Part shown: positions 1-64,000 of the stretch, in pieces
Layout of the letters: each line of letters begins with the position of its first letter
Numbering within the stretch: the stretch's first letter is position 1
Assembly: GCA_019873685.1 (NCBI GenBank)
Contig: JAIOAT010000016.1
Coordinates: 1 to 64,000, forward strand
Direction: 5' to 3'
Length of the DNA: 64,000 bases
Source: Chloroflexota bacterium
GTDB taxonomy: Bacteria; Chloroflexota; Anaerolineae; Aggregatilineales; Ch27
Translations under genes and position numbers: made by a program
The notes under the pieces: generated by a model
Told to the model about the DNA's origin: nothing
What the model saw: the letters and a program-made list of their open reading frames with translations, nothing else
Database searches by the model: none

Positions 1-625
1 CTCATTCCTGAAGGAGGAAGCGCAGGGCGCGGTCAGCGCCCACGCGGAGGCCGTCTTCCGCGGCGCGCTACAATTGCGGGCCGTCATCGAGCAACTGACT
101 AACCTGGGCTACCTCAAACAGCACGGCGGGGTGGAACTGGTGCGGGCCTGGACTCCGCTGGCTGACCTGCTCCGCGCGGCGGAACAGGACATCGCCTCGC
201 TGGCGGAAGCCAAGCGCCACTGCCTGACCGTGATCATTCCGGAGGACGCGCCGGCGCTGTATGTGGATGCCGCGCGGGTGCAGTCGGCGCTGGGTAACCT
301 GCTGAATAACGCTGTCAAATTCACCCCGGAGGGCGGGACGATCATCCTGCGGGCGGAGGTCAAACCGTCTGAGGTGTGGATTATCGTCAGCGACAATGGC
401 ATTGGTTTCCCTCCTGACCAGCGCGAAAAGATCTTCGAGGAGTTCTACCAGGTTGAAGATCACCTCACCCGGCACTATGGCGGGATCGGCCTGGGGCTGG
501 CCATCGCCAGGGCGCTGATCGAAGCGCACGGCGGGCGCATCTGGGCGGAAAGCGCCGGGCCGGGCCAGGGCGCTACTTTCACCTTCAGCCTGCCGCTGGA
601 CGCCGACCTGCCGCCGTTGCTGTAG
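1..625 (+). CDS. Sensor histidine kinase, C-terminal part (5' truncated by window edge)
   Basis: The reading frame is open from base 2, so the track's TTG at 74 is not the start; the N-terminus lies outside the window. What remains is the end of a dimerisation helix followed by a complete HATPase_c domain: the N-box (LLNNAVKFTPEGG), the G1 box (SDNGIGFPPD), the F-box region (EKIFEEFYQ) and the G2 box (GGIGLGLAIA). These bind ATP for autophosphorylation of a histidine that would sit upstream. No receiver domain follows, so it is a classical kinase rather than a hybrid at this end. Its input domain and partner regulator cannot be seen. A repeat element that can form a hairpin begins 5 bases after the stop codon. 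Confidence 0.93.
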   Translation, partial: SFLKEEAQGAVSAHAEAVFRGALQLRAVIEQLTNLGYLKQHGGVELVRAWTPLADLLRAAEQDIASLAEAKRHCLTVIIPEDAPALYVDAARVQSALGNLLNNAVKFTPEGGTIILRAEVKPSEVWIIVSDNGIGFPPDQREKIFEEFYQVEDHLTRHYGGIGLGLAIARALIEAHGGRIWAESAGPGQGATFTFSLPLDADLPPLL

Positions 626-629
626 CGCC

Positions 630-747
630 GCCGCAAGAGGCCGGGCGTCCCGGCTTCCTTGCTCCTATTACTTGCCTCCTGGCCACCTGGTCTCTCGGTC
701 TCTTGCCTCCTGCCTCCCGGCTTCCTGGCCTCCCGGCCTCTTGCGGC
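630..747. repeat. Intergenic pyrimidine-rich repeat element with 16-bp inverted ends
   Basis: The stretch starts with GCCGCAAGAGGCCGGG and ends with its exact reverse complement. The interior is a degenerate series of CCTGGCCTCC/TCTTGCCTCC units. The same vocabulary recurs in about ten other intergenic gaps of this window (see findings). It follows the truncated kinase and contains a short GCCGGG-cgt-CCCGGC hairpin that could end its transcript. Confidence 0.7.
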
Positions 748-771
748 GTCCGTGCTCGCCAGTGGTCATGC

Positions 772-800
772 TTGACCTCAGAACATAAGTTCGGTATTAT
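772..800 (+). promoter_or_regulatory. Promoter of the radical-SAM gene; mRNA probably leaderless
   Basis: TTGACC, a 17-base spacer, then TATTAT. The -10 ends 6 bases before the ATG at 807, so transcription should begin at or next to the A of the start codon. No Shine-Dalgarno sequence can fit, which suggests a leaderless mRNA. Confidence 0.75.
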
Positions 801-806
801 AGATTT

Positions 807-1973
807 ATGAACATTCACGTGGTTCCCGACACCCTGACCCGGCTGGCCCGGCTGGGCGCCATCACCGAGTTCGAACCGGCGGGCGACTCCCCGCTGAGCG
901 AGCGCCTGACGCTGCAAAGCCGCCCCGCGCCCGACCCTGAACTGCTGCCCTGTGTCACCCATGTGACCACCCCCCAGGGTCTCAAGCCGGTCATGAAGAC
1001 GATGATCACCACCGCCTGCGAAAAGAATTGTTTCTACTGCCCGTTCCGTGCCGGGCGGAACCAGATGCGCCGCGAAACCTTCTCTCCGGACGAGCTGGCC
1101 GCCGCCTTCGACACGCTGGTGCGGGCCGGAATGGTAGAGGGCATCTTTCTCTCATCAGGCATCATCAAAGGCGGCGCGGCGGTACAGGATCGGATCATCG
1201 ACACGGGCGAGATCATCCGCCGCAGGTATGGCTACCGGGGCTACATCCACCTCAAGATCATGCCCGGCGCGGAATATGACCAGGTCGTGCGCGCCATGCA
1301 GATCGCCGACCGGGTCTCGATCAACCTGGAAGCGCCCACGCCCGAACGGCTGCACGCTCTGGCTCCCCGCAAGGACTTCGGTGACGATCTGTTGCTGCGC
1401 CTGGAATGGGCGCAGCGCATCCGCCAGACAGCGCCGGAGCGCCGCTGGGCCAGCACGGTGACCCAGTTCGTGGTCGGCGCAGTGGGCGACACCGACCTGG
1501 AGTTGCTGAGCCTCAGCGCCCGCCTGTACCGCCAGCTTGGTCTGAAGCGGGCCTACTACTCAGGCTTCAGCCCGGTGATCGACACCCCGTTTGAGAATCT
1601 GCCCCCCACTGATCCGCAGCGTGAACGGCGGCTGTACCAGGCCAGCTTCCTGCTGCGCGATTACGGCTGGGATGTGGAGGAATTGCCCTTCGAAGGCGAA
1701 GGCAACCTGCGTCTGGACGTGGACCCCAAACGCGCCTGGGCCGACGCCCACCTGCTGACCGCGCCGGTGGAGATCATGCGCGCTGACCGGGAGGCGCTGC
1801 TGCGCGTGCCGGGGATCGGACCGCAGGGTGTGGAGCGGCTGCTACGCGCCCGGCGGCGTGGGACGATCCGTGACCTGGCCACGCTCAACCGGATCGGCGT
1901 GCAGGCCAACCGCGCCGCCCCGTACATCCTCCTCGACGGCCACCGCCCGCCGGTGCAATTGCCGCTGTTCTAG
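807..1973 (+). CDS. Radical SAM protein with C-terminal helix-hairpin-helix (DNA modification/repair type)
   Basis: The 388-residue protein has the radical-SAM cluster motif CEKNCFYC (Cx3Cx2C) near residues 71-78, which would bind a 4Fe-4S cluster for SAM cleavage. A C-terminal HhH segment follows (LLRVPGIGPQGVERLLRARR, about residues 330-350), a non-specific DNA-binding hairpin. This combination matches the 'putative DNA modification/repair radical SAM protein' family, whose substrate is unknown to me. In many genomes that family sits beside a small uracil-DNA-glycosylase-like partner; no such gene is adjacent here. The start is supported by the promoter 6 bases upstream. The gene appears to be transcribed alone. 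Confidence 0.85.
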   Translation: MNIHVVPDTLTRLARLGAITEFEPAGDSPLSERLTLQSRPAPDPELLPCVTHVTTPQGLKPVMKTMITTACEKNCFYCPFRAGRNQMRRETFSPDELAAAFDTLVRAGMVEGIFLSSGIIKGGAAVQDRIIDTGEIIRRRYGYRGYIHLKIMPGAEYDQVVRAMQIADRVSINLEAPTPERLHALAPRKDFGDDLLLRLEWAQRIRQTAPERRWASTVTQFVVGAVGDTDLELLSLSARLYRQLGLKRAYYSGFSPVIDTPFENLPPTDPQRERRLYQASFLLRDYGWDVEELPFEGEGNLRLDVDPKRAWADAHLLTAPVEIMRADREALLRVPGIGPQGVERLLRARRRGTIRDLATLNRIGVQANRAAPYILLDGHRPPVQLPLF

Positions 1974-2074
1974 AAGAAGCTTCCCAATGATCAGCTAGGG
2001 AGCCGGGCGGACAACGTCAGATAAGAAAGTCACGGGGCTTAAGCCTCAGGCCCTCTGTCCTGCCGGTTCTGCGC

Positions 2075-4150
2075 TCATTCCTGCCAACGATACAGGATAT
2101 ACTGCGCCTCTGCGCCATCGTTGCTGCCACGCCACACTTCGGCCAGGTATCCGGCGGTGAATTCCTCCCACGCCGCCCAGTCGTCGGTGGTGTAGAGGGC
2201 GCTGTTTTCCCGCTCGAATGTCCGCCCGAATTCGTACACCAGCAGGTAATCCGCCGTCGCACGCCACACCGCCGCGATCGCGGCAGGGGAGCCGTCGCCA
2301 ATAGCCCGCCGTGCGTGGTACCAGCTGTCCATCAGCGAGTCAGGCCAGCAGATCAAGCGAGTGTTATCACAGTAGAGGTAGCGTGGCTCCCACAGAAAGC
2401 GTATGGTCGTTCCTTCTGGCAGTGTGTTAATCCAGCGCATGGCTGCATAGTGCCAGCCCAGTGCGTGCTCCAGGTAACGCTCGCGGTAGCCTGCCTCCCC
2501 GGAGAAGTAGATCGGCGCGCTCTTGCGCCCCGGCGCCCGCAGGGCGTCACCCACACTGAAGAGCAGCGTCAGGACCACCAGCGCCCGCACGATGAACCCG
2601 AGATCGATCGGCTTACCCGGCAACCGCCGCAGCGATTCAAGAGTGATGCCAGCCACAACCGCCAATGGGCCGAACAGGTACAGCACCAGCCGCGTCTGCA
2701 GGCTGATGTACGACCCGAAGGCGGCGCTCAGCGCCCAGGCTGCCGTCACCGCCCCGGTCACGATCAAGGTGCAGCGCACAGTCGCCCGCTCCGCCGTGGT
2801 GAGTTGCCGCCAGGTGAGCAGGAGCAGCGGCGTGAGCATCACGAACAGCGGGCCGATGTCGGTGTTGTACGTCCCGGCTCCCTCTACGCCCAGGACGGTG
2901 GACGTCAGCGGCAGCAGTGGAAGTTGCCAGGCCCCGGCGCCGTAGATCAGTCCGGAGCCGGGCTGGCTGTACCACGCCCGGCGGATAGCATCCATTTCCC
3001 CACCGTCGAAGAGCAGTGGGTAGACCGGGTTGCTGTACCATAACGCATTGCGGATCAGCCAGGGAGCCACAATTGCCGTCGCCACCAGGCCGTACAAGAG
3101 ACCGGCGGCCAACGCGATCCGCCAGGAATCGCGCCGGGCCAACCACACCACCAGCAGCCCCAGCGCCGCGCCCAGCCAGACCACGGTGTACTTGGTACTC
3201 ATGGCCAGGCCCGCTGCCGCGCCGACCAGCAGCAGGTAGCCCTGCCCACGCTGAGCATCCACGCGCCGCACTTCGTCCCACCGTTCCGCTGCGCTGACAG
3301 CCACCACCGCCAGCCCCACCGGCAACAGATCGGCGTAGGCGAAGGTCATCTCCAGCCAGATTGTCCGCCCGGCCAGCAGGATGGCTGCCGCTGCCCAGCC
3401 CGCCGCCGGGCCGGATCGGCGGGCGGCGTATCCACCGGCGGCCAGTAGCAGGCCAACGCCGATGATCCAGTGCAGGGGCGCGGCGCCGGTCAGCCGCCCG
3501 GTCAGCGCCAGTTGACCGGTATAGAGCGTATCAACCAGCTGTGAGAAGCCCAGGAAATGGTTGTGTGAGACGGCGGAAAACCGGCCGTTGCTGACGTGTT
3601 GAACCGCTCCGGCGAGGTGATAGGTCAGCACGTCCCACATTGACGGCGGCAGCAGGGCCAGCAGGAAGGCGACCGCCAGCAGGATCAGGCAGGCGATGGC
3701 CAGGAACCGCGCCCAGCGGTCACGGGGCAACCCACTGCGCAGCAACGCGCGCCAGTGGCGCGCCCAGGTGAACACCTCCCGCCGGGTCAGCACCGCCACA
3801 ACCAGCAACAGGGTTGCCATGCTCAGCGGGTTGAGCGCGAGCATTCCCACGCCCAGGATCAGCAGGGCCAGCGCCCCCAGCCCGATCAGCAGGGTTGTCG
3901 CCAGTCGCTCCGCCGGCCTGAAGAAACTCAGGTCCAGGCGGGCCAGCAGGCGCGTCCCCAGGCCGCCTGCCAGCAGGGCGAACAGGGCGGCCACCACAGT
4001 GTCCAGGATCGCCCCGCCGATCGCCTCCGCCAGCGGCGGAGTCAGCGGCTTGTGCACCCAGTAGTACAGCCCCAGGACGAGCGCCATCCAGAGCAGAGCC
4101 GCGCCAGTGGCGATGGCGCGGCGCATGGTTTTGCCTGTGGAATGAGCCAT
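2075..4150 (-). CDS. Multi-pass membrane protein, PMT/ArnT-like glycosyltransferase (GT39/GT83 type)
   Basis: The protein is 691 residues with roughly 12-13 hydrophobic helices from residue 11 to about 540, then a soluble C-terminal domain of about 140 residues. The architecture resembles the dolichyl/polyprenyl-phosphate-sugar mannosyltransferase superfamily, which moves a sugar from a lipid carrier to a protein or lipid outside the membrane. An early loop carries WDVLTYHLAGAVQ, where the acidic residue would be expected in that superfamily; assignment to a precise family is an inference. It begins 21 bases after the AKR-like gene ends, so the two are probably co-transcribed. The start is uncertain: ATG at 4150 has no clear ribosome-binding site, and ATG at 4126 is an alternative. 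Confidence 0.7.
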   Translation of the reverse strand: MAHSTGKTMRRAIATGAALLWMALVLGLYYWVHKPLTPPLAEAIGGAILDTVVAALFALLAGGLGTRLLARLDLSFFRPAERLATTLLIGLGALALLILGVGMLALNPLSMATLLLVVAVLTRREVFTWARHWRALLRSGLPRDRWARFLAIACLILLAVAFLLALLPPSMWDVLTYHLAGAVQHVSNGRFSAVSHNHFLGFSQLVDTLYTGQLALTGRLTGAAPLHWIIGVGLLLAAGGYAARRSGPAAGWAAAAILLAGRTIWLEMTFAYADLLPVGLAVVAVSAAERWDEVRRVDAQRGQGYLLLVGAAAGLAMSTKYTVVWLGAALGLLVVWLARRDSWRIALAAGLLYGLVATAIVAPWLIRNALWYSNPVYPLLFDGGEMDAIRRAWYSQPGSGLIYGAGAWQLPLLPLTSTVLGVEGAGTYNTDIGPLFVMLTPLLLLTWRQLTTAERATVRCTLIVTGAVTAAWALSAAFGSYISLQTRLVLYLFGPLAVVAGITLESLRRLPGKPIDLGFIVRALVVLTLLFSVGDALRAPGRKSAPIYFSGEAGYRERYLEHALGWHYAAMRWINTLPEGTTIRFLWEPRYLYCDNTRLICWPDSLMDSWYHARRAIGDGSPAAIAAVWRATADYLLVYEFGRTFERENSALYTTDDWAAWEEFTAGYLAEVWRGSNDGAEAQYILYRWQE

Positions 4151-4171
4151 TTCCGGGATGCGTGAACGCTG

Positions 4172-5008
4172 CTAGTACGTCAGCGAAGCCTTGCTGCGCG
4201 TTTTCTGCAGCGCCGACTCCGGCACTTCCCCTGCCAGCAGGGCCAGCGAGATGTCGATCACCTCATGGGCTTCTTCAGGTGTGGTCGTGCCAATGGTTAC
4301 CATGTCGCAGGAGCGCAGGGTGCTCCATACGAAGGCCAGACCCACCACCGGCAGCAGCCTGCCCGCCGCCAGCGGCTTGATGGTCATGACCGGCTTGCGG
4401 GCATTCTTGATAATGCCCATCACCCAATCCGCTTCGACCTGCATCAGGAAGCCCGCTGCGTTGTAGAGCTGGATGTACGTCTCCACATCTGCGTCCTGCA
4501 TATCGGCGTAGACGATCGCTTCCGGCATGTGGGTGGAAAGGCCGGGGATCATGCCGCGCTCGCGGATCAGCCGGGTGTAGCGATCGATGTCGCGGATGAC
4601 GCGCGTCCGGCGGTCGATCAGGGCGTCGGTCACGCACTGGTGCGGCATGCAGATCGTTGCGCCCAGCGCCTTGGCCCGGTCCAGCACCGGCTCTGGCTCC
4701 TCCGCCGGGTTGCCGCCGGGGGTGATGTTGAAGCTCGGCGTCAGGATGCGGATCATCTCTACGCCCGTAGCATCTTCCGCGTCGCGGATGGCCTGCTCCA
4801 GCGGCTCGGAGAGCGGGGCCATGACCGCATTCACGCCGCGGGTCATAAACACTTTAAAGATAGCGGTCATGCGTTCGCGGGTCTGCAAATCTTTAATGAA
4901 TTTATCTTTGGCCGGGCTGCAGTGGGAATAGCCCAGCAGCCAGTTAGTGCCGATGATCAGGCGCGGCAGGCTGACTCCGCCGACGGTGGTACGTGGAAAA
5001 TCGCTCAT
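4172..5008 (-). CDS. Aldo/keto reductase-like TIM-barrel protein
   Basis: Residues near the end (KPLAAGRLLP, then DMVTIGTTTPEEAHEVIDI) resemble the last two strands of aldo/keto reductases, where the NADPH-binding loop and the 'vigilance' helix lie. The usual N-terminal AKR catalytic Asp-Tyr-Lys-His set is not obvious, so an oxidoreductase role is unproven and it may be a non-catalytic relative. The track start at 5086 adds 26 unlikely residues; ATG 5008 (MSDFPRTT) has AGGGAG a short distance upstream, giving 278 residues. It is the first gene of a likely two-gene operon with the downstream PMT-like membrane protein. Confidence 0.6.
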   Translation of the reverse strand: MSDFPRTTVGGVSLPRLIIGTNWLLGYSHCSPAKDKFIKDLQTRERMTAIFKVFMTRGVNAVMAPLSEPLEQAIRDAEDATGVEMIRILTPSFNITPGGNPAEEPEPVLDRAKALGATICMPHQCVTDALIDRRTRVIRDIDRYTRLIRERGMIPGLSTHMPEAIVYADMQDADVETYIQLYNAAGFLMQVEADWVMGIIKNARKPVMTIKPLAAGRLLPVVGLAFVWSTLRSCDMVTIGTTTPEEAHEVIDISLALLAGEVPESALQKTRSKASLTY

Positions 5009-5053
5009 GGAGAACTCCCTGGGACACAATGAAACCGGGCAAGCCTGACTTTG

Positions 5054-5059
5054 ATTATA
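5054..5059 (-). promoter_or_regulatory. -10 element of the AKR-like/PMT-like operon
   Basis: Perfect TATAAT on the minus strand (CCTATAATC), 45 bases before the ATG at 5008. The -35 region (TGTGCG at 17 bases) is weak. Confidence 0.6.
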
Positions 5060-5188
5060 GGCCAGATCGGCGGGTACGCACATCACGATTGAAGCGGCAA
5101 CATAGCCGCCAGAGCATGGACGACTTCCGGCTGCACATCCGCCCCGGCTTTCCCTGCCCGACCTCCGCCCATTAACAGCAGAACACGG

Positions 5189-5194
5189 TATACT
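5189..5194 (+). promoter_or_regulatory. -10 element of the GH20-like gene
   Basis: GGTATACTC lies 45 bases before ATG 5239. There is no good -35. It belongs to the TATAAT/TACAAT-type hexamers seen ahead of most genes in this window. Confidence 0.5.
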
Positions 5195-5238
5195 CTTGGC
5201 GGTGTGTCTGTTCGCCTGTGCACAACAGGGGGTTGCCC

Positions 5239-7110
5239 ATGGTGCAAAGCCTGGTGCTGCTGCCCGCGCCGCAGCGGCTGAATGACCTGGAAGGCGCGCT
5301 GGAGCTGGAGCCGGGACGCTTTATCTGGTTGGCGGACGGGGTACCGCTGCCGATTGGGCGGGCAGTTCGGGCTGCCCTGGCGGCAGCCGGGCCACACTGG
5401 ACTCTGACCGCCGCCCGTCTGGACGGCAGGCAAATCGGCGCTTCGATCCGGCTGGACCCGGAGGCCATCCCCAGGGCGCAGGGCTACACCCTTAGTATCA
5501 CCCCGCAGGGCATTGAGATTGTCGCCCATGACCGGCCGGGCGCATTCTACGCGGCCATGACCCTCACCCAGATCGCCCGCCAGATGGAAGACAACCGCCT
5601 GCCCTGCCTGCAGATCGAGGACTGGCCGGACTTCCCCAATCGTGGCGTCATGCTGGATATCAGCCGCGACAAAGTCCCGACCATGGACACCCTGTACGAC
5701 CTGATCGACCGCCTGGCCAGCTGGAAGATCAACCAGCTTCAGCTTTACACGGAACACACCTTCGCCTACCGCAACCATCCCGTCGTCTGGGCGGAGGCTT
5801 CCCCCATGACCGGCGAGGAAATCCTGGAGCTGGATGCCTTCTGCCGGGAGCGGTACATCGAACTGGTGCCCAACCAGAACTCGTTCGGCCATATGCTGCG
5901 CTGGCTCAAGCATCCCGCCTACGCTCACCTGGCCGAAGCGCCGAATGGCTTTACCTTCCCCTGGGGCCGGGTTTCCAGGGAGCCGTTCAGCCTGTGCCCG
6001 ACCGATCCGGGTTCGCTGGCGCTGCTGGCAGAATTGTACGAGGAACTGCTGCCGCACTTCAGCAGCCGCCAGTTCAACGTCGGTTGCGACGAAACCTGGG
6101 ATGTCGGCCAGCCCGGCACGCGCAGCGAAGCGGTCGCCCGCCAGAAGGGCGCCGGCCGGGTGTACCTGGACTTCCTGCGCCAGATCCACGATCTGGTCAC
6201 CCGGCACGGGCGCACCATGCAGTTCTGGGGCGACATCATCATCAAGCACCCTGACCTGATCCCGGAACTGCCCGCCGACACGATTGCCCTCGAATGGGGC
6301 TATGAGGCGGATCATCCCTTTGACGAGCACGGCGCAGTTTTTGCTGCATCGGGCATCCCGTTCTATGTCTGCCCCGGCACGTCAAGCTGGCTGAGCATCG
6401 CCGGGCGGACGGCAAACGCGCTGGCTAACCTGTGGAGCGCTGCGGAAAACGGCCTCAAACATGGCGCGATCGGCTACCTGAATACCGACTGGGGAGATTA
6501 CGGGCACTGGCAGCCATTGCCCGTCTCCTACCTGGGCTTTGCCTATGGCGCGGCGGTGAGCTGGGCTGCCGCAGCCAACCATACCCTGGATGTGCCCGCC
6601 GCCCTGGATCACTTCGCCTTCCAGGATGAGGCTGGGGTGATGGGGCAACTGGCCTATGATCTGGGCAATGTCTACCAGCTGGCCGGCGTGCTGGGCGATA
6701 ACCGTTCGGCCCTGCACGGCCTGCTGATGCACGCCGATGTGCCGCTGGGTGAAACCTGGATGGCCGGGCTAAAGGCCCAGGACCTGGCCCGCGCCCAGGC
6801 AGCTATTGAGGAGATCATGCTGCGCCTGGACAGCGCGCAGATCATGGCCCTGGACGCCGACCTGATCATGGATGAGTTTGACCTGGCCGCCAACCTGTTG
6901 CTGCATGCCTGCAAGCTGGGTCAGGCGCAACTGGCCGCGCCGGGCCAGAAGGTGACCAGTATCCCGGATCGGCAGCGTAAGCGGCTGGCCGAAGAACTCG
7001 AGCCGCTGCTGGATGAGTACCGGCGCATCTGGCTGGCCCGCAACCGGCCCGGCGGCCTGGCGGATAGCATCGCCCGGCTGGAAAAACTGCTGGAACTGTA
7101 CCGGGCGTAA
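5239..7110 (+). CDS. Glycoside hydrolase family 20-like beta-N-acetylhexosaminidase
   Basis: The 623-residue protein has an N-terminal small domain (about 1-120) resembling the GH20b fold, then a TIM barrel opening with RGVMLDISRDKVP. The catalytic pair is visible as D284-E285 in NVGCDETWD: in GH20 the Glu is the acid/base and the Asp positions the substrate's N-acetyl group for substrate-assisted hydrolysis. A helical C-terminal region of about 170 residues follows. No signal peptide is visible, so it is probably cytoplasmic and acts on imported oligosaccharides or wall fragments. The track start (GTG 5218) is less likely than ATG 5239, which has GGGGG upstream. It converges on the CPxC gene downstream. 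Confidence 0.85.
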   Translation: MVQSLVLLPAPQRLNDLEGALELEPGRFIWLADGVPLPIGRAVRAALAAAGPHWTLTAARLDGRQIGASIRLDPEAIPRAQGYTLSITPQGIEIVAHDRPGAFYAAMTLTQIARQMEDNRLPCLQIEDWPDFPNRGVMLDISRDKVPTMDTLYDLIDRLASWKINQLQLYTEHTFAYRNHPVVWAEASPMTGEEILELDAFCRERYIELVPNQNSFGHMLRWLKHPAYAHLAEAPNGFTFPWGRVSREPFSLCPTDPGSLALLAELYEELLPHFSSRQFNVGCDETWDVGQPGTRSEAVARQKGAGRVYLDFLRQIHDLVTRHGRTMQFWGDIIIKHPDLIPELPADTIALEWGYEADHPFDEHGAVFAASGIPFYVCPGTSSWLSIAGRTANALANLWSAAENGLKHGAIGYLNTDWGDYGHWQPLPVSYLGFAYGAAVSWAAAANHTLDVPAALDHFAFQDEAGVMGQLAYDLGNVYQLAGVLGDNRSALHGLLMHADVPLGETWMAGLKAQDLARAQAAIEEIMLRLDSAQIMALDADLIMDEFDLAANLLLHACKLGQAQLAAPGQKVTSIPDRQRKRLAEELEPLLDEYRRIWLARNRPGGLADSIARLEKLLELYRA

Positions 7111-7147
7111 GCGCCGGTCGGTTGGGCTTCAATATAGGCAATCAGCG

Positions 7148-7173
7148 GGGGTGGCTCCGGTAAGGGCCGCCCC
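7148..7173. terminator. Hairpin between convergent genes
   Basis: GGGGTGGC and GCCGCCCC form an 8-bp stem with one G-U pair and a 10-base loop, 38 bases after the GH20-like stop. There is no clear U-tract, so terminator function is tentative. Confidence 0.35.
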
Positions 7174-7320
7174 ATTGCTTTCGCGGGAATGGGGCAGGAT
7201 AAGGGTGCTGAGAACGCTGACAAAGCGTATAAGCCCCGGTCAGGATGGCTCAATCCTCCCTGCCGCAGCGGGGGCCGGCGATGACTGACAACGTGGGCTG
7301 CCATTACGCGGCGAAGTCCT

Positions 7321-8073
7321 TCAGTTATCATCAGGTTTTCCCTGTGGATTCCCTCCGGAGAAGGTGAGCGCCCGCCACAGGGCCATTTTCTCCGCCTCAG
7401 TTTTTGCCTCGTGGCGGTAGTTCCATGTGCTCTTGCGCTCAAATTCGCTTAGATCATGGTGCAATGTCCCGAGGCGTTGCCGGGTTGTCTCGACCAGAAA
7501 CCGCGCGCCACTTTCGACTGTCCGATCAGCGGCTGCCAGCCCCTGGCGCAGGTGCCGCAGACACAGACCTTCTGAAGCAGCATACGCCGTGCGGAATTGA
7601 TCTTCCGGCCCTGACAACTCCCGTAGCAGCCACGCCAGGTAGCTTTGCTCCGATTCCTCGCCCATCTGACACACGCGGCAGGGCGCTTCAGGCTGTAGCT
7701 CGCGGGCAGCAAGTGGCTGCCACGACCGGGGCCAGATCGCTTGCAGCAGGCGCCGCCACCAGGGCTGGTGTGTCCAGCCCATCCGGCGGGTATAAAGCGC
7801 CAGCCGTTCCAGAATAACGCTGGAGAGATGCTCGTACAGAATAACGTTGCCCAGCGGAACGCCAAATTCCTCCTGTTCCAGGAGACCGATCTGCCAGGTA
7901 TGTTCGGGGCAATACCCCAGCGACCGGATGAAGTGGCCGCGCGTTGGCGGATCGTTGATGGATTCCCACAGCAACGAACGGATATAGCGCAGTTCGCTTT
8001 CAGCCCGCAGATGGCAGATCGGGCAGCCAGGCCGCTGTAGTGCCAGTTTCAAATAGATCGCGACAAGCGACAC
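7321..8073 (-). CDS. DUF6062-like cysteine-motif protein (putative zinc or redox protein)
   Basis: About 250 residues with paired cysteine motifs: GCPICHLRAESELRYI near the N-terminus, GYCPEHTW about 40 residues later, then CRVCQMGEESEQSYL and LCLRHLRQGL. This duplicated CPxC...CxxH pattern is typical of the uncharacterised DUF6062 family and suggests two metal sites; the function is unknown. The track start lies 26 bases inside the MFS gene. A GTG at 8073, only 4 bases after the MFS stop codon, gives a tighter translationally coupled start (SLVAIYLKLALQ). It is therefore the second gene of the MFS transcript and would share its attenuated leader. Confidence 0.6.
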   Translation of the reverse strand: MSLVAIYLKLALQRPGCPICHLRAESELRYIRSLLWESINDPPTRGHFIRSLGYCPEHTWQIGLLEQEEFGVPLGNVILYEHLSSVILERLALYTRRMGWTHQPWWRRLLQAIWPRSWQPLAARELQPEAPCRVCQMGEESEQSYLAWLLRELSGPEDQFRTAYAASEGLCLRHLRQGLAAADRTVESGARFLVETTRQRLGTLHHDLSEFERKSTWNYRHEAKTEAEKMALWRALTFSGGNPQGKPDDN

Positions 8074-8077
8074 TGCT

Positions 8078-9301
8078 CTAATCCCTGTATGAACGGAGTA
8101 CAACCATCATGGTCACCGCCCCCAGCAGGGTTAGCACCAGGGTGTAGGCGAAGCCGACCGATGGCGAAAATGCTGACCACAGCAGACCAACAACCAGACT
8201 GGAGACAAAATCGCCGATGCCATTGACGGTTGCCAGGACACCAAACCCCGTGCTCCGGACCTGTTCCGGCACCAGATCGGCGGCGATTGCGCGTTCCAGC
8301 GACTGTTGCGAAGCATAGACCGTCCCTGCCAGCGCAAAGGCCAGCGCCAGCGTTGCCACGGAAGGTATCTCCACAATCAGCAAGAGGTTGTACAGGGCAG
8401 CCAGCAGATAGGCGCCAATCAACAACCAGCGTTTGCCGATGCGGTCGGCCAGCGCACCGACCGGGTACGCGCCTGCCATGTAGAGAACATTGTGGAGTGT
8501 GTAAAGCGCGATGGCGGTACTGGCAGCCCCCTCCGGGCCGAGCGTGCCGGTCAGGACTTGCGTTGCACGGAGGATCAGGAGCGTGTTGGCGTAATCGCCG
8601 ATTCCGAAAAGAAAAATCCCCACCAGGTAGCGCCGGAAGGATGGCGGCAGTCTCCTCAACGACCCGCGTAGCGTGAGCGTGGCGCTGGTTCCACGGTCTC
8701 TTTCCCTGACCAACACCAGGATGGAGATAGCCGCCAGGATACCCGGAATAGCCGCCAGCCAGAAGATCCAGCGGTAGGCGTCAACAGCTGGCATGGTGCG
8801 CCCGAACACCGCGACCAGGGCGAGCGCCATAAGCGGCCCGCAAACAGCGCCAAGCGTGTCTGCCGCCTCATCGAAACCAAAGGCGCGTCCCCGCGCTTCC
8901 GCCGGAACTACATCAGCCAGCATGGCGTCATGAAGCGGGGAGCGGAATCCCCGCCCGGCCCAGCCCACCGCACGCGCGACCAGCACAGCGGGCCACGCAT
9001 CCGCCAGAGCGTACAAACCCGTGGTCAGGCCGGTCACCAGGTAGCCCAGCGCTGCCCAGCGTCTGCGGCGGCGAACCCGATCCCCCAGCCAGCCGCCGAA
9101 CAACTTGGCAAAGCTCGACAGGCCATCCGAGACAGCCTCAATCGCGCCCAGTGCAGCCGCTGGTGCGCCGATCGCTGCCAGGAATGGCGGCAGGATCGCC
9201 GACCCGGCCTCATGGCCAAAGTCCGAGAAGAAACGGTTGAGGGCTAATCCGATGACATCGCGACTGATCCATGATGAGTGGTTACTGGTCTGGTTGCTCA
9301 T
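8078..9301 (-). CDS. MFS transporter, DHA1-like drug/metabolite exporter
   Basis: The 407-residue protein has about 12 hydrophobic helices. The loop 2-3 signature GGWLGDRVRRRRRWAALGY matches the major facilitator Gx3(D/E)(R/K)xGx(R/K)(R/K) pattern, and a second copy, ADRIGKRWLLIGAY, marks the C-terminal half. Substrate cannot be read from sequence. ATG 9301 (MSNQTSN) was chosen over 9325 because the upstream reading frame (uORF 9298-9456) ends in an ATGA overlap exactly at this codon. The long leader with an intrinsic terminator indicates attenuation control, which is known for several efflux-pump genes. Confidence 0.85.
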   Translation of the reverse strand: MSNQTSNHSSWISRDVIGLALNRFFSDFGHEAGSAILPPFLAAIGAPAAALGAIEAVSDGLSSFAKLFGGWLGDRVRRRRRWAALGYLVTGLTTGLYALADAWPAVLVARAVGWAGRGFRSPLHDAMLADVVPAEARGRAFGFDEAADTLGAVCGPLMALALVAVFGRTMPAVDAYRWIFWLAAIPGILAAISILVLVRERDRGTSATLTLRGSLRRLPPSFRRYLVGIFLFGIGDYANTLLILRATQVLTGTLGPEGAASTAIALYTLHNVLYMAGAYPVGALADRIGKRWLLIGAYLLAALYNLLLIVEIPSVATLALAFALAGTVYASQQSLERAIAADLVPEQVRSTGFGVLATVNGIGDFVSSLVVGLLWSAFSPSVGFAYTLVLTLLGAVTMMVVLRSYRD

Positions 9302-9456
9302 GGTCTGCCTGCGTGGTAACTCCATGTCCAGTGCAATAAAAAGCCTCTACCATCATGCTTCGCGCACGGGTAGAGGCTATCAGTCCACAGAGGGCAATTT
9401 CGCCAGTCAGCGCCGGCGCCAGCGAGCCTCATCGCTGCCTGATTATCAGGTTGCAT
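9298..9456 (-). CDS. Leader ORF (uORF) upstream of the MFS transporter, 52 codons
   Basis: Opens with ATG at 9456 (MQPDNQAAMRLAG...) and ends with TGA at 9298-9300, sharing ATGA with the MFS start at 9301, so a ribosome finishing it would be positioned to start the transporter. The terminator hairpin at 9333-9378 lies within its 3' half. The -10 lies only 3-4 bases before this ATG, so translation would be leaderless or would start at the internal ATG at 9432 (M9). The peptide resembles nothing I recognise and is rich in Trp, Cys and His near its end. The regulatory role is inferred. Confidence 0.5.
   Translation of the reverse strand: MQPDNQAAMRLAGAGADWRNCPLWTDSLYPCAKHDGRGFLLHWTWSYHAGRP
9333..9378 (-). 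terminator. Intrinsic terminator inside the MFS leader (candidate attenuator)
   Basis: On the minus strand AGCCTCTACC, a 17-base loop, then GGTAGAGGCT (perfect 10-bp stem) followed by TTTTTATT. It lies 32 bases upstream of the MFS start, within the uORF. The sequence GAGGCT at 9425-9430 (minus) can pair with the AGCCTC of the first arm, giving a possible anti-terminator. Confidence 0.75.
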
Positions 9457-9459
9457 CCT

Positions 9460-9488
9460 ATTGTTACGCTTTTGCCCCGGCGTGTCAA
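9460..9488 (-). promoter_or_regulatory. Promoter of the MFS leader
   Basis: Perfect TTGACA (9483-9488), a 17-base spacer and AACAAT (9460-9465) on the minus strand, directly before the uORF ATG at 9456. Confidence 0.65.
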
Positions 9489-9634
9489 AAAAGCGCGGGA
9501 GGAGGGCGTACAAACTACTTGCATCTGGCAGGGCGGCTGAAGGGCCGTGATAGGATGCGCTTCGTACGGGTCTTATTGACGCCTCCATGATTGCCGCCTG
9601 CCGATCCGCGATCTGCGATCATCCCGGAATCTGG

Positions 9635-9640
9635 TACAAT
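9635..9640 (+). promoter_or_regulatory. Extended -10 of the S10 peptidase gene
   Basis: TGGTACAATC, an extended -10 (TGn then TACAAT), 79 bases before the ATG at 9720. The rest of 9489-9719 holds no other gene I can support. Confidence 0.55.
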
Positions 9641-9719
9641 CGCCAGCGCTCATCTGTTACAACCAGCGTTGTACCAGCGCTGCCTGCCCTGAATTTGCCC
9701 GCTGCCGGAGGGGCAACCC

Positions 9720-11216
9720 ATGACCGAAGAGAACCCGAGAGTTGAACAACCCGAACAGAAGAAAGACGATACGCCGGAGAAGAAGCCCACCCCACCGGAA
9801 CCCGCGCCGGTTGAGACGCGCCATACCGTGGCTGTAGACGGGCGCACGCTCTCCTATACCGTCACCACCGGGCGGCTGCCGCTGACCAACGAGGAAAAGG
9901 GCGAAGTCGAAGCGCATGTGTTCTTTGTAGCCTATACGCTGGACCGCCCGGAAGGTGCGCCGGCCGGCGCCCGCCCGCTGACGTTTGTGTTCAATGGCGG
10001 CCCCGGATCGTCGTCGGTGTGGCTGCACCTGGGCGCAGTCGGGCCGCGCCGTGTCCTGATGCAGGATGAAGGCTGGATGCCCGCGCCGCCTTACCGGCTG
10101 GTGGATAACCCGCATACCTGGCTGGACCTGACTGACCTGGTGTTCATCGATCCGGTCGGGACGGGTTTCAGCCGCGCCGTCAAACCGGAATTGAACAAGC
10201 AGTACTGGAGTTTGCACGGTGACCTGCAGGCGGTCGGCGAATTCATCCGCCTGTACCTGACCCGCTACGGTCGCTGGGCGTCGCCCCTCTTCCTGGCCGG
10301 GGAAAGCTACGGCACCACCCGCGCGGCGGGGCTGGCCGGTCATCTGGTCGACCGGGGCATCGCCTTCAACGGTATTGTGCTGATCTCCACCACGCTCAAC
10401 TTCCAGACGCTGGAGTTCGAGCAGGGCAATGACCTGCCCTATGCGCTCTTCCTGCCCACCTATACGGCGACCGCCTGGTACCACCGCAAGCTGCCCGCTG
10501 ACCTGCAGGAAAAACCGCTGCGCGCCGTGCTGGATGAGGTGGAAGCCTGGGCCGGCTCGGAGTACCTGATCGTCCTGGCGAAAGGCGACCGGCTGGCTGA
10601 AAGCGAGCGCCAGGCCGTGATCAGGAAGCTGGCCCGTTACACCGGCCTGGAGCCGCGTTACATCGAGGGCACGCGGTTGCGCATTGAGATCATGCGCTTC
10701 TGCAAGGAGCTGTTGCGGGATGAAGGGCGCACGGTTGGCCGCCTGGATTCGCGCTTCAGGGGTCTGGACGCCCTGGCTGTGACCGAACGCCCGGAGTTTG
10801 ACCCCTCATACACCGCCATTGTGCCGCCCTACACGGCCATGCTCAACGACTACGTGCGCCGCGAACTGGGCTACGAAACCGACCTGGAATACCAGACGCT
10901 CAGCTTCAAAGTGAACGCTGAATGGCAGTGGGATCAGGGCAAGTATGCCGATACCAGTGAGGCGCTGCGCGGCGCGCTGGCCCGCAACCCGTATATGAAG
11001 GTCTTTGTGGCTGCCGGGTACTATGACTTGGCGACGCCCTACACGGCGACCTACTACACCCTCAGCCACATGAATCTGGCCCCGGAACAGCGGGCCAACA
11101 TCCAGACGGCGGAATACGAGGCTGGGCATATGCTCTACCTGGACCTCAAGTCGCTGGCCCGGCTCAAGACGGACGTGGCCGGGTTCATTGCCGGGGCGCT
11201 GATCGGCCAGGGATAA
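9720..11216 (+). CDS. S10 family serine carboxypeptidase-like peptidase
   Basis: The 498-residue protein has the oxyanion-hole motif FNGGPGSSSVW (about residue 90), the nucleophile elbow GESYGTTRAAG (about residue 196) and a late AGYYDLATPYTATYY / YEAGHMLYLD block carrying the catalytic Asp and His. All three parts of the serine carboxypeptidase triad are therefore in place. Bacterial members are poorly studied and cleave C-terminal residues in the eukaryotic family. The first 35 residues are charged and Pro-rich with no signal peptide, so a cytoplasmic location is likely. It is transcribed from its own promoter, and a GC hairpin follows the stop. Confidence 0.87.
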   Translation: MTEENPRVEQPEQKKDDTPEKKPTPPEPAPVETRHTVAVDGRTLSYTVTTGRLPLTNEEKGEVEAHVFFVAYTLDRPEGAPAGARPLTFVFNGGPGSSSVWLHLGAVGPRRVLMQDEGWMPAPPYRLVDNPHTWLDLTDLVFIDPVGTGFSRAVKPELNKQYWSLHGDLQAVGEFIRLYLTRYGRWASPLFLAGESYGTTRAAGLAGHLVDRGIAFNGIVLISTTLNFQTLEFEQGNDLPYALFLPTYTATAWYHRKLPADLQEKPLRAVLDEVEAWAGSEYLIVLAKGDRLAESERQAVIRKLARYTGLEPRYIEGTRLRIEIMRFCKELLRDEGRTVGRLDSRFRGLDALAVTERPEFDPSYTAIVPPYTAMLNDYVRRELGYETDLEYQTLSFKVNAEWQWDQGKYADTSEALRGALARNPYMKVFVAAGYYDLATPYTATYYTLSHMNLAPEQRANIQTAEYEAGHMLYLDLKSLARLKTDVAGFIAGALIGQG

Positions 11217-11224
11217 GCGGATGA

Positions 11225-11248
11225 GGGGCGCGGCGCATGCTGCGCCCC
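11225..11248 (+). terminator. Hairpin after the S10 peptidase
   Basis: GGGGCGC and GCGCCCC form a 7-bp GC stem starting 9 bases after the stop. There is no U-tract, so it may stabilise the 3' end rather than terminate. Confidence 0.35.
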
Positions 11249-11310
11249 TGTGCTACTGCAGATCGCTGGCAGGCCCGGCCTGCGCCCGATCCGGACGTCA
11301 TTTCATTCGC

Positions 11311-11330
11311 TAGCACAAACGTGCTATACT
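11311..11330 (+). promoter_or_regulatory. radA promoter -10 overlapped by a TAGCAC-N4-GTGCTA palindrome
   Basis: TGCTATACT (-10 at 11325-11330) carries a TGn extension. TAGCAC (11311-11316) and GTGCTA (11321-11326) form a perfect 6-bp inverted repeat with a 4-base centre overlapping the -10. The geometry resembles LexA-type operators (half-sites separated by 4 bases), which would suit a recombination gene, but the half-site is not the Bacillus consensus. Confidence 0.55.
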
Positions 11331-11367
11331 ACCTCCTGAATGGCTTCCAGCAGGGAGGGAGGGGCCT

Positions 11368-12741
11368 GTGGCCAAGACGCGCACCAAGTACGTTTGCCAG
11401 GAATGCGGGCGCGAGTCCCCGCGCTATATGGGCCGCTGCCCGGCCTGCGGCGAGTTCAACACCATGGTCGAGGTGGTGGAAGCGCCGCCTGCCAAAGGCG
11501 TCAGCCCGCGCCCGGCAGGCGCGCCGCAATCCCGCCCGCAGAAGCTGCGCGAGATCAGCGGCGACGCCGGCGTGCGCCTGCCGCTGCCTATCGCTGAGTT
11601 CTCCCGTGTGCTGGGCGGCGGGATCGTCCCCGGCAGCATTGTCCTGATCGGCGGCGACCCCGGCATCGGCAAGAGCACGTTGCTGCTGGAGGCGGCGGCG
11701 AAGCTGGCCGATACCAGCGGGCCGGTGCTTTACGTTTCCGGCGAAGAATCGGCCCACCAGATCAAGATGCGCGCCGAACGGCTGAACCTGCATCCGGAGG
11801 AGTTGTACGTCGTCACGGAAACCAGCCTGGGGATGATCTTTGAGCATGTGGCCCGCTACCAGCCGCAAATCCTGATTGTCGACTCGATCCAGACCACCTT
11901 CACCGAGGAGGTGGCTTCCACCGCCGGGAGCGTCACCCAGGTGCGGGAGTGCGCCAACCGCCTGCGCGAGCTGGCCAAGAGCAGCGGCATGGCCGTTTTC
12001 ATTGTCGGGCACGTGACCAAAGAGGGCACGATCGCCGGGCCGCGTGTCCTGGAGCACATCGTCGACACGGTGCTTTACCTGGAGGGCGACCCCTTCCAGA
12101 CCTACCGCCTGCTGCGCAGCGTCAAGAACCGCTTTGGCGCGACGAGCGAGGTGGGCGTCTTTGAGATGCGCGGCAGCGGGCTGGTAGAAGTGCCCAACCC
12201 GTCGGAGGCATTCCTGGCGGAGCGGGTGGTCAACGCGCCGGGCAGCGCCATCGCGGTCACGCTGGAAGGGACGCGCCCGCTGCTGGTGGAGGTGCAGGCG
12301 CTGTGCAGCCCGACCTCCTTCGGCTACGCCCGGCGTACCGCCAACGGCATCGACTACAACCGCCTGCTGCTGATCACCGCTGTGCTGACGCGGCGAATGG
12401 GCTTCAAGCTGGCCGAACAGGATGTCTTCGTCAACGTGATTGGCGGCCTGAAGATCGACGAGCCGGCGGCAGATCTGGCCGTAGCGGTCGCCCTGGCCTC
12501 CAGTTACCTGGACCGCCCGGTGCCCGCTGACCTGGCCATCGTCGGCGAGATCGGCCTCAGCGGGGAGTTGCGGGCGGTGAGCCAGCTCCCGATCCGCCTG
12601 AACGAAGCGGCCAAGCTGGGCTTCCGGCGCATCCTGGTGCCCCGCGCCCGGCGCAAGGACGATCTGGCGGTCAAGGGGCTGGAAGTGATCCCGGTGCGCA
12701 GCATCGCGGAAGCCTTCCGCGTGGCTGTGCCGGAGCAGTGA
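11368..12741 (+). CDS. radA: DNA repair protein RadA (Sms)
   Basis: The 457-residue protein has every RadA hallmark: a C4 zinc finger at the N-terminus (CQECGRESPRYMGRCPAC), the Walker A GGDPGIGKSTLL, Walker B-like ILIVDSIQ, the RadA-specific KNRFG motif, and a C-terminal Lon-like domain (DLAVAVALASSYLDRP, GEIGLSGELR). RadA is a RecA-like, hexameric branch-migration helicase for recombination intermediates. The start is GTG 11368, preceded by GGGAGGGAGGGG. The palindrome over the promoter suggests damage-linked control. Confidence 0.97.
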   Translation: MAKTRTKYVCQECGRESPRYMGRCPACGEFNTMVEVVEAPPAKGVSPRPAGAPQSRPQKLREISGDAGVRLPLPIAEFSRVLGGGIVPGSIVLIGGDPGIGKSTLLLEAAAKLADTSGPVLYVSGEESAHQIKMRAERLNLHPEELYVVTETSLGMIFEHVARYQPQILIVDSIQTTFTEEVASTAGSVTQVRECANRLRELAKSSGMAVFIVGHVTKEGTIAGPRVLEHIVDTVLYLEGDPFQTYRLLRSVKNRFGATSEVGVFEMRGSGLVEVPNPSEAFLAERVVNAPGSAIAVTLEGTRPLLVEVQALCSPTSFGYARRTANGIDYNRLLLITAVLTRRMGFKLAEQDVFVNVIGGLKIDEPAADLAVAVALASSYLDRPVPADLAIVGEIGLSGELRAVSQLPIRLNEAAKLGFRRILVPRARRKDDLAVKGLEVIPVRSIAEAFRVAVPEQ

Positions 12742-12827
12742 CGGGCGACGGGCGCCCCCACTTGACGAATCCTGCCGGATGGCCTACAGTCGCGGGCAGG
12801 CAGGATTCCCCCCAGGAGGCATCAGGC

Positions 12828-14243
12828 ATGGCGATCAACTACGCCAAGTTCGGGCTGGACGCCAACCAGCCGCTGGATTCCTCTGGCAACATTGCGCGTC
12901 GCCTGCAGAACCCCGACCTGCTGGCCGCTTCCGGCGCGCACTGGCTGCGCCTCAACTTCGTGCTGCCCAACCTCAGTTACCTGGACCGCTACGACCGCAT
13001 CGTTGATGGTTTCCGCAGCCGGGGAATGAAGATCTACGCCACTGTCGGCCATGACGCCTGCCGCGACTTCTGGCTTGGCGATACCCTGCGCGACCCCAAC
13101 CATCCCAACGCCGCCGCCTGGATTCAGGCCTACGCCGCCCGCTTCCGGGCCATCGTCGACCGCTACCGGGGCAAGATCTTCGTCTACGAGGCGCTCAACG
13201 AGCCGAACGGCTGGCATGGCGGCGACCGCGCTCTGGTTCATCCGCGCTGGTTCGTGGCCATGATGAACACGCTCTACCAGACTCTCAAGCCCCGCGAACG
13301 CGGCATCCGCCTGATCAGCGCCCCGCTGGAAGCGACATGGATCAACGGCAATGAGGCCGCCCGCTACCTGAACACCGTCTACCAGGTCGGCAACTGGGCG
13401 CCCGGTGAAGTCCCCTGGGACGGCGTCGGCTACCACCTCTACATCGGGGAAGACCCCGCCTCGCCGACCGGCACCGACGGCTCGATCAACCCGGAGGACA
13501 TCCGCGCCACCTACCGTTCCTACATGGACCGTATGTGGGCGGTGATGCACGCCCACGACCCCGGCACCAAGCACCTGATCTTCGTCTCGGAATTCGGCTG
13601 GTCATCCGACCTGGGGGAGGATTACCAGGCCCGCCAGAACACGCTGGGCATGTCCCTGCTGGCCGCCGATGACCGGGTGGCGCTGGCTTCGCTGTTCTGC
13701 GCGGAGGACTTCGGCAAGAAGTACGGCCTGTTTGTGGAAGGGCTGGGCCGTCCCAAGCAGGCCTTCCACAAGTTCCAGGAACTGATGCGCGCCCACGCCC
13801 CGCAGCGCAGCGCCCAGGTTGACCTCAAGGCGCTGGAAGGGCCGGTTAACGTCCCGGTGGAAGGCGCGCCCAAAGGCCCCAGCTGGCCGTGGTCGGTCGG
13901 GCCGGGGCTGATGAAGCACCCGGTGCAGCGGCGGGTGGTGATCCTGCTGCCGCCTTTTGACGATGGTCGCTGGGGGCGGGCGGTGCTGGACGCCGGCTAC
14001 TACGGCCAGGGCGGGGTGACGATCACCTGGAGTCCGGGCGAGGCCGGGCTGACCATCGCCGGGGAGACGCGGCTGGTGCTGGTGGTCAACCCGCTGGAAT
14101 GGGGCACGCCGGATGGCTCGATGGTGCCCTGGTTCCGGGCCAACACGCCGGGCGTGAAAGTGCGAGAGGAGACCTTCGCCTCCCCCAAAGCCCTGACCGA
14201 TTGGCTGAAGGCCAACCCCGATCCCTTCGCCGGGATGCAATAG
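12828..14243 (+). CDS. Clan GH-A-like TIM-barrel glycosidase-type protein
   Basis: ATG 12828 (MAINYAKFG) has AGGAGG 9 bases upstream; the track start at 12738 overlaps radA and is rejected. The 471-residue protein has YEALNEPNGWHGG (about residue 120), the NEP motif holding the acid/base Glu of clan GH-A, and FVSEFGWSSD (about residue 255), where the nucleophile Glu sits at the end of strand 7. This layout fits GH5/GH39/GH42-type retaining glycosidases. A C-terminal segment of about 130 residues is not recognised. There is no signal peptide. The substrate is unknown, and a non-hydrolytic relative cannot be excluded. Confidence 0.65.
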   Translation: MAINYAKFGLDANQPLDSSGNIARRLQNPDLLAASGAHWLRLNFVLPNLSYLDRYDRIVDGFRSRGMKIYATVGHDACRDFWLGDTLRDPNHPNAAAWIQAYAARFRAIVDRYRGKIFVYEALNEPNGWHGGDRALVHPRWFVAMMNTLYQTLKPRERGIRLISAPLEATWINGNEAARYLNTVYQVGNWAPGEVPWDGVGYHLYIGEDPASPTGTDGSINPEDIRATYRSYMDRMWAVMHAHDPGTKHLIFVSEFGWSSDLGEDYQARQNTLGMSLLAADDRVALASLFCAEDFGKKYGLFVEGLGRPKQAFHKFQELMRAHAPQRSAQVDLKALEGPVNVPVEGAPKGPSWPWSVGPGLMKHPVQRRVVILLPPFDDGRWGRAVLDAGYYGQGGVTITWSPGEAGLTIAGETRLVLVVNPLEWGTPDGSMVPWFRANTPGVKVREETFASPKALTDWLKANPDPFAGMQ

Positions 14244-14308
14244 GGGTTAGCGCGTGGCAGCTTCTATTGGACGGTCAACTTGGAATCTCCTCCAATGGAT
14301 ACTGTTGT

Positions 14309-14791
14309 CTACTTCAAGTACTCTAGATAGAAGGAAACTATTCCTAAAATAGATGCTAATAGGCCTATACCCTGAATAACGAGCCAAACAATTGTTCCAC
14401 ATCCCCCTAGATTAATATCACCTAGGCCATTACTTGCCATACGTAGAACAAGTACGAGAAAGAGGCCGGGTAAAGAAGCGAGTCCAAGGGCAACAAGACC
14501 AGCTAGAAACATAGCATTTGTAACAGAGACACCCGAAAGTACCGTAGAAGGCACACCTTCCGCTATACTTAGACTCCCGATCACGGAGATGAGCCAAAAC
14601 GGCTCGGCTGAAGCGGAGTAGATATCGTAAAGTAGGGCTGCAGTTAGAATAGAAGCAAGGAATAACCAACCTATGATAATTGAAGTCAGCAAGCCGGGTC
14701 CTACAACGGACATCATTCTTCTTAACATCGCAATGAGAAAAAACAGTACACCCACAGCAATAAACCATATCACGACAGTAAAAGTTGCCAT
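14309..14791 (-). CDS. Small AT-rich multi-pass membrane protein of unknown function
   Basis: 160 residues with about four hydrophobic helices (near residues 3-24, 34-55, 88-115 and 132-156). The start has an excellent ribosome-binding site, GGAGGATAAT directly before ATG. I recognise no family. Base and codon use differ sharply from the surroundings: frequent AT-ending codons and long AT-rich runs from about 14260 to 14870, in an otherwise strongly GC-rich chromosome. This points to recent acquisition. It is a single gene between the convergent clan-A glycosidase-like gene and the yceI gene, with no transposase or integrase nearby. Confidence 0.7.
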   Translation of the reverse strand: MATFTVVIWFIAVGVLFFLIAMLRRMMSVVGPGLLTSIIIGWLFLASILTAALLYDIYSASAEPFWLISVIGSLSIAEGVPSTVLSGVSVTNAMFLAGLVALGLASLPGLFLVLVLRMASNGLGDINLGGCGTIVWLVIQGIGLLASILGIVSFYLEYLK

Positions 14792-14875
14792 ATTATCCTC
14801 CGTATCATCGTATTATTGTCTCGCTAGAATTGCTCCCTGTTCACGTTATCATGGTAGAGATTATAGAAGAAACAG

Positions 14876-14905
14876 AACGGGCGCGGCCAGCCAGCCGCGC
14901 CCGTT
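14876..14905 (-). terminator. Terminator of the yceI gene
   Basis: AACGGGCGCGGC and GCCGCGCCCGTT form a perfect 12-bp stem with a 6-base loop. On the minus strand it is followed by CTGTTTCTTCT. It lies 37 bases beyond the YceI stop. Confidence 0.75.
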
Positions 14906-14941
14906 TGGGTGAACAGGGGGGAAGAATCCCGGAGGCAGACT

Positions 14942-15484
14942 CTAGGCCACCGCCTGCTTCTCCGGCACCTCGACGAGTTCCAGATCAACATCGACTGTGA
15001 TTTCCTCGCCGACCAGCACGCCGCCAGTCTCCAGAGCCTGGTTCCAGGTCAGGCCCCAGTCTTTGCGGTTGATCGTCGTCTGCCCGCTGAAGCCCAGGCT
15101 GACCGTCCCCCAGGGGCTTCTCGCCTTGCCCACAAACGCCACATCCAACGCCACCGGGCGGGTCACGTCGCGGATGGTCAGGTCGCCGTAGAGGCGGGCG
15201 GTATGCTCGCCGGTGCGCTCCACGCGGGTGCTCTGGAAGGTCAGGTACGGGTACTGCGCCGCGTTGAGGAAGTCAGGCGACTTGAGGTGATTGTCGCGGT
15301 CCGCGTTGCGGGTGTTGATGCTGGCCGCCTCGATCTGCACGGAGATAGTCGTGCGCTCCGGATGTTCCTCATCCAGGTTCACCGTACCGGAGAAACGCTC
15401 AAATTCGCCGCGTACCCTGCTGATCATCATGTGCCGCGCGGAGAACTGAATGTGCGTGTGAACGGGGTCAATCTGCCAGGCCAT
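14942..15484 (-). CDS. YceI family protein (polyisoprenoid-binding lipocalin-like)
   Basis: The 180-residue protein begins MAWQIDPVHTHIQFSARHMM, the canonical YceI opening (Asp-x-x-H-T/S followed by a beta strand). It continues with TVNLDEEHPERTTISVQIEAASINT and DHLKSPDFLNAAQYPYLTFQST, both family hallmarks. YceI proteins are beta-barrel binders of long polyisoprenoids such as quinones. The start is ATG 15484, preceded by GGGAGGATTACCCC; the track start at 15514 is upstream of this site. No signal peptide is present, so it acts in the cytoplasm. It is divergent from an HxlR regulator and is very likely its target. Confidence 0.93.
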   Translation of the reverse strand: MAWQIDPVHTHIQFSARHMMISRVRGEFERFSGTVNLDEEHPERTTISVQIEAASINTRNADRDNHLKSPDFLNAAQYPYLTFQSTRVERTGEHTARLYGDLTIRDVTRPVALDVAFVGKARSPWGTVSLGFSGQTTINRKDWGLTWNQALETGGVLVGEEITVDVDLELVEVPEKQAVA

Positions 15485-15527
15485 GGGGTAATCCTCCCTC
15501 TGTGAGCAATACATCTAACTTTCAAGA

Positions 15528-15578
15528 AGTGACTTCCGATGTGGAAGTAACTATACTAGAGTAACTTACAATTGTCAA
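15528..15578 (-). promoter_or_regulatory. yceI promoter with overlapping HxlR-type operator
   Basis: On the minus strand TTGACA (15573-15578), a 17-base spacer and TATAGT (15550-15555). Three related half-sites overlie it. AGTGACTTCC (15528-15537) and GGAAGTAACT (15543-15552) form an inverted repeat matching at 9 of 10 pairs around GATGT. AAGTAACT (15545-15552) pairs imperfectly with AGTAACTT (15560-15567). Binding would block the -10 and the start site, giving repression. Confidence 0.8.
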
Positions 15579-15702
15579 GTTGCTTTTTTTCTGATAGCAT
15601 TAGAATTCGAGAAGAAGATTCCGTTTGAACGCGCCCGGCTCGGGAGGCCTCTCCCCGATCAGACGCTAGCCGGCCTGGCCGGAGCAAGGCTGCATACTAC
15701 CC

Positions 15703-16041
15703 ATGCGTTACAGCACTCACATTTGCGAGCGTTTCCAGCACGGCGCGGAGATTCTGGGCAAGCGCTGGACGGGCCTGATCGTCATGCTGTTGCTGCCGGG
15801 GCCGCGGCGCTTTGGCGAACTGGCCGCCGAACTGGAAGTCGTCAGCGACCGCGTGATCTCCGAGCGGCTCAAGGAACTGGAACGGGAGGGCATCGTCGAG
15901 CGCCGCGTCTACCCGGAAACGCCGGTGCGCATCGAGTACGCCCTGACGGAGAAAGGGGCGGCGCTGGCCCCGGTCATCAATGCTTTGCAGGCCTGGAGTG
16001 AACGGTGGGTCGATGCTGTCCCACTGACCGAAGGGAAGTAA
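15703..16041 (+). CDS. HxlR-family winged-helix regulator, probably redox-sensing
   Basis: 112 residues, the normal HxlR length. MRYSTHICERFQHGAEILGKRW is the family N-terminus, with the conserved Cys (Cys8) that acts as the thiol or electrophile sensor in YodB/HypR-type members. RFGELAAELEVVSDRVISERLKELEREGIVERRVY is the winged helix with recognition helix and wing. It acts as a dimer. Its gene diverges from yceI with about 218 bases between, containing the operator, so autoregulation and yceI repression are inferred. The ribosome-binding site is weak (AAGG 13 bases upstream). Confidence 0.9.
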   Translation: MRYSTHICERFQHGAEILGKRWTGLIVMLLLPGPRRFGELAAELEVVSDRVISERLKELEREGIVERRVYPETPVRIEYALTEKGAALAPVINALQAWSERWVDAVPLTEGK

Positions 16042-16066
16042 GCCGCTGATCACGGCAACTGATGCA

Positions 16067-16095
16067 CGGAGGGCGCTACAGACGAGCGCCCTCCG
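16067..16095 (+). terminator. Terminator of the hxlR gene
   Basis: CGGAGGGCGCT and AGCGCCCTCCG form a perfect 11-bp stem with a 7-base loop, 26 bases after the stop, followed by CCGATTTCTC. Confidence 0.65.
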
Positions 16096-16183
16096 CCGAT
16101 TTCTCTGGCCGAAACCCGCGTTTGCGCGTAATGTTAGAGGCGAATGGTCCCGCATGGCGCCCCTGAAGCGCCGGGAGGATGGT

Positions 16184-17638
16184 ATGCGACGCACACTCCT
16201 GATAGCCCTGGCAGCGCTCCTGCTGGCGGCTGGCCCGACCCTGGCCCAGAGTCCCGGCGGCGCTGGCCTCGGCGATAGCTACTACCCCACCCTGGGCAAC
16301 GGCGGCTATGACGTCCAGCACTACGACCTGAACGTGCTCTATGACTTTGACGTCCGGCTGCTGATGGGCACGGCCACCATCGAGGCTGTCGCCACGCAGG
16401 ACCTGAGCGCCTTCAACCTGGACTTCCGGCGGCTGACGATCAACCAGATTCGCGTCAACGGAGCCATTGCCGCTTACGAGCACCGCGGGACGGAGTTGAC
16501 CGTCATCCCGGCCCAGCCCATCCCCGCCGGAGCGACCTTCACGACCGTTGTCCTGTACGAGGGCATCCCCGGCATGGGCAGCACGCAGATGACCGAGCTG
16601 GGCTGGACGCACCACGAGAATGGCGTCTTTGTGGCCGGCGAGCCAGCCGGGGCGTCATCCTGGTATCCGGTCAACGAGCACCCGCTGGATAAGGCCACCT
16701 ATACCATCCGCGTCACTGCCCCGGCGCAGTATGTCGTTGCCGCCAACGGTCTGCTGAAGGAGACGATCGATCGGGGCGCGATGCGGACGTTTGTCTGGGA
16801 GACCGATTACCCGACGGCCAGCTACCTGGTGACCGTGGGCATCGGGGACTTCGTGATCGAGGAGCAGGAGGGGCCGAACGGCCTACCCATCCGCAACTAC
16901 TTCCCGCCAGACCTGGCTGAAGCCGCTGCTTACGACTTCGGGCGCACGCCGCAAATGATTGCGCTGTTCAGCAGCCTGTTCGGGCCGTACCCGTTCGAGG
17001 CGTATGGCGTAGTTGTCGCTGACGCGCCCATCCCCTTCGCCCTGGAGACGCAGACCCTGTCGCTGTTCGGGCGGCGGCATGTGGATGGCGAGCGGGGGGA
17101 GGAGATCACCGTGGCCCATGAACTGGCCCACCAGTGGTTCGGCGATAGCGTCAGCCTGGCCGACTGGTCGGACATCTGGCTCAACGAGGGCTTCGCCGAA
17201 TATGCTTCCTACCTGTGGTACGAGTACCTGGAAAGCCGCGAGGCGCTCGATGAGGTGCTGCACCATTTCTACAACCGCCTGGCGGAAAGCATCCTGCCTC
17301 CGCCCGGATCGCCGCCGCCGGATGACCTGTTCAACATCAGCGTGTATGTCCGGGGGGCGATGACGCTGCACGCCCTGCGCGCCCGGCTGGGCGACGAGGT
17401 CTTCTTCCGCGTTCTGCAGACCTACTATGATCGTTTCAAGTACAGCAATGCGACCACCGGGGACTTCATCGCTGTCGCCGAGGAGATCAGCGGGCAGCAA
17501 CTGGACGCCTTCTTTGACGCCTGGCTGTACCGCCTGCCGCTCCCACCGATCCCGGAACTGGGCTGGGAGCCGCTTCCACCGCCCACGCCAGCGCCCACCA
17601 GGACGCCGCCGCCCACCGCCGCGCCAAGCGGCGGCTGA
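16184..17638 (+). CDS. Secreted M1-family metallopeptidase
   Basis: ATG 16184 was chosen because GGGAGGAT precedes it and it starts a clean signal peptide (MRRTLLIALAALLLAAGPTLAQS); the track start adds 10 residues. The 484-residue protein has the gluzincin motif HELAHQWFG (H312, E313, H316) and the third zinc ligand E335 in NEGFAEY. The usual M1 exopeptidase GAMEN loop reads ALETQT, so the substrate N-terminus may be handled differently from classical aminopeptidases. The tail of about 25 residues is PTPAPTRTPPP, a low-complexity surface linker. It converges on the LCP gene. Confidence 0.9.
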   Translation: MRRTLLIALAALLLAAGPTLAQSPGGAGLGDSYYPTLGNGGYDVQHYDLNVLYDFDVRLLMGTATIEAVATQDLSAFNLDFRRLTINQIRVNGAIAAYEHRGTELTVIPAQPIPAGATFTTVVLYEGIPGMGSTQMTELGWTHHENGVFVAGEPAGASSWYPVNEHPLDKATYTIRVTAPAQYVVAANGLLKETIDRGAMRTFVWETDYPTASYLVTVGIGDFVIEEQEGPNGLPIRNYFPPDLAEAAAYDFGRTPQMIALFSSLFGPYPFEAYGVVVADAPIPFALETQTLSLFGRRHVDGERGEEITVAHELAHQWFGDSVSLADWSDIWLNEGFAEYASYLWYEYLESREALDEVLHHFYNRLAESILPPPGSPPPDDLFNISVYVRGAMTLHALRARLGDEVFFRVLQTYYDRFKYSNATTGDFIAVAEEISGQQLDAFFDAWLYRLPLPPIPELGWEPLPPPTPAPTRTPPPTAAPSGG

Positions 17639-17658
17639 AGGCGGGCCAGCGACACCGG

Positions 17659-18978
17659 TTACTGGTTGTAGTTTTCGCCGAAGATTTCGACCATCAGCGG
17701 GCCGAGCGCGTAGCGGTTGGGAATCACCACCGCCTGGCCGTCCGGTGTGGTGTAGAAGGTGATGTAGTTCTCATCGATCACGCCGGTGCGGATGTTCTCC
17801 GGCGGGATATCTTTGGCGTACCAGGCCAGCCGGAGCAACTGGTCGAAGGTCAGGCCGGTGCGCACCCCATCGCGGATGCTGGCCCAGATCGTCGGGGCGG
17901 CGACAACCAGTTGCGGCAGGTTGCCCACGTTAAGCACCTGATCCCGGATCGCGAACAGCACCTGCTGCTGGCGCTCCGCCCGGCGGAAGTCGTTGGAACC
18001 GTGCCGGGTGCGGGCGTACTTGAGCGCGGTCGCGCCGTCCAGGTGGTGCTGGCCAGCCGGCAGGTAGAACGGGTCGTAGCCGTAGTACATATCGGGATAC
18101 AGGGGATCGTTGATCGTCGTTTCCACCGTGACGTCGATGCCGCCGATGGCGTCGATCACAGTGATGAAGGCGTTGAAGTCCACGATCAGGTAATCGTGGA
18201 CGCGCATCCCCAGGTTGTATTGCACCGTTTCCATGGCCAGGCGGGGGCCGTAACCCGGCTGGCGAAGCTCGCCCAGCACATAGGCGGAATTGACGCGCTG
18301 CAGCTGGTTATAGCCGGGGATGTTGACGTACAGGTCGCGGGGGATGCTCAGCACGCCGATGCGCCCCGTAGTCGGGTCCAGGCTGGCCAGCATCATGGTG
18401 TCAGTGCGGTAGGCGGCGTCAGGCGGATCGCCAGGCCGCCGATCCCAGCCCATCAACAGGATGGTGAAGCGCTCCGTGCCGTTCCAGGGTTCGATTCCCA
18501 GGTTGGCGGGGTCGAGCGTCGGCTGCTCGCTGCCGGCGCTTTCCACGGCGAAGTTGGGCACGGCGGTGGGCAGGATGACGACCGACGTGGCCGACGCCGC
18601 GACCATGCCCTCATCCTCGACGAAAGCGTCCGCCCGGCTGCTGCGCAGGATCATGAAGATGCTCAGGCTGGTGACCAGCGTCACGCCGATCATGGCCATG
18701 GCTACCACCAGCCAGGCCCATTCGTTGCCACGGCGCCGGCGGGACCGCGCCCGCCGCTGGTAGGGTACTTCCGGCGGACCGGCGGGCCGGGCTTCCGGCA
18801 GGGGGGCGCGTAGCGGCGCCGCCCCGGCAGCCGGTTGCTGGCGCGGGTAGGGAATAACCGGCGGCAGTCCGGCGGGCCGCGTCAGGGCGGCGTCTTCGTC
18901 ATCCGCCGGGACGCGCGGCAGGTGCGGCACGGTGGACTGGGGGTCCTGCTCTGATCTGGCTGGAAAACGTTCGTCCAT
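17659..18978 (-). CDS. LytR-CpsA-Psr (LCP) family protein
   Basis: The 439-residue protein has a cytoplasmic Pro- and Arg-rich region (about 1-88), one membrane helix (WLVVAMAMIGVTLVTSLSIFMIL), a linker of about 55 residues, and an external LCP domain beginning FTILLMGWDRRPGD. Family motifs follow: YRTDTMMLASLDPTTGRIGVLSIPRDLYVNIP and KYARTRHGSNDFRRAERQQQVL, whose Arg and Asp residues bind the polyprenyl-phosphate head group in LCP enzymes. LCP proteins transfer glycopolymers from lipid carriers to peptidoglycan or proteins. No glycopolymer synthesis genes are adjacent. Confidence 0.93.
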   Translation of the reverse strand: MDERFPARSEQDPQSTVPHLPRVPADDEDAALTRPAGLPPVIPYPRQQPAAGAAPLRAPLPEARPAGPPEVPYQRRARSRRRRGNEWAWLVVAMAMIGVTLVTSLSIFMILRSSRADAFVEDEGMVAASATSVVILPTAVPNFAVESAGSEQPTLDPANLGIEPWNGTERFTILLMGWDRRPGDPPDAAYRTDTMMLASLDPTTGRIGVLSIPRDLYVNIPGYNQLQRVNSAYVLGELRQPGYGPRLAMETVQYNLGMRVHDYLIVDFNAFITVIDAIGGIDVTVETTINDPLYPDMYYGYDPFYLPAGQHHLDGATALKYARTRHGSNDFRRAERQQQVLFAIRDQVLNVGNLPQLVVAAPTIWASIRDGVRTGLTFDQLLRLAWYAKDIPPENIRTGVIDENYITFYTTPDGQAVVIPNRYALGPLMVEIFGENYNQ

Positions 18979-19010
18979 GCGATGTCACCTGTAAGCGATC
19001 AGACGCCCTC

Positions 19011-19016
19011 ATTTTA
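19011..19016 (-). promoter_or_regulatory. -10 element of the LCP gene
   Basis: GAGTAAAATG on the minus strand, TAAAAT being one base from TATAAT, 33 bases before the ATG at 18978. Confidence 0.4.
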
Positions 19017-19084
19017 CTCCCGGGCAGCCCGCAGCCCAAGCCTGTGCTCAGGCGGGGCGGACTGTAGTTCTACCGCGGACGCGC

Positions 19085-19090
19085 TACAAT
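19085..19090 (+). promoter_or_regulatory. -10 element of the lipoate ligase gene
   Basis: GCTACAATT, 61 bases before the ATG at 19151. It is the same TACAAT hexamer found ahead of holB, gatB, the HAD gene and others. Confidence 0.5.
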
Positions 19091-19150
19091 TGCCAGCGCG
19101 TTTGCACCCGCGCACAGAATACGTAGCGCGTCAGGAGTGAAGCAGGAACG

Positions 19151-19981
19151 ATGACTGTTGCCCATGAACACTGGCGTTTGCTGGTCACGCCGCCATGCAC
19201 CGGCGCGTACAACATGGCGCTTGACCAGGCCATTCTGGAACAGGTCGGCGCGGGGAATGCGCCGCCTACGCTGCGCTTCTTTGCGTGGACTCCGCCGTGT
19301 CTTTCCCTGGGGCAGGCTCAGCCCAGCGCTGATGTGGACCTGGCGCGCCTGCAGGAGCGCGGCTGGGGGCTGGTTCGCCGGCCAACGGGCGGACGGGCCA
19401 TCCTGCACACGGATGAGATCACCTACAGCGTGACCCTGCCGAAAAGCCATCCGCTGGTGCAGGGGGATGTGGTCGCCAGTTACCACCGCCTGAGCGCCGC
19501 CCTGCTGGATGGGCTGGCCCGGCTGGGCCTGCAGGCGCAGGCCGACCGGCGGCTGGAGCGGTCGGTGGGGCGCCCCGGTGGGCCGGTGTGCTTTGAGGTG
19601 CCTTCTGATTACGAGATCACGGCCAACGGCAGCAAGCTGATCGGCAGCGCCCAGGTGCGGCGCTTTGAAGGCGTGCTGCAGCATGGCGCCCTGCCGCTGT
19701 GGGGCGACATCACCCGCATCTGTGACGCGCTGGCCTTCCCCGACGAAGCCGAGCGCGAGCGCGTGCGGGCGCGGGTGGCGGTGCGGGCTACCACGCTGGA
19801 ACGGGCGCTGGGTCGCCGTGTGAGCTGGGAGGAAGCCGCGGACGCCCTGCGCGACGCTTTTGCCGAACGCTTCGGGGTGCACTTTGGCCCGCCGGAAGGG
19901 CCAACGGCGGCGGAAGAGGCGCGGGCGGCGGCGCTGGTGGAAGAGGTCTACGGCGCGGATACGTGGACCTTCCGCCTGTAG
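19151..19981 (+). CDS. Lipoate-protein ligase / octanoyltransferase (BPL/LplA/LipB family)
   Basis: The 276-residue protein shows the LplA order: MALDQAILEQV, LRFFAWTPPCLSLGQAQ, the lipoyl-binding RRPTGGRAILHTDEITYSV (the family's RRxxGGGAVxHD motif with the third Gly as Arg), and the catalytic-lysine segment EITANGSKLIGSAQVRR. These enzymes attach lipoate or octanoate to a lysine of 2-oxoacid dehydrogenase E2 or GcvH proteins. The length and lack of the LplA C-terminal accessory domain fit a LipM/octanoyltransferase-type member as well as a ligase. No lipA or E2 gene is adjacent. Confidence 0.87.
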   Translation: MTVAHEHWRLLVTPPCTGAYNMALDQAILEQVGAGNAPPTLRFFAWTPPCLSLGQAQPSADVDLARLQERGWGLVRRPTGGRAILHTDEITYSVTLPKSHPLVQGDVVASYHRLSAALLDGLARLGLQAQADRRLERSVGRPGGPVCFEVPSDYEITANGSKLIGSAQVRRFEGVLQHGALPLWGDITRICDALAFPDEAERERVRARVAVRATTLERALGRRVSWEEAADALRDAFAERFGVHFGPPEGPTAAEEARAAALVEEVYGADTWTFRL

Positions 19982-20050
19982 GAAGCATTGCGCACCTGGC
20001 GACCGGTGATCCCGCCGCTGCAGGATCGCCGGGTGCACCCCGCTGGCGAT

Positions 20051-20081
20051 CCTCGGTCTCCCGGCCTCGTGGTCTCCTTTT
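20051..20081. repeat. Short copy of the intergenic GGCCTCC repeat
   Basis: CCTCGGTCTCCCGGCCTCGTGG-type sequence ending in CTTTT between the lipoate-ligase and holB genes. It matches the repeat at 630-747 in composition and unit. Confidence 0.45.
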
Positions 20082-20117
20082 GTATTCCATGTGCTGGTCA
20101 GTCTCCCGCGCCGGCGC

Positions 20118-20123
20118 TACAAT
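20118..20123 (+). promoter_or_regulatory. -10 element of holB
   Basis: GCTACAATCC, 49 bases before the ATG at 20172. Confidence 0.5.
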
Positions 20124-20171
20124 CCGGCTAGACCTACTGCACCGTGTTGACCGATCGTTGAGAGCCGCGCC

Positions 20172-21215
20172 ATGCCCGATCCAGCGCCAGCGCCGAACCC
20201 GGTAGATTCTGCCGCCGCCAACTGGGGCATCATCGGCCACCAGTGGGCGGTTGAACATCTGGCCAGGGGCCTGCGCCATGGTCGTGTCCGCCACGCCTAC
20301 CTGTTCGTCGGGCCAGCCGGGATCGGCAAGACGACGCTGGCCCGCGCCTTTGCCGCCCGCCTGAACTGCCTCCACGACGACGAAAACGCCCGTCCCTGTG
20401 GCCGGTGCACGGCCTGCCGCAAGATCGCCGCTGGCAACCACCCGGATGTCAGCCTGGTCGAGGCGGAAGAAGTCGGCGGGACGCTCAAGATCGAACAGGT
20501 GCGCGAGTTGATGCATATGCTGGCGCTGCGGCCGTATGAGGGTCGCTACCGGGTGGGCATCCTGCGGCGCTTTCATGAGGCGCGCCCGCAGGCCGCTGAC
20601 GCCCTGCTCAAGACACTGGAGGAACCGCCGCCGTACGTGGTGCTGGTGTTGACGGCGGAAAACGTCAACCTGCTGCCGCGCACGATCCTCAGCCGTTGCC
20701 AGGTGTTGCGGCTGCGGCCTGTGCCGGTGCGCCAGGTGGAAGCGGCGCTGACCGCCCGCTGGGGAGCCAACCCGGAACAGGCGGCGCTGCTGGCCCAGCT
20801 TTCCGGCGGGCGACCGGGCTGGGCCGTGCGCGCCCTGACCGATCCTGAGGCGCTGGCCTCCCGCGACCTGGCCCTGGACGACCTGGCTCGTATCCTGACG
20901 GAAAACCGCATCGATCGCTTTGCGCGGGCGGAGGCGATGGCCCAGCCGCGCAACCGCACCGCGCTGCGCGAAACGCTGATCCTGTGGCAACTGTTCTGGC
21001 GGGATGTGATTCTGGTGCTGACGCACAGCCGGGTGGCTCCGGTCAACCGCGACCGGCGGGCCTTGCTCAACCAGTACGCCCGCGACTTTTCGCTGGAACA
21101 GGTGCAGACCGCCCTGCGCGCCACCCGGCTGGCGCTGGAGGACCTCAGCCGCAACGTCAATGCACGCCTGGCGCTGGAGGTCATGCTGCTGGATTACCCC
21201 GGTCTTAAGCGGTAG
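20172..21215 (+). CDS. holB: DNA polymerase III subunit delta' (clamp-loader ATPase)
   Basis: The 347-residue AAA+ protein has Walker A GPAGIGKTTLARAFAARLNC, the clamp-loader zinc module (RPCGRCTACRKIAAGNHPD), the DnaX/HolB segment IEQVRELMHMLALRPYEGRYRVGIL, and a sensor-1-like TAENVNLLPRTILSRCQ. Delta' is the rigid stator of the clamp loader that places the beta clamp on DNA. The SRC motif (LSRCQ) supplies the arginine finger to the neighbouring subunit. The gene stands alone and is followed by a strong hairpin. Confidence 0.9.
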   Translation: MPDPAPAPNPVDSAAANWGIIGHQWAVEHLARGLRHGRVRHAYLFVGPAGIGKTTLARAFAARLNCLHDDENARPCGRCTACRKIAAGNHPDVSLVEAEEVGGTLKIEQVRELMHMLALRPYEGRYRVGILRRFHEARPQAADALLKTLEEPPPYVVLVLTAENVNLLPRTILSRCQVLRLRPVPVRQVEAALTARWGANPEQAALLAQLSGGRPGWAVRALTDPEALASRDLALDDLARILTENRIDRFARAEAMAQPRNRTALRETLILWQLFWRDVILVLTHSRVAPVNRDRRALLNQYARDFSLEQVQTALRATRLALEDLSRNVNARLALEVMLLDYPGLKR

Positions 21216-21314
21216 GGCGTATTGCCCCTATCCCCCGGTTCTTTTCCCCACAGGCAAGGCAAGGTTAGACTGGCGCCCCATGAGAGGGGGCGGAACGGGC
21301 GACGCCAAAAAGGT

Positions 21315-21348
21315 GAGCGCCACGTCTGGGGAGGGCGTGGCGCTCTTT
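21315..21348 (+). terminator. Terminator of holB
   Basis: GAGCGCCACG and CGTGGCGCTC form a perfect 10-bp stem with an 11-base loop, followed by TTT. It lies 100 bases after the stop. The intervening CCCCTATCCCCCGG...CTTTTCCCC stretch recurs at about 62925. Confidence 0.6.
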
Positions 21349-21390
21349 GGGGGGTGAGCAGGGATGGCAAAACTGCTCATATTTCAGGAG

Positions 21391-21422
21391 AAGGCCCGCG
21401 TAATTAAATAGAAGCAGGCCTT
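21391..21422 (-). terminator. Hairpin at the end of a possible minus-strand small gene
   Basis: On the minus strand AAGGCCTGC, a 14-base AT-rich loop, then GCGGGCCTT (9 bp with one G-U) followed by CTCC. It begins inside the stop codon of the 17-codon ORF at 21421-21474. Confidence 0.4.
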
Positions 21423-21474
21423 ACAGAGAAGCCAGGTAGCGGCGAAGATCGCGCAGGAAGTTAAGGAAGAACAT
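21421..21474 (-). CDS. Possible 17-codon small protein
   Basis: ATG at 21474 opens MFFLNFLRDLRRYLASL and stops at TAA 21421-21423. AAGGA lies 8 bases before the ATG, an extended -10 (TGCTATCAT) lies about 57 bases upstream, and a hairpin starts at the stop codon, so promoter, ribosome-binding site and end signal are all in order. The peptide would form an amphipathic helix with a hydrophobic face and Arg/Asp on the other. Such short ORFs occur by chance, so this is tentative. The rest of 21216-21861 holds no longer gene I can support. Confidence 0.35.
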   Translation of the reverse strand: MFFLNFLRDLRRYLASL

Positions 21475-21530
21475 GAGCCGGTTCCTTGGTCTGAGGACTG
21501 AATCCGGAAGGGTAATGACGTTTGCCTGCC

Positions 21531-21536
21531 ATGATA
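21531..21536 (-). promoter_or_regulatory. Extended -10 of the possible small gene
   Basis: TGCTATCAT on the minus strand (TGn plus TATCAT) in an AT-rich stretch, without a clear -35. Confidence 0.4.
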
Positions 21537-21662
21537 GCACATTTATTGTGGAAAAGTTGTCATGTGGTAGAAATTAACGAAAATTTCACGTTTTACTCGC
21601 TGGAATTTCGATCTGTCAGCAAGATTCGCTTGGTTCTTTCTTCATATTGATTGACGGGCTGC

Positions 21663-21692
21663 TTGCCTGTTTTTCAAAACCTATTCTATATT
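21663..21692 (+). promoter_or_regulatory. Candidate promoter of the response regulator operon
   Basis: TTGCCT, an 18-base spacer and TATATT in an AT-rich stretch, giving a leader of about 160 bases before ATG 21862. Confidence 0.5.
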
Positions 21693-21861
21693 TAGGATGT
21701 TGGCGTTCTGACGGACTGCCTCGATTGACCCCTGCCCTCAGGACTCCACCTGTTTTTGTTGCCCGACAGGCAGCGTCGCCCTGGCTATGGCAGCCGGGGG
21801 GGCTGCAAGCGTGGCCCGGTGCTCTGTTCCCGCGCCGACCAGGTTTGTCAGGGAGGCCTTG

Positions 21862-22242
21862 ATGTCCAAGCGCATCCTGATTGTCGAAGATGAACAGACC
21901 AACCTGCTGGTGGTCACTCAGATTCTGGAATTGATTCTGGATCAGCATGACCTGCTCTTCGCCCGCGATGGGCACGAAGCCATCACCATGACTTACCAGC
22001 ACCAGCCTGACATCATCCTGATGGATCTCTCCCTGCCCAAACTGAGCGGCTGGGAGGTTGTCCGCTCGCTCAAGAAGGATAGCCGCTTCCGGAATACGCC
22101 CATCCTGGCCCTGACCGCCCATGCCATGGTCGGGGATCGGGAGCGCGCCCTGGAGGCCGGCTGCGACGACTATTTCACCAAGCCGATTGACATCGACCGG
22201 TTTGTCTCGTTCCTGAAACCCTATCTCCAGGACGATCATTGA
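21862..22242 (+). CDS. Single-domain response regulator (CheY-like)
   Basis: The 126-residue receiver contains the acidic pair ED at residues 10-11, the phospho-accepting D55 in IILMDLSLPK, a switch Thr/Ala region (LALTAHAM) and the lysine in YFTKPID. No output domain follows. ATG 21862 with GGGAGG upstream replaces the track's 21787 start. It begins a three-gene unit: the methyltransferase follows after 27 bases and a membrane histidine kinase 50 bases after that. It therefore probably receives phosphate from that kinase and acts by protein-protein contact. DivK- and SpoIIAA-like phosphorelay carriers are other possibilities. Confidence 0.9.
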   Translation: MSKRILIVEDEQTNLLVVTQILELILDQHDLLFARDGHEAITMTYQHQPDIILMDLSLPKLSGWEVVRSLKKDSRFRNTPILALTAHAMVGDRERALEAGCDDYFTKPIDIDRFVSFLKPYLQDDH

Positions 22243-22269
22243 GCCAGCAGGCAGAAAGGCAGGCGAACC

Positions 22270-23340
22270 ATGTTGTTCATCAGAACGGCGCGGGTGTACT
22301 GGCGCATCCTGAGGAATGTCGGGTCAGTGATGCGGCTCGGACGGCAGGCCGACAAGATATTCCGTTATTACGCCCTGAAAGTTTTTGATGATGCAGGCCT
22401 GTTTGAGTACCTCAAAGAGCCGCGCACTTATGGTCAGATTCTGGCGGAATTTGGCTTTGCCGACATCGACTATACCCGCGAATGGCTGGAAATCCTCTCC
22501 ACCGATAAAGAGAACATGCTGATTCATGAGGATGGCCTCTACCGCCGCAACCCGGCAGTGGAAATGCCGGACATTAACGCCATCATGGCCCGCACCTCAG
22601 GCACGGTCAAAGGCTTTTCCCATATGGCCGAGGGCATGACGGTGAACATCCTGCCCCGTATGCGCCAGGAGCCGGTCATCCTGCTGGAAAGCTTTGAAAA
22701 AGATGGCCGTCAGTTCTTGACCAAGCTGGACAAGACCCTGGGCCAGCGGCTGTATCAGTCCATGCGCAAAGCCGTCTTTGACTTCCTGACGGAGGACGAC
22801 CTGCGCTGGCTGCATAGCGGCGGCCGGCTGCTGGAGGTAGGCTGCGGCAGCGGGCGGGAGACCGCCGAGATCTGGCTGCGGCTGGACGGCAAGGTGCGCA
22901 TTGTCGGCGTCGATCCTGTCCCCGGCATTATCGAGCTGGCCCAGCAGAGCTTCCCCGTGTATCTGAAAGAGATCGATCCGCATCACCCACCGGTCACCGA
23001 CGAAAACCGCCCGGAATTCCTGGAGGCCAGCGCGACACGCCTGCCCTTTGAGGACAACAGCTTTGAGTCGGCCATGACCTTCTGGATGCTGCACTGGACC
23101 CCCGATCCGCGCCAGGCCATCAGCGAACTGGTGCGGGTGGTCAAGCCGGGCGGCCTGATCTTCGGGGCGCAGGCGTTCAAGCCGGAAGCCAACCCGTACT
23201 TTGACCTGGTCTTCCGCACGAACGAAAACTGTCACGGGATGTTCTGGCGGGAGGACTTTCGGCGGTGGTTTGCGGAACACGGGCTGGCGGTGGAATTGGC
23301 CTCGCCGGTGGGAACCTACCGCGTCCGCAAACCCAAGTGA
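22270..23340 (+). CDS. SAM-dependent methyltransferase with N-terminal helical/winged domain
   Basis: The 356-residue protein has an N-terminal part (about 1-110) with a winged-helix-like pattern (FDDAGLFEYLKEPRTYGQILAEFG), as in O-methyltransferases that dimerise through such a domain. A class I Rossmann domain follows: motif I LLEVGCGSGRETAE, motif II VGVDPVPG, then EASATRLPFEDNSFESAMTFWMLHW and VKPGGLIFGA typical of Methyltransf_11. The substrate is unknown. Its position between a response regulator and a histidine kinase is unusual and suggests a signalling or quinone/lipid-modifying role controlled by that pair. Confidence 0.85.
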   Translation: MLFIRTARVYWRILRNVGSVMRLGRQADKIFRYYALKVFDDAGLFEYLKEPRTYGQILAEFGFADIDYTREWLEILSTDKENMLIHEDGLYRRNPAVEMPDINAIMARTSGTVKGFSHMAEGMTVNILPRMRQEPVILLESFEKDGRQFLTKLDKTLGQRLYQSMRKAVFDFLTEDDLRWLHSGGRLLEVGCGSGRETAEIWLRLDGKVRIVGVDPVPGIIELAQQSFPVYLKEIDPHHPPVTDENRPEFLEASATRLPFEDNSFESAMTFWMLHWTPDPRQAISELVRVVKPGGLIFGAQAFKPEANPYFDLVFRTNENCHGMFWREDFRRWFAEHGLAVELASPVGTYRVRKPK

Positions 23341-23390
23341 GAGTAGCCCGGCAACGGGCCTGAGGGGGTCCTCTGTGACCCGAGGGTGGT

Positions 23391-24788
23391 ATGGCAAGGG
23401 ATTTGTTCAACACACTGTCGCCGTACAAGCGGGTAGAGCATACCCGGCGGCAGCGCCTGGTGATGGACATCAGCTGGGGCATGGCCCTGTTTATCATCCC
23501 GGTGCTGGCGCTGTATGTCCTCATGCTGCTGGACCGCTATGACACGCGGGTCTTGCTCACGCTGGTGCTGTGCATGTTCATCATCCCCACCAGCCTGGGC
23601 GCTCGTGAACTGGCCCGCCGGGGCAATCCTACTCTTGGCGGCTACCTGCTCTTGCCCCTGATCATGGTCATCCTGGCTATCAATTCCCTGCTCATCGAAG
23701 GGCTGAGCACGGTGGTCGGGCCGGTTTATATCGCTATCGTGGTGATTGCCGGGATGATGCTGGGGCCGCGGGAAAGCTACGTGAGCGCCGCCGTTGCTTC
23801 TATCCTGTGGGTCGGCACGCAGCTTGCCCTGACCCAGGGATGGGTCACCCCGGCCCCGTTGCCGGAGCCTGTTGGCTCGATCAGCATGATGGTCATCATG
23901 ATTCTGACCATCTTCTTTGTGGGGATACTCAGTCAGCTGGGCACCAGCGATCTGCGCCACGCGCTGGATGAAGCTACCTACGACCTGGTACAGGCCAACC
24001 GTAAGCTGGAGGAGGCCAGCAAGCTCAAGTCGCAATTCACCGCCCGCACCAGCCACGAGTTGCGCACGCCGTTAAGCGCAATCATCGTTTTCACCGACCT
24101 GGCCCTGCGCGGCGCTTATGGTCCCCTGAGCGAGAAAATGCACGCCAGCATGGAGCATGTGCTGCTCAGCGCCAAGCGGCTCAAATCCCTGATCGATGAC
24201 ATTCTGGACATCTCCAAGATCGAAGCGGGGGAGATGGTGATCGTGGAAGAGCCGTTCCCCCTGCACCGGCTGGTGGACATCCTGCATACCACGCTGGCTT
24301 CCAGTGCCCAGGAGAAAGGCCTGCGCTTCACGGTCACTCTGGCCCCGGATATGCCGGCGGAAATCGTGGGGGACGAAAAGCGGCTCAGCCAGATCGCCAT
24401 CAACCTGGCTCACAACGGCATCAAGTTCACCGATAAAGGTTCGGTGGAGGTAACCATCGACCGGCTGAGCAAGACGCTCTGGCGCATCCGCGTGGCGGAT
24501 ACCGGGCGCGGCATCCGCGAGGAAAACTTCAAGACCATCTTCGAGGAGTTCCGCCAGGAAGTGCGCAACTCCCAGGAAAGCGGCACCGGCCTGGGGTTGG
24601 CCATCACCCGCCACCTGGTGCAGATGATGGGCGGGGAGATTCGCCTGCAGAGCGAGATCGGCAAGGGCAGCACCTTCGACGTCCTGTTGCCGCTCAAGCC
24701 CGCTCCGTCGGAAGAACCGCCAGCGCAAGCCGAGCAGTCTGAGCCAGCGCCTCAGGCGTCAGCGCCACAGACCGGCCCGGCGGCGTAG
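23391..24788 (+). CDS. Membrane histidine kinase, six-helix sensor
   Basis: The 465-residue protein has six hydrophobic helices (about 29-48, 53-70, 84-101, 107-124, 129-146 and 162-180). A short coiled coil (LVQANRKLEEASKLKSQF) is followed by HisKA with phospho-acceptor H222 in TSHELRTPLSA, and HATPase_c: N-box AINLAHNGIKFT, G1 ADTGRGIREENF, G2 GTGLGLAITRHL. The N-box reads AHN where most kinases have (V)NA, a mild deviation. The tail (about 30 residues) is Pro/Gln/Ala-rich. The multi-helix input suggests sensing within or near the membrane. It is last in the regulator-methyltransferase-kinase unit. Confidence 0.92.
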   Translation: MARDLFNTLSPYKRVEHTRRQRLVMDISWGMALFIIPVLALYVLMLLDRYDTRVLLTLVLCMFIIPTSLGARELARRGNPTLGGYLLLPLIMVILAINSLLIEGLSTVVGPVYIAIVVIAGMMLGPRESYVSAAVASILWVGTQLALTQGWVTPAPLPEPVGSISMMVIMILTIFFVGILSQLGTSDLRHALDEATYDLVQANRKLEEASKLKSQFTARTSHELRTPLSAIIVFTDLALRGAYGPLSEKMHASMEHVLLSAKRLKSLIDDILDISKIEAGEMVIVEEPFPLHRLVDILHTTLASSAQEKGLRFTVTLAPDMPAEIVGDEKRLSQIAINLAHNGIKFTDKGSVEVTIDRLSKTLWRIRVADTGRGIREENFKTIFEEFRQEVRNSQESGTGLGLAITRHLVQMMGGEIRLQSEIGKGSTFDVLLPLKPAPSEEPPAQAEQSEPAPQASAPQTGPAA

Positions 24789-24824
24789 CGGCGGCAGAAT
24801 CGCCTGACGCGCGGAACGCGGACT

Positions 24825-24902
24825 ATAGGCCGGGAGGCCGGGGAATCGTCCGGTTTCCCGGCCTGTTGTTCTCCGGGCCTCCTGGCCGCCCGGCCTCTTC
24901 CC
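24825..24902. repeat. Intergenic GGCCTCC/GGAGGCC repeat copy
   Basis: Contains GGCCGGGAGGCCGGGG on one side and GGGCCTCCTGGCCGCCCGGC on the other, so most of it can fold on itself. It is the same family as 630-747 and 59758-59950. Confidence 0.6.
24835..24864 (+). terminator. Terminator of the kinase gene within a repeat copy
   Basis: AGGCCGGGGAA and TTTCCCGGCCT form an 11-bp stem (one G-U) with an 8-base loop, followed by GTTGTTCTCC. The hairpin is built from the intergenic GGCCGGGAGGCC repeat. Confidence 0.6.
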
Positions 24903-24931
24903 GGCGCGCTGCCCCGGCGCCCCGGTCGTGG

Positions 24932-24937
24932 TACAAT
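24932..24937 (+). promoter_or_regulatory. Extended -10 of gatB
   Basis: TGGTACAATC, 42 bases before the ATG at 24979. Confidence 0.55.
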
Positions 24938-24978
24938 CGGCGCCTTGAATGTGAGCGTCCAACCTGCGCCTGAGCGAG

Positions 24979-26448
24979 ATGCCCGCCATGACCCGCTACG
25001 AACCCGTCATCGGCCTGGAAGTTCACGCCGAACTGCTAACCCGCAGCAAGATGTTCTGCGGCTGCGCCGTCGTCGATAGCACCCAGGCCCCGCCCAATAC
25101 CGTCACCTGCCCGGTCTGCCTGGGGATGCCCGGCGTCCTGCCGGTCATCAACGCACGGGCGGTGGAGATGGCCCTGCTGGTCGGCCTGGCTCTGGGGTGC
25201 GATATTCCGCCCTTCAGCCGGTTTGCCCGCAAAAACTACTTCTACCCCGACCTGCCCAAAGGCTATCAGATCAGCCAGTACGAGCACCCGCTGGCCGTGA
25301 ACGGCCACCTGGATATTGACCTGCCGGGCGGCGGGATGAAGCGGATCGGGATCATTCGCGCTCACCTGGAGGAGGACACCGGCAAGCTGACCCATACCGG
25401 CAACGGCCATAGCCTGGTCGACCTCAACCGGGCCGGCGTGCCGCTGCTGGAGATCGTTTCTGCACCGGACATTCACAGTGCGGCGGAGGCGGAAGCTTAC
25501 GCCCGCAAGCTGCGGGCTATCCTGCAGTACCTGGGCGTTAACCACGGCGATATGTCCAAAGGCGTGCTGCGCTTTGAGGCCAATGTCAGCGTGCGCCCGG
25601 TCGGGTCAGACGAACTACGCACCCGTACCGAGATCAAAAACCTCAACAGCATTCGCAGCATGGTTCGCGCCATCGAAAAAGAGGTCGAGCGCCAGATCAG
25701 GCTATGGGAAAGCGGCGAAGGGGTCAAACAGGCCACGCTGGGCTGGGATGAGGCGGCGGGCCGGATCATCATCCAGCGCGTCAAGGAGAGCGCCAGCGAC
25801 TACCGCTACTTCCCGGAGCCGGACCTGCCGATCGTGGTGATGAGCCGGGAGCAGGTAGAGGCCGCCCGCGCCCGTCTGCCGGAACTGCCGGACGCGCGGC
25901 GTGACCGCTTCATGGCCGATCTGGGCCTGAGCCGCGAGGACGCCGCCGCGCTGGTGGCCGACCGCGCCGTGGCCGACTATTACGAGGCGGCGCTGGCTGC
26001 CGGGGCCGATCCCAAGCAGGCGGCCAACTTTGTCCTGGGCGAGATCTTCCGCTTGATGAACGCCGAGTCGCTGCCCCGCGAGGCCATCGACCAGATTCGG
26101 GTGACGCCGGGGGCGCTGGCCGGGCTGCTGGCGCTGGTCAACGCCGGGACGATCAACCTCAACACCGCCAAGCGGGTGCTGGACATCCTCTACGCGGAGG
26201 GCGGCGACCCGGCGCAGATCGTCGCGGCGCACGGGCTGGCCCAGATCACGGACGAAGCGCCGATCCGGGCAACTATCGAACAGGTGCTGGACGCCCACCC
26301 GGCTGAGGTAGCGGCTTACCTGGCCGGGCAGGAGAAACTGGCTAAATTCCTGATGGGCCAGGTGATGCGTGCCCTGCGCGGCAAGGGCCAGCCGCAGGTC
26401 GTGCAGGCCCTGCTCGACGAGGCGCTGGCTGCCCGGCGGGGTGGATAG
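24979..26448 (+). CDS. gatB: Asp-tRNA(Asn)/Glu-tRNA(Gln) amidotransferase subunit B
   Basis: The 489-residue protein matches GatB throughout: [23 protein letters not shown], the zinc-binding [13 protein letters not shown], the PET112 signature [44 protein letters not shown], and the C-terminal YqeY-like tRNA-binding domain ([15 protein letters not shown]...). It transfers ammonia from GatA to mis-charged Glu-tRNA(Gln) or Asp-tRNA(Asn) after activation. gatA and gatC are not in the window, so the complex is encoded at scattered loci. ATG 24988 is an alternative start three codons in. Confidence 0.97.
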
Positions 26449-26476
26449 GATCTATCCGCTACTGGGATCAGTTACA

Positions 26477-26707
26477 ATGAAGACTACGCGATACTTTGAG
26501 GAGCAGGTATTACGCAAGCGCCCATATATCCGACGTGAATGGTGTGAACAGGCTTTGCATGAACCTGTTAGAGCAGAAACTCAACTGGATGGTCGAAGAC
26601 GGTACTGGATCTTCGTAGAAGAACTCGGCAAGTATCTGCGTGTTGTAACGCTGGACGATGGTGAAACTGTTCACAACGCATTTCCAGACAGGAATTTCCG
26701 GGAGTAA
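26477..26707 (+). CDS. Small DUF4258-like protein, putative toxin partner
   Basis: ATG 26477 (MKTTRYFEEQVLRKRP) was chosen; the track ORF begins inside gatB. The 76-residue protein has a compact pattern (PYIRREWCEQALHEP, then RRYWIFVEELGKYLRVVTLDDGETVHNAFPDRNF). It resembles the small RNase-like or DUF4258 proteins that repeatedly precede DUF2283 genes. Such pairs are predicted toxin-antitoxin modules, and the biochemical role is unproven. It overlaps nothing and ends 5 bases before the DUF2283 start. Base composition is more AT-rich than gatB, consistent with transfer. Confidence 0.6.
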   Translation: MKTTRYFEEQVLRKRPYIRREWCEQALHEPVRAETQLDGRRRYWIFVEELGKYLRVVTLDDGETVHNAFPDRNFRE

Positions 26708-26712
26708 AGCCA

Positions 26713-26958
26713 GTGAAACTACATTACTATCCTGAGACGGATTCACTTTACATTGATCTTGCTGATAAACCCGCCAGCGATTCCCAGGAAATCGCTCCTG
26801 GTGTCGTGCTTGATTTTGACGAAAATGGCAACCTGGTGGGTATTGACATCGACCGTGCCAGTACGGTTGTCAACCTCACGCGCCTGGAAGCGGAGGCGCT
26901 GCCGCTAGCGTCCTTCCTGGTGAAACAGGGCCATAGTGACACCCTGGCGGCTCGCTAG
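26713..26958 (+). CDS. DUF2283 family protein, putative antitoxin partner
   Basis: The 81-residue protein MKLHYYPETDSLYIDLADKPASDSQEIAPGVVLDFDENGNLVGIDIDRAS is a textbook DUF2283 sequence (Tyr-x-x-x-x-D-x-L-Y-I, then DxxGxxVGIDI). The start is GTG 26713, with GGGAG 10 bases upstream formed partly by the end of the preceding gene. DUF2283 proteins commonly sit beside DUF4258-like genes and are thought to act as antitoxins. The tail (LASFLVKQGHSDTLAAR) is not part of the family core. Confidence 0.75.
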   Translation: MKLHYYPETDSLYIDLADKPASDSQEIAPGVVLDFDENGNLVGIDIDRASTVVNLTRLEAEALPLASFLVKQGHSDTLAAR

Positions 26959-27044
26959 CCTGCCTCTTGATGCTGGATCGCTTTCTATAGCTACGGTGTT
27001 CCTGAGCTGCTGATACGCTTTTTTTCTTCACAGGAGGGCCTGGT

Positions 27045-27650
27045 ATGCCCCCGGCCATGAAGCCGATTCTGCTTGATCTCCCCGACCAGATCGAAACCGA
27101 GCGCCTGATCATCCGCGCCCCGCGCCCCGGCGATGGCCCGCCCCTGGCCGAAGCCGTCCGCGACTCGCAGGCTCACCTGCAGCCGTGGATGCCCTGGGCG
27201 CAGCGCGTGGCTTCCCCCGAGGAATACGAAGCCCTGGTACGGGAAGGCATCGCCCGCTGGACGCGCCGCGAGGACTTCTGGATGATGCTGATCCGCAAGG
27301 CTGATGGGCGCTGGATTGGCGGCAGCGGCCTGCATGACCCGGAGTGGGATGTGCCGCGCTTTGAGATCGGCTACTGGGTGCGCGCCGACGAGGAAGGCAA
27401 GGGCTACATCAGCGAGGCCGTGCGGGCCATCACCGATTTCGCTTTTGTCACGCTCCGTGCTGAACGCCTGGAGATTCGTTGCGACGCCCTCAACAGGCGC
27501 AGCCGGGCGGTCGCCGAGCGCTGCGGCTTTACGCTGGAGGGCCGCCTGCGCCGCGATACCCGTGCCCCCGGCGGCGAGCTGCGCGATACACTGGTCTTCG
27601 GGCTGATCCGCCCGGACTGGGAAGCTCGCCGGGCGCAGACGACGCCCTGA
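27045..27650 (+). CDS. GNAT family N-acetyltransferase (RimJ/RimL-like)
   Basis: The 201-residue protein opens IETERLIIRAPRPGDGPPLAEAV, the RimJ/RimL/ribosomal-protein acetyltransferase start. FEIGYWVRADEEGKGYISEAVRAITDFAF holds the acetyl-CoA pyrophosphate loop (R/Q-x-x-G-x-G/A reads EEGKGY), followed by RLEIRCDALNRRSRAVAERCGFTLEGRLRRD. GNAT members of this subgroup acetylate protein N-termini or small molecules including aminoglycosides; no substrate can be inferred. A strong AGGAGGG precedes the ATG. A T-rich run (CTTTTTTTCTTC) directly upstream may end the DUF2283 transcript. Confidence 0.85.
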   Translation: MPPAMKPILLDLPDQIETERLIIRAPRPGDGPPLAEAVRDSQAHLQPWMPWAQRVASPEEYEALVREGIARWTRREDFWMMLIRKADGRWIGGSGLHDPEWDVPRFEIGYWVRADEEGKGYISEAVRAITDFAFVTLRAERLEIRCDALNRRSRAVAERCGFTLEGRLRRDTRAPGGELRDTLVFGLIRPDWEARRAQTTP

Positions 27651-27678
27651 GCAGACCCGTTTCCCGCTAACAAAAACA

Positions 27679-27729
27679 GACCCGGATCCGCCTTACTCAC
27701 CCGCGGCGATCCGGGTCCGTCTTCTTTTA
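27679..27729. terminator. Bidirectional terminator between the GNAT and M24 genes
   Basis: GACCCGGATC and GATCCGGGTC form a perfect 10-bp stem, extended by GCC/GGC past one bulge, with a 12-base loop. TCTTCTTTT follows on the plus strand and TGTTTTTGTT on the minus strand, serving both convergent genes. Confidence 0.85.
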
Positions 27730-27749
27730 CCTGAGGAATCGCTCCGGCG

Positions 27750-28979
27750 TCAGCCTTTCAGCGGCAGCACCAGCTCCTTGTGCATCGACGTCAGGCTATG
27801 AACTACGCCCTGCTCGTCGATGTAAACCGTATCCTCCACGCGGATGCCAAAGCCGCGATCCGGATAGTATACGCCCGGCTCCACCGTGAAGACGTTGCCC
27901 ACCTGCACCACATCCCGGTCGCGGAGGTGGGTAAAACCCGGCCGTTCGTGGATCTGCAGCCCCAGGCCATGCCCCAGGCTGTGGACGTAACCGACCGTCG
28001 ATCCCGGATCGCTGCGACCGGTGGGATGGCCAAACTCCTCCAGCACATCCAGCACGATCTCCTGGTAGCGCTTGGTGCGCTCCCCGACCCTGATCTGGCT
28101 CATGACAGCGTTGAAGGCGGTCATCACCTCGTCGTAAGCCTTCTGCACTTCCGGCGTGGCAAAGCCGATGCTCCAGGTGCGTGTCATGTCGTGGTAGTAG
28201 CCGCTCTGCATGTCGCGCGGGAACAGGTCAAAGACAATCGCCCGGCCCAGGTACAGCGGTTCTTCGTCGTTGCCCTGGCTGTGGGGGAAGCCGCCGTCGC
28301 GCCCCTGGGCGAAGATCATCCCCTCCGGGTCTTCCAGGCCGTGCTCCAGCAGCTTCAGCCGGACGAACCGCTTGACATCGCCGATGGTCAGCGGCGTGCC
28401 GTCCGCCCGGACGACGACACCATCCTGAGCGCGATGCCCGGCGATGAAGTCCCAGGCCGCCTGCATGACCAGGTTGGTGCGGCGGGCGACATCCTTGAGG
28501 AGTTCGATCTCGGCGGCGTCCTTGGTGGTCACGGCTTCGTCAAAAAGCGTGTCTTCCCGTTCGCCGACGAAGGTCATGGCCGGGAAGTGTTTGCTGAGCA
28601 GCTTGAGCATCTCCCAGCTGGCGCCGATATCGCCGAAGCCATAGACGCCGATCCGCCCGCCGGTGATGCCCAGCCGCTCAAAGTAGCGCTCAAAGCTCCT
28701 GACCGTGCGCATGTCGGCGTCGTCGGGGTATTGCGCCCATAGCTCATGGATGTTGAAGTCGTTGTAGTTGTAGACCGGCAGGCCGCTCTGGCGGGCGTTT
28801 TCGATCTCCAGCGTATTGGTGATCATCACCGCTGGCTCGCCGCGCTTCTTGAAGACCAGCGCGCCGGCTTCGTGACCGTTGGTGATGTACGCCCGGTGCG
28901 GGTTGGGCATCTCCCCGCCGAGGATGATCAGGGCGTCCAGGCCCCGCTTCGCCATCAACTGATCGAGATCAGACTTCAT
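27750..28979 (-). CDS. M24 family metallopeptidase (Xaa-Pro aminopeptidase-like)
   Basis: The 409-residue protein has an N-terminal creatinase-type domain (about 1-150) and a pita-bread C-terminal domain. Metal ligands are in order: AIVFDLFPRDMQSGYYHDMTRTWSIG (two Asp), GHGLGLQIHERPG (His) and NVFTVEPGVYYP (Glu). The first of the usual Asp ligands lies in DLFP, as in Xaa-Pro peptidases. It would remove N-terminal residues before proline from peptides in the cytoplasm. It has its own -10 within the end of the nucleotidyltransferase gene but lies on the same strand, so read-through from the ABC-F operon is possible. Confidence 0.9.
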   Translation of the reverse strand: MKSDLDQLMAKRGLDALIILGGEMPNPHRAYITNGHEAGALVFKKRGEPAVMITNTLEIENARQSGLPVYNYNDFNIHELWAQYPDDADMRTVRSFERYFERLGITGGRIGVYGFGDIGASWEMLKLLSKHFPAMTFVGEREDTLFDEAVTTKDAAEIELLKDVARRTNLVMQAAWDFIAGHRAQDGVVVRADGTPLTIGDVKRFVRLKLLEHGLEDPEGMIFAQGRDGGFPHSQGNDEEPLYLGRAIVFDLFPRDMQSGYYHDMTRTWSIGFATPEVQKAYDEVMTAFNAVMSQIRVGERTKRYQEIVLDVLEEFGHPTGRSDPGSTVGYVHSLGHGLGLQIHERPGFTHLRDRDVVQVGNVFTVEPGVYYPDRGFGIRVEDTVYIDEQGVVHSLTSMHKELVLPLKG

Positions 28980-29015
28980 GTACGTTTCCCCTTCGCAGTG
29001 TGGGTCCAGGCTCGC

Positions 29016-29822
29016 TTATTGTAACCCGCCGGTATCAGGCGCGGACAGGGCCAGCCGCCGCACCACCTCCACGGCTTCCGCCGGGTAGTCCGGCAGGCGG
29101 TCGCGCAGCAGCCGCCCGGCCAGCGCCAGCAGTGCGGCGGCGGCCTGCGGTGTTTCCTGCAGCAGGGCAGCGTTGATCTCCGCTCCCAGCGCCGGGTAAG
29201 CCTGCTCGAAGCGACGGGCTGGATCGATGCTATCCAGCGCGGCGGGCCGGTCGGCGGGGACCAGCGCCGCGATCAGCGTCAGCAGGTGGGCGAGGGCCTC
29301 GCCGCGCACGAATCGATGCCCGCTCAGGCGTTCCCCTCGCCAGTGCCGCCCGATTCCCACCCACAGATTGGTCAGGAACTGGCCGAAGTGATAGGCCGGG
29401 TCAGCCTGCCGCCTGGCGTGCTCAGCTGCTGTACGGGCCACGATCTCCCCGGCGCAGGCTGCCATCCCGGCGCGGTCGATCAGGACACGGTAGCTGTTCA
29501 GGCGGGTGACCGCCAGCTCCTCCGGCGCAAAGACGGCGTATTCCACCAGGTGGCCAAAGCGGTAAAGCACTTTGAGGCCGTGCGCCGTCTCCCGGAAGGC
29601 CAGGGCGATCTGCTCGTGATCGGGCAACCAGTCAAAGGTGGTGCGGAAGTGCTCCTGCTCGCCCGGCGTGGTCACGATCCAGAAGTCATGGTCGGAATAT
29701 TCATCCGGGGCGTGGTCGGTGGCGGCCATCGATCCGGCGGCGATCAGACCCAGCACACGGGGATCGGCGCTCAGGGTGCGCACCAGCGCCGCCGTGAACG
29801 CCGCATAATCAACCTGGTTCAT
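29016..29822 (-). CDS. Pol-beta-type nucleotidyltransferase domain protein (aminoglycoside-NTase-like)
   Basis: ATG 29822 (MNQVDYAAFTAALV) has GGGGGGAG upstream; the track's 29864 start is rejected. The 268-residue protein carries the superfamily active site GLIAAGSMAATDHAPDEYSDHDFWIVT: a Gly-Ser pair, then Asp-x-Asp for two metal ions. The remainder is helical. This family includes AadA/ANT-type antibiotic nucleotidyltransferases as well as many enzymes of unknown substrate. It starts 64 bases after the ABC-F stop and is probably expressed from the ABC-F attenuated transcript, which strengthens but does not prove a resistance role. Confidence 0.75.
   Translation of the reverse strand: MNQVDYAAFTAALVRTLSADPRVLGLIAAGSMAATDHAPDEYSDHDFWIVTTPGEQEHFRTTFDWLPDHEQIALAFRETAHGLKVLYRFGHLVEYAVFAPEELAVTRLNSYRVLIDRAGMAACAGEIVARTAAEHARRQADPAYHFGQFLTNLWVGIGRHWRGERLSGHRFVRGEALAHLLTLIAALVPADRPAALDSIDPARRFEQAYPALGAEINAALLQETPQAAAALLALAGRLLRDRLPDYPAEAVEVVRRLALSAPDTGGLQ
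29018..29023 (-). promoter_or_regulatory. -10 element of the M24 peptidase gene
   Basis: GGGTTACAATAAG on the minus strand, overlapping the stop codon of the preceding nucleotidyltransferase gene and 38 bases before the ATG at 28979. Confidence 0.5.
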
Positions 29823-29886
29823 ATGAAGGTCTCCCCCCTTTCCCGGTGGAAGCGCCCCGGTCACTGCGCCGCTGGCAATGCCGCCC

Positions 29887-31893
29887 TCAATCCTCCACCA
29901 TCAGCGTCTCCCATTCAGCCAGGGCGGCTTCCAGCTCCTGCTCAGCGCGAGCGTAATCCTGCCCCAGGTCGTGGACGCGGGCCGCATCCCCGGCGGCGCT
30001 GGCCTCCTCGATGGCGCCGCTGAGATCGACCAGCCGCACTTCCAGCGCCTCGATGCGGCGCTCCAGTTCGGCGGTGAGCCGGGCGCGTTGATACGGGGAG
30101 AGCCTTGGCGAGCGCCCGGTGCGTTCGTCATCCACCGGGGGCTTTGGCGCCCTGGATCGTTTGGGGGCGGCGACCGCTGTACGTTCTGCCGGGGCGGCAG
30201 GTTGCGGCGGTTCGCTTTCGGCGCTGCGACCATCCCGCACGGCCAGATACTCGGCATAGGGGCCTTTGAAGACGATCAACTCACCGGGGCGGGCGTCCCA
30301 GATTTGCGTCGCCAGGCGATCGATCAGATAGCGGTCGTGGCTGACCATCAGGATTGTGCCGTTGAAGCGCTCCAGCACCTCCTCCAGAATCTCCTGGCTG
30401 GCGATATCCAGGTGGTTGGTTGGCTCGTCCAGCAGCAGGAAGTTGGCCCCGCTGAGGGCCAGCTTGGCCAGGGCCAGCCGTCCGCGCTCCCCGCCGGAGA
30501 GCGTGCTGACCGGGCGGAAGACATCCTCGCCGGTGAACAGGTAAGTAGCCAGGTAATTGCGGGCCTGGCTCTGCGGCATATGGCGGACGCTCAGCAGTTC
30601 GTCGATGACTGTGTTGGCGGGGTTGAGTTCCTCATGGGCCTGGGCGAAGTAACCGATCTGCACGCCTGCTCCCAGCCGGGCGCTGCCCTGCTTGGGGGCC
30701 AGCTTGCCCAGCAGCGTCTTGAGCAGCGTGGTCTTCCCCACGCCGTTGGGGCCGATGAGCGCGGCGATCTCGCCCCGGTAGAGGGTGATGTCCGGCACGG
30801 TGAAGAGCAGGTCGCCATCCGGGTAGCCGACGCCCAGGTTATAGGTCATCAGCACCTTGTCCCCGCTGCGGATGGCTGCCTCCAGGCGCATATGCATGTG
30901 CTTCTCGTGTTGCGCCGCGCTCAGTAACCGCCCGCCACGGGTGGGTAGCTCGCCGCGCAGGGCGGCCTCCAGGCGGTTGAGGTCGCCTTTGGACTTGCCC
31001 AGGACCATCGTTTCCAGCTTGCGGATTTTGCCACGGGCCTGGGTGGTGTTCTGCTTGCCCAGGTTACGGCGGATGTAATCCAGTTCCTTTTCGATGAAAG
31101 CCTGCTGGGCTTCGTATTCCCGGCGCAGCCGCTCGTGGCGCTCCTCGCGCTGGGTGACGTAGTGGCTGTAATTGCCGCGGTAGACCTCCATCCGGCCAAA
31201 GGCCATCTCCCAGATGGTCGTGACCACGCGGTCCATGAAGTAGCGGTCATGGCTGACGGCCAGCACGGCCCCGCTGAAGGACTTGAGGAAGCCCTCCAGC
31301 CATTCCACCGCGTCAATGTCCAGGTGGTTGGTCGGCTCATCCAGGACGAGCAGGTCGGGTGATTCCAGCAGCAGGCGGCCCAGCAGGGCGCGGGTGCGCT
31401 CCCCGCCGGAAAGCTTGCTCAGCGGACGCGTGTATTCCTCCGGGGCAAAGCCCAGGCCGGTCAGCACCATCCGGATGCGGTGTTCGTACTCAAAACCGCC
31501 GGCCTGCTCATAGCGTTGCTGCAGCGCGCCATAGGCTTCGATGAGTTCGTCATCATCTGGCCGGCCAACCATCTCGTGTTCCAGCTCGGCCAAGCGGGCT
31601 TCCATGTCGCGCAGCGGGCCAAAGACGCGCAGCATTTCCTCGTAGAGCGCATGATCGCCGGCCAGTTCCGGGCGCTGGGGCAGGAAGCCGATGCGCAGGC
31701 CACTGGCCCGCGTGATTGTGCCCGTGGTCGGCGTGTCCAGGCCGACGATCAGGTTGAGCAGGGTGGTCTTGCCAACGCCGTTAGCGCCAACCAGGGCGAT
31801 ACGCGCACCGTGGGGGATGCTGGCGCTGACATTGCTGAAGATGTCACTGGCGCCAAAACTCTTGGCGACATTAGTCAGGGTTACCAGGGCCAT
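29887..31893 (-). CDS. ABC-F family ATPase (ribosome-associated translation factor)
   Basis: The 668-residue protein has two ABC domains and no membrane segments. The first has GANGVGKTT, LSGGERTR and LLVLDEPTNHLD; the second has GPNGVGKTT, LSGGERGR and LLLDEPTNHLD. Between them is an Arg/Glu-rich linker (about 230-330) that in ABC-F proteins reaches into the ribosomal E-site toward the P-site tRNA. A C-terminal coiled coil of about 70 residues (ELERRIEALEVRLVDLSGAIEEA) resembles Uup. Some members protect ribosomes from antibiotics; others (EttA, Uup, YdiF) assist translation. The terminator-containing leader with two uORFs favours an antibiotic-inducible member. A nucleotidyltransferase gene follows in the same orientation. 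Confidence 0.93.
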   Translation of the reverse strand: MALVTLTNVAKSFGASDIFSNVSASIPHGARIALVGANGVGKTTLLNLIVGLDTPTTGTITRASGLRIGFLPQRPELAGDHALYEEMLRVFGPLRDMEARLAELEHEMVGRPDDDELIEAYGALQQRYEQAGGFEYEHRIRMVLTGLGFAPEEYTRPLSKLSGGERTRALLGRLLLESPDLLVLDEPTNHLDIDAVEWLEGFLKSFSGAVLAVSHDRYFMDRVVTTIWEMAFGRMEVYRGNYSHYVTQREERHERLRREYEAQQAFIEKELDYIRRNLGKQNTTQARGKIRKLETMVLGKSKGDLNRLEAALRGELPTRGGRLLSAAQHEKHMHMRLEAAIRSGDKVLMTYNLGVGYPDGDLLFTVPDITLYRGEIAALIGPNGVGKTTLLKTLLGKLAPKQGSARLGAGVQIGYFAQAHEELNPANTVIDELLSVRHMPQSQARNYLATYLFTGEDVFRPVSTLSGGERGRLALAKLALSGANFLLLDEPTNHLDIASQEILEEVLERFNGTILMVSHDRYLIDRLATQIWDARPGELIVFKGPYAEYLAVRDGRSAESEPPQPAAPAERTAVAAPKRSRAPKPPVDDERTGRSPRLSPYQRARLTAELERRIEALEVRLVDLSGAIEEASAAGDAARVHDLGQDYARAEQELEAALAEWETLMVED

Positions 31894-31914
31894 AAGTGTT
31901 TTACCTTCAGCTTC

Positions 31915-31935
31915 CAGCGACCTGCGGGGTCGCTG
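31915..31935 (-). other. Hairpin between leader ORF 2 and the ABC-F start
   Basis: CAGCGACC and GGTCGCTG form a perfect 8-bp stem with a 5-base loop, 22 bases before the ABC-F ATG and just upstream of its GAAGG ribosome-binding site. It could shape the translation-initiation region after leader transcription. Confidence 0.55.
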
Positions 31936-31947
31936 AACAGGTTGTCA

Positions 31948-32076
31948 TCAGTATGCCGGGAAAGGCGTTCCTGGCGCGTAGCGCCACCGGGCGAAAAAGC
32001 AAAAAAGCTGCGGGACATGCGCCCACAGCCTTAAGAGTTTGCTCGTAGCATTGCTAAGGGCATGCAGGCGCGACAT
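31948..32076 (-). CDS. Leader ORF 2 (uORF, 42 codons) of the ABC-F gene
   Basis: ATG 32076 shares its A with the TGA of leader ORF 1 (TGATG), implying translational coupling. It encodes MSRLHALSNATSKLLRLW and then runs through both arms of the terminator hairpin (AHVPQLFCFFARW...) to TGA at 31948-31950. A ribosome stalled in its first half would block or reshape the hairpin. The peptide is basic in the middle and aromatic towards the end; I do not recognise it. Function as a sensor peptide is inferred from position. Confidence 0.6.
   Translation of the reverse strand: MSRLHALSNATSKLLRLWAHVPQLFCFFARWRYAPGTPFPAY
31993..32029 (-). terminator. Intrinsic terminator in the ABC-F leader (attenuator)
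   Basis: On the minus strand GCTGTGGG, loop CGCATGT, then CCCGCAGC (8 bp with one G-U), followed by TTTTTTGCTTTTT. On the plus strand no T-run follows, so it acts on the ABC-F transcript, about 100 bases before its start codon. Confidence 0.85.
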
Positions 32077-32126
32077 CAGGCTGGAAAAGCGCCGCCAGCC
32101 ATTCTGATCATCCGCCTGCTGTCCAT
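32076..32126 (-). CDS. Leader ORF 1 (uORF, 16 codons) of the ABC-F gene
   Basis: MDSRRMIRMAGGAFPA, with CGGAG 6 bases before the ATG and about 27 bases after the predicted transcription start, so it has a proper promoter and ribosome-binding site. It ends TGATG, overlapping leader ORF 2. Tandem coupled uORFs ahead of a terminator suggest two-step sensing of translation. Confidence 0.6.
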   Translation of the reverse strand: MDSRRMIRMAGGAFPA

Positions 32127-32159
32127 GGGTGACTCCGTTGTGTTCTACCAGCGCCCTGG

Positions 32160-32188
32160 AGTGTACATGGCCGGGGAGAGCGTGTCAA
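32160..32188 (-). promoter_or_regulatory. Promoter of the ABC-F leader
   Basis: TTGACA (32183-32188), a 17-base spacer and TACACT (32160-32165) on the minus strand. The predicted leader is about 260 bases. Confidence 0.8.
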
Positions 32189-32199
32189 GCGCAGATGGA

Positions 32200-32233
32200 G
32201 AGGCCGGGCGATTCCCCGGCCTGCCGCCTCCTG
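32200..32233. repeat. Short intergenic GGCCGGG repeat copy forming a hairpin
   Basis: AGGCCGGG and CCCGGCCT form an 8-bp stem, flanked by GGAG and GCCGCCTCCTGGC. It sits between the divergent ABC-F and HAD promoters, so it is unlikely to be a terminator there. Confidence 0.45.
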
Positions 32234-32273
32234 GCTAGCGTTAATGCCTCTGTACGGGCTGCTGCCTATCGGG

Positions 32274-32279
32274 TACAAT
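32274..32279 (+). promoter_or_regulatory. -10 element of the HAD gene
   Basis: GGGTACAATG, 55 bases before ATG 32335. TGTACG lies 17 bases upstream as a weak -35. Confidence 0.5.
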
Positions 32280-32334
32280 GACGCGGCGAGCCTGCCGTTA
32301 TCCCCGGCTCCCCATTGCATCGTCAGGAAACAGG

Positions 32335-33114
32335 ATGATCAAAGCCGTACTCTTTGACCTGGATGATACCCTCATCGACTGGTCGCAGCGCGAAGAAATC
32401 GACTGGGACGCTTTCCACCGTCAGCGTCTGCGCACCGTCTATGATCTCGTCGTTGCTGAGGGCTACCCCCTGCCCGATTTTGAGGTGGTGGCCGATCAGT
32501 ACGTGCAGATGACTATGGTCGCCTGGGCGGAAGCCAACCAGACGCTGGAAGCGCCGCATCTGGGCCGCGTGCTGGCTGCTCTCTTCCGGCAGCACGGCGT
32601 CCCTATCAACGGGCGCGATCTGACCCCCTGGCTGCGCGCCTATGGTTCACCGGTCATCCCCGGCGTGCGCGTCTTTCCAGAGGTGCCTGATGTTCTGGCG
32701 ATGCTGCGCCAGCATCATCTGCGCCTGGGCATCGTGACCAACGCCTACCAGCCAATGTGGATGCGCGACGGCGAGTTGGTGGCGCTGGGCCTGCCGCCTG
32801 ATCTGTTCGCGTTGCGCGCCTCCGCCGCCGATGTCGGCGTCCTCAAGCCACACCCGGCCATCTTCCAGCACGCGCTGGAAGGGCTGGGGGTAAGGCCGGA
32901 CGAGGCCGTCTTTGTGGGGGATAACCTCGCTGCGGATGTCGCCGGGGCGCAACGGGCCGGGATGCGCGCCATCCAGCGTGTGACGCCCGCTGCAGCACCC
33001 GTCCCGGATGTCCGCCCGGACGCCGCGGTGCATTCGCTGGCGGAACTGCTCCCTCTGCTCGATGACTGGTACCCCGGCTGGCGCAACGGCGCGACGCCAC
33101 GCCGCCAGCCCTGA
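32335..33114 (+). CDS. HAD-superfamily hydrolase (phosphatase)
   Basis: ATG 32335 with AGGAAACAGG upstream gives 259 residues starting MIKAVLFDLDDTLIDWS, HAD motif I with nucleophile Asp and acid/base Asp (DxDDT). Motif II is in LGIVTNAYQ, motif III is the lysine in VGVLKPHPAIF, and motif IV is VFVGDNLAADVAGAQRAGM. The helical cap between motifs I and II is of the C1 type. The substrate is a phosphorylated metabolite of unknown identity. A shikimate-kinase-like gene follows 26 bases later, so the two are probably co-transcribed. Confidence 0.88.
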   Translation: MIKAVLFDLDDTLIDWSQREEIDWDAFHRQRLRTVYDLVVAEGYPLPDFEVVADQYVQMTMVAWAEANQTLEAPHLGRVLAALFRQHGVPINGRDLTPWLRAYGSPVIPGVRVFPEVPDVLAMLRQHHLRLGIVTNAYQPMWMRDGELVALGLPPDLFALRASAADVGVLKPHPAIFQHALEGLGVRPDEAVFVGDNLAADVAGAQRAGMRAIQRVTPAAAPVPDVRPDAAVHSLAELLPLLDDWYPGWRNGATPRRQP

Positions 33115-33140
33115 GCGGCTGCGTTGCTCCCGGTAAGCCA

Positions 33141-33719
33141 ATGACTGCGCCTCAGCCGATTTCCTCCCCGCTGACTTCACGGCGTTATGTCCCGCCGACG
33201 CCCTACCGCAACCTGATCCTGGCTGGCGAGATGGGCATCGGCAAGACAGAAGTCGCCCGCCGGGTGGCTGAGTATTTCGGCGCGACTCTGCGCGATCTGG
33301 AAGCGGAACTGGAGGCCGCCGCCGGGATGCCGCTTCAGGACGTGCGGGAGCTGTATGGCGAGGCTCGCGTCACCGGGATGGAAACCGAGCTGGTTCGCAG
33401 CCTGGCCCTGCAGCGCAGCGCGGTCATTGTTGTGCATGCCACCACCCTGCTTAACGAGGCGAATCGCCGCCGCTTGGAAGAGATTGGCGTGGTATTCGTG
33501 CTCGTGACCGCCCTCAACGAAATTCTGCGTCGCCTCTACGCCGCCAAAGGCGACCGCTTCCATAGCCCGGCGGAACGCGCCCGGACGATGAAACGGCTGC
33601 GCCAGGAGTGGAAGGTGCGCGATCTGGCCGGCTATCCCCGGCTTGACACCACTGCCCTGACCATCGAGGAAGTGGTCAGCCGGGTAGCCGCCTTCTGGGA
33701 GGCGCATGGCGAAGCGTGA
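33141..33719 (+). CDS. Shikimate kinase-like P-loop protein
   Basis: The 192-residue protein has an N-terminal extension of about 25 residues, then NLILAGEMGIGKTEVARRVAEYFGATLRDLEAELEA. This is a Walker A followed by the aspartate/glutamate strand of shikimate kinases (usually FxDxDxxIE, here LRDLEAELE). LYGEARVTGMETELV stands in the position of FR..E. The changed substrate-binding residues and absence of aro genes nearby suggest a different phospho-acceptor or a regulatory P-loop protein. The C-terminus (ERARTMKRLRQEWKVRDLAGYPRLDTT) is typical of the fold. Confidence 0.65.
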   Translation: MTAPQPISSPLTSRRYVPPTPYRNLILAGEMGIGKTEVARRVAEYFGATLRDLEAELEAAAGMPLQDVRELYGEARVTGMETELVRSLALQRSAVIVVHATTLLNEANRRRLEEIGVVFVLVTALNEILRRLYAAKGDRFHSPAERARTMKRLRQEWKVRDLAGYPRLDTTALTIEEVVSRVAAFWEAHGEA

Positions 33720-33888
33720 CGGGCGCGGGCAGCGAAAGCGGCCGGGGGCAAGAACGCAGGCAGGTCGGGAAACCAGATAGCGATATCCCTGAAAAGCAGG
33801 CAAATGGCGTCAGCAAGCCAGCAGGCGCCGAGTCACGGTTGCCTTTCGGCAGCACATCTCATGCCGCTCCAACCTGCCACCTGTTGTT

Positions 33889-33957
33889 TGCCTCCCGTCC
33901 TCTCGGTGTCCCGGCCTCCTCTCTTGCCTCTGGTCTCCTGCCTCCTGCCTCTTTTTT
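33889..33957. repeat. Pyrimidine-rich intergenic repeat copy
   Basis: TGCCTCCCGTCC...CCCGGCCTCCTC...GGTCTCCTGCCTCCTGCC followed by TCTTTTTTCG. Same unit as 630-747. The terminal T-run may end the shikimate-kinase-like transcript. Confidence 0.55.
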
Positions 33958-33973
33958 CGCCGTCCGCGCCATG

Positions 33974-33979
33974 TATAAT
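33974..33979 (+). promoter_or_regulatory. -10 element of tex
   Basis: Perfect TATAAT (ATGTATAATC), 43 bases before ATG 34023. Confidence 0.6.
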
Positions 33980-34022
33980 CGGCCTCTGGATTTTCGCCGT
34001 CCTATCCTGTCCGGGAAGGCCC

Positions 34023-36161
34023 ATGACTCAACCGCCCTACGACCGCCAGATCGCCGCCCGGCTGGGCGTCCAGCCGGAGCAGGTCGCCGCGACCATCGCC
34101 CTGCTCGACGAAGGCAATACCGTGCCCTTCATCGCCCGCTACCGCAAGGAAGTCACCGGCGGGTTGCAGGACGAGACGATCCAGAAGCTCACCGACCTGC
34201 TGGAACGGTTGCGCGCCCTGGATGAGCGCCGCGCCGCCATCATCAAGTCCATCGAGGAGCAGGGCAAGATGACCCCGGCCCTGCAGGAACAGATCGCAGC
34301 AGCCGATACGCTGGCGGCCCTGGAAGACCTCTACGCGCCCTACCGGCCCAAACGCCGCACACGGGCCACCATCGCCCGCGAGAAAGGGTTGCAGGGGCTG
34401 GCCGACCTGATTCTGGCGCAGCCGCGTAGCCCGCAGTCCCCCGGGGAACTGGCCGCCCCTTTTCTCAATGATGAGGTGCCGACCGTTGAGGAGGCGTTGG
34501 CCGGCGCGCGAGACATTGTGGCGGAGGCGATCAGCGAGAGTGCGCAGGTACGCGGCGAGCTACGCGCCCGCGCTCAGGCCTATGGCCGGGCGCAGGCTGC
34601 CCGCATCGAGGGTGCGGAAGACCCCAAACGCACCTACGAAACCTACTACGAATTCGAGTACCGCATCGGGCGTCTGCGCCCTTACCAGGTGCTGGCCATC
34701 AACCGCGGCGAGGCGGAAAAAGTGCTGCGCGTACACGTCGCCATCGATGAACGCGACTGGCAGGAGGCGGTTGCTCTGCTCGTCAGACCTGACCGGCGTT
34801 CGCCCCTGGCGGAGCAGCTGCTGGCCGCCGCGGATGACGCCGCCCGTCGCCTGCTGATCCCGGCCATCGAGCGCGATGTGCGCCGTCTGCTGACCGAACA
34901 GGCGGAAGAGCACGCCATTCAGGTGTTTGCCACCAACCTGGGCAACCTGCTCAACCAGCCGCCGCTGGCCGGACATGTGGTACTGGGCATCGATCCGGCC
35001 TACCGCACCGGCTGCAAGATCGCCGTCGTTGATCCCACCGGCAAGGTGATCGACACAGCGACGATCTACCCGCATGAGCCGCAACGTCGCTGGCGGGAAG
35101 CCGCCGCCGAACTCCTCCGCCTGATCCAGCGCCACGGCGTGACCCTGATCGCCATCGGCAATGGCACTGCCTCCCGCGAGACCGAACAACTCGTGGCAGA
35201 GATCACCCGCCAGCTGGAAGGAGTGCACTACCTGATGGTCAGCGAGGCGGGGGCGAGCGTTTACAGCGCCAGCGCCCTGGCCCGCGAGGAACTGCCCGAT
35301 TTGGATGTGACCCTGCGCGGCGCGGTTTCCATCGCCCGGCGCGCCCAGGACCCGCTGGCCGAGCTGGTCAAGATCGATCCGAAAGCCATCGGCGTGGGCA
35401 TGTACCAGCACGACGTGGATCAAAAGCGGCTGGCCGCTGCGCTGGACGCTGAAGTGGAGAAGATCGTCAACCGGGTCGGCGTGGACGTCAACACGGCGTC
35501 AGCAGCGTTGCTGCGCTACGTGGCCGGCATCGGGCCAAAGCTGGCGGCGAGCATCGTCGCCTACCGCGACGAACACGGCCCTTTTGCCAGCCGGGCTGAG
35601 CTGCGCAAGGTGCCCGGCCTGGGGCCGAAGGCCTACCAGCAGGCGGCGGGCTTCCTGCGCATCCGCGGTGGGCGCAACCCTCTGGACGCCAGCGCCATCC
35701 ACCCGGAGAGCTACGCGGCAGCGGAAGCGGTGCTGAGGGCGGCGGGCGTGACCATTGATACGCCGCCCGCCGCCAGGGAAGCCGCGCTCAAGGCGCTGTT
35801 GCAGCAGCGCCCACTCAGCACCCTGGCGGAGGCGCTGGGAGTCGGCGTGCCGACCCTGACCGACATCTTTGAGCAACTGATCCGCCCTGGCCGCGACCCG
35901 CGAGAAGACCTGCCCGCGCCCATCCTGCGCAGCGACGTGCTGCGCATGGAGGATCTGAAGGCCGGGATGGTCATGCAGGGGACCGTGCGCAACGTGGTCG
36001 ACTTCGGCGCATTCGTGGATATCGGCGTCAAGCAGGACGGCCTGCTGCACACCAGCCGCATCCCGAAGGATGTGCTGCTTGCCGTGGGCGATGTGATCGC
36101 CGTCGAAATCCTGGCCGTCGACCTGGAGCGCGGGCGGATCAGCCTGGGCTGGGCGGGATAA
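34023..36161 (+). CDS. tex: Tex family RNA-binding transcription accessory protein
   Basis: ATG 34023 (MTQPPYDRQIAARLG) replaces the track start at 33804, which reads through the repeat. The 712-residue protein shows the Tex order: N-terminal helical region with GNTVPFIARYRKEVTGGL, a YqgF/RNase H-like domain starting VLGIDPAYRTGCKIAVVD, paired helix-hairpin-helix motifs (YVAGIGPKLAASIVAYR, KVPGLGPKAYQQAAGFL), and a C-terminal S1 RNA-binding domain (GMVMQGTVRNVVDFGAFVDIG). Tex binds nucleic acid, associates with RNA polymerase and is linked to transcript handling and stress survival. The YqgF domain retains its first acidic residue; nuclease activity is unproven. Confidence 0.96.
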   Translation: MTQPPYDRQIAARLGVQPEQVAATIALLDEGNTVPFIARYRKEVTGGLQDETIQKLTDLLERLRALDERRAAIIKSIEEQGKMTPALQEQIAAADTLAALEDLYAPYRPKRRTRATIAREKGLQGLADLILAQPRSPQSPGELAAPFLNDEVPTVEEALAGARDIVAEAISESAQVRGELRARAQAYGRAQAARIEGAEDPKRTYETYYEFEYRIGRLRPYQVLAINRGEAEKVLRVHVAIDERDWQEAVALLVRPDRRSPLAEQLLAAADDAARRLLIPAIERDVRRLLTEQAEEHAIQVFATNLGNLLNQPPLAGHVVLGIDPAYRTGCKIAVVDPTGKVIDTATIYPHEPQRRWREAAAELLRLIQRHGVTLIAIGNGTASRETEQLVAEITRQLEGVHYLMVSEAGASVYSASALAREELPDLDVTLRGAVSIARRAQDPLAELVKIDPKAIGVGMYQHDVDQKRLAAALDAEVEKIVNRVGVDVNTASAALLRYVAGIGPKLAASIVAYRDEHGPFASRAELRKVPGLGPKAYQQAAGFLRIRGGRNPLDASAIHPESYAAAEAVLRAAGVTIDTPPAAREAALKALLQQRPLSTLAEALGVGVPTLTDIFEQLIRPGRDPREDLPAPILRSDVLRMEDLKAGMVMQGTVRNVVDFGAFVDIGVKQDGLLHTSRIPKDVLLAVGDVIAVEILAVDLERGRISLGWAG

Positions 36162-36185
36162 GCAGGCCTGAGGTAACCGTGCTAT

Positions 36186-36227
36186 AGGCCGGATAACCTC
36201 CCGGTCTCCTGGTCTCCCGGCCTTTTT
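36186..36227 (+). terminator. Terminator of tex, built from a repeat copy
   Basis: AGGCCGG and CCGGCCT enclose a 24-base CTCCCGGTCTCCTGGTCTC-type loop and are followed by TTTTT. It is both an intergenic repeat copy and a classical terminator, 25 bases after the stop. Confidence 0.7.
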
Positions 36228-36277
36228 CCCCACTGGCTGGCCCGCATCTGCCGCAGGCGGGATGCCCCCGGCTGTGC

Positions 36278-36283
36278 TATGAT
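36278..36283 (+). promoter_or_regulatory. Extended -10 of the secreted metallopeptidase gene
   Basis: TGCTATGATC (TGn plus TATGAT), 46 bases before ATG 36330. Confidence 0.5.
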
Positions 36284-36329
36284 CCGGGCAAAGGTCGCAG
36301 CAACAACAGGACTGAACAGGCGGTGCCCG

Positions 36330-37601
36330 ATGACCCTCCGCAAGTACTCTCCTCTGCTGCCGGGGATGCTGGTGTTGATCGCGGCGCTGATTGCCGGCGG
36401 CCTGCTGTTCGAGCCGACGGGTGTACCGCTGATTGCCGCCCAGGGCCGCCAGCCCATCCCGACGCTCTCCCCGACGCCGGTGCCTTCGCCGACGCTTTCC
36501 CCCACGCCCAACCCGACTGCCACCGCTGCCGCCGCACATTTCGTCATCCAGCAGGCGGAGATGATCTCACGCTATCCGGCGGGCGTGGAATACATCTTCC
36601 GCGCCAAGAGCAATGCCGGGACTATCGAGCGCGTCCAGGTGATCACCTGGGCAGGGGATGGGGCCACCAACAGCGCCCCACTGACCTGGGATGCGCAGCG
36701 CGGGGCGTTTGTCTACTTCGATCGTCTGTTCAGCCCGCCCTGGCTGCCGCTGAACTTCCGCTTCCGCGCTGTGGATAGCGCCGGCAACATGATCCAGACC
36801 GCCGACATGACGGCGGAATATGCTGACCTGACCCGCAAGTGGATTCGCCGGGAAAACGACGAGATCGTGGTGTTGATGTTTGGGGCGCGCCAATCGCTGG
36901 CCGATGATCTGTTCGCCAGCGCCACAGAAGCCATGCGACGGCTGGAGGACGCCTTCGGCTTCGGGCTGGACTTCCGGCCCTACGTGGTGGTGATGCCCGA
37001 CCGGGCCAGCTTTGAAGAATGGCAGGAATACCCTGAGCCGTTCCTGGCGGGCCTGACCCTCAGCGAACTGGGCTATACCATCCAGACCCTGCAATGGGGC
37101 GAAGATGATCTGATCTACACCACCGTGCCCCACGAATTGACCCACATCTTCCAGGGCTTCATCAGCAAGGCGCGGGACATCCCGGCCTGGTTCACCGAAG
37201 GCCACGCCTCATACTTTGAGACGGTGAAGGATTACGACTATGAGCAGCGGGTGCGCGATGTGGCCACTTACCCGTCGTTCCCCACGCTGCAGGCTGACAT
37301 TTCCACGGAATTCCCCGGCCCGGATGGGCGCGGTCGCTGGGTCTATGACCTGGGCTATTCGTTTATCAACTACTGGATCAGCACCTACGGGATGGAATCG
37401 CACCGTATCTTCTGGCAGGCGCAGCGCACCATGCGCTTCAAAGAGGCGCTGGCCGCCGCAACCGGGGTCAGTTTTCAGCAGCTGGAAGATGGCTGGCGGG
37501 CTTACATCGGCGCGCCCGGCCCGGCCCCGACCCTGATCCCGACGCCAACGCTGCCGCCATTCCCCACTGCACCGGGCATGTCCGGCGCAGGCGGCAGCTG
37601 A
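36330..37601 (+). CDS. Secreted MA-clan metallopeptidase (HExxH), gluzincin-like
   Basis: ATG 36330 begins a signal sequence (MTLRKYSPLLPGMLVLIAALIAGGLL) after CAGGCGG; the track start is upstream. A Thr/Pro-rich linker (TLSPTPVPSPTLSPTPNP) leads to an Ig-like region and a catalytic domain of about 230 residues with HELTHIFQG (H268, E269, H272) and a downstream WFTEGHASYFE that supplies the third zinc ligand, as in the peptidase MA family. The C-terminus is again PTPTLPPFPT. It is exported and perhaps anchored by its uncleaved N-terminal helix. The target is unknown. Confidence 0.82.
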   Translation: MTLRKYSPLLPGMLVLIAALIAGGLLFEPTGVPLIAAQGRQPIPTLSPTPVPSPTLSPTPNPTATAAAAHFVIQQAEMISRYPAGVEYIFRAKSNAGTIERVQVITWAGDGATNSAPLTWDAQRGAFVYFDRLFSPPWLPLNFRFRAVDSAGNMIQTADMTAEYADLTRKWIRRENDEIVVLMFGARQSLADDLFASATEAMRRLEDAFGFGLDFRPYVVVMPDRASFEEWQEYPEPFLAGLTLSELGYTIQTLQWGEDDLIYTTVPHELTHIFQGFISKARDIPAWFTEGHASYFETVKDYDYEQRVRDVATYPSFPTLQADISTEFPGPDGRGRWVYDLGYSFINYWISTYGMESHRIFWQAQRTMRFKEALAAATGVSFQQLEDGWRAYIGAPGPAPTLIPTPTLPPFPTAPGMSGAGGS

Positions 37602-37616
37602 GCATGATCGCGCGGG

Positions 37617-38000
37617 TCAGACCCGGCGCTGAACGATCTTCTGGCGGGCTTCCTCCAGCGTTTCGGCCACGAGCAGCCGCCCGGATAGGCGGGTGAATAT
37701 CCGGCGCGCCACGCGGACGACAGCGCTGATGCGCGGGTCGCGGGTGACCAGCACAATCGGGCCTTGATTGCCTTCCGGGCACATGGCCAGCAGGCGGTGA
37801 ACGTGCCCCATGTCGTCCAGCCGGAAGCGCGGCGCGCCCTGGCGCAGGTCGATGATCACATCCGCCAGGCGACCGGTGTTCGTCTCCATGGCGATCACGT
37901 CCAGCGCGGCCTGGCGCAGGGCCACCCAGTCCCACTCGCGGTCACAGCTCATCACCACACACCCCGCGACCTCATCATCCCAGCAAACGGTAATTCCCAT
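37617..38000 (-). CDS. Hypothetical protein with STAS-like alpha/beta pattern
   Basis: 127 residues from ATG 38000 (MGITVCWDDEVAGCVV); the track start at 38081 has no ribosome-binding site. The alternation of strands and helices (CVVMSCDREWDWVALRQAALDVIAM, ADVIIDLRQG, GPIVLVTRDPRISAVVRVARRIF, GRLLVAETLEEARQKI) resembles STAS/SpoIIAA-like or similar alpha/beta signalling domains, but no serine phosphorylation motif is evident. It converges on the metallopeptidase gene with only 15 bases between. The function is unknown. Confidence 0.6.
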   Translation of the reverse strand: MGITVCWDDEVAGCVVMSCDREWDWVALRQAALDVIAMETNTGRLADVIIDLRQGAPRFRLDDMGHVHRLLAMCPEGNQGPIVLVTRDPRISAVVRVARRIFTRLSGRLLVAETLEEARQKIVQRRV

Positions 38001-38069
38001 GTCTTGTCCGGCGCATCGCCTCGTAGAGTTCCCGCCCCGCTGATCACAGCGGCAAAATGACGGTCGGTA

Positions 38070-38075
38070 ATTGTA
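38070..38075 (-). promoter_or_regulatory. Extended -10 of the STAS-like gene
   Basis: TGGTACAATT on the minus strand, 69 bases before ATG 38000. Confidence 0.45.
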
Positions 38076-38154
38076 CCACAAAGCATAAAGAAAAGGCTAG
38101 TTATTTGATCCCGAATCTCTTTTCCGTTTATTGATGCTATCATGGCTGACGGCC

Positions 38155-38204
38155 AGCGGTCAGGCGAGGTCACACCTTCCCGGCCACCTGGCCTCTTGAC
38201 CGCT
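38155..38204. repeat. Intergenic repeat copy with 8-bp inverted ends
   Basis: AGCGGTCA and TGACCGCT bracket a CCCGGCCACCTGGCCTC core of the intergenic family. It lies between the divergent STAS-like and YgjP-like genes, upstream of the promoter at 38250. Confidence 0.5.
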
Positions 38205-38249
38205 CTTCCCGCCGACTGCTGCCAGGGCCGCTTCCCCGGTTGATTCTGC

Positions 38250-38255
38250 TATAAT
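38250..38255 (+). promoter_or_regulatory. Extended -10 of the YgjP-like gene
   Basis: TGCTATAATC, a perfect TATAAT with TGn extension, 64 bases before ATG 38320. Confidence 0.65.
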
Positions 38256-38319
38256 CACCCTTGCGCCGGGGAGGGCCACCGCGCTTTCCGGCCACTGACC
38301 GACGGATGGAGGCAAGGGC

Positions 38320-38883
38320 ATGATTCTGTTTGAGCGCGAGATTGTCGATGGCGACGATCGGCTGCGCGTCACTGTGCGCTACGATGACCGGCTGCGCCGC
38401 AACGTGCGCTGGAGCGCCCGCAATGGCGCAATTGAGATTCGCGCCCCGCGCCATGCCCGCCCCGCCGAACTGGTGCGTATCACGGATAGCATCATCGCCC
38501 GCGTGCTCAAGCAGCGCGCCCGCGCCCGTCGCCGCCAGGACACTGATCTGCAGGCGCGCGCCGAGGCGATCAACCGCCGCTACTTCGGCGGCGAACTGAC
38601 CTGGCATACCATCCGCTGGGTCGACAACATGGAACGGCGGCTGGGCAGCTGCACCACCGGCGGCAGCACCGATGGCGACATCCGCATCAGCGCTCGTATC
38701 CGCGCGTGGCCGCAATACGTGGTCGACTATGTCATCGCCCACGAACTGACTCACCGCCTTCACCCCGATCACAGCGCGGATTTCTGGGCGGCTTTGGCCC
38801 GCTTCCCATACGTCGAACGGGCGCGTGGCTTCATTGAGGGCGTCGCCTTTGCTGAAAACGCTGACGCTGACGCGCTGCTCTAG
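38320..38883 (+). CDS. YgjP-like metallopeptidase domain protein (DUF45 / M48-related)
   Basis: The 187-residue protein has the family's C-terminal zinc site DYVIAHELTHRLHPDHSADFW (H141, E142, H145, with the third histidine in PDHS). The preceding WGSC-like segment reads RRLGSCTTGGSTDGDIRIS, which is the YgjP 'k-x-x-WGSC' strand region. These compact SprT/WLM-related proteins are predicted intracellular metalloproteases. It is followed after 48 bases by rsgA on the same strand and may form an operon with rsgA and the GT2 gene. Confidence 0.82.
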   Translation: MILFEREIVDGDDRLRVTVRYDDRLRRNVRWSARNGAIEIRAPRHARPAELVRITDSIIARVLKQRARARRRQDTDLQARAEAINRRYFGGELTWHTIRWVDNMERRLGSCTTGGSTDGDIRISARIRAWPQYVVDYVIAHELTHRLHPDHSADFWAALARFPYVERARGFIEGVAFAENADADALL

Positions 38884-38931
38884 GCAGGCGCGTCCATCCC
38901 GGGACACTGAAGAACCAGGAGGGGCAAACAT

Positions 38932-39906
38932 GTGACGACTCTGGAAGGGCTGGTCATCAAACAACAGAGTGGTTTCTTTACGGTAGAAACGGCGCAGGGC
39001 CTGTTCGTCTGCCAGTTGCGGGGCCGGCTCAAGGAAGAAGCTGCCCGCCGTATCCGCAAGGAAGAAGACGAACCGGGCGACCTGTGCACGATTGGCGACC
39101 GGGTGACGATCACGCCCGACCCGGACGGCACCGGGGTGATCGAACGGGTTCATCCGCGCAGCCGGGTGCTCGCCCGCGCTGACCACGCCGGGGGCCGGTC
39201 AGCCGAGCTTCAGGGCCGCCAGCAGGTGCTGATCGCCAACGCGGATCAGGCAGTCTTCATCCTGGCCGCCGCCGAGCCAGCGCCCAACCCCCGCGCCCTT
39301 GACCGCCTGATCGTGGCGGCGGAAAAGGGCCGCATCCCGCATATTCACATCGTCTGCAACAAGATCGACCTGTTGCCGTCGCTGGAACAGGCGCGGGCGA
39401 TCTTCGACCTGTACGAACGGCTGGGCTATCCCGTCCTGTACACCAGCGCCGTCACCGGCCAGGGCGTGGACGCCCTGCGCGATCTGCTGACCGGTCAGGT
39501 CTCCGTGCTGGCCGGGCCGTCCGGCGTGGGCAAGACCAGCCTGCTCAACGCCATCCAGCCGGGGCTGGGGCTGCGCGTCAGTGAGGTCAGCCAGGCTACC
39601 GCCAAGGGCCGCCATACCACCGTCCACCGGGAGCTGTTCAAGCTGGACGGCGGCGGCTATGTGGCCGATACGCCCGGCATCCGCGCCATCGGCATCTGGG
39701 ATGTCGAGCCGGGCGAACTGGAAGCCTACTTTGTGGATATTGCACCTTATGTGGCTGACTGCAAGTTCCCGGACTGCACCCACACCCACGAGCCGGGCTG
39801 CGCCGTCCGCGCGGCGGTTCGCCGTGGCGAGATTGCCCTGCAGCGTTACCGCAGCTTTTTGCGCCTGCGCCAGGAAATCGAAGAAACCTATGAGGACTGG
39901 GTTTAG
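38932..39906 (+). CDS. rsgA: Small ribosomal subunit biogenesis GTPase RsgA
   Basis: The 324-residue protein has an N-terminal OB fold (about 1-75) and a circularly permuted GTPase: G4 CNKIDLL comes before G1 GPSGVGKTSLLN and G3 ADTPGIRA. This order is diagnostic. A C-terminal zinc knuckle follows (CKFPDCTHTHEPGC). RsgA checks late 30S maturation. The start is GTG 38932 with AGGAGGGG upstream. The next gene begins 4 bases after its stop, so the two are translationally linked. Confidence 0.97.
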   Translation: MTTLEGLVIKQQSGFFTVETAQGLFVCQLRGRLKEEAARRIRKEEDEPGDLCTIGDRVTITPDPDGTGVIERVHPRSRVLARADHAGGRSAELQGRQQVLIANADQAVFILAAAEPAPNPRALDRLIVAAEKGRIPHIHIVCNKIDLLPSLEQARAIFDLYERLGYPVLYTSAVTGQGVDALRDLLTGQVSVLAGPSGVGKTSLLNAIQPGLGLRVSEVSQATAKGRHTTVHRELFKLDGGGYVADTPGIRAIGIWDVEPGELEAYFVDIAPYVADCKFPDCTHTHEPGCAVRAAVRRGEIALQRYRSFLRLRQEIEETYEDWV

Positions 39907-39909
39907 CCT

Positions 39910-40593
39910 ATGCAGCACATTCTGGCGGTGATCCCCGCCTATAACGAACAGGACCGCATCGCGCCGGTCATTGCCGGGGCGCGGCAGTACGTCCCTGTGC
40001 TGGTCGTCGATGATGGCTCCAGCGATGGCACGGCGGCGCTGGCGGAGGCTGCCGGGGCAACCGTGCTGCGGCAGATCCCCAACCAGGGCAAAGGGGCCGC
40101 CCTGCGGGCCGGGTTCCGCCGCGCCCTGGATGAGGGCTGCGAGGCCGTGATCACGCTCGACGCCGACGGGCAGCATGCTCCGGACGAAATCCCGCGCTTT
40201 CTGGAAGCCTACGCGCAAAGCCGGGCTGACCTGATCATCGGCAGACGGGACTTCGCCGGGATGCCGCCAGTGCGCCGTGTCTCCAACACGCTGGGCACGC
40301 TGCTGTTCTCCTGGGCGCTCGGCCAGCACATCCCGGATAACCAGTCCGGCTACCGCCTGATCTCCCGCCGCCTGATGGAAGCCGTGCTCAACAGCGCCGA
40401 ACAGGGCTTTGAGTTCGAGGTGGAGATGATCACCGTCTGCGTGACGGAAGGCTACCGGCTGGCCTGGGTGCCCATTCGCACCATCTACGCCGGGGAAAAG
40501 AGCCACATCCGCCCGCTGCACCACCTGCGCCACTTCTTGCGCGTGGTCCGGGCAGCCCGGCAGCGAGTCAGGGCGCGCCAATCCCGGTCGTGA
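39910..40593 (+). CDS. GT2 family glycosyltransferase (polyprenyl-phosphate sugar synthase-like)
   Basis: The 227-residue protein has an A-type fold: ILAVIPAYNEQDRIAPVI, VLVVDDGSSDGTAALA, and the DXD-type TLDADGQHAPDEIPRF. The C-terminal part (QSGYRLISRRLMEA, GFEFEVEMI) matches dolichol/undecaprenyl-phosphate mannose or glucose synthases. It has no membrane helices of its own. A lipid-linked sugar product could supply membrane transferases such as the PMT-like protein at 2075, though they are not adjacent. It is coupled to rsgA by a 3-base gap. Confidence 0.88.
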   Translation: MQHILAVIPAYNEQDRIAPVIAGARQYVPVLVVDDGSSDGTAALAEAAGATVLRQIPNQGKGAALRAGFRRALDEGCEAVITLDADGQHAPDEIPRFLEAYAQSRADLIIGRRDFAGMPPVRRVSNTLGTLLFSWALGQHIPDNQSGYRLISRRLMEAVLNSAEQGFEFEVEMITVCVTEGYRLAWVPIRTIYAGEKSHIRPLHHLRHFLRVVRAARQRVRARQSRS

Positions 40594-40606
40594 TCCGCCC
40601 CCGGCT

Positions 40607-41518
40607 CTAGGAAACGCCCATCAGGGCCAGCAGCAGGCTGAGCGTGACAATACTGGCGACCGTGCTGAGGAGGATGGACGCCGCCACAAAATCGCCATCG
40701 GCGTCGAACTGGATCGCCAGTGCGCTGGTCATCACGGCGGTGGGCATGGCTGATTCCACGATCACGACGTCCCGCGTCAGGCCGCCGATCCCGAGGACGA
40801 GCGCCAGCCCGGCGGCTACCAGCGGGGAGATGACCAGCCGCATCCCGGCAGAGAATAGCACTGGCCGGATCTGGCCGCGCAACGAGGCCCGCGCCAGTTG
40901 TATCCCCAGCAGCACCAGCATACCCGGTACTGCCGCACCGCCCAGCAGATCGGTCACCCGCTGTAATGGCAGCGGCAGCCTCGTCCCGGTGAAGTTCAGC
41001 GCCAGGCCGATGACCAGGCAGTAGACCATCGGCAGCTTGAACACGTTGAGCAATGCCTGGCGGGCGGAGGCTGTCCCCCGCGAGGCCAGGAAGACGCCGT
41101 AAGTGTTGGCGACCACCGCCGAGGCCACGTAGTAGACGGTCGCCCGTTCCATCCCGGGACGGCCAAAAGCGAATTCGTTGAGCGGGATGCCGTAGTTGCC
41201 GGCGTTGATCAGGACGATGGTCATCACAAAGGCGCTCTCCAGCCGTCGGTCATAGCCCAGCAACCGCGCCAGCCCGAAGCCCAGCGCCGACATCACCACT
41301 GTCAGCCCCAGCATCACCCCGAAAATCTGCACCAGTTCCTCCGGCAGCAGGGTGGTGTTGGCCATCGATCCCAGCACCAGCAGCGGCGAGAACAGGTAGA
41401 CAATCAGCGTGGAGATGGTGCGTGGCTCCAGCGGGAAATAGCGTGAGGTCAGCGCCGAGAGCAGGATGATAAGGAAGATCGGGCTGATCACATTGTAGGC
41501 GACACTGAGGACGGTCAT
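40607..41518 (-). CDS. AEC family transporter (auxin efflux carrier type)
   Basis: ATG 41518 (MTVLSVAYNVISPIFLII) with GGGAG upstream gives 303 residues; the track's 41632 start adds a non-hydrophobic stretch. About 10 membrane helices are arranged in two inverted halves. The first half has INAGNYGIPLNEFAFG, the AEC 'N-x-G-x-x-P' crossover, and the second has VIVESAMPTAVMTSALAIQFD, its counterpart. Members export or import carboxylates such as malate or malonate. The substrate is unknown. Confidence 0.87.
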   Translation of the reverse strand: MTVLSVAYNVISPIFLIILLSALTSRYFPLEPRTISTLIVYLFSPLLVLGSMANTTLLPEELVQIFGVMLGLTVVMSALGFGLARLLGYDRRLESAFVMTIVLINAGNYGIPLNEFAFGRPGMERATVYYVASAVVANTYGVFLASRGTASARQALLNVFKLPMVYCLVIGLALNFTGTRLPLPLQRVTDLLGGAAVPGMLVLLGIQLARASLRGQIRPVLFSAGMRLVISPLVAAGLALVLGIGGLTRDVVIVESAMPTAVMTSALAIQFDADGDFVAASILLSTVASIVTLSLLLALMGVS

Positions 41519-41562
41519 CGAAGGTGGAACTCCCCGGCTACGGGCAGGCGCAACAGCCGACG

Positions 41563-41568
41563 ATGATA
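41563..41568 (-). promoter_or_regulatory. Extended -10 of the AEC gene
   Basis: TGGTATCATC on the minus strand (TGn plus TATCAT), 44 bases before ATG 41518. Confidence 0.45.
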
Positions 41569-41655
41569 CCACGCCCGCCCGGATTGCGGAGAGGTTGCCG
41601 CTGGTCGCTCCTCGCCGGGGGGCGGTGGACACGAAGCAAGCTGGCGGCGCGCATG

Positions 41656-41685
41656 AGGGCCAGCCCTCTGGGTGCGGCTGGCCCT
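41656..41685 (-). terminator. Hairpin after the ADP-ribosylglycohydrolase-like gene
   Basis: AGGGCCAGCC and GGCTGGCCCT form a perfect 10-bp stem with a 10-base loop, starting 27 bases beyond the stop. The minus-strand tail (CATGCGC) has no U-run, so strength is uncertain. Confidence 0.5.
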
Positions 41686-41712
41686 TCTACTTCACTTACA
41701 CAGAGGGAAACC

Positions 41713-43512
41713 TCACGGCGCTTTGGCCAGCGCATCCAGCTCCATGACGGTCACTTTTGCGAAGACGCCACCGGCGGTCCCGGTTACCCGGATTCCAGTC
41801 GCCATAACAGGCTCAGGCAGGACGAAGTCGATCATCTGGAGCGGGATGTTTGGGTCGGGGTCCGCCGACTGGAACGTACCCTCCGGGACAGGTTGCCACG
41901 CGCCGTCAATCTGAATCTCAGCGGCAATGGTGGTGAAACCGCTGTCGCCACCCTCGATAAAGCGAATTGTGCTTACCTCAACCGGCCGATCGTAAGTCAC
42001 CGCAAGAGTGACTACGCCGTTCTCAGGGCTTGCCGAGTAGACGCGCGGTGGCCGCATGATCTCGCGCCCGGAAAAGTCAAGCTCGACGCCGTCAGCAAAG
42101 GCGCGTGTCTGGGCGGTCGAGCGCTCCCCGATGGCGCTGGCCTCAACATTCCCCCCTGCCAGACGTACCTGGTTATTGGCGCTGCGCTGATAGAGTTGCA
42201 CCAGTGGATTCAGGCTGAGCGGATCGGCCTCCGGCATCGGCGGCAGCGTCCAGGCATCACCGTCGGCGTTGCCCCCGGCTTCAACAATGGCCCGTTCGAC
42301 GTAGGGCAACATACGTTCGGCCAGCAGGGCGAAAGTGTCTTCGGCAGCAGGATCGTCGGGGAGATAGTCGGGCAGAGTCGGGCGGGTGCGGTGGATGCTG
42401 TAACGGTCGGAAAGGACTACCTCAGGGAACTCAGCGGCCAGGGCGTCGTAGCCGAGCAACAAGCCCAGCAGGCCGCCCATCGTTGCCGTGCCGTTATCGG
42501 AATCCCAGCCGGAAAGCGTGCCGATTTGCACCGTTCGGCTGTAATCGCCTTCACCATAGAGCAAGGCCATCAGGCCGGTGGCGAAGTTCACGGATGACTC
42601 CAGCCATCCGCGATAGACGAACCCGTTATCCCGTGCCTTGTCGTGATACCGTTCGTAAATGAGATCACGGGTTCGTTCCCAGTCGTCCACGTTGGGATTG
42701 GCCAGGTAATCCGCCAGCACCACATCCACCACATCGGCGGCTTTGGACGTGTCCGGCAGGTACTGGCGGGCCTGCTCAACCAGCCAGAGGATCTGTTCGC
42801 GGCGGGTCTGCTGCGGATCGACCTGCGTCGCCAGCGCGTAGAGCAGGATGTGGAACTGGGCGGCGTGGGCGCTATAGCCGCCGGCGATGGTGCGAATGGG
42901 CAGATCGGCCAGTTGCAGGGCCTGCACCGGCATGCCCGGGGCCAGAGCGCCGAAGACTTCGGTCACCAGCTGGGCGGTGTTCATCAGGTAGGTATCGTTG
43001 ACCGGCCCCATGCCGGTCACTGGCGGCAGCGCGCCCCATTGCATCCATTGACGCTCCGGCGTCTCCCCCCAGATCGCGTCGTTGACGTGCTGCACCCAGC
43101 CCGTCGCGATCTGCTCCGGCGACAGCAGCAGGGTGTCATGCTCCTGGATCAGGTGCATGTACAGATACTCGATGTCGGTGTCATCGTCGGCCAGCCAGGG
43201 GTCCTGGAAGACAAAATCAATAGAACCCTGTCCCAGATCACGTCCCCAGTCGTCGTCGGTATAGAACGGCGGACCCTGTCTGTCGCCTTCCGTCATCAGG
43301 CCGGTCCAGTTGGCGATGGTCTGGCCCAGCCACATGGCCCGCAGACGGTCAGCGTAGTCGGCCCGGCTGAGCTGCCGTGACGTTGCCGATGCGCGGGCTG
43401 AAGCGCTCCTTACCGGTCGGGGGCCAACCGTGACACCCACCATACACACCAGGAGTACGAGGAGAACGGCAAAGCGCAGTCCACGCAATGCTGACACACG
43501 GTTAGCGGTCAT
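41713..43512 (-). CDS. Secreted ADP-ribosylglycohydrolase-fold protein
   Basis: The 599-residue protein has a signal peptide (hydrophobic LRFAVLLVLLVCMVGVTVG, residues 11-29). The ADP-ribosyl-GH domain (about 50-430) opens DRLRAMWLGQTIANWTG. WLADDDTDIEYLYMH holds the magnesium-binding Asp cluster, and GWDSDNGTATMGGLLGLLLGYDAL is the second GxDxDT/N metal motif. A C-terminal beta-sandwich (about 460-599), ending in VRVTGTAGGVFAKVTVMELDAL, resembles a discoidin/F5/8C carbohydrate-binding domain. Export of this fold is uncommon, and an extracellular glycan or nucleoside substrate is more likely than ADP-ribosylated protein. It is divergent from the SH3 protein gene. Confidence 0.85.
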   Translation of the reverse strand: MTANRVSALRGLRFAVLLVLLVCMVGVTVGPRPVRSASARASATSRQLSRADYADRLRAMWLGQTIANWTGLMTEGDRQGPPFYTDDDWGRDLGQGSIDFVFQDPWLADDDTDIEYLYMHLIQEHDTLLLSPEQIATGWVQHVNDAIWGETPERQWMQWGALPPVTGMGPVNDTYLMNTAQLVTEVFGALAPGMPVQALQLADLPIRTIAGGYSAHAAQFHILLYALATQVDPQQTRREQILWLVEQARQYLPDTSKAADVVDVVLADYLANPNVDDWERTRDLIYERYHDKARDNGFVYRGWLESSVNFATGLMALLYGEGDYSRTVQIGTLSGWDSDNGTATMGGLLGLLLGYDALAAEFPEVVLSDRYSIHRTRPTLPDYLPDDPAAEDTFALLAERMLPYVERAIVEAGGNADGDAWTLPPMPEADPLSLNPLVQLYQRSANNQVRLAGGNVEASAIGERSTAQTRAFADGVELDFSGREIMRPPRVYSASPENGVVTLAVTYDRPVEVSTIRFIEGGDSGFTTIAAEIQIDGAWQPVPEGTFQSADPDPNIPLQMIDFVLPEPVMATGIRVTGTAGGVFAKVTVMELDALAKAP

Positions 43513-43718
43513 TGTTCACATCCCTGTAGCCCATGAAGTAACGGCAGGCAGCTGGCGGTATAGCTCAGTCGCTGCCATAGTTCTGCCTGATGACAAGACT
43601 CTGGCACGGGCAGTGCCCCGGGCGCAAGTGATTGGCGCAGAGAAGGAACTTCCGGTGCCGGGAGGGCGAATTGGCTGACCCGGTAACATTATCAAATGAA
43701 TGAACCACTCCTGTTCGG

Positions 43719-43780
43719 TGACCTGGTCTTGCCTCCCGACCCCTCTCTTACCTCTGGACTCTTACCACCCGCCTCTCTTC
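43719..43780. repeat. Degenerate pyrimidine-rich intergenic repeat copy
   Basis: GGTCTTGCCTCCCGACCCC...ACCTCTGGACTC...CCGCCTCTCTTC belongs to the 630-747 family, here in a divergent intergenic gap. Bases 43513-43718 of the same gap hold no recognisable gene. Confidence 0.45.
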
Positions 43781-43811
43781 TGCGGGCGATCGAGCGCCGG
43801 GCAGACCGTGC

Positions 43812-43817
43812 TATACT
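43812..43817 (+). promoter_or_regulatory. Extended -10 of the secreted SH3 protein gene
   Basis: TGCTATACTC (TGn plus TATACT), 40 bases before ATG 43858. Confidence 0.55.
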
Positions 43818-43857
43818 CAAAGCATCCCACTGAAAAATGAGGCTGCGGAGGCAAGGT

Positions 43858-45186
43858 ATGAGGTCTGCGGCGCGCTGGATCGGGCCGGCGGTCACGATAG
43901 CCGTGCTGGCGACGACGCTGCTGCCAGCGCTGGCCCAGAGCGGTCCTCTGCAATCCTATATCGCTGAGGACGGCTCCTTCTGGTTTAGCTACCCCCGTAG
44001 CTGGCAACTGGAGACCCACGACAGCCTGATCTATGTCTACAACAACCGCGTGACGGTGTCCGTTGTCGGCCCCGGTATGCTGGAGAAGCTCGGCCTGGGC
44101 GGTTACACCGATCCCGCTGAACTGGTTCAGGCGGTGGCTCAGCGGCTGGGCGTTCGCAGCAGCGAGCTGGTGCGCAGCACCGAGAACGGCCGCCCGGCAG
44201 CGCGGCTCAACTTCGACGATCCGGCGGGCTACCCCGCGTTTTTGCTGGCTCTGCTGCTGCGCGACAACCGGCTGGGGCTGGTGGATGTGCGTTTCACCGG
44301 CGGCTACCGCCCGCTGAACGAGCAACATGCCCTGCGCATCGCCCGTTCGCTGGAAGTCCCATCTGGTCCCCCGGCCCGTCTTGTCCACTACGCCGGTCCC
44401 TGGCAGCAAACGGTGGCCGAACTGGAAGCCGCCGGCGCGATCCCGGCTGGTGGACGTCTGCTCTTCCTGTCCAGTGCGCCTTATACCGTTGGGCAGGCGG
44501 CGGACGCCTCCTACGTACCGCTGGGTAATCCCCGCCCTGCGCAGGATGTCATTGTGGCTGGCGAGTTGCGTTTTGTCCCGGTGGAAGAGGGCGGCTATCA
44601 GGCGTGCTTTCTGGGGGCGCGCCTCACCTACCACGCTGGCGAGGCCGTCGTCCGGGCGTACCTGGAAGCAGGCCTCAACAGCGTCAGCCAGGTTTATTAC
44701 ATCGATAGCACCGGCGATCCTGCCACTTCACAGTCCGCCGTGCAGCCCCTGCTCCTGGGGGAAAGTCCGCATCACCTGCTGCTGCTGGCGCTGGGCGACC
44801 GCCTGGCGGTTTACCTGGATGGGCAACGGATCTTCGCGGGGGTGTCCGTGGAAGTGCGGACGGGCATTGCCGGGCTGGGGGTGATCACGTCCGCCCCGGC
44901 GACGCGCTGCGAGGGGCAGAACCTGTGGGTGTACGAGGTCACCGGCGTGACGAGCAGCAGTTGCACGGTAACAGCGGCCAGCGCCAGGGTTAACCGTCGC
45001 CAGACTCCTGCCACAGGCGGGTCGGTTGCTGGCTGGCTGACGCGGGGCGAAACCCGGTCCGTCACCGGCCAGATGACCGATGCGCTGGACTACGTATGGT
45101 GGCAACTGGATGATGGCACATGGGTGCGCAGCGATGTAGTGATCGAGCAGGGCGACTGTACCGCTGTGCCGGTGGTCGTCCCCTGA
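43858..45186 (+). CDS. Secreted protein of unknown function with C-terminal SH3-like domain
   Basis: ATG 43858 follows GGAGGCAAGGT and opens a signal peptide ending LLPALAQS; the track start is 7 codons earlier. The mature N-terminal region (YIAEDGSFWFSYPRSWQLETHD, then EKLGLGGYTDPAELVQAVAQ) resembles PsbP/DUF1795-type domains, and the middle (about 190-360) is not recognised. The C-terminus (ASARVNRRQTPATGGSVAGWLTRGETRSVTGQ...WWQLDDGTWVRSDVV) is a bacterial SH3 repeat, usually a cell-wall or ligand-binding module. 442 residues in all. It converges on the PhoR-like kinase gene. Confidence 0.75.
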   Translation: MRSAARWIGPAVTIAVLATTLLPALAQSGPLQSYIAEDGSFWFSYPRSWQLETHDSLIYVYNNRVTVSVVGPGMLEKLGLGGYTDPAELVQAVAQRLGVRSSELVRSTENGRPAARLNFDDPAGYPAFLLALLLRDNRLGLVDVRFTGGYRPLNEQHALRIARSLEVPSGPPARLVHYAGPWQQTVAELEAAGAIPAGGRLLFLSSAPYTVGQAADASYVPLGNPRPAQDVIVAGELRFVPVEEGGYQACFLGARLTYHAGEAVVRAYLEAGLNSVSQVYYIDSTGDPATSQSAVQPLLLGESPHHLLLLALGDRLAVYLDGQRIFAGVSVEVRTGIAGLGVITSAPATRCEGQNLWVYEVTGVTSSSCTVTAASARVNRRQTPATGGSVAGWLTRGETRSVTGQMTDALDYVWWQLDDGTWVRSDVVIEQGDCTAVPVVVP

Positions 45187-45208
45187 GCCGCCGCGTGATC
45201 CGCGCTGC

Positions 45209-46252
45209 TCAGTCCGCGTCCGGTCCTTCCGCGGCCAGCAGGGTGAAGCAGAACCTGGCCCCGCCCAGGTCGTCGCTGCCTTCAACCCAGATACGGCCCT
45301 GGTGAGCCTCAACAATGTGGCGGGCGATGGACAGGCCCAGGCCGCTACCCCGCCGCTCGCTGCGCGCTTCGTCCAGCTGGTAGAAGCGCTCAAATACGCG
45401 GTCGCGTTCCTCCGGCGGGATGCCGGGGCCGCTATCTTCGATGGTGACGGTCACCGTGTCGTGATCGGCGTCCGGCGTCGCGACGATGCGGATCGTGCCC
45501 TTCTTGGGCGTGACCTTCAATGCATTGTGGATCAGGTTAGTGAGCACGCGCCCGATCTGGCCGGGGTCGACCAGGACGTAGAGGTCTTTCGGCACGTGCT
45601 TGCTCATCTTGATGCTGCGTTGTTCGATCTGCTCATCCAGATGCTCAACGGCTTCGTCCACCAGGATGTGCAGCGGCATCTCGATCAGCTTCATGATCGC
45701 CTGGCCGGATTCGATCATCGACAGGTCGTGCATCCCGTCCACGATGCGCTGCAGGGTATCCAGTTCCCGTCCGATCTTGCGCAGCATTTTCTCCTGCTGC
45801 TTGTGGGAAACCTGCTGCCGGCTGAGTGTGTCGCGCAGCAGGCGGATGGCGGAGATGGGCGTGCGCAACTCGTGGGAGATGTTGGCCACCATATCGCGGC
45901 GGGCGCGGTTGAGCCGCAGCAGCTGGGTGATGTCCTCCAGCGCCAGCGCATAGTAGACCCGCTGCCCGACCGTGAAACGGTTGCAGCGAGCGCGGTAGGT
46001 ACGCTGGCCGATGGCAAACTGGCTCTCCGGGCACGAAGGCATCTGATCGGCGCATTCCAGCAGTTCCTGCAACTCCGGGCCGTCGATCAGAGCCTCAATG
46101 GTCATCCCCATCCCGTCTTCCAGTGCGGGGAACGCCTCGCGGGCGGCTTCGTTGGCAGCCAGTACACGCCGATCCTCGCTCAGCAGGATCAGCGGTTCAA
46201 AGGCGGCATCGACCAGAAAGGCAAGCTGCGGGTTGGGGTCCATAGGCTGCAT
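45209..46252 (-). CDS. PhoR-like histidine kinase, soluble (PAS-HisKA-HATPase)
   Basis: The 347-residue protein has an N-terminal PAS domain (about 8-108; FEPLILLSEDRRVLAANEAAREAF), HisKA with H127 in ISHELRTPISAIRLL, and HATPase_c with an N-box (LTNLIHNALKVTPKKGTI), G1 (EDSGPGIPPEERDRVFERFYQ) and G2 (GSGLGLSIARHIVEAH). No membrane helix is present, unlike classical PhoR, so the signal is probably cytoplasmic or comes through a partner. Its ATG shares a base with the regulator's TAA stop (TAATG), so the two are translated as a coupled pair. Confidence 0.93.
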   Translation of the reverse strand: MQPMDPNPQLAFLVDAAFEPLILLSEDRRVLAANEAAREAFPALEDGMGMTIEALIDGPELQELLECADQMPSCPESQFAIGQRTYRARCNRFTVGQRVYYALALEDITQLLRLNRARRDMVANISHELRTPISAIRLLRDTLSRQQVSHKQQEKMLRKIGRELDTLQRIVDGMHDLSMIESGQAIMKLIEMPLHILVDEAVEHLDEQIEQRSIKMSKHVPKDLYVLVDPGQIGRVLTNLIHNALKVTPKKGTIRIVATPDADHDTVTVTIEDSGPGIPPEERDRVFERFYQLDEARSERRGSGLGLSIARHIVEAHQGRIWVEGSDDLGGARFCFTLLAAEGPDAD

Positions 46253-46938
46253 TAGCCCTCAAAGCGGTAGCCAATGCCGCGCACCGTGACAATGCGCGTC
46301 GGGTTGGAGGGGTCCTGCTCGATCTTCTTGCGCAGCCAGCGGATGTGCACGTCAACCGTCCGCCGGTCGCCAAAGTAGTCATACCCCCAGACTTTGGAGA
46401 GCAGCAGGTCGCGGGAAAGCACGGCGTTGCGGTTGCGCATCAGCTCGGCCAGCAGGTCGTATTCCTTCTGGCTGAGCTTCAGCTCGACGTCATTCAGGTA
46501 GGCGTGGCGACCGGTCAGGTCCAGGCGCAGATCGCCAGCGACCAGTTCGTCCTGGGTCGCCGGGCGGGTAGGAGCGCGGCGCATGATCGCCCGGATGCGG
46601 GCCAGCAATTCACCCAGCCCGAAGGGCTTGACCACGTAATCGTCCGCCCCGCTTTCCAGGCCGACGATCTTGTCCACCTCACTGCTGCGGGCGGTGAGCA
46701 TGATGATCGGGATGTGCGAGGTGGTCGGTTCCCGGCGGATCATGCGGCACAGGCTCAGCCCGTCCAGGCGCGGCAACATCACGTCCAGGATGATCAGGTC
46801 GGGGGGCTTGGCCACGATCTTCTGGTAAGCCGTTTCGCCATCCGCTACCGTGGTGACCTTGTGCCCCTCCTGGGTCAGGTTTTCGGCCAGCGTCTCCGCC
46901 AGCACCCGGTCGTCCTCAACAACAACGATTTTGGCCAT
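46252..46938 (-). CDS. OmpR/PhoB-family response regulator
   Basis: The 228-residue protein has a receiver domain with ED at residues 8-9, D52 in LIILDVMLPRLDG and K in DYVVKPFGLGEL, and a winged-helix output (LTGRHAYLNDVELKLSQKEYDLLAELMRNRNAVLSRDLLLSKVWGYDYFGDRRTVDVHIRWLRKKIE...) typical of PhoB-like DNA-binding regulators. The transcription order is regulator then kinase. The genes it controls are not evident; I see no tandem operator repeat in the window. Confidence 0.96.
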   Translation of the reverse strand: MAKIVVVEDDRVLAETLAENLTQEGHKVTTVADGETAYQKIVAKPPDLIILDVMLPRLDGLSLCRMIRREPTTSHIPIIMLTARSSEVDKIVGLESGADDYVVKPFGLGELLARIRAIMRRAPTRPATQDELVAGDLRLDLTGRHAYLNDVELKLSQKEYDLLAELMRNRNAVLSRDLLLSKVWGYDYFGDRRTVDVHIRWLRKKIEQDPSNPTRIVTVRGIGYRFEG

Positions 46939-47045
46939 CGATCGGTGTCACTCCTGCTCCAGCGGCGTGACCCGCCGCCTCAACGCATGGGCCGGCAGCC
47001 TCCCCTCCGTAGACAGGCGGAGACCCGGCAACAGGCCCATCCCTG

Positions 47046-47051
47046 ATCATA
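47046..47051 (-). promoter_or_regulatory. Extended -10 of the regulator-kinase operon
   Basis: TGCTATGATC on the minus strand, 107 bases before the ATG at 46938. The leader shows no clear structure. Confidence 0.45.
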
Positions 47052-47130
47052 GCAGACCCGGTCAAAAGGGGGTCATTAAGGTCTGGTAAAGCCGCACGAT
47101 CACACTTAACAACCCGAAAGGCCGGATTGA

Positions 47131-47649
47131 TCAGCGGTGAGCCGCCCGCTCTTCCCATTGCAGGTAGCGCCGGGCCAGGTACAGGGCGGCGATCACACGG
47201 GCGTCGCTGAGTCGCCCGGCGGCGATCAACCCTTCAAAGCTCGCCAGCGGATGGGCTGCCACGCCGATCGGGTAATCTTCATCGCCCACCAGGCGAGCGG
47301 GCTGCAGGTCGCGAGCCAGGTAGATATGACAGGCCGCCGTCAGGTACTTGCTCCAGGGGTGTATCGTCGCCAGGAAGTCCAGCCGCCCGGCCCGGTAGCC
47401 AATCTCTTCCTGCAACTCGCGGTTGGCCGTCTCCAGGGAAAACTCACCGGCGGCTACTTCCCCGCCCGGCAGGATCAGGACATCGCGGCCCAGGGCGGGG
47501 GACGGCTCAATGGTCAGCAGCACGCGCCGGTCGGTAGCCAGGGGCACGAGCAGCGCCTCATCACCGGCCCTGATCACGGCCACATCTTTGCCGCCGTGTT
47601 TGCGTTCGACCAGCGCCAGCCATTGATCCCCGCAGATGACCCGTTCCAT
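47131..47649 (-). CDS. Nudix hydrolase (ADP-ribose pyrophosphatase-like)
   Basis: The 172-residue protein has a perfect Nudix box, GGEVAAGEFSLETANRELQEEIGY (Gx5Ex7REUxEExGU), with a preceding hydrophobic strand (DVLILPGG). A proline or tyrosine 16-20 residues after the box often indicates the substrate; here the segment is LATIHPWSKYLTAACHIYLA, closest to NudF-type ADP-ribose hydrolases, whose E-x-x-H/P arrangement supports NDP-sugars. It stands alone, divergent from the repeat-protein gene. Confidence 0.9.
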   Translation of the reverse strand: MERVICGDQWLALVERKHGGKDVAVIRAGDEALLVPLATDRRVLLTIEPSPALGRDVLILPGGEVAAGEFSLETANRELQEEIGYRAGRLDFLATIHPWSKYLTAACHIYLARDLQPARLVGDEDYPIGVAAHPLASFEGLIAAGRLSDARVIAALYLARRYLQWEERAAHR

Positions 47650-47689
47650 GGCGTCTCTTCGCCGTTCAGCCTACCGCTGCGCTGCCCGC

Positions 47690-47695
47690 ATTATA
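47690..47695 (-). promoter_or_regulatory. Extended -10 of the Nudix gene
   Basis: TGCTATAATG on the minus strand, perfect TATAAT with TGn, 40 bases before the ATG at 47649. Confidence 0.6.
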
Positions 47696-47740
47696 GCATC
47701 GAACGCTATGGCAGGACGGCGTTGCCCGCCGCGCCGCTGG

Positions 47741-47746
47741 TATAAT
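47741..47746 (+). promoter_or_regulatory. Extended -10 of the repeat membrane-protein gene
   Basis: TGGTATAATAC, perfect TATAAT with TGn, 36 bases before ATG 47783 and back to back with the Nudix promoter. Confidence 0.6.
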
Positions 47747-47782
47747 ACAGGTAACCATCGGTTGAGCCTGCTGGAGCCTGCC

Positions 47783-49225
47783 ATGACCCGTGCCGGGGAA
47801 AAACCACCTGCCAATCGCCGCCGCACCCTGGCGCAAATCCTGTATACGCTGCGCGTCCTGGTGCTGCTGGCGGCGCTGGGCGTGGTGATCTGGGTTTACA
47901 ACGGCGACGCCTATGTGGTGCTAATGCTGGTGATCTGCGCCGTCGGGGCCTTCATCGCCGGGATCGCACCCGGCCTGGTTCCGGGCGCAGTGCGCCTGAT
48001 GATCACGCTGCCCTTCGCCCTCGGCGCGTTGATCCCGCTGTGGGGCGCGCTGGAGGCAGGACTGCACGGCGATCCCGATCTGGCTTTACACTGGCTGGGC
48101 GTGGCGGTTGCCTACGCGGTGGCCGTCCTGCTGCTGACCCGCCTCCCGGCGCGGATGCGTGGCCCGTTCCTGCCCTGGCTGCCGGAAGGCGCGCTCCACC
48201 AACCTGCCCGCGAAGCGCGCAGCAGCACAAGCAGCCGCAGTCCGGATTACGGCAAGACCAGCAGTTACAGCGCCTCCGCTGGCTATAGCCGGGAAAGCAG
48301 CAGCCGTTCAACCGACTACGGGCGCGAACCAGCCTATGGCTCTGCTTATGGCTCTGGTTCTTCCCGGCAGAACAAGCCCGCCGAAAACGAGAAGAAAGGC
48401 GGCCTGTTCGGGCGGCGGGAGAAGGCCACGCCGGAGCCAAAAGCCGCGCCGCGACCGGCCACGCCCTACGGGCGGGAAGCGACTCCCGTCGAGCGCGAGA
48501 AGAAGGGCGGCCTGTTCGGACGGCGGGAGAAGACCGCGCCGGAGCCGAAAGCCGCGCCGCGACCGGCCACGCCCTACGGGCGGGAAGCGACCCCTGTCGA
48601 GGGGGAGAAGAAAGGCGGCCTGTTCGGGCGGCGGGAGAAGACCGCGCCGGAGCCGAAAGCCGCGCCACGACCGGCCACGCCCTACGGGCGGGAAGCGACC
48701 CCTGCCGAGGGGGAGAAGAAGGGCGGCCTGTTCGGGCGGCGGGAGAAGGCCACGCCGGAACCGAAAGCCGCGCCACGACCGGCCACGCCCTACGGGCGGG
48801 AAGCGATCCCTGCCGAGGGGGAGAAGAAGGGCGGGCTGTTCGGACGGCGGGAGAAGACCGCTCCAGAACCGAAGGCCCCGCCGCAATCCATACCGCCGCA
48901 TAAACGCGATGTGACCGGCCCGTTCACGCCCCCGCCGGAGCGAGCCACCGGGCCGTTCTACAGCTACGCGACGCCGGACGAGGACGCCGAGGAAGCCGGG
49001 ATCGGCGCTTTCAGCTTCGACGCGGAGAACGAAGACGACGCTTTGCTGAGGATGTACGGTTACGGCAAGAAGGTCAGCCGCAGCGAGCTATTCTCCGAAG
49101 ACGAAGAAGCGCTGTTGCGGCGCTCCATGGACGACGAAGACGCCCTCAGCGAAAAAGACCGGGCCACCCGCGAACTGGTAGAGCGCATCCGCGCCCGCTG
49201 GAAGGATCAGTCCTCGCCACGTTGA
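47783..49225 (+). CDS. Membrane protein with tandem 36-residue GLFGRRE repeats
   Basis: ATG 47783 (MTRAGEKPPANRR) replaces the track start, which lies in the Nudix gene. The 480-residue protein has about four membrane helices (residues 20-45, 48-62, 68-90, 98-118), a Ser/Tyr-rich linker (SSTSSRSPDYGKTSSYSAS), then four full copies and one partial copy of a 36-residue unit. The unit starts EKKGGLFGRREK and continues with PEPKAAPRPATPYGRE. An acidic C-terminal region follows (about 390-480, with EDAEEAGIGAFSFDAENEDDALLRMYGYGKKVS). No family is recognised. The cationic, disordered repeats and acidic tail suggest multivalent binding on the cytoplasmic side. Confidence 0.75.
   Translation: MTRAGEKPPANRRRTLAQILYTLRVLVLLAALGVVIWVYNGDAYVVLMLVICAVGAFIAGIAPGLVPGAVRLMITLPFALGALIPLWGALEAGLHGDPDLALHWLGVAVAYAVAVLLLTRLPARMRGPFLPWLPEGALHQPAREARSSTSSRSPDYGKTSSYSASAGYSRESSSRSTDYGREPAYGSAYGSGSSRQNKPAENEKKGGLFGRREKATPEPKAAPRPATPYGREATPVEREKKGGLFGRREKTAPEPKAAPRPATPYGREATPVEGEKKGGLFGRREKTAPEPKAAPRPATPYGREATPAEGEKKGGLFGRREKATPEPKAAPRPATPYGREAIPAEGEKKGGLFGRREKTAPEPKAPPQSIPPHKRDVTGPFTPPPERATGPFYSYATPDEDAEEAGIGAFSFDAENEDDALLRMYGYGKKVSRSELFSEDEEALLRRSMDDEDALSEKDRATRELVERIRARWKDQSSPR
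48389..48820 (+). repeat. Four tandem 108-bp coding repeats
   Basis: Four in-frame 108-bp units (36 codons each) starting GAGAAGAA(A/G)GGCGGCCTGTT, nearly identical at DNA level; a decayed fifth unit follows to about 48880. Variation is mostly in the codon pairs KAT/KTA and VER/VEG/AEG, indicating recent expansion by recombination or slippage. Confidence 0.9.
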
Positions 49226-49389
49226 GGTCATAGTCAGCGATATGGCAGGATCGCCTGGCTGAGAACAGCCGGGTAATTCCCTTTTCCTCAGCTTCCGCCA
49301 CAAATCATCCGTGGAACAGAATGGTAGTACGATAGCATCAAGACCCATGGCGCAGTGAAGCGTTCGGGGACGACATTTGAGGGGGGAGC

Positions 49390-50913
49390 ATGAGCATCTA
49401 TCGTTCGCTTTTGCAGGCGGTGATTGGATGCACGATCCAGCCATTCGGTCTGGCTGTACAGATGGTACAAACCTCCAGCGACGCCCCCGACACCACGCTT
49501 CTCGCAGAGATCGACCGCTACCTCCAACAGCAACTGAATCGCCTGAAGGTCCCCGGCGCAGCGCTCGTCATCGTCGAAGGTGAGCGGATCGTCCACCTGC
49601 GTGGCTTCGGCCGGGCCTTCCCGGATGGTGGGGCACCCACGCCGCAGACGCCTTTCAGCATTGGCTCCATCACCAAATCGTTCACAGCACTGGCGGTTAT
49701 GCAGCTCGTTGAAGCCGGGAAGATCGTTCTGGATGATCCGGTTCGGCGCTACCTGCCCTGGTTCCAGGTAGCGGATCCCGGGGCCTCCACCCGGATGACA
49801 GTACGCCAGCTGCTGAACCAGACCAGTGGCCTGCCCCTGTTTCGTAGCTGGCAACTCCTGGCAGATTTCGATGATCGTCCTGATGCCGCCGAAAGGCAGG
49901 CACGTGCGCTGGCAACACTTGCGCTCAAGCGCGCGCCCGGTGAGGCATTCGAGTACAGCAACCTGAACTACATCCTGCTGGGGTTAATTATCGAGGCCGC
50001 CAGCGGTGAACCGTACCCGGACTATATCCAGCGCCACATCTTCACCCCTCTAGAAATGCGCCACAGCTACACGTCAAAGGCGGCGGCAAGCCTGGACGGG
50101 ATGGCGGTGGGCCATCAGCTCTGGTTTGGCTTCCCCGTTCCTGCCCCAGATTTGCCGATGCCGCGTGGTTCAATGGCGGCTGGTATGCTCATTTGCAGCG
50201 CGGAGGATATGGGCCATTACCTGATCGTGCTGCTGAATGAGGGGCGTTACGGCGAAGCGCAAATTCTTTCGCCTGAAGGTGTGGCCGAGTTGCATCGCCC
50301 GATGGTGGAAGCCAGCACCTGGGGTGATTCAGCAGAGCAGTACGGGATGGGCTGGTACATCGAGGAGCAGGACCAGACCAGGGTCATTTCACACAGTGGC
50401 ATGATGCCTGACTTTTACACCTTTGTGGCACTGCTACCGGAACAAAAGAAAGGCATAGCACTGCTCATCAATGCCAACCATTTTATGGGGCAGATGATGT
50501 TCGGAGAGCTTGGCGCAGGCATGGTCGCGCGGCTTGCTGGCAAGCCGCCCCCTGCGTTGTGGTTTGGCGTCATCCCCTGGTTGTTACGTAGTCTTCTGCT
50601 GATCCCGGCACTCCAGATCGCTGGCGTTGCCACGACACTGTGGCGGTTGCGGCAGTGGCGCCAGTCTCCTGTACGCCGCCCCAACGGTCGGCAACTATGG
50701 GGACGGCACATTTTGCTCCCGCTGATCTTCAATGGGGCGACAGCACTCACCCTGACCCCTATCCTAGGCAGGATGCGTGGCTTCCTGATGCTTTTCATGC
50801 CCGATGTTTTCTGGACCACCCTGATCTGCGGCGGCTTTGCTCTGCTCTGGGGCTTTCTGCGCACCGGCCTGATCCTGCGGGTGCTCCACCGATCCCAAGA
50901 GAGCGAGCCATAA
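49390..50913 (+). CDS. Beta-lactamase-fold serine hydrolase (class C / EstB type) with C-terminal membrane helices
   Basis: The 507-residue protein has a catalytic domain (about 30-380) with SxxK in FSIGSITKSFTALAV, YxN in EYSNLNYILLG, and a HSG-type triad member in VISHSGMMPDFYTF (equivalent to KTG). The C-terminal 120 residues contain three to four hydrophobic helices (PPALWFGVIPWLLRSLLLIPAL, LIFNGATALTLTPIL, FWTTLICGGFALLWGFL). This layout is common for membrane-bound esterase or peptidase-like members rather than true cephalosporinases. ATG 49390 has GGGGGGAGC upstream. The N-terminus is not a strong signal peptide. Confidence 0.88.
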   Translation: MSIYRSLLQAVIGCTIQPFGLAVQMVQTSSDAPDTTLLAEIDRYLQQQLNRLKVPGAALVIVEGERIVHLRGFGRAFPDGGAPTPQTPFSIGSITKSFTALAVMQLVEAGKIVLDDPVRRYLPWFQVADPGASTRMTVRQLLNQTSGLPLFRSWQLLADFDDRPDAAERQARALATLALKRAPGEAFEYSNLNYILLGLIIEAASGEPYPDYIQRHIFTPLEMRHSYTSKAAASLDGMAVGHQLWFGFPVPAPDLPMPRGSMAAGMLICSAEDMGHYLIVLLNEGRYGEAQILSPEGVAELHRPMVEASTWGDSAEQYGMGWYIEEQDQTRVISHSGMMPDFYTFVALLPEQKKGIALLINANHFMGQMMFGELGAGMVARLAGKPPPALWFGVIPWLLRSLLLIPALQIAGVATTLWRLRQWRQSPVRRPNGRQLWGRHILLPLIFNGATALTLTPILGRMRGFLMLFMPDVFWTTLICGGFALLWGFLRTGLILRVLHRSQESEP

Positions 50914-50993
50914 ATCCCGGGCAAATTCAGGACAAGAGGCGCTGCCAGTGGCGGACTGAGCTTGGCATCAAGAATCCAACCCTCGCCCCGCGC

Positions 50994-52985
50994 TCAACCT
51001 CGCGCTTTTGGCGTAGGCGGCGGCGTGGCTGTGGGTAGCGCGGTGGGCGTCGGCGTGGGGATCGCCGACGGGCTGGCGGTGACGCTGGGCGACGGTGACG
51101 GCGAGGCTGTATCGGTCGGCACAGGGGTTGGTGGGGCGGGATCAACACGCAGGAGCATCGGGTCCAGATTCAGGCATTGCAGCGCGGCGGCGGCCAGCCA
51201 CACGCGCTGATCGTCATTGGCAAAGACGCGCAACCATTGCCCGCTGCCGTCGCGCATGTCAGGCACGATCATCTGCCCGGCGCTGGCCATGCCCAGCAGG
51301 GTATGCAGGGTGCTCGGCCCGGCCCGGACGGCGGTATTATCCTCCACCACGGCGCAGACCGGGTCTTCCACCGGCAGGGTGAGCGCCTGCTCGGCCACCT
51401 GCCCGGCGCCACCCAGCGCCCGCAGAGTGATCGTCAACGGGGCCAGCCCTTCCAGCCGTACCTGGCGCGAATCCGCCGGGCCATAGACGGCGCTGACATC
51501 ATCACCCGGCAGGCCCAGCAATTGCACCTGTACCCCGCCCGGCACTTCCCAGCTTAACACCACCGGCTGGGTCACATAGCGCACCAGCTTCGCCGGCTGG
51601 GCGCTGAAACTGGCGATCCGCAGCCGTTCGTGCACCTGCACCTGAACACTCTCGCGGGCTACCGCCTGGCCGTTGACGGCGACCAGCGCCACCTCGTGTG
51701 GGCCGGGAACGGTCAGGTCAAAGGTCACGCCGCTGTCCGCTGCGCTGATAGCCTCGCCCCGACGCACACCATCCACTTCCAGGTACAGGGCCGCTGCATC
51801 CCGGACTTCCCAGCTCAGCGTCAGCGGATCGCCAGCGACGATCTCCGGCGCGGAGAGCGCCAGGCGGATGATCTGGGGCGGCGGAGGCGGCGCCAGCAGC
51901 AGCGCCAGAAGCGTGATCACCGCCAGCAGGGCGGTCAGCGCCCCGCCGACCGCTACACCCAGCCGCCAGCCGGTCAGCGCCGGGGTAGCCACTACACGGG
52001 CGGGCAACGGGGCAACGAACCCTGAAGCGTCATGGGCGCGGGCCATCACCACAAAGGGGAGTTCGCGCGGGCTGCCCAGCAATGGCGATCGGCGCACTTC
52101 CACGCGGGCGTGGACGGTCTGGCGCTGGCCCGGCCCCAGGCGGATGGTCGCCGGGGTGAACGTGAAGCGCAGCGCATTGCGTACGTCCTGACCGGCAAAA
52201 CTCAGGTCCAGGGAGGCGTTGCCCTGATTGTGGACGAAGATCGGCAGCAGCTGCCCGGCGGCGATCCGGTTGCGGCCCAGGTCAATACCAAAGCCGCTAT
52301 AGGGCAACACATGCAGGGTGATCCGCGCGTCAACCGTCTGGGTGGGGCGCGATTTGCTGCGCACCTGCACGGTGAAGGTGTAGTCGCCCGGCGCGGTATC
52401 GGGGCGGCGCAGCGGCTTGAAGCTCAGCATCAGGTGGGCTTCCTGCCCCGGTTCCAGCGCCGCTTCCACCCGCTCCAGGCGCACCCAGTCCCGCGGAACG
52501 CCGTCGATTTCGATGAAGTAGCGATCCGGCTCATCGCCCAGGTTGTGGATGACCAGCTTGCCCTGGACAAACACCCCCGGCGTGACCGGCTGATCGAGGC
52601 CGATCAGCTCCACCTCAAACGTGGGCACCTGGTAGGCGATGCGCTGGGTGGTTTCGTCCACCAGCACATCGGCCTGGGTGGGATCAACGGTGTAAAAGAT
52701 CAGGCGCAGTTCGCCGATCTGGATTTCCTCGCCGCTCTGCAGGATGTAGGGTTCATTGGGGGGCAGGCGCTGGCCGTTGATGTATGTGCCGTTGATCGAG
52801 CCGAGGTCCTGCAGGAAGACCTCGCCATTGCGCAGGCTGATGGTGGCATGGTAACGGGAAACCGCCGCGGCTTCCAGCGTGAGGTCATTGCCGGGCGACC
52901 GACCGATGGCCACGGTGGGCTTGCTCAGTTCGTAGCTTTCCATCGGCCCATCGGGCCAGTACACATCCAGCCGACCGTAAATCAT
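50994..52985 (-). CDS. FHA domain protein with external beta-domains and SH3-like C-terminus
   Basis: ATG 52985 (MIYGRLDVYWPDG) follows AGGAGCAGGCGG; the track start adds 21 residues. The 663-residue protein starts with an FHA domain (about 18-95) with the phosphothreonine-binding GRSPGNDLTLEAAAVSRYHATI and LGSINGTYING. A long immunoglobulin-like stretch and a membrane helix near residues 335-355 (GALTALLAVITLLALLLAPP) follow, then further beta-domains and a C-terminal SH3-like module (NTAVRAGPSTLHTLLGMASAGQMI). The last 40 residues are Pro/Thr/Ser-rich. FHA domains read Ser/Thr kinase output, and such a kinase lies at 60764. Membrane topology relative to the FHA domain is unusual. Confidence 0.87.
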   Translation of the reverse strand: MIYGRLDVYWPDGPMESYELSKPTVAIGRSPGNDLTLEAAAVSRYHATISLRNGEVFLQDLGSINGTYINGQRLPPNEPYILQSGEEIQIGELRLIFYTVDPTQADVLVDETTQRIAYQVPTFEVELIGLDQPVTPGVFVQGKLVIHNLGDEPDRYFIEIDGVPRDWVRLERVEAALEPGQEAHLMLSFKPLRRPDTAPGDYTFTVQVRSKSRPTQTVDARITLHVLPYSGFGIDLGRNRIAAGQLLPIFVHNQGNASLDLSFAGQDVRNALRFTFTPATIRLGPGQRQTVHARVEVRRSPLLGSPRELPFVVMARAHDASGFVAPLPARVVATPALTGWRLGVAVGGALTALLAVITLLALLLAPPPPPQIIRLALSAPEIVAGDPLTLSWEVRDAAALYLEVDGVRRGEAISAADSGVTFDLTVPGPHEVALVAVNGQAVARESVQVQVHERLRIASFSAQPAKLVRYVTQPVVLSWEVPGGVQVQLLGLPGDDVSAVYGPADSRQVRLEGLAPLTITLRALGGAGQVAEQALTLPVEDPVCAVVEDNTAVRAGPSTLHTLLGMASAGQMIVPDMRDGSGQWLRVFANDDQRVWLAAAALQCLNLDPMLLRVDPAPPTPVPTDTASPSPSPSVTASPSAIPTPTPTALPTATPPPTPKARG

Positions 52986-53019
52986 GCCGCCTGCTCCTGC
53001 CCAGCGCTCATGGGGGTGT

Positions 53020-53025
53020 ATTGTA
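53020..53025 (-). promoter_or_regulatory. -10 element of the FHA gene
   Basis: GGCTACAATACACC on the minus strand, 34 bases before ATG 52985. Confidence 0.5.
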
Positions 53026-53100
53026 GCCAGCCTGCAGGGCGGCGGCAATTGCGCCGGGCGGCGCGATCCTGACGATTAATCGGCGCAGGCGCGATCCGGC

Positions 53101-53838
53101 TCAGTACCACCCCCCGCGCCCCTGCCGGGCGTCATAGCGCTGGTAAAGCATTTCGTGCCGCTCATGGTGCGGCGGCTGAGGCACGGCCAGCATGAACAGC
53201 CACATCAGCACCACCCCGGCTACAAAACCGCCAATGTGGGCGAAGAAAGCCACACCGCCGCCCATCAGGCTGCCCAGCGAAGCGAAGCCTTCCAGCACCT
53301 GGAGCACAAACCAGAAGCCCAGCACCCACAGCGCTGAAAGATCGGCCATCCGGGCAAAGTAGCCGAAGAAGATCAAACCGCGCACACGCACCCGGGGGAA
53401 CAGCACCAGGTAGCCGCCCAGCACGCCGGCGATGGCTCCACTGGCTCCCAGCATGGGGATGTCCGACACCGGATCGATGGCGATCTGGGCGAAGGTGGCG
53501 GCAAAGCCACAGGCAAAGTAGAAGAGCAGGTACAGCGGGATGCCCATGCGATCTTCCAGATTATCGCCGAAGATCCACAGGTAGAGCATGTTACCGGCCA
53601 GGTGAGCGATGCTGCCGTGCATGAACATCGCCCGCACGATGTCGAGCAGCGACTCCGGCGTGATCCCCGCCCGCGTGATCGTCAGCGGCACGACTGCCCA
53701 GTCCACCGCCAGCGCATAGGACTCGCGCATGGAAAGGCCGGCCTGAAACAGGAAGTACACCAGGATGTTGATCGCGATCAGCGTGAAGTTAGCGATGGGA
53801 ACACGCTGGGTCGGGTTAAGGTCTCGCAGAGGAAGCAT
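53101..53838 (-). CDS. Rhomboid family intramembrane serine protease
   Basis: The 245-residue protein has six or seven membrane helices. MFMHGSIAHLAGNMLYLWIFG carries the rhomboid helix-2 HxxxN pattern, PMLGASGAIAGVLGGYLVLFP carries the catalytic serine (GASG), and VAFFAHIGGFVAGVVLMW carries the catalytic histidine. The serine-histidine dyad is therefore complete. It cleaves single-pass substrates inside the membrane. The cytoplasmic tail (HHERHEMLYQRYDARQGRGGWY) is Arg- and Tyr-rich. It lies downstream-divergent of the OsmC operon. Confidence 0.9.
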   Translation of the reverse strand: MLPLRDLNPTQRVPIANFTLIAINILVYFLFQAGLSMRESYALAVDWAVVPLTITRAGITPESLLDIVRAMFMHGSIAHLAGNMLYLWIFGDNLEDRMGIPLYLLFYFACGFAATFAQIAIDPVSDIPMLGASGAIAGVLGGYLVLFPRVRVRGLIFFGYFARMADLSALWVLGFWFVLQVLEGFASLGSLMGGGVAFFAHIGGFVAGVVLMWLFMLAVPQPPHHERHEMLYQRYDARQGRGGWY

Positions 53839-53875
53839 AGGCTACTCACCTGGCTGGAAGTTTGCGCTGCAGTGG

Positions 53876-53881
53876 AGTATA
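53876..53881 (-). promoter_or_regulatory. -10 element of the rhomboid gene
   Basis: CCTATACTCC on the minus strand, TATACT, 37 bases before the ATG at 53838. Confidence 0.5.
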
Positions 53882-53950
53882 GGCCGTTGGGACTGGCCTG
53901 ACAACCGCGCCCGGCGAACAGGGGCGAGGCAGGCGACTGGGGGCGAGTGA

Positions 53951-54000
53951 CGGGAGGCCAGGACGCTAAGAGGCCAGGAATCCCGGTGGCCGGGAAGCCA
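53951..54000. repeat. Purine-rich intergenic repeat fragment
   Basis: CGGGAGGCCAGGACGCTAAGAGGCCAGGAATCCCGG, a fragment of the GGAGGCC family, between the divergent rhomboid and OsmC genes. Outside it and the -10s at 53876 and 54083, the gap 53839-54153 shows nothing recognisable. Confidence 0.45.
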
Positions 54001-54082
54001 TCCCCCCGCTTATTCCCGATTCCGCCGGTCTTCTTCGCTTACTGACACGCCCAAAATATTGCGTTCCGGCGGGGCTGTCGGA

Positions 54083-54088
54083 TACAAT
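54083..54088 (+). promoter_or_regulatory. -10 element of the OsmC-dpp operon
   Basis: GGATACAATCC, TACAAT, 65 bases before ATG 54154. Confidence 0.5.
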
Positions 54089-54153
54089 CCTCCGCCAGAC
54101 CTTTTGCTCCCCGTAACCCGGTAATCTGATCACCAAAAGAGGAAGCGCACGGC

Positions 54154-54555
54154 ATGGAACTCTTCGACATGACTGTCACCTTCCCCGGCGAATCGCGCGT
54201 CGACGCCGAGATTCACGATGTGCTTATCCCCACCGGGGGCGAGGGCGAGCCTTCCCCTTTCGATCTTTTCCTGGCCGGGATTGGCACGTGCTCCGGGATC
54301 AAGGTGCTGGCCTTTTGCCAGGAACGGGGCATCCCTACCGCGGGTCTGTACATCACCCAGCGGATGCACTACAACCGGGAAACTAACCGCATCGAGAAGA
54401 TCGAGATGCAAATTCATCTGCCGGAGGGCTTCCCCGCCCAGTATCATGAGGCGGTGGTGCGTGCGGCCAACACCTGCGGGGTCAAGAAGCACATCCTGAA
54501 CCCGCCGGAGTTCGAGACCTATGTGATGGTGCCGCAAACGGCCCAATCGGAATAA
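54154..54555 (+). CDS. OsmC family protein (thiol peroxidase-like)
   Basis: The 133-residue protein has the two conserved cysteines of OsmC/Ohr proteins: the first in LAGIGTCSGIKVLAFCQERGI, the second in ANTCGVKKHILNPPEFE. OsmC enzymes reduce organic hydroperoxides through a Cys-Cys disulphide, while some members bind other ligands. The gene starts with AGAGGAAG upstream and ends 15 bases before dppB on the same strand, an unusual partner for a peptide transporter; co-transcription is likely. Confidence 0.9.
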   Translation: MELFDMTVTFPGESRVDAEIHDVLIPTGGEGEPSPFDLFLAGIGTCSGIKVLAFCQERGIPTAGLYITQRMHYNRETNRIEKIEMQIHLPEGFPAQYHEAVVRAANTCGVKKHILNPPEFETYVMVPQTAQSE

Positions 54556-54570
54556 GCGAGGCGGTCACCC

Positions 54571-55539
54571 ATGACTCGCTATATCATCCGCCGCCTGATC
54601 CAGGCTGTGCCCCTGCTGATCGCTATCTCGGTCATTGTGTTCGCCATCGTGGAGATCGCGCCGGGCGATCCTGCGCAGATGTATGTCGACCCGGAAAAGG
54701 GCGCCGATCCGGAGTACATCGCCCAGGTGCGCCGCAGCCTGGGGCTGGATCAGCCGGTTTACGTGCGTTATGTCTCCTGGCTGGCCAAGACCCTTCAGGG
54801 GGACTTTGGTTTTTCCTTCCGCACCCGCCGCCCGGTGGCCCTGGAGATCGGCGACCGCCTGCCCAATACCCTGTTGCTGGGCGGCGTGGCCCTGGTGATG
54901 TCCATTCTGATCGCGGTACCCATCGGCATCATCTCGGCGCTCAAACGCTACACCCTGATCGATTACATTCTGAGCACCCTGGCGCTGGTGGGCATCTCAG
55001 TGCCCGTCTTCTGGGTGGCGCTGGTGTTGCTGCAGGTCTTCGCCATTCACCTCAACTGGCTGCCCGGCGTGGGGATGCGCTCAGTGCGCGTGCAGTATGA
55101 AGGCTTTGAAGCCACGTTGGATGTCATCCGCCACATGATCCTCCCGGCGACTGTCCTGAGCCTGGCCCAGACGGCGAGCTGGTCGCGCTACCAGCGTTCG
55201 TCCCTGCTGGAGGTGCTGGGGCAGGATTACATCCGTACGGCGCGAGCCAAAGGCGCACGGGAGCGGCGCGTGATCGGGCTGCACGCCCTGCGCAACGCCC
55301 TGATCCCGATGGTGACGCTGATCGGCCTCTCGGTGCCGTCGATCGTGACCGGCGCCTTCATCACGGAGACGATCTTCGGCTGGCCGGGGATGGGCCGCCT
55401 GGGGGTCGAATCGATCAACGGGCGCGATTACCCGATCATCATGGCTGTAACGATGCTTTCCGCGGTATTGATTGTCGTGGGCAACCTGCTGGCCGATATT
55501 GCTTATGCCTGGGTTGACCCGAGGATTCGCTATGACTGA
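54571..55539 (+). CDS. Peptide/nickel-type ABC transporter permease (DppB-like)
   Basis: The 322-residue protein opens MTRYIIRRLIQAVPLLIAISVIVF, the DppB/OppB start, with six hydrophobic helices. The cytoplasmic coupling motif is GQDYIRTARAKGARERRVIGLHALRNALIPMVTLIG (EAA motif with the RAKG signature of oligopeptide transporters), and the C-terminus is LLADIAYAWVDPRIRYD. It pairs with the DppC-like gene, whose ATG overlaps its end by 8 bases. Confidence 0.93.
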   Translation: MTRYIIRRLIQAVPLLIAISVIVFAIVEIAPGDPAQMYVDPEKGADPEYIAQVRRSLGLDQPVYVRYVSWLAKTLQGDFGFSFRTRRPVALEIGDRLPNTLLLGGVALVMSILIAVPIGIISALKRYTLIDYILSTLALVGISVPVFWVALVLLQVFAIHLNWLPGVGMRSVRVQYEGFEATLDVIRHMILPATVLSLAQTASWSRYQRSSLLEVLGQDYIRTARAKGARERRVIGLHALRNALIPMVTLIGLSVPSIVTGAFITETIFGWPGMGRLGVESINGRDYPIIMAVTMLSAVLIVVGNLLADIAYAWVDPRIRYD

Positions 55540-56425
55540 GACGACTTTGCCCCTTGCTCTGGAAGCGACCCGCCCCACGCCGCAGTGGAAACTGATCTGG
55601 CGGCAGTTCCGCAAGCACCGCCTGGCCCTGATCAGCGCCGTGTTGCTGCTGCTGATGGGGGTGATGGCGATCTTCACCGATCAGCTCACCCCTTACGATC
55701 CCAACGCCAACAACACGGCCTATGCGCGGGGCCGCCCTCAGCCACCCTCGGCAGAGTACGTCTTTGGTACGGACAACTACGGTCGGGACTACCTCTCGCG
55801 GGCGATGGTCGGAGCGCGTGTCTCCCTGTTTGTGGGCATCACGGCGGTAATTTTCCAGATCAGCATCGGCGTGACCATCGGCGCGACGGCGGGCTACTTT
55901 GGCGGCTGGGTGGACAACCTGCTGATGCGCATCACCGATATCTTCCTGTCCATCCCCGGCTTCTTCCTGCTATTGATCATCTCCGGCGTGTTCGGTGGGA
56001 CGCTGCTCACGCTGATCTTCCTGATCGGCGCCCTGAACTGGATGACCGTGGCGCGCCTGGTACGGGCGGAATTCCTTTCCCTCAAGGGGCGCGAATTTAT
56101 CGAGGCGGCGCGCTGTATCGGCGTGCCGGGCTGGCGGCTGGTGACTCGCCATCTGCTGCCCAACGCTCTGGCCCCGATCATCGTGGCCGCGACGCTCTCC
56201 GTGCCGTATGCCATCCTGACCGAGTCGGCGCTGAGCTTCCTGGGGCTGGGCGTACCGCCGCCCCACGCCAGCCTGGGTAAAATGCTGGAAGAAGCCCAGC
56301 AATGGCTGCGGACAGCATGGTGGATGTGGGTCGTGCCGGGTGCGATCATCTCGGTGATTGTGCTGTCGTTCAATTTTGTTGGGGATGGGCTGCGCGACGC
56401 ATTCGACCCGCAGTTGCGGCGTTGA
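55532..56425 (+). CDS. Peptide/nickel-type ABC transporter permease (DppC-like)
   Basis: ATG 55532 (MTETTLPLALEATR) lies within ATGACTGA, overlapping the DppB stop codon by 8 bases; the track start at 55472 is inside dppB. The 297-residue protein has about six helices and the DppC EAA loop FIEAARCIGVPGWRLVTRHLLPNALAPIIV, plus a C-terminal LSFNFVGDGLRDAFDPQLRR typical of the family. No ABC ATPase gene (DppD/F) follows, so the ATPases must be encoded elsewhere. Confidence 0.93.
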   Translation: MTETTLPLALEATRPTPQWKLIWRQFRKHRLALISAVLLLLMGVMAIFTDQLTPYDPNANNTAYARGRPQPPSAEYVFGTDNYGRDYLSRAMVGARVSLFVGITAVIFQISIGVTIGATAGYFGGWVDNLLMRITDIFLSIPGFFLLLIISGVFGGTLLTLIFLIGALNWMTVARLVRAEFLSLKGREFIEAARCIGVPGWRLVTRHLLPNALAPIIVAATLSVPYAILTESALSFLGLGVPPPHASLGKMLEEAQQWLRTAWWMWVVPGAIISVIVLSFNFVGDGLRDAFDPQLRR

Positions 56426-56520
56426 GCCGGGCGCGCAGATAGGCTGGCTGCGGCGCTTCCGCCGGGCCGGTAACAAAACATCTTGTCCGTGTGCATCGTA
56501 TCAGGAGGATGAAAGAGGCT

Positions 56521-58134
56521 ATGCGCAAGACATTGTTGAGCCTGCTGCTGGTAGTGGGGCTACTGCTGCCGGTGATGGCTGTCAACGCCCAGGGCGGCGA
56601 AGACTTCGTATGCCCGAACAAGGGCGGCACGATGGTCGTCTCCTATGGCGGCGACCCGCGCACCCTGAGCGGTCTGTATGCCAACGACGGCAACAGCCTG
56701 TTCGTGGTCACCTTCATGGCCGAGCCGCTCATCCTGGGTGGCGAGAACTGGGGCGATAAGATCGAACCGGCCCTTGCTGAATCCTGGGAAATCTCGGAAG
56801 ACGGGCTGGAGTACACCTTCCACCTGCGTCAGGGCGTCAAGTGGCACGACGGCGAACCCTTCACGGCGGAAGATGTGCTGTTCACCTACCAGGCCGTGCA
56901 GCTTGAGGAAAACGCCATTGACTGGCGCCCCAACCTGATGCAGGGCGATCAGCCGATGCAGTTCGAGGTGGTGGACGATTACACCTTCAAGGTCATCCTC
57001 AACGAACCTGACGCCGCCGTGTTGACCTCCCTGGCGATCCCGATCGTGCCCAAGCACGCTTTCGAGAGCCTGAACATGGTCGACGCGCCGTACAACACCA
57101 ACCCGATCGCTACCGGCCCCTTCAAGTTCGTGGAATGGAAGACCGGCGAGAGCATCACGCTGGACGCCAACCCCGATTACTGGCGCGGCGCGCCGTGCCT
57201 GGACCGCATCGTGGTGCGCTTCATCGAAGGCGCGACCAACACGGCTAACGCCCTGCTGGCTGGCGAGGTGGACTTCGCCCGTGTGGATGGCGCGGATGTT
57301 ACCCCCTTCCAGGACAACCCCGACTTCGTGCTGCAGACCGCCCCGCGTGACCTGATGCGTTACGTCGGCTTCAACGTCCGCAGCCCCAACTTCAGCGATC
57401 CGGCGGTCCGCCGCGCCCTGGCTGTTGGTCTGGATCGCCAGGCGATCATCGATGTGGCCGCGGGCGGCTATGGTATGCTGGCGGATTCGCTCTTCAACCG
57501 CGCCGTCTTCATGTACGAGGAAGGCCGCAACGAGCAGTATCCGTACGATCCGGAACTGGCCAAGCAGATGCTGGCCGAGGCCGGCTGGACGGATACCGAT
57601 GGCGACGGCATCCTGGACAAGGACGGCCAGCCGATGCATATGCGCCTGGCCTATATGGGCACCTGGTCGCTGATGCAGGCGATTGCCCCGGTCATCTATG
57701 ACAACTGGCGCGCCCTGGGCGTGGATGTCGAGCTGGCTCCGCTGGATGAGGCCAAGGCCTACGAGGAAATCTACGAGAATACCAGCACGGAAAAGCCCTA
57801 CGACGCCACAATCGGCGGCTGGGGTCTCTTTGGCCCGGAGCCGGATCACTACCGCAACTATCTGGCTAACCCGACCGGCTTCTTCGCCTTCAACAACCAG
57901 CAGATCATCGACCTGTTCAACCAGGGCCGCAAGGTGACCGACCCGCAGGCACGCTATGACCTGTACGCCGAGATCGATCGCCTGCTGTGGGAAGACCTGC
58001 CGATGATCCCGCTTTACCAGGCTGTCGGCGCCTGGGCTTACCGCAGCGACCTGAATATCGATGCGGCGGAGCTGAACGGCACCTTCCTGACCGGCCTCAA
58101 GTACCCTGGCCGCGTCTACTTCGAGGCGCAGTAG
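56521..58134 (+). CDS. Peptide ABC transporter substrate-binding protein (SBP_bac_5)
   Basis: The 537-residue protein starts at ATG 56521 with a signal peptide (MRKTLLSLLLVVGLLLPVMAVNAQ) and no lipobox cysteine, so a processed or N-anchored protein rather than a lipoprotein. Family motifs: MVVSYGGDPRTLSG, LAESWEISEDGLEYTFHLRQGVKWHDGEPFTAEDV (the SBP_bac_5 signature) and GFNVRSPNFSDPAVRRALAVGLDRQAII. It captures oligopeptides or similar solutes for the DppBC permease. ATG 56509 is an alternative, but its AGGAGG touches the start codon. Confidence 0.94.
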   Translation: MRKTLLSLLLVVGLLLPVMAVNAQGGEDFVCPNKGGTMVVSYGGDPRTLSGLYANDGNSLFVVTFMAEPLILGGENWGDKIEPALAESWEISEDGLEYTFHLRQGVKWHDGEPFTAEDVLFTYQAVQLEENAIDWRPNLMQGDQPMQFEVVDDYTFKVILNEPDAAVLTSLAIPIVPKHAFESLNMVDAPYNTNPIATGPFKFVEWKTGESITLDANPDYWRGAPCLDRIVVRFIEGATNTANALLAGEVDFARVDGADVTPFQDNPDFVLQTAPRDLMRYVGFNVRSPNFSDPAVRRALAVGLDRQAIIDVAAGGYGMLADSLFNRAVFMYEEGRNEQYPYDPELAKQMLAEAGWTDTDGDGILDKDGQPMHMRLAYMGTWSLMQAIAPVIYDNWRALGVDVELAPLDEAKAYEEIYENTSTEKPYDATIGGWGLFGPEPDHYRNYLANPTGFFAFNNQQIIDLFNQGRKVTDPQARYDLYAEIDRLLWEDLPMIPLYQAVGAWAYRSDLNIDAAELNGTFLTGLKYPGRVYFEAQ

Positions 58135-58180
58135 CCCACTGCAACGGCGCTGACGCGCCGGATGAGCTATAGACCCACAG

Positions 58181-58211
58181 GGGGCACATCCTTTCGGATG
58201 TGCCCCTTTGT
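58181..58211 (+). terminator. Terminator of the OsmC-dpp operon
   Basis: GGGGCACATCC and GGATGTGCCCC form a perfect 11-bp stem with a 4-base loop (TTTC), followed by TTTGTG. It is one of the clearest intrinsic terminators in the window and lies 46 bases after the stop. Confidence 0.9.
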
Positions 58212-58319
58212 GTTGCGGCCTGCTGGCGGCGGGCCGCTTTGCCCTGCAATCCGCCCTTGTACGGCGCCTCCCCCGGCGCACCGGCATCGGGACAGGCAGC
58301 AGCGCCGGGCTGCTTCCCG

Positions 58320-58325
58320 TATAAT
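58320..58325 (+). promoter_or_regulatory. -10 element of the HhH membrane-protein gene
   Basis: CCGTATAATGGG, perfect TATAAT, 33 bases before ATG 58359. Confidence 0.6.
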
Positions 58326-58358
58326 GGGTTGGAGCATTTGCATGCAGGGGGAGATGAC

Positions 58359-59015
58359 ATGACCGATGGTTGGGTGATGCTGGCGCTGTTCCTGGCCGGG
58401 GCGCTTACGACGCTGGCCCTGATGGCGCTCATCAGCCGCTGGCAGGCTGGAAAGCGCCCCGCTACGCTACAGGTTGGCGCTGAGCCGCCTGTTGCGGGAG
58501 CCGATATTGCCGCCCTGCGCCAATCCCTGCAGGCCCTCCACGACGCCCTGATCCGGCACAGCGCCCTGGTGGCCCAGCTGCCTACCAGCTTCACGGTGCG
58601 CGCCGGGGATAGCAATACCGCCCTGCTCAACGACATCCGCCGCGAGCAGGATACGCACGCCGCCGCCCTGCAGGCGCTGGGCGCTTCCCTGGCGGCGCTG
58701 GAAAGCCGGTTGGACGAGACCATTGCCCGGCTGGAAGCAGCGCGGGCGATGCCCGGCCCGGCCACCCGGCCCGGCGAGGGCAGCCCGGCCATCACCCGCC
58801 TGCGCGACGTGCGCGGCATCGGCCCGGTCTACGAGCGGCGGCTGTGGCAGGCCGGGATCACCACCCTGGCCCAGCTTGCCGCCCTGACGCCGGAAGAAGT
58901 GCGGGCGATTGTGCAGCCGCCGGGCGGCTTCCGCACCGACGTCGAAAGCTGGATCGAACAGGCCCGCCAGCAAACAGGCGTAGCGCGTCCCCCCGCGCCG
59001 GATAGCCAGGGATGA
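58359..59015 (+). CDS. Membrane-anchored helix-hairpin-helix domain protein
   Basis: ATG 58359 (MTDGWVMLALFLAGALTTLALMALI) with GGGGGAG upstream; the track start is before the terminator and promoter and is rejected. The 218-residue protein has one N-terminal membrane helix, a coiled-coil region (about 45-130; LQALHDALIRHSALVAQ and LGASLAALESRLDETIARLEAARA), then a C-terminal HhH domain (LRDVRGIGPVYERRLWQAGITTLAQLAALTPEEVRAIV). That tail is like those described as 'flap endonuclease-like' or ComEA-type DNA-binding. It may hold DNA or a nucleoprotein at the membrane; the role is unknown. Confidence 0.7.
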   Translation: MTDGWVMLALFLAGALTTLALMALISRWQAGKRPATLQVGAEPPVAGADIAALRQSLQALHDALIRHSALVAQLPTSFTVRAGDSNTALLNDIRREQDTHAAALQALGASLAALESRLDETIARLEAARAMPGPATRPGEGSPAITRLRDVRGIGPVYERRLWQAGITTLAQLAALTPEEVRAIVQPPGGFRTDVESWIEQARQQTGVARPPAPDSQG

Positions 59016-59042
59016 CGACGCTGTAGATCGTGGCGGAAATCG

Positions 59043-59699
59043 CTACAGAAGTTGCTTCCAGGACATCACGGGGCGGAAACTGTGGCGGTGAGCCACGCAG
59101 GGGCCGTGAGCGGTCAGTTCCTCGCGGTGCTGGCGGGTGCCGTAGCCCTTATGCCAGGCGAAGCCATATTCCGGATACTGCTCATCCAGCGCCAGCATGA
59201 AGCGGTCGCGGTAGACCTTGGCCAGGATGCTGGCAGCGGCGATGCTCAGCGAACGCTGGTCGCCCTTGATGATCCGCCGCTGCCGGTCTGCGGGGATCAC
59301 CGTTTCCGCCAGGCTCATGGCGTCGATGAGGACGTAATCGGGGGCGATCTCCAGCTTGCGCAGGGCGCGTTCCATGGCCAGTTGCGTCGCGACGATGATC
59401 CCCTTCTCGTCAATCTCGACATTGGTGGCGCGGCCTACCGCCCAGGACAGGGCGATCTCCTCAATGCGGGCGGCCAGTTCGTCGCGCCGCTCTGCGCTGA
59501 GGGCTTTGGAGTCCGTGACGCCGGCCAGCACCGTCGAAAGGTCTTCGCGTTCCACGGGCAGGATGACCGCAGCGGCGGCCACCGGCCCGGCCCACGCTCC
59601 GCGCCCGGCTTCGTCCACGCCGGCGATCAGCCGCCACCCCTGGGCATAGGCTTCGCGCTCAAATTCCAGCCCCGCCGTGGTGATCACGCCCCTGGCCAT
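59043..59699 (-). CDS. rnhB: Ribonuclease HII
   Basis: ATG 59699 (MARGVITTAGLEFEREAYAQG) has GGGAGCAGGCAGG upstream; the track start is 11 codons earlier. The 218-residue protein has LIAGVDEAGRGAWAGPVAAAAVIL (DEAGRG motif, first two active-site acids), VLIDAMSLAET, KGDQRSLSIAAASILAKVYRD and EYGFAWHKGYGTRQH, all RNase HII hallmarks. It removes RNA from RNA-DNA hybrids and single ribonucleotides misincorporated in DNA. It converges on the HhH gene. Confidence 0.97.
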   Translation of the reverse strand: MARGVITTAGLEFEREAYAQGWRLIAGVDEAGRGAWAGPVAAAAVILPVEREDLSTVLAGVTDSKALSAERRDELAARIEEIALSWAVGRATNVEIDEKGIIVATQLAMERALRKLEIAPDYVLIDAMSLAETVIPADRQRRIIKGDQRSLSIAAASILAKVYRDRFMLALDEQYPEYGFAWHKGYGTRQHREELTAHGPCVAHRHSFRPVMSWKQLL

Positions 59700-59740
59700 A
59701 CCTGCCTGCTCCCTGCTTCGCAGCCGTTTCATCCGCTATC

Positions 59741-59746
59741 ACTATA
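59741..59746 (-). promoter_or_regulatory. Extended -10 of rnhB
   Basis: TGCTATAGTG on the minus strand (TGn plus TATAGT), 41 bases before ATG 59699. Confidence 0.5.
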
Positions 59747-59757
59747 GCACCGAACAG

Positions 59758-59950
59758 GGGCGGCGAACAGCGGGAGGCAGGGAAAGAAGAGGCAGGAGAC
59801 AAGAGCCAGGAGACAAGAGCCAGGAGGCAAGAGTCCGGAGGCCGGGAGATCGGGGAGCCAGGAGGCCGGGAAGCCGGGAGGCAGGGGACAAGAGCCAGGA
59901 GGCTGGAGGCCAGAGGCTGGGAGATCGGAGGGCCAGGAGGCCGGGAGGTC
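59758..59950. repeat. Longest intergenic GGAGGC(C/A) repeat array
   Basis: About 190 bases of degenerate purine-rich units on the plus strand. The clearest are GGAGACAAGAGCCA twice in succession, then GGAGGCAAGAGTCC, with interleaved GGAGGCCGGGAGATCGG and GGAGGCCGGGAAGCCGG blocks that themselves repeat about 100 bases apart. Dominant period 14 bases. It lies between the lipoprotein stop and the rnhB promoter. It contains no meaningful ORF, and the same units occur at 630-747 and elsewhere. Confidence 0.8.
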
Positions 59951-59974
59951 TGCCTACTGCCCATTCCCTGTATT

Positions 59975-60535
59975 TCATTGGCTGGCAGGGGAGTCTGGCG
60001 GCGAGGGCAGCGGCTCAGGCTGCAGCCGGACCGTGTAGCCTTCCGGCGGGCGGGGGATGCTCACCCAGAAGGGCCGCGCCAGCCGGTACGGGCAATCCCC
60101 GGCCACGGCCCATCCCACCCGCAGCGTGATCGTCCGCGCGGTATCATCTCTGAGCAGCGCGATTGGATCGGTGTAGGCGCGGCAGCCGGTGCCGACATTG
60201 ACCGCGCCAACCAGGATGCGCCCCTGCGTGAAGTCAAAGGGCAGACGTTTGACCGGGAAGCGACAGCGGCCTGATTCGTCCACTTCGTTATAGAACGTGA
60301 TGTGGGCCAGGGCGCTGTCGATCACGTACAGCCGGTTGACCTGCTCCACCCAGTAATTGAAGCATACGCTGGCGAAGAGGTCGCGGGCATCCGCGAAGGG
60401 CGGCGCGTAAGCGTCGGAGGCAACGGGGGCCGCCGCGCTCTCCGGCTGCAGTCGGGTGGGCAGCGGCAGGGTGCAGCCCGCCAGCAGCACCATGCCAGCC
60501 ATCAACAGACCCTCGACCCAGCGTTGTGCCTTCAT
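59975..60535 (-). CDS. Secreted lipoprotein of unknown function
   Basis: The 186-residue protein has a clear lipoprotein signal: basic MKAQRW, a hydrophobic run, and lipobox LLAGC. After a short linker, one globular domain follows with several cysteines (FASVCFNYWVEQVNRL, SGRCRFPVKRLP, GTGCRAYTD, AGDCPYRLARP) that could form disulphides. The tail is PLPSPPDSPASQ. I recognise no family. It is transcribed alone, upstream of rnhB on the same strand with the repeat array between. Confidence 0.75.
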   Translation of the reverse strand: MKAQRWVEGLLMAGMVLLAGCTLPLPTRLQPESAAAPVASDAYAPPFADARDLFASVCFNYWVEQVNRLYVIDSALAHITFYNEVDESGRCRFPVKRLPFDFTQGRILVGAVNVGTGCRAYTDPIALLRDDTARTITLRVGWAVAGDCPYRLARPFWVSIPRPPEGYTVRLQPEPLPSPPDSPASQ

Positions 60536-60575
60536 TGGCAGCCTTTCAGCAGCCCGAACCTGCCCGCCGCCGGGG

Positions 60576-60581
60576 ATTGTA
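60576..60581 (-). promoter_or_regulatory. Extended -10 of the lipoprotein gene
   Basis: TGCTACAATCC on the minus strand, 40 bases before the ATG at 60535. Confidence 0.5.
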
Positions 60582-60701
60582 GCACAGCCGCTCTCCCCGG
60601 CGAACGCCAGCCGGGTATCTTCAGTCCGCCCTCAAAAGCATGTGCAGCATAAAAAAGTCATGAATTTGCCCGAATCGCTGGTCTGCTAATAGTGTATCTT
60701 A

Positions 60702-60707
60702 TATACT
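60702..60707 (+). promoter_or_regulatory. Candidate -10 of the Ser/Thr kinase gene
   Basis: TATACT within an AT-rich stretch (GTATCTTATATACTC), 56 bases before ATG 60764. It has no good -35, and TTGCCC at 60666 is too far away. Confidence 0.35.
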
Positions 60708-60763
60708 CAATAACAGAGGAATTGTTTCCTACGGGTTCCAGCGGGTGCGGGAACGGCATCATC

Positions 60764-62902
60764 ATGGTTGACAAGCTGGAAGGCTCACTCATCGGCCGCT
60801 ACAAACTGATCAGGGAAATCGGCCGGGGTGGGACATCTGTCGTTTACCTGGCCGAGCAGCAGGACGATATCCGCCGCACGGTGGCCGTCAAGGTCATGCG
60901 TGTCGATCCGGTCGAAAGCCCGGAGTACGTCCAGCGCTTCAAGCGCGAGGCACGCACGATTGCCCGCCTGGAGCACCTGCACATCCTGAAGCTGTACGAC
61001 TACGGCTCCCTGGACAACGATCACCTGCTGTACCTGGTGACACCGTTGATGACCGGCAACCTCAAGGATCGCCTGCTGACGCACGGCCCGTTCTCATTGG
61101 ACGAAGTCATCACCCTGCTGGACAAGATCGGTTCCGCCCTGCACTTTGCCCACGAGAAGGGCGTCATCCACCGCGACGTCAACCCGCGCAACATCCTGCT
61201 GGACGAGAACGACGAGCCGTACCTTTCCGATTTCGGGCTGGCCCGCTCCGACGAGGGGCAGCAGATCACCAAGTACGGCACAATGGCCGGCACACGGGCC
61301 TATATGCCGCCGGAGCAGTGGGTGGGCGAGGAGCTGGATCGCCGCTGCGATATCTATTCGCTGGGCGTGACAATCTTTGAGTTGCTCAGCGGGGAGTTGC
61401 CCTTCCAGGCCGCTAATGCCCGCGACCTGGCCCTGCAGCACCTGCAACAGCCACCGCCCAGCCTTTCCACGCTGGCCCCGCATGTGCCGCGCGCGGTCGA
61501 AGCCGTGATCTTCAGGGCGCTGGAAAAGCAGCCGGTCAACCGCTACGCGACCGTTGAAGAGATGATCAACGCGTTCAAGCTGGCTGCCCGCAGCAAGCCC
61601 GAGGCGCCGCCCCCCACACCGCCGCCCCAGCCCAGGCCGAAGAAGACACCGGGCGAAGACGGGACCAAGACCTTCGTCCCGCCCGGTCCCGTTAGCGTCA
61701 CCGATCCGGAAGTGGAGCAGCGTGAAGAGATCGCTTTCACGTTTGATCTGCCCCGGTCGTCCTTCAACACAGCCCGCTTCCTGTCGGCGGTGACCGGCGC
61801 TCTGGTCGCTGACTACCCCGATCTGTCGATCGAAATCCTGTCCGTCCGCGAGAGCAGCACGATCCTGACCCTGGCCATGTCCGCCCCGGCTGCCGCCGCC
61901 CTGTTCACCAGGACACGCCAGCAGCCGGAGCTGTTCGCCGAGTTCCGGCTGGTGCAGGTGAGCTTCCGGGGTGAGATCGTCACCCGATCGGTTCCGCCGT
62001 TGCCCCGCCCGCGCATGGAAAGCCGGAAGCTGTTGCAGAGGCCGGTCGCCATCATCCTGCTTGGCGTAGCCGTGATGATCCTGCTGGGTATTCCGGTAGT
62101 GCTGGGACTGGGCGGCAATACATCAGTGACGCCTACCCCGCCGCCTACCGTGACCACGTCCGTGCTGGCCTCGGTAACCGGGACTGTGCCGCCAGCGCCC
62201 ACGGCGAGAGCCACCGCCACGGATACCGCCACACCGACGGAACGACCTACCGCGACCGACACGCTGACCGCATCTGCTACCTCCACGGCCACGCCAACCG
62301 ACCTGCCGACGGCCACAGTGACGCCGACAGCCAGCGCCACGCCTGAACCATCGGCCACGGCTACCCCGGCGCCGGTGTTGATCCCGACCCTGCGGGCTGG
62401 CCTGGCCACGTTGATGGCACAAAGCCAGGCGCTGATCGGTCGTCTGCTGACCCTGATTCCCACGCCGTTGCTTCCGCCCACCTATGAGCCGACCCGCTTT
62501 CTGAACCTGCCGCCGACCAGCACACCGCACCCACGGCAAACTCTGACCAGCACACCAACACCCACCCGGACAAGCACGGCGACGCCGACTCGCGCGGGCG
62601 GCGGGCCAGTGCCGCCTTCATCGACGGCGCGTCCGACGGCAACGCTGTTGCCTACCGCCACGCGACAACCAACGGCAACGCCGCCGCCGACGGACACACC
62701 GGTACCACCACCGACGGACACGCCAGTGCCGCCGCCAACCGATACCCCTGTTCCGCCACCGACGGACACGCCAGTGCCGCCGCCAACCTCCCCGCCAGCG
62801 CCGACACTGACGCCAACAGAAGTCCCCAAGGCGGTTTGTGGCGATGGCGTCTGCGGGCCGGGCGAGAATAAGAACAAGTGCCCGGAGGACTGCCCCGGCT
62901 AG
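60764..62902 (+). CDS. Membrane Ser/Thr protein kinase with long Thr/Pro-rich external region
   Basis: The 712-residue protein has a kinase domain (about 12-275): glycine loop IGRGGTSVVY, ATP-anchoring K43 (VAVKV), catalytic loop IHRDVNPRN (D138, N143) and DFG at 156-158. The loop position normally filled by lysine (HRDxKxxN) is Asn140, a deviation that may lower or change activity. A cytoplasmic FPRS-type linker and a beta-rich domain (about 325-425) follow. One membrane helix (RPVAIILLGVAVMILLGIPVVLGL, about 426-449) precedes about 240 residues of TxTPT/PTDTPVPP repeats and a final cysteine motif (CGDGVCGPGENKNKCPEDC). ATG 60764 was chosen over 60692 because the kinase starts directly after it; its ribosome-binding site is poor. 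Confidence 0.9.
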   Translation: MVDKLEGSLIGRYKLIREIGRGGTSVVYLAEQQDDIRRTVAVKVMRVDPVESPEYVQRFKREARTIARLEHLHILKLYDYGSLDNDHLLYLVTPLMTGNLKDRLLTHGPFSLDEVITLLDKIGSALHFAHEKGVIHRDVNPRNILLDENDEPYLSDFGLARSDEGQQITKYGTMAGTRAYMPPEQWVGEELDRRCDIYSLGVTIFELLSGELPFQAANARDLALQHLQQPPPSLSTLAPHVPRAVEAVIFRALEKQPVNRYATVEEMINAFKLAARSKPEAPPPTPPPQPRPKKTPGEDGTKTFVPPGPVSVTDPEVEQREEIAFTFDLPRSSFNTARFLSAVTGALVADYPDLSIEILSVRESSTILTLAMSAPAAAALFTRTRQQPELFAEFRLVQVSFRGEIVTRSVPPLPRPRMESRKLLQRPVAIILLGVAVMILLGIPVVLGLGGNTSVTPTPPPTVTTSVLASVTGTVPPAPTARATATDTATPTERPTATDTLTASATSTATPTDLPTATVTPTASATPEPSATATPAPVLIPTLRAGLATLMAQSQALIGRLLTLIPTPLLPPTYEPTRFLNLPPTSTPHPRQTLTSTPTPTRTSTATPTRAGGGPVPPSSTARPTATLLPTATRQPTATPPPTDTPVPPPTDTPVPPPTDTPVPPPTDTPVPPPTSPPAPTLTPTEVPKAVCGDGVCGPGENKNKCPEDCPG

Positions 62903-63100
62903 AGCCTGTCATGCGCTCTTTAGCCCCTATCCCCCGCCCCCTTTTCCCACCAGTGGGGCAAGGGGGCCATCTGGCTTTCTCACCAGCTGGGGGCGTCACA
63001 GAGTGAGGAGCACGTCATTCACGGCATAGGCATATGCCTTGCGCTGGTGGATGGCGTTCATGACACGCTGTGGCTTGGCGATTTGATGGCCGGAATCGAA

Positions 63101-63132
63101 ACCCTCCGCCCCATGATCCGGGTACGGAGGGT
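63101..63132 (-). terminator. Hairpin after the SH3 protein gene
   Basis: ACCCTCCG and CGGAGGGT form an 8-bp stem with a 16-base loop; on the minus strand TTTCG follows. A CTGACATGTCAG palindrome abuts it at 63133-63144. Bases 62903-63100 show only the CCCCTATCCCCCG-type repeat also seen near 21230. Confidence 0.5.
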
Positions 63133-63165
63133 CTGACATGTCAGGTCAGGAAGCCAACTGCCGTC

Positions 63166-64000
63166 TCAGGGTACAACACGCAGAAATTCGGCTACTGCCC
63201 AGCCCTCTTTGGTGGGATCATCCAGACTGCGGATCTGCCACCAGGTAAAGTCGCCGCTTTCCTCCGGCCCGCCGGTGACCTCAAAGCGGCTGCCTTCCCG
63301 CGCGATCAGCAGCACCCGGAAGCCAGTGCCCGCACCTTCGCGGACATTCAGCCCGGCTGCGCCAACCTCCACGACTTCCACCTGTGCGCCCACGCGCACG
63401 GCAGGGGTCGGCGGGGGCGGCGTGATGGCGGAGGTGGCCGCCAGGGTTGTATCAGCTTCAGCTTCTCCCGTGCTGCGGGTGGCCTGGAGGGCCAGCGGTA
63501 GTGTCGCGGTCACAGGGGGACGGGTGGGCGTGGGCGGGCCGGGTGTGCGGGTAGGCGTGGCGGTTGGTGTGGGGGTGATCACGATCACGACCGGCGTCTC
63601 TCCGCCGGGCGCAAACTGCCCGCCCAGCGAGATCAGCGCCAGGATCACCAGCGTCGCCACCAGCGCTACCCCGGCCAGCAGCACCAGCAGCGACCACCAG
63701 GGCAGGTACAGACCGCTATCGCGGCGCTCGCGGGCGGTGCGGCGGCGCTTACGCGGCGGCGTGGGTTCGGCTGCCGGCGGCCGGTAGTCCAGCCCGCCAT
63801 ACAGCGGCGGGGGCGGCGGCACGGAGACAGGCGGCAATTCGTCGCCGCGTTGCACCGAGGGGTTGACCGCTGTTTCCTGCAGGTTGGCGGAATAGGGCCA
63901 GCGGGAAGGATAGGGCGGCTCCAGTCCAGAACCGGCAGCCAGGGAGGGGTTGACCTCTGTAGCCTCAGCGTCGCTGCTGCCCGGCCAGCCGGGGAAGGAC
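63166..64000 (-). CDS. SH3-domain membrane protein, N-terminus beyond the window
   Basis: The track ORF starts at GTG 63855, but the frame stays open to the window edge, so the protein continues upstream; translated upstream residues include two similar segments (EVNPSLAAG and AVNPSVQRG). Visible parts: a Pro-rich, basic cytoplasmic region (PPPPPLYGGLDYRPP, TPPRKRRRTARERR), one membrane helix (WWSLLVLLAGVALVATLVILALI), a PTPTATPTRTPGPPTPTRPP linker, and a C-terminal bacterial SH3 domain (VEVVEVGAAGLNVREGAGTGFRVLLIAREGSRFEV). It resembles the SH3 modules at 43858 and 50994. Confidence 0.8.
   Translation of the reverse strand, partial: SFPGWPGSSDAEATEVNPSLAAGSGLEPPYPSRWPYSANLQETAVNPSVQRGDELPPVSVPPPPPLYGGLDYRPPAAEPTPPRKRRRTARERRDSGLYLPWWSLLVLLAGVALVATLVILALISLGGQFAPGGETPVVIVITPTPTATPTRTPGPPTPTRPPVTATLPLALQATRSTGEAEADTTLAATSAITPPPPTPAVRVGAQVEVVEVGAAGLNVREGAGTGFRVLLIAREGSRFEVTGGPEESGDFTWWQIRSLDDPTKEGWAVAEFLRVVP

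Follow-up and report, generated by a model that had tools for sequence, protein, structure and literature searches.

A probable fluoride riboswitch with an additional hairpin in the leader of an MFS-DUF6062 operon from a Chloroflexota bacterium

The fluoride riboswitch, or crcB motif (RF01734), is an RNA class whose mechanism is already known. In Bacillus cereus and Thermotoga petrophila the aptamer folds first, and a pseudoknot locked by fluoride withholds six nucleotides at its 3' side from the terminator (PMC11077080, PMC8752731, PMC13273304); in the T. petrophila RNA the linchpin of this arrangement is A40-U48 (PMC8752731). Earlier publications connect fluoride riboswitches with genes for MutS-like proteins and enolase (PMC2864571, PMC8752731). 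A second group of leaders, the uORF attenuators of resistance genes such as those with erm or ABC-F leader peptides, has some of the same outward elements. The locus described here is the leader of a major facilitator superfamily (MFS) transporter gene, located in a 64,000-nucleotide stretch of DNA from a Chloroflexota bacterium (the window). Judging from its anatomy, its homology, the covariation of its helices, its conserved binding-site nucleotides and the presence of the same RNA before crcB genes, we put at roughly 90% the probability that this leader is a transcriptional ON fluoride riboswitch that carries an extra hairpin separating P1 from J1/2 and controls the MFS-DUF6062 operon.

All elements of the leader lie on the minus strand. 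The promoter TTGACA-17-AACAAT (9460-9488; -35 at 9488-9483, -10 at 9465-9460) matches the consensus at 10 of 12 positions, is the top promoter-like site within 5000-15000, and gives a predicted +1 at about 9453. The whole leader RNA, aptamer and terminator together, covers 9338-9439 and is matched with 98.1 bits by R1, a covariance model introduced below. In P1 (9421-9436), AGCG at 9436-9433 pairs with CGCT at 9424-9421, and the loop holds the 5' strand of the pseudoknot, GAGGCU (9425-9430); the partner strand, AGCCUC, lies at 9378-9373, with the linchpin U48 at 9372. P1 is followed by an inserted hairpin (9401-9418, arms 9418-9413 and 9406-9401) that is not part of the Rfam consensus, and then by the junction J1/2 (AAAUU, 9396-9400), a place where most relatives are also A-rich. 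The small P2 aptamer hairpin (9383-9395) pairs GCCC with GGAC, which in the window copy includes one C-A mismatch, and the 3' tail of the aptamer (9372-9382) carries U38 at 9382, A40 at 9380 and U41 at 9379.

The intrinsic terminator (9338-9378) consists of the arms AGCCTCTACC (9378-9369) and GGTAGAGGCT (9351-9342), which pair perfectly over ten positions; TTTTT (9342-9338) and ATT come next. The folding energy of the hairpin is -24.3 kcal/mol against a mean of -11.6 for shuffled sequences (z -5.1; 0 of 200 shuffles), and the window has a single occurrence of the pattern GCCT-N8..30-AGGCTTTT, against an expected 0.14. The 5' arm of the terminator includes the 3' strand of the pseudoknot. In simple energy terms the isolated pseudoknot duplex reaches -8.7 kcal/mol, well short of the terminator hairpin, so the terminator should win when no ligand is present. 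The preliminary description of this DNA had pointed out the promoter, a 52-codon uORF ending in ATGA, the ten-pair hairpin with its U-run, and the complementarity between GAGGCT (9430-9425) and the AGCCTC in the hairpin's first arm, and each of these is found where it was placed. Its proposal that the leader is a transcription attenuator, with GAGGCT/AGCCTC giving it two folds that exclude each other, is very likely correct.

A different matter is what the attenuator senses. The uORF (9298-9456) runs from an ATG at 9456-9454 to a TGA at 9300-9298, which overlaps the MFS ATG (9301-9299). It had been suggested that the position of the ribosome on this frame picks between terminator and antiterminator, such that ribosomes stalled by a drug would induce the MFS gene. 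The uORF, the terminator, the alternative pairing and the ATGA overlap are indeed all present, and the leader shares with the erm and ABC-F type its position 5' of a transporter-like gene. However, the very promoter named in the preliminary description puts the start codon of the uORF at -3 to -1 relative to the predicted +1, so that the ATG is untranscribed if AACAAT is the -10 element, a result that depends on a promoter assignment which is itself a prediction. There is a second, internal AUG (9432-9430) in frame with the uORF. Among 18 relatives, the frames that start from this aptamer AUG have 4, 9, 12, 14, 15, 16, 17 and up to 307 codons, and no conserved leader peptide or set of stall codons is found in them. 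The AUG itself is conserved because it belongs to GAUG, a motif of the fluoride site. The promoter is conserved and the frame is not, and the compensatory changes in the helices, given below, fit an RNA structure. Unlike the erm and ABC-F leaders, this leader has a conserved aptamer in place of a conserved or transcribed leader peptide. We regard the uORF as a non-functional part of the locus, and translation sensing as very improbable.

The leader belongs to a family of related RNAs. The preliminary description had proposed a comparison with the leaders of MFS orthologues; these gave no common hairpin, at first sight a sign of non-conservation, but a search of the source genome with the hairpin pattern revealed paralogous leaders, three copies in all, with an identical stem and differing loops. 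Upstream of the three hairpins the elements follow a common order: AGCGATGAGGCTCGCT comes first, then a hairpin that varies, a stretch rich in A, another small hairpin and CT(G/A)ATAGCCTCTACC. This spacing would suit a structured RNA in which a conserved GAGGCU in the P1 loop pairs with AGCCUC. A broader pattern brought up a fourth source-genome copy, as well as matches in ten more genomes of the order; the match in G153 (L048) is without the remaining motif and was left out as a chance match. The model R1 was built solely from 17 order-level copies (alignment A1), with a short calibration that makes its E-values rough. It finds four matches in the source genome, at 89-98 bits, the next being an antisense artefact at 28 bits, and across 400 genomes of the phylum it has matches in 70 at E <= 0.001. 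Antisense matches of 22-29 bits were excluded as the symmetric terminator read backwards. The window holds a single sense-strand R1 site, from which it follows that the ABC-F leader, which the preliminary description had paired with this one, is not an RNA of the fluoride-riboswitch-like type.

TTGAC(A/G)-17-xAxAAT-like elements stand 7-26 nt from the aptamer in most of the order-level relatives. Several leaders of the order (e.g., L038, L039, L041, L049 and L050) have TTGACG-17-xAxAAT with similar A-rich spacers, and perhaps the order-level leaders share a common promoter type.

In a permissive Rfam search of a short segment of 201 nt, RF01734 matched at 9445-9364 with 21.8 bits (E 3.7e-4); all other matches had E > 1. 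In the alignment, P1, the junction, P2 and the tail correspond, with one insertion of 18 nt between P1 and the junction. The score fails the gathering cut-off of 34 bits, which is a detection threshold and not a structural trait, and by itself it is a lead only; at the gathering threshold, Rfam has no match in the window. A whole-genome search with RF01734 failed to list the four source-genome copies, and its weak matches, which turned up in all 14 control genomes, were disregarded. Among the relatives, 14 of 40 related loci contain an RF01734 match above the cut-off, almost all at the R1 site, which ties the window leader by homology to accepted fluoride riboswitches, and homologues with a like insert (e.g., L096, L097, L099, L103 and L117) score 34-45 bits. 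We class the window leader as a homologous variant of the fluoride riboswitch, below Rfam-threshold membership. A resemblance to the hammerhead ribozyme (GAUGA...GAAA) was also considered and rejected, as the CUGAUGA core is not there.

Compared with accepted members of RF01734, such as the T. petrophila and B. cereus crcB RNAs, the leader has the same P1, the six-pair pseudoknot from the P1 loop, the A-rich J1/2, the P2 hairpin, the GAUG...CUGAU...U positions and a terminator that overlaps the 3' strand of the pseudoknot, and its relatives likewise precede crcB, mutS-like and enolase genes. It differs in three respects: the covarying hairpin stretch that its family has between P1 and J1/2, the score below the cut-off, and the MFS-DUF6062 operon as its gene target.

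Covariation was assessed in an alignment of 56 sequences (A3), which was fitted to the nested helices and so favours those helices, the pseudoknot standing outside the model. Over P1, the insert, P2 and the pseudoknot, 96.1% of the cells hold standard pairs, compared with 36-48% when the strands are slid by 1-3 columns. In 14 of the 19 pairs both partners have changed, and no shuffle matched the observed values. By helix, P1 is paired in 97.8% of cells with compensatory changes in three of four pairs, and P2 in 92.7% with such changes in all four. For the pseudoknot, pairing is standard in 99.7% of cells, with the compensatory change from GAGGCU/AGCCUC to GAAGCU/AGCUUC. The extra hairpin has both-sided changes at each of its five modelled pairs. 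The stretch from P1 to P2 is bimodal in length: it measures 4-9 nt, the usual junction, in 10 of the 56 sequences and 15-38 nt in the other 46, most of which contain the extra hairpin. In the terminator stem, 98.9% of the cells hold standard pairs. At the level of the order its 3' arm differs by G-U changes or one mismatch only, and the shared 5' arm is invariant, as would be expected for an arm that serves two structures.

Of the nucleotides that form the ligand site or lock the pseudoknot, A6, U7, G8, U38, A40, U41 and U48 (T. petrophila numbering), each is conserved in 55-56 of the 56 sequences (A40, U41 and U48 in all 56, U38 in 55), and every one of them is present in the window copy. In the crystal structure, A6, U7, G8, U38 and U41 are positions of the fluoride/Mg2+ site. 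This intactness bears on a further explanation, that the hairpin is a plain terminator or an operator palindrome free of ligand control, with the aptamer similarity a decayed remnant. The great stability of the hairpin and the one P2 mismatch of the window copy would be in keeping with this explanation. The pseudoknot pairs and the site nucleotides of this copy are nevertheless all in place, and the promoter stands at the usual distance, which leaves the idea extremely improbable.

For the riboswitch reading, we propose the following course of events. As the RNA emerges it would fold P1, the extra hairpin and P2, after which GAGGCU in the P1 loop would pair with AGCCUC downstream. Binding of fluoride and Mg2+ would lock the pseudoknot and bar AGCCUC from the terminator, so that RNA polymerase reads through into MFS-DUF6062. 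When fluoride is absent, the terminator, with AGCCUCUACC (9378-9369) and GGUAGAGGCU (9351-9342), would invade the pseudoknot, and transcription would end at the U-run that extends to 9338. Fluoride binding, the switching itself and the aid of the MFS and DUF6062 proteins to fluoride tolerance are the parts of this scheme that we infer. Points against this reading include the score of the window copy under the Rfam cut-off and its C-A mismatch in P2.

The genes downstream are the MFS transporter (407 aa; 8078-9301, minus strand; PF07690, 147.8 bits) and a DUF6062 gene (7321-8073, minus strand; PF19538, 59 bits), which starts a few nucleotides past the MFS stop and belongs to the same operon. 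The transporter had been assigned a role in drug response. It is of the same MFS family as NorA and other DHA-type drug exporters, and NorA is its closest solved relative by sequence, but its similarity to known exporters is weak (for NorA, E 8e-10 over half the protein). The assignment is not supported by the gene context of its orthologue in another genome (G014), which is linked to crcB and not to drug-resistance genes. There, an MFS protein 70% identical to that of the window and a DUF6062 protein 64% identical lie in a co-directional cluster headed by a riboswitch, in the order riboswitch, DUF6062, small protein, MFS, DUF6062, small protein, CrcB, and a further protein that resembles one that follows crcB elsewhere. 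Four other MFS genes, from two genera and 26-28% identical to the window MFS, are located right behind such riboswitches. For the orthologues in G036 and G016 (MFS 62% identical), no riboswitch could be detected in the 15.6 kb and 18 kb examined, which indicates that fluoride does not control this MFS in every case.

Of about 51 loci examined, 10 have the fluoride channel gene crcB (PF02537) downstream. The same RNA precedes it in the C62 copy of the source genome and in three order-level genomes (G035, G049 and G020), and the crcB-linked copies, in the source and in other genomes, have the same type of insert. These copies bear on one more possibility, namely a relative of the fluoride riboswitch with a changed ligand, in which the inserted hairpin helps to build a different pocket and the MFS exports some other compound. 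The insert does adjoin the junction, the MFS does resemble drug exporters such as NorA, and the window copy does fall under the Rfam cut-off; a changed ligand would be compatible with the sequence evidence. With the same insert type before crcB and the known site nucleotides unaltered, we consider it quite improbable. MutS-like genes and one enolase gene also occur behind copies of the riboswitch, both names resting on our own reading of the sequences. An enolase from a class-level relative has as its closest structure PDB 4yws, the Chloroflexus enzyme, in keeping with Chloroflexota as the phylum.

Three things appear to be new, as far as we could check: the covarying extra hairpin, the tendency of the members that carry it to score under the Rfam cut-off, and the likely membership of MFS and DUF6062 genes in a fluoride regulon. 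Within the open literature searched, we found no work joining fluoride riboswitches with MFS in the regulon sense, and no mention of DUF6062. The reading put forward here would correct a drug-sensing attenuator to a fluoride sensor, and it suggests that the phylum holds a fluoride-riboswitch subtype often missed by the standard database cut-off. The entry of MFS and DUF6062 into the fluoride regulon would make a role in fluoride tolerance directly testable. It is tempting to go further, though tentatively and with considerable doubt, and to see in the MFS, possibly together with DUF6062, a new fluoride exporter or tolerance system besides CrcB/Fluc and CLC-F, and in the extra hairpin a functional part of a phylum-wide riboswitch subtype.

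Several other observations were made along the way. No other genes stand behind this riboswitch family as often as the DUF6062-like ones, which occur at over 20 of some 51 loci (L052, L038, L039, L055, L096-L100, L106-L111 and others); their proteins have PGCxxC and GLCxxH-like motifs and no known function. In another MFS group, from one genus (L016, L018 and L019), a conserved hairpin, GGCTTCTCTCATTTTCGGATGGGCAGAAGCC, followed by TTTT stands right before the gene; the single region of this group that was searched with R1 (L128) has no match, and the hairpin is possibly another attenuator. Dynamin-like GTPase genes were seen behind fluoride riboswitches in three genomes (L054, L060 and L104), including contig C32 of the source. 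One genome has four riboswitch copies on one strand within 9 kb (G191, contig C98:29605-38208). In another (G009, contig C110:4468-4598; L059), two fluoride aptamers above the Rfam cut-off form a tandem pair on the same strand, only a few bases apart, with crcB and DUF6062-like genes downstream.
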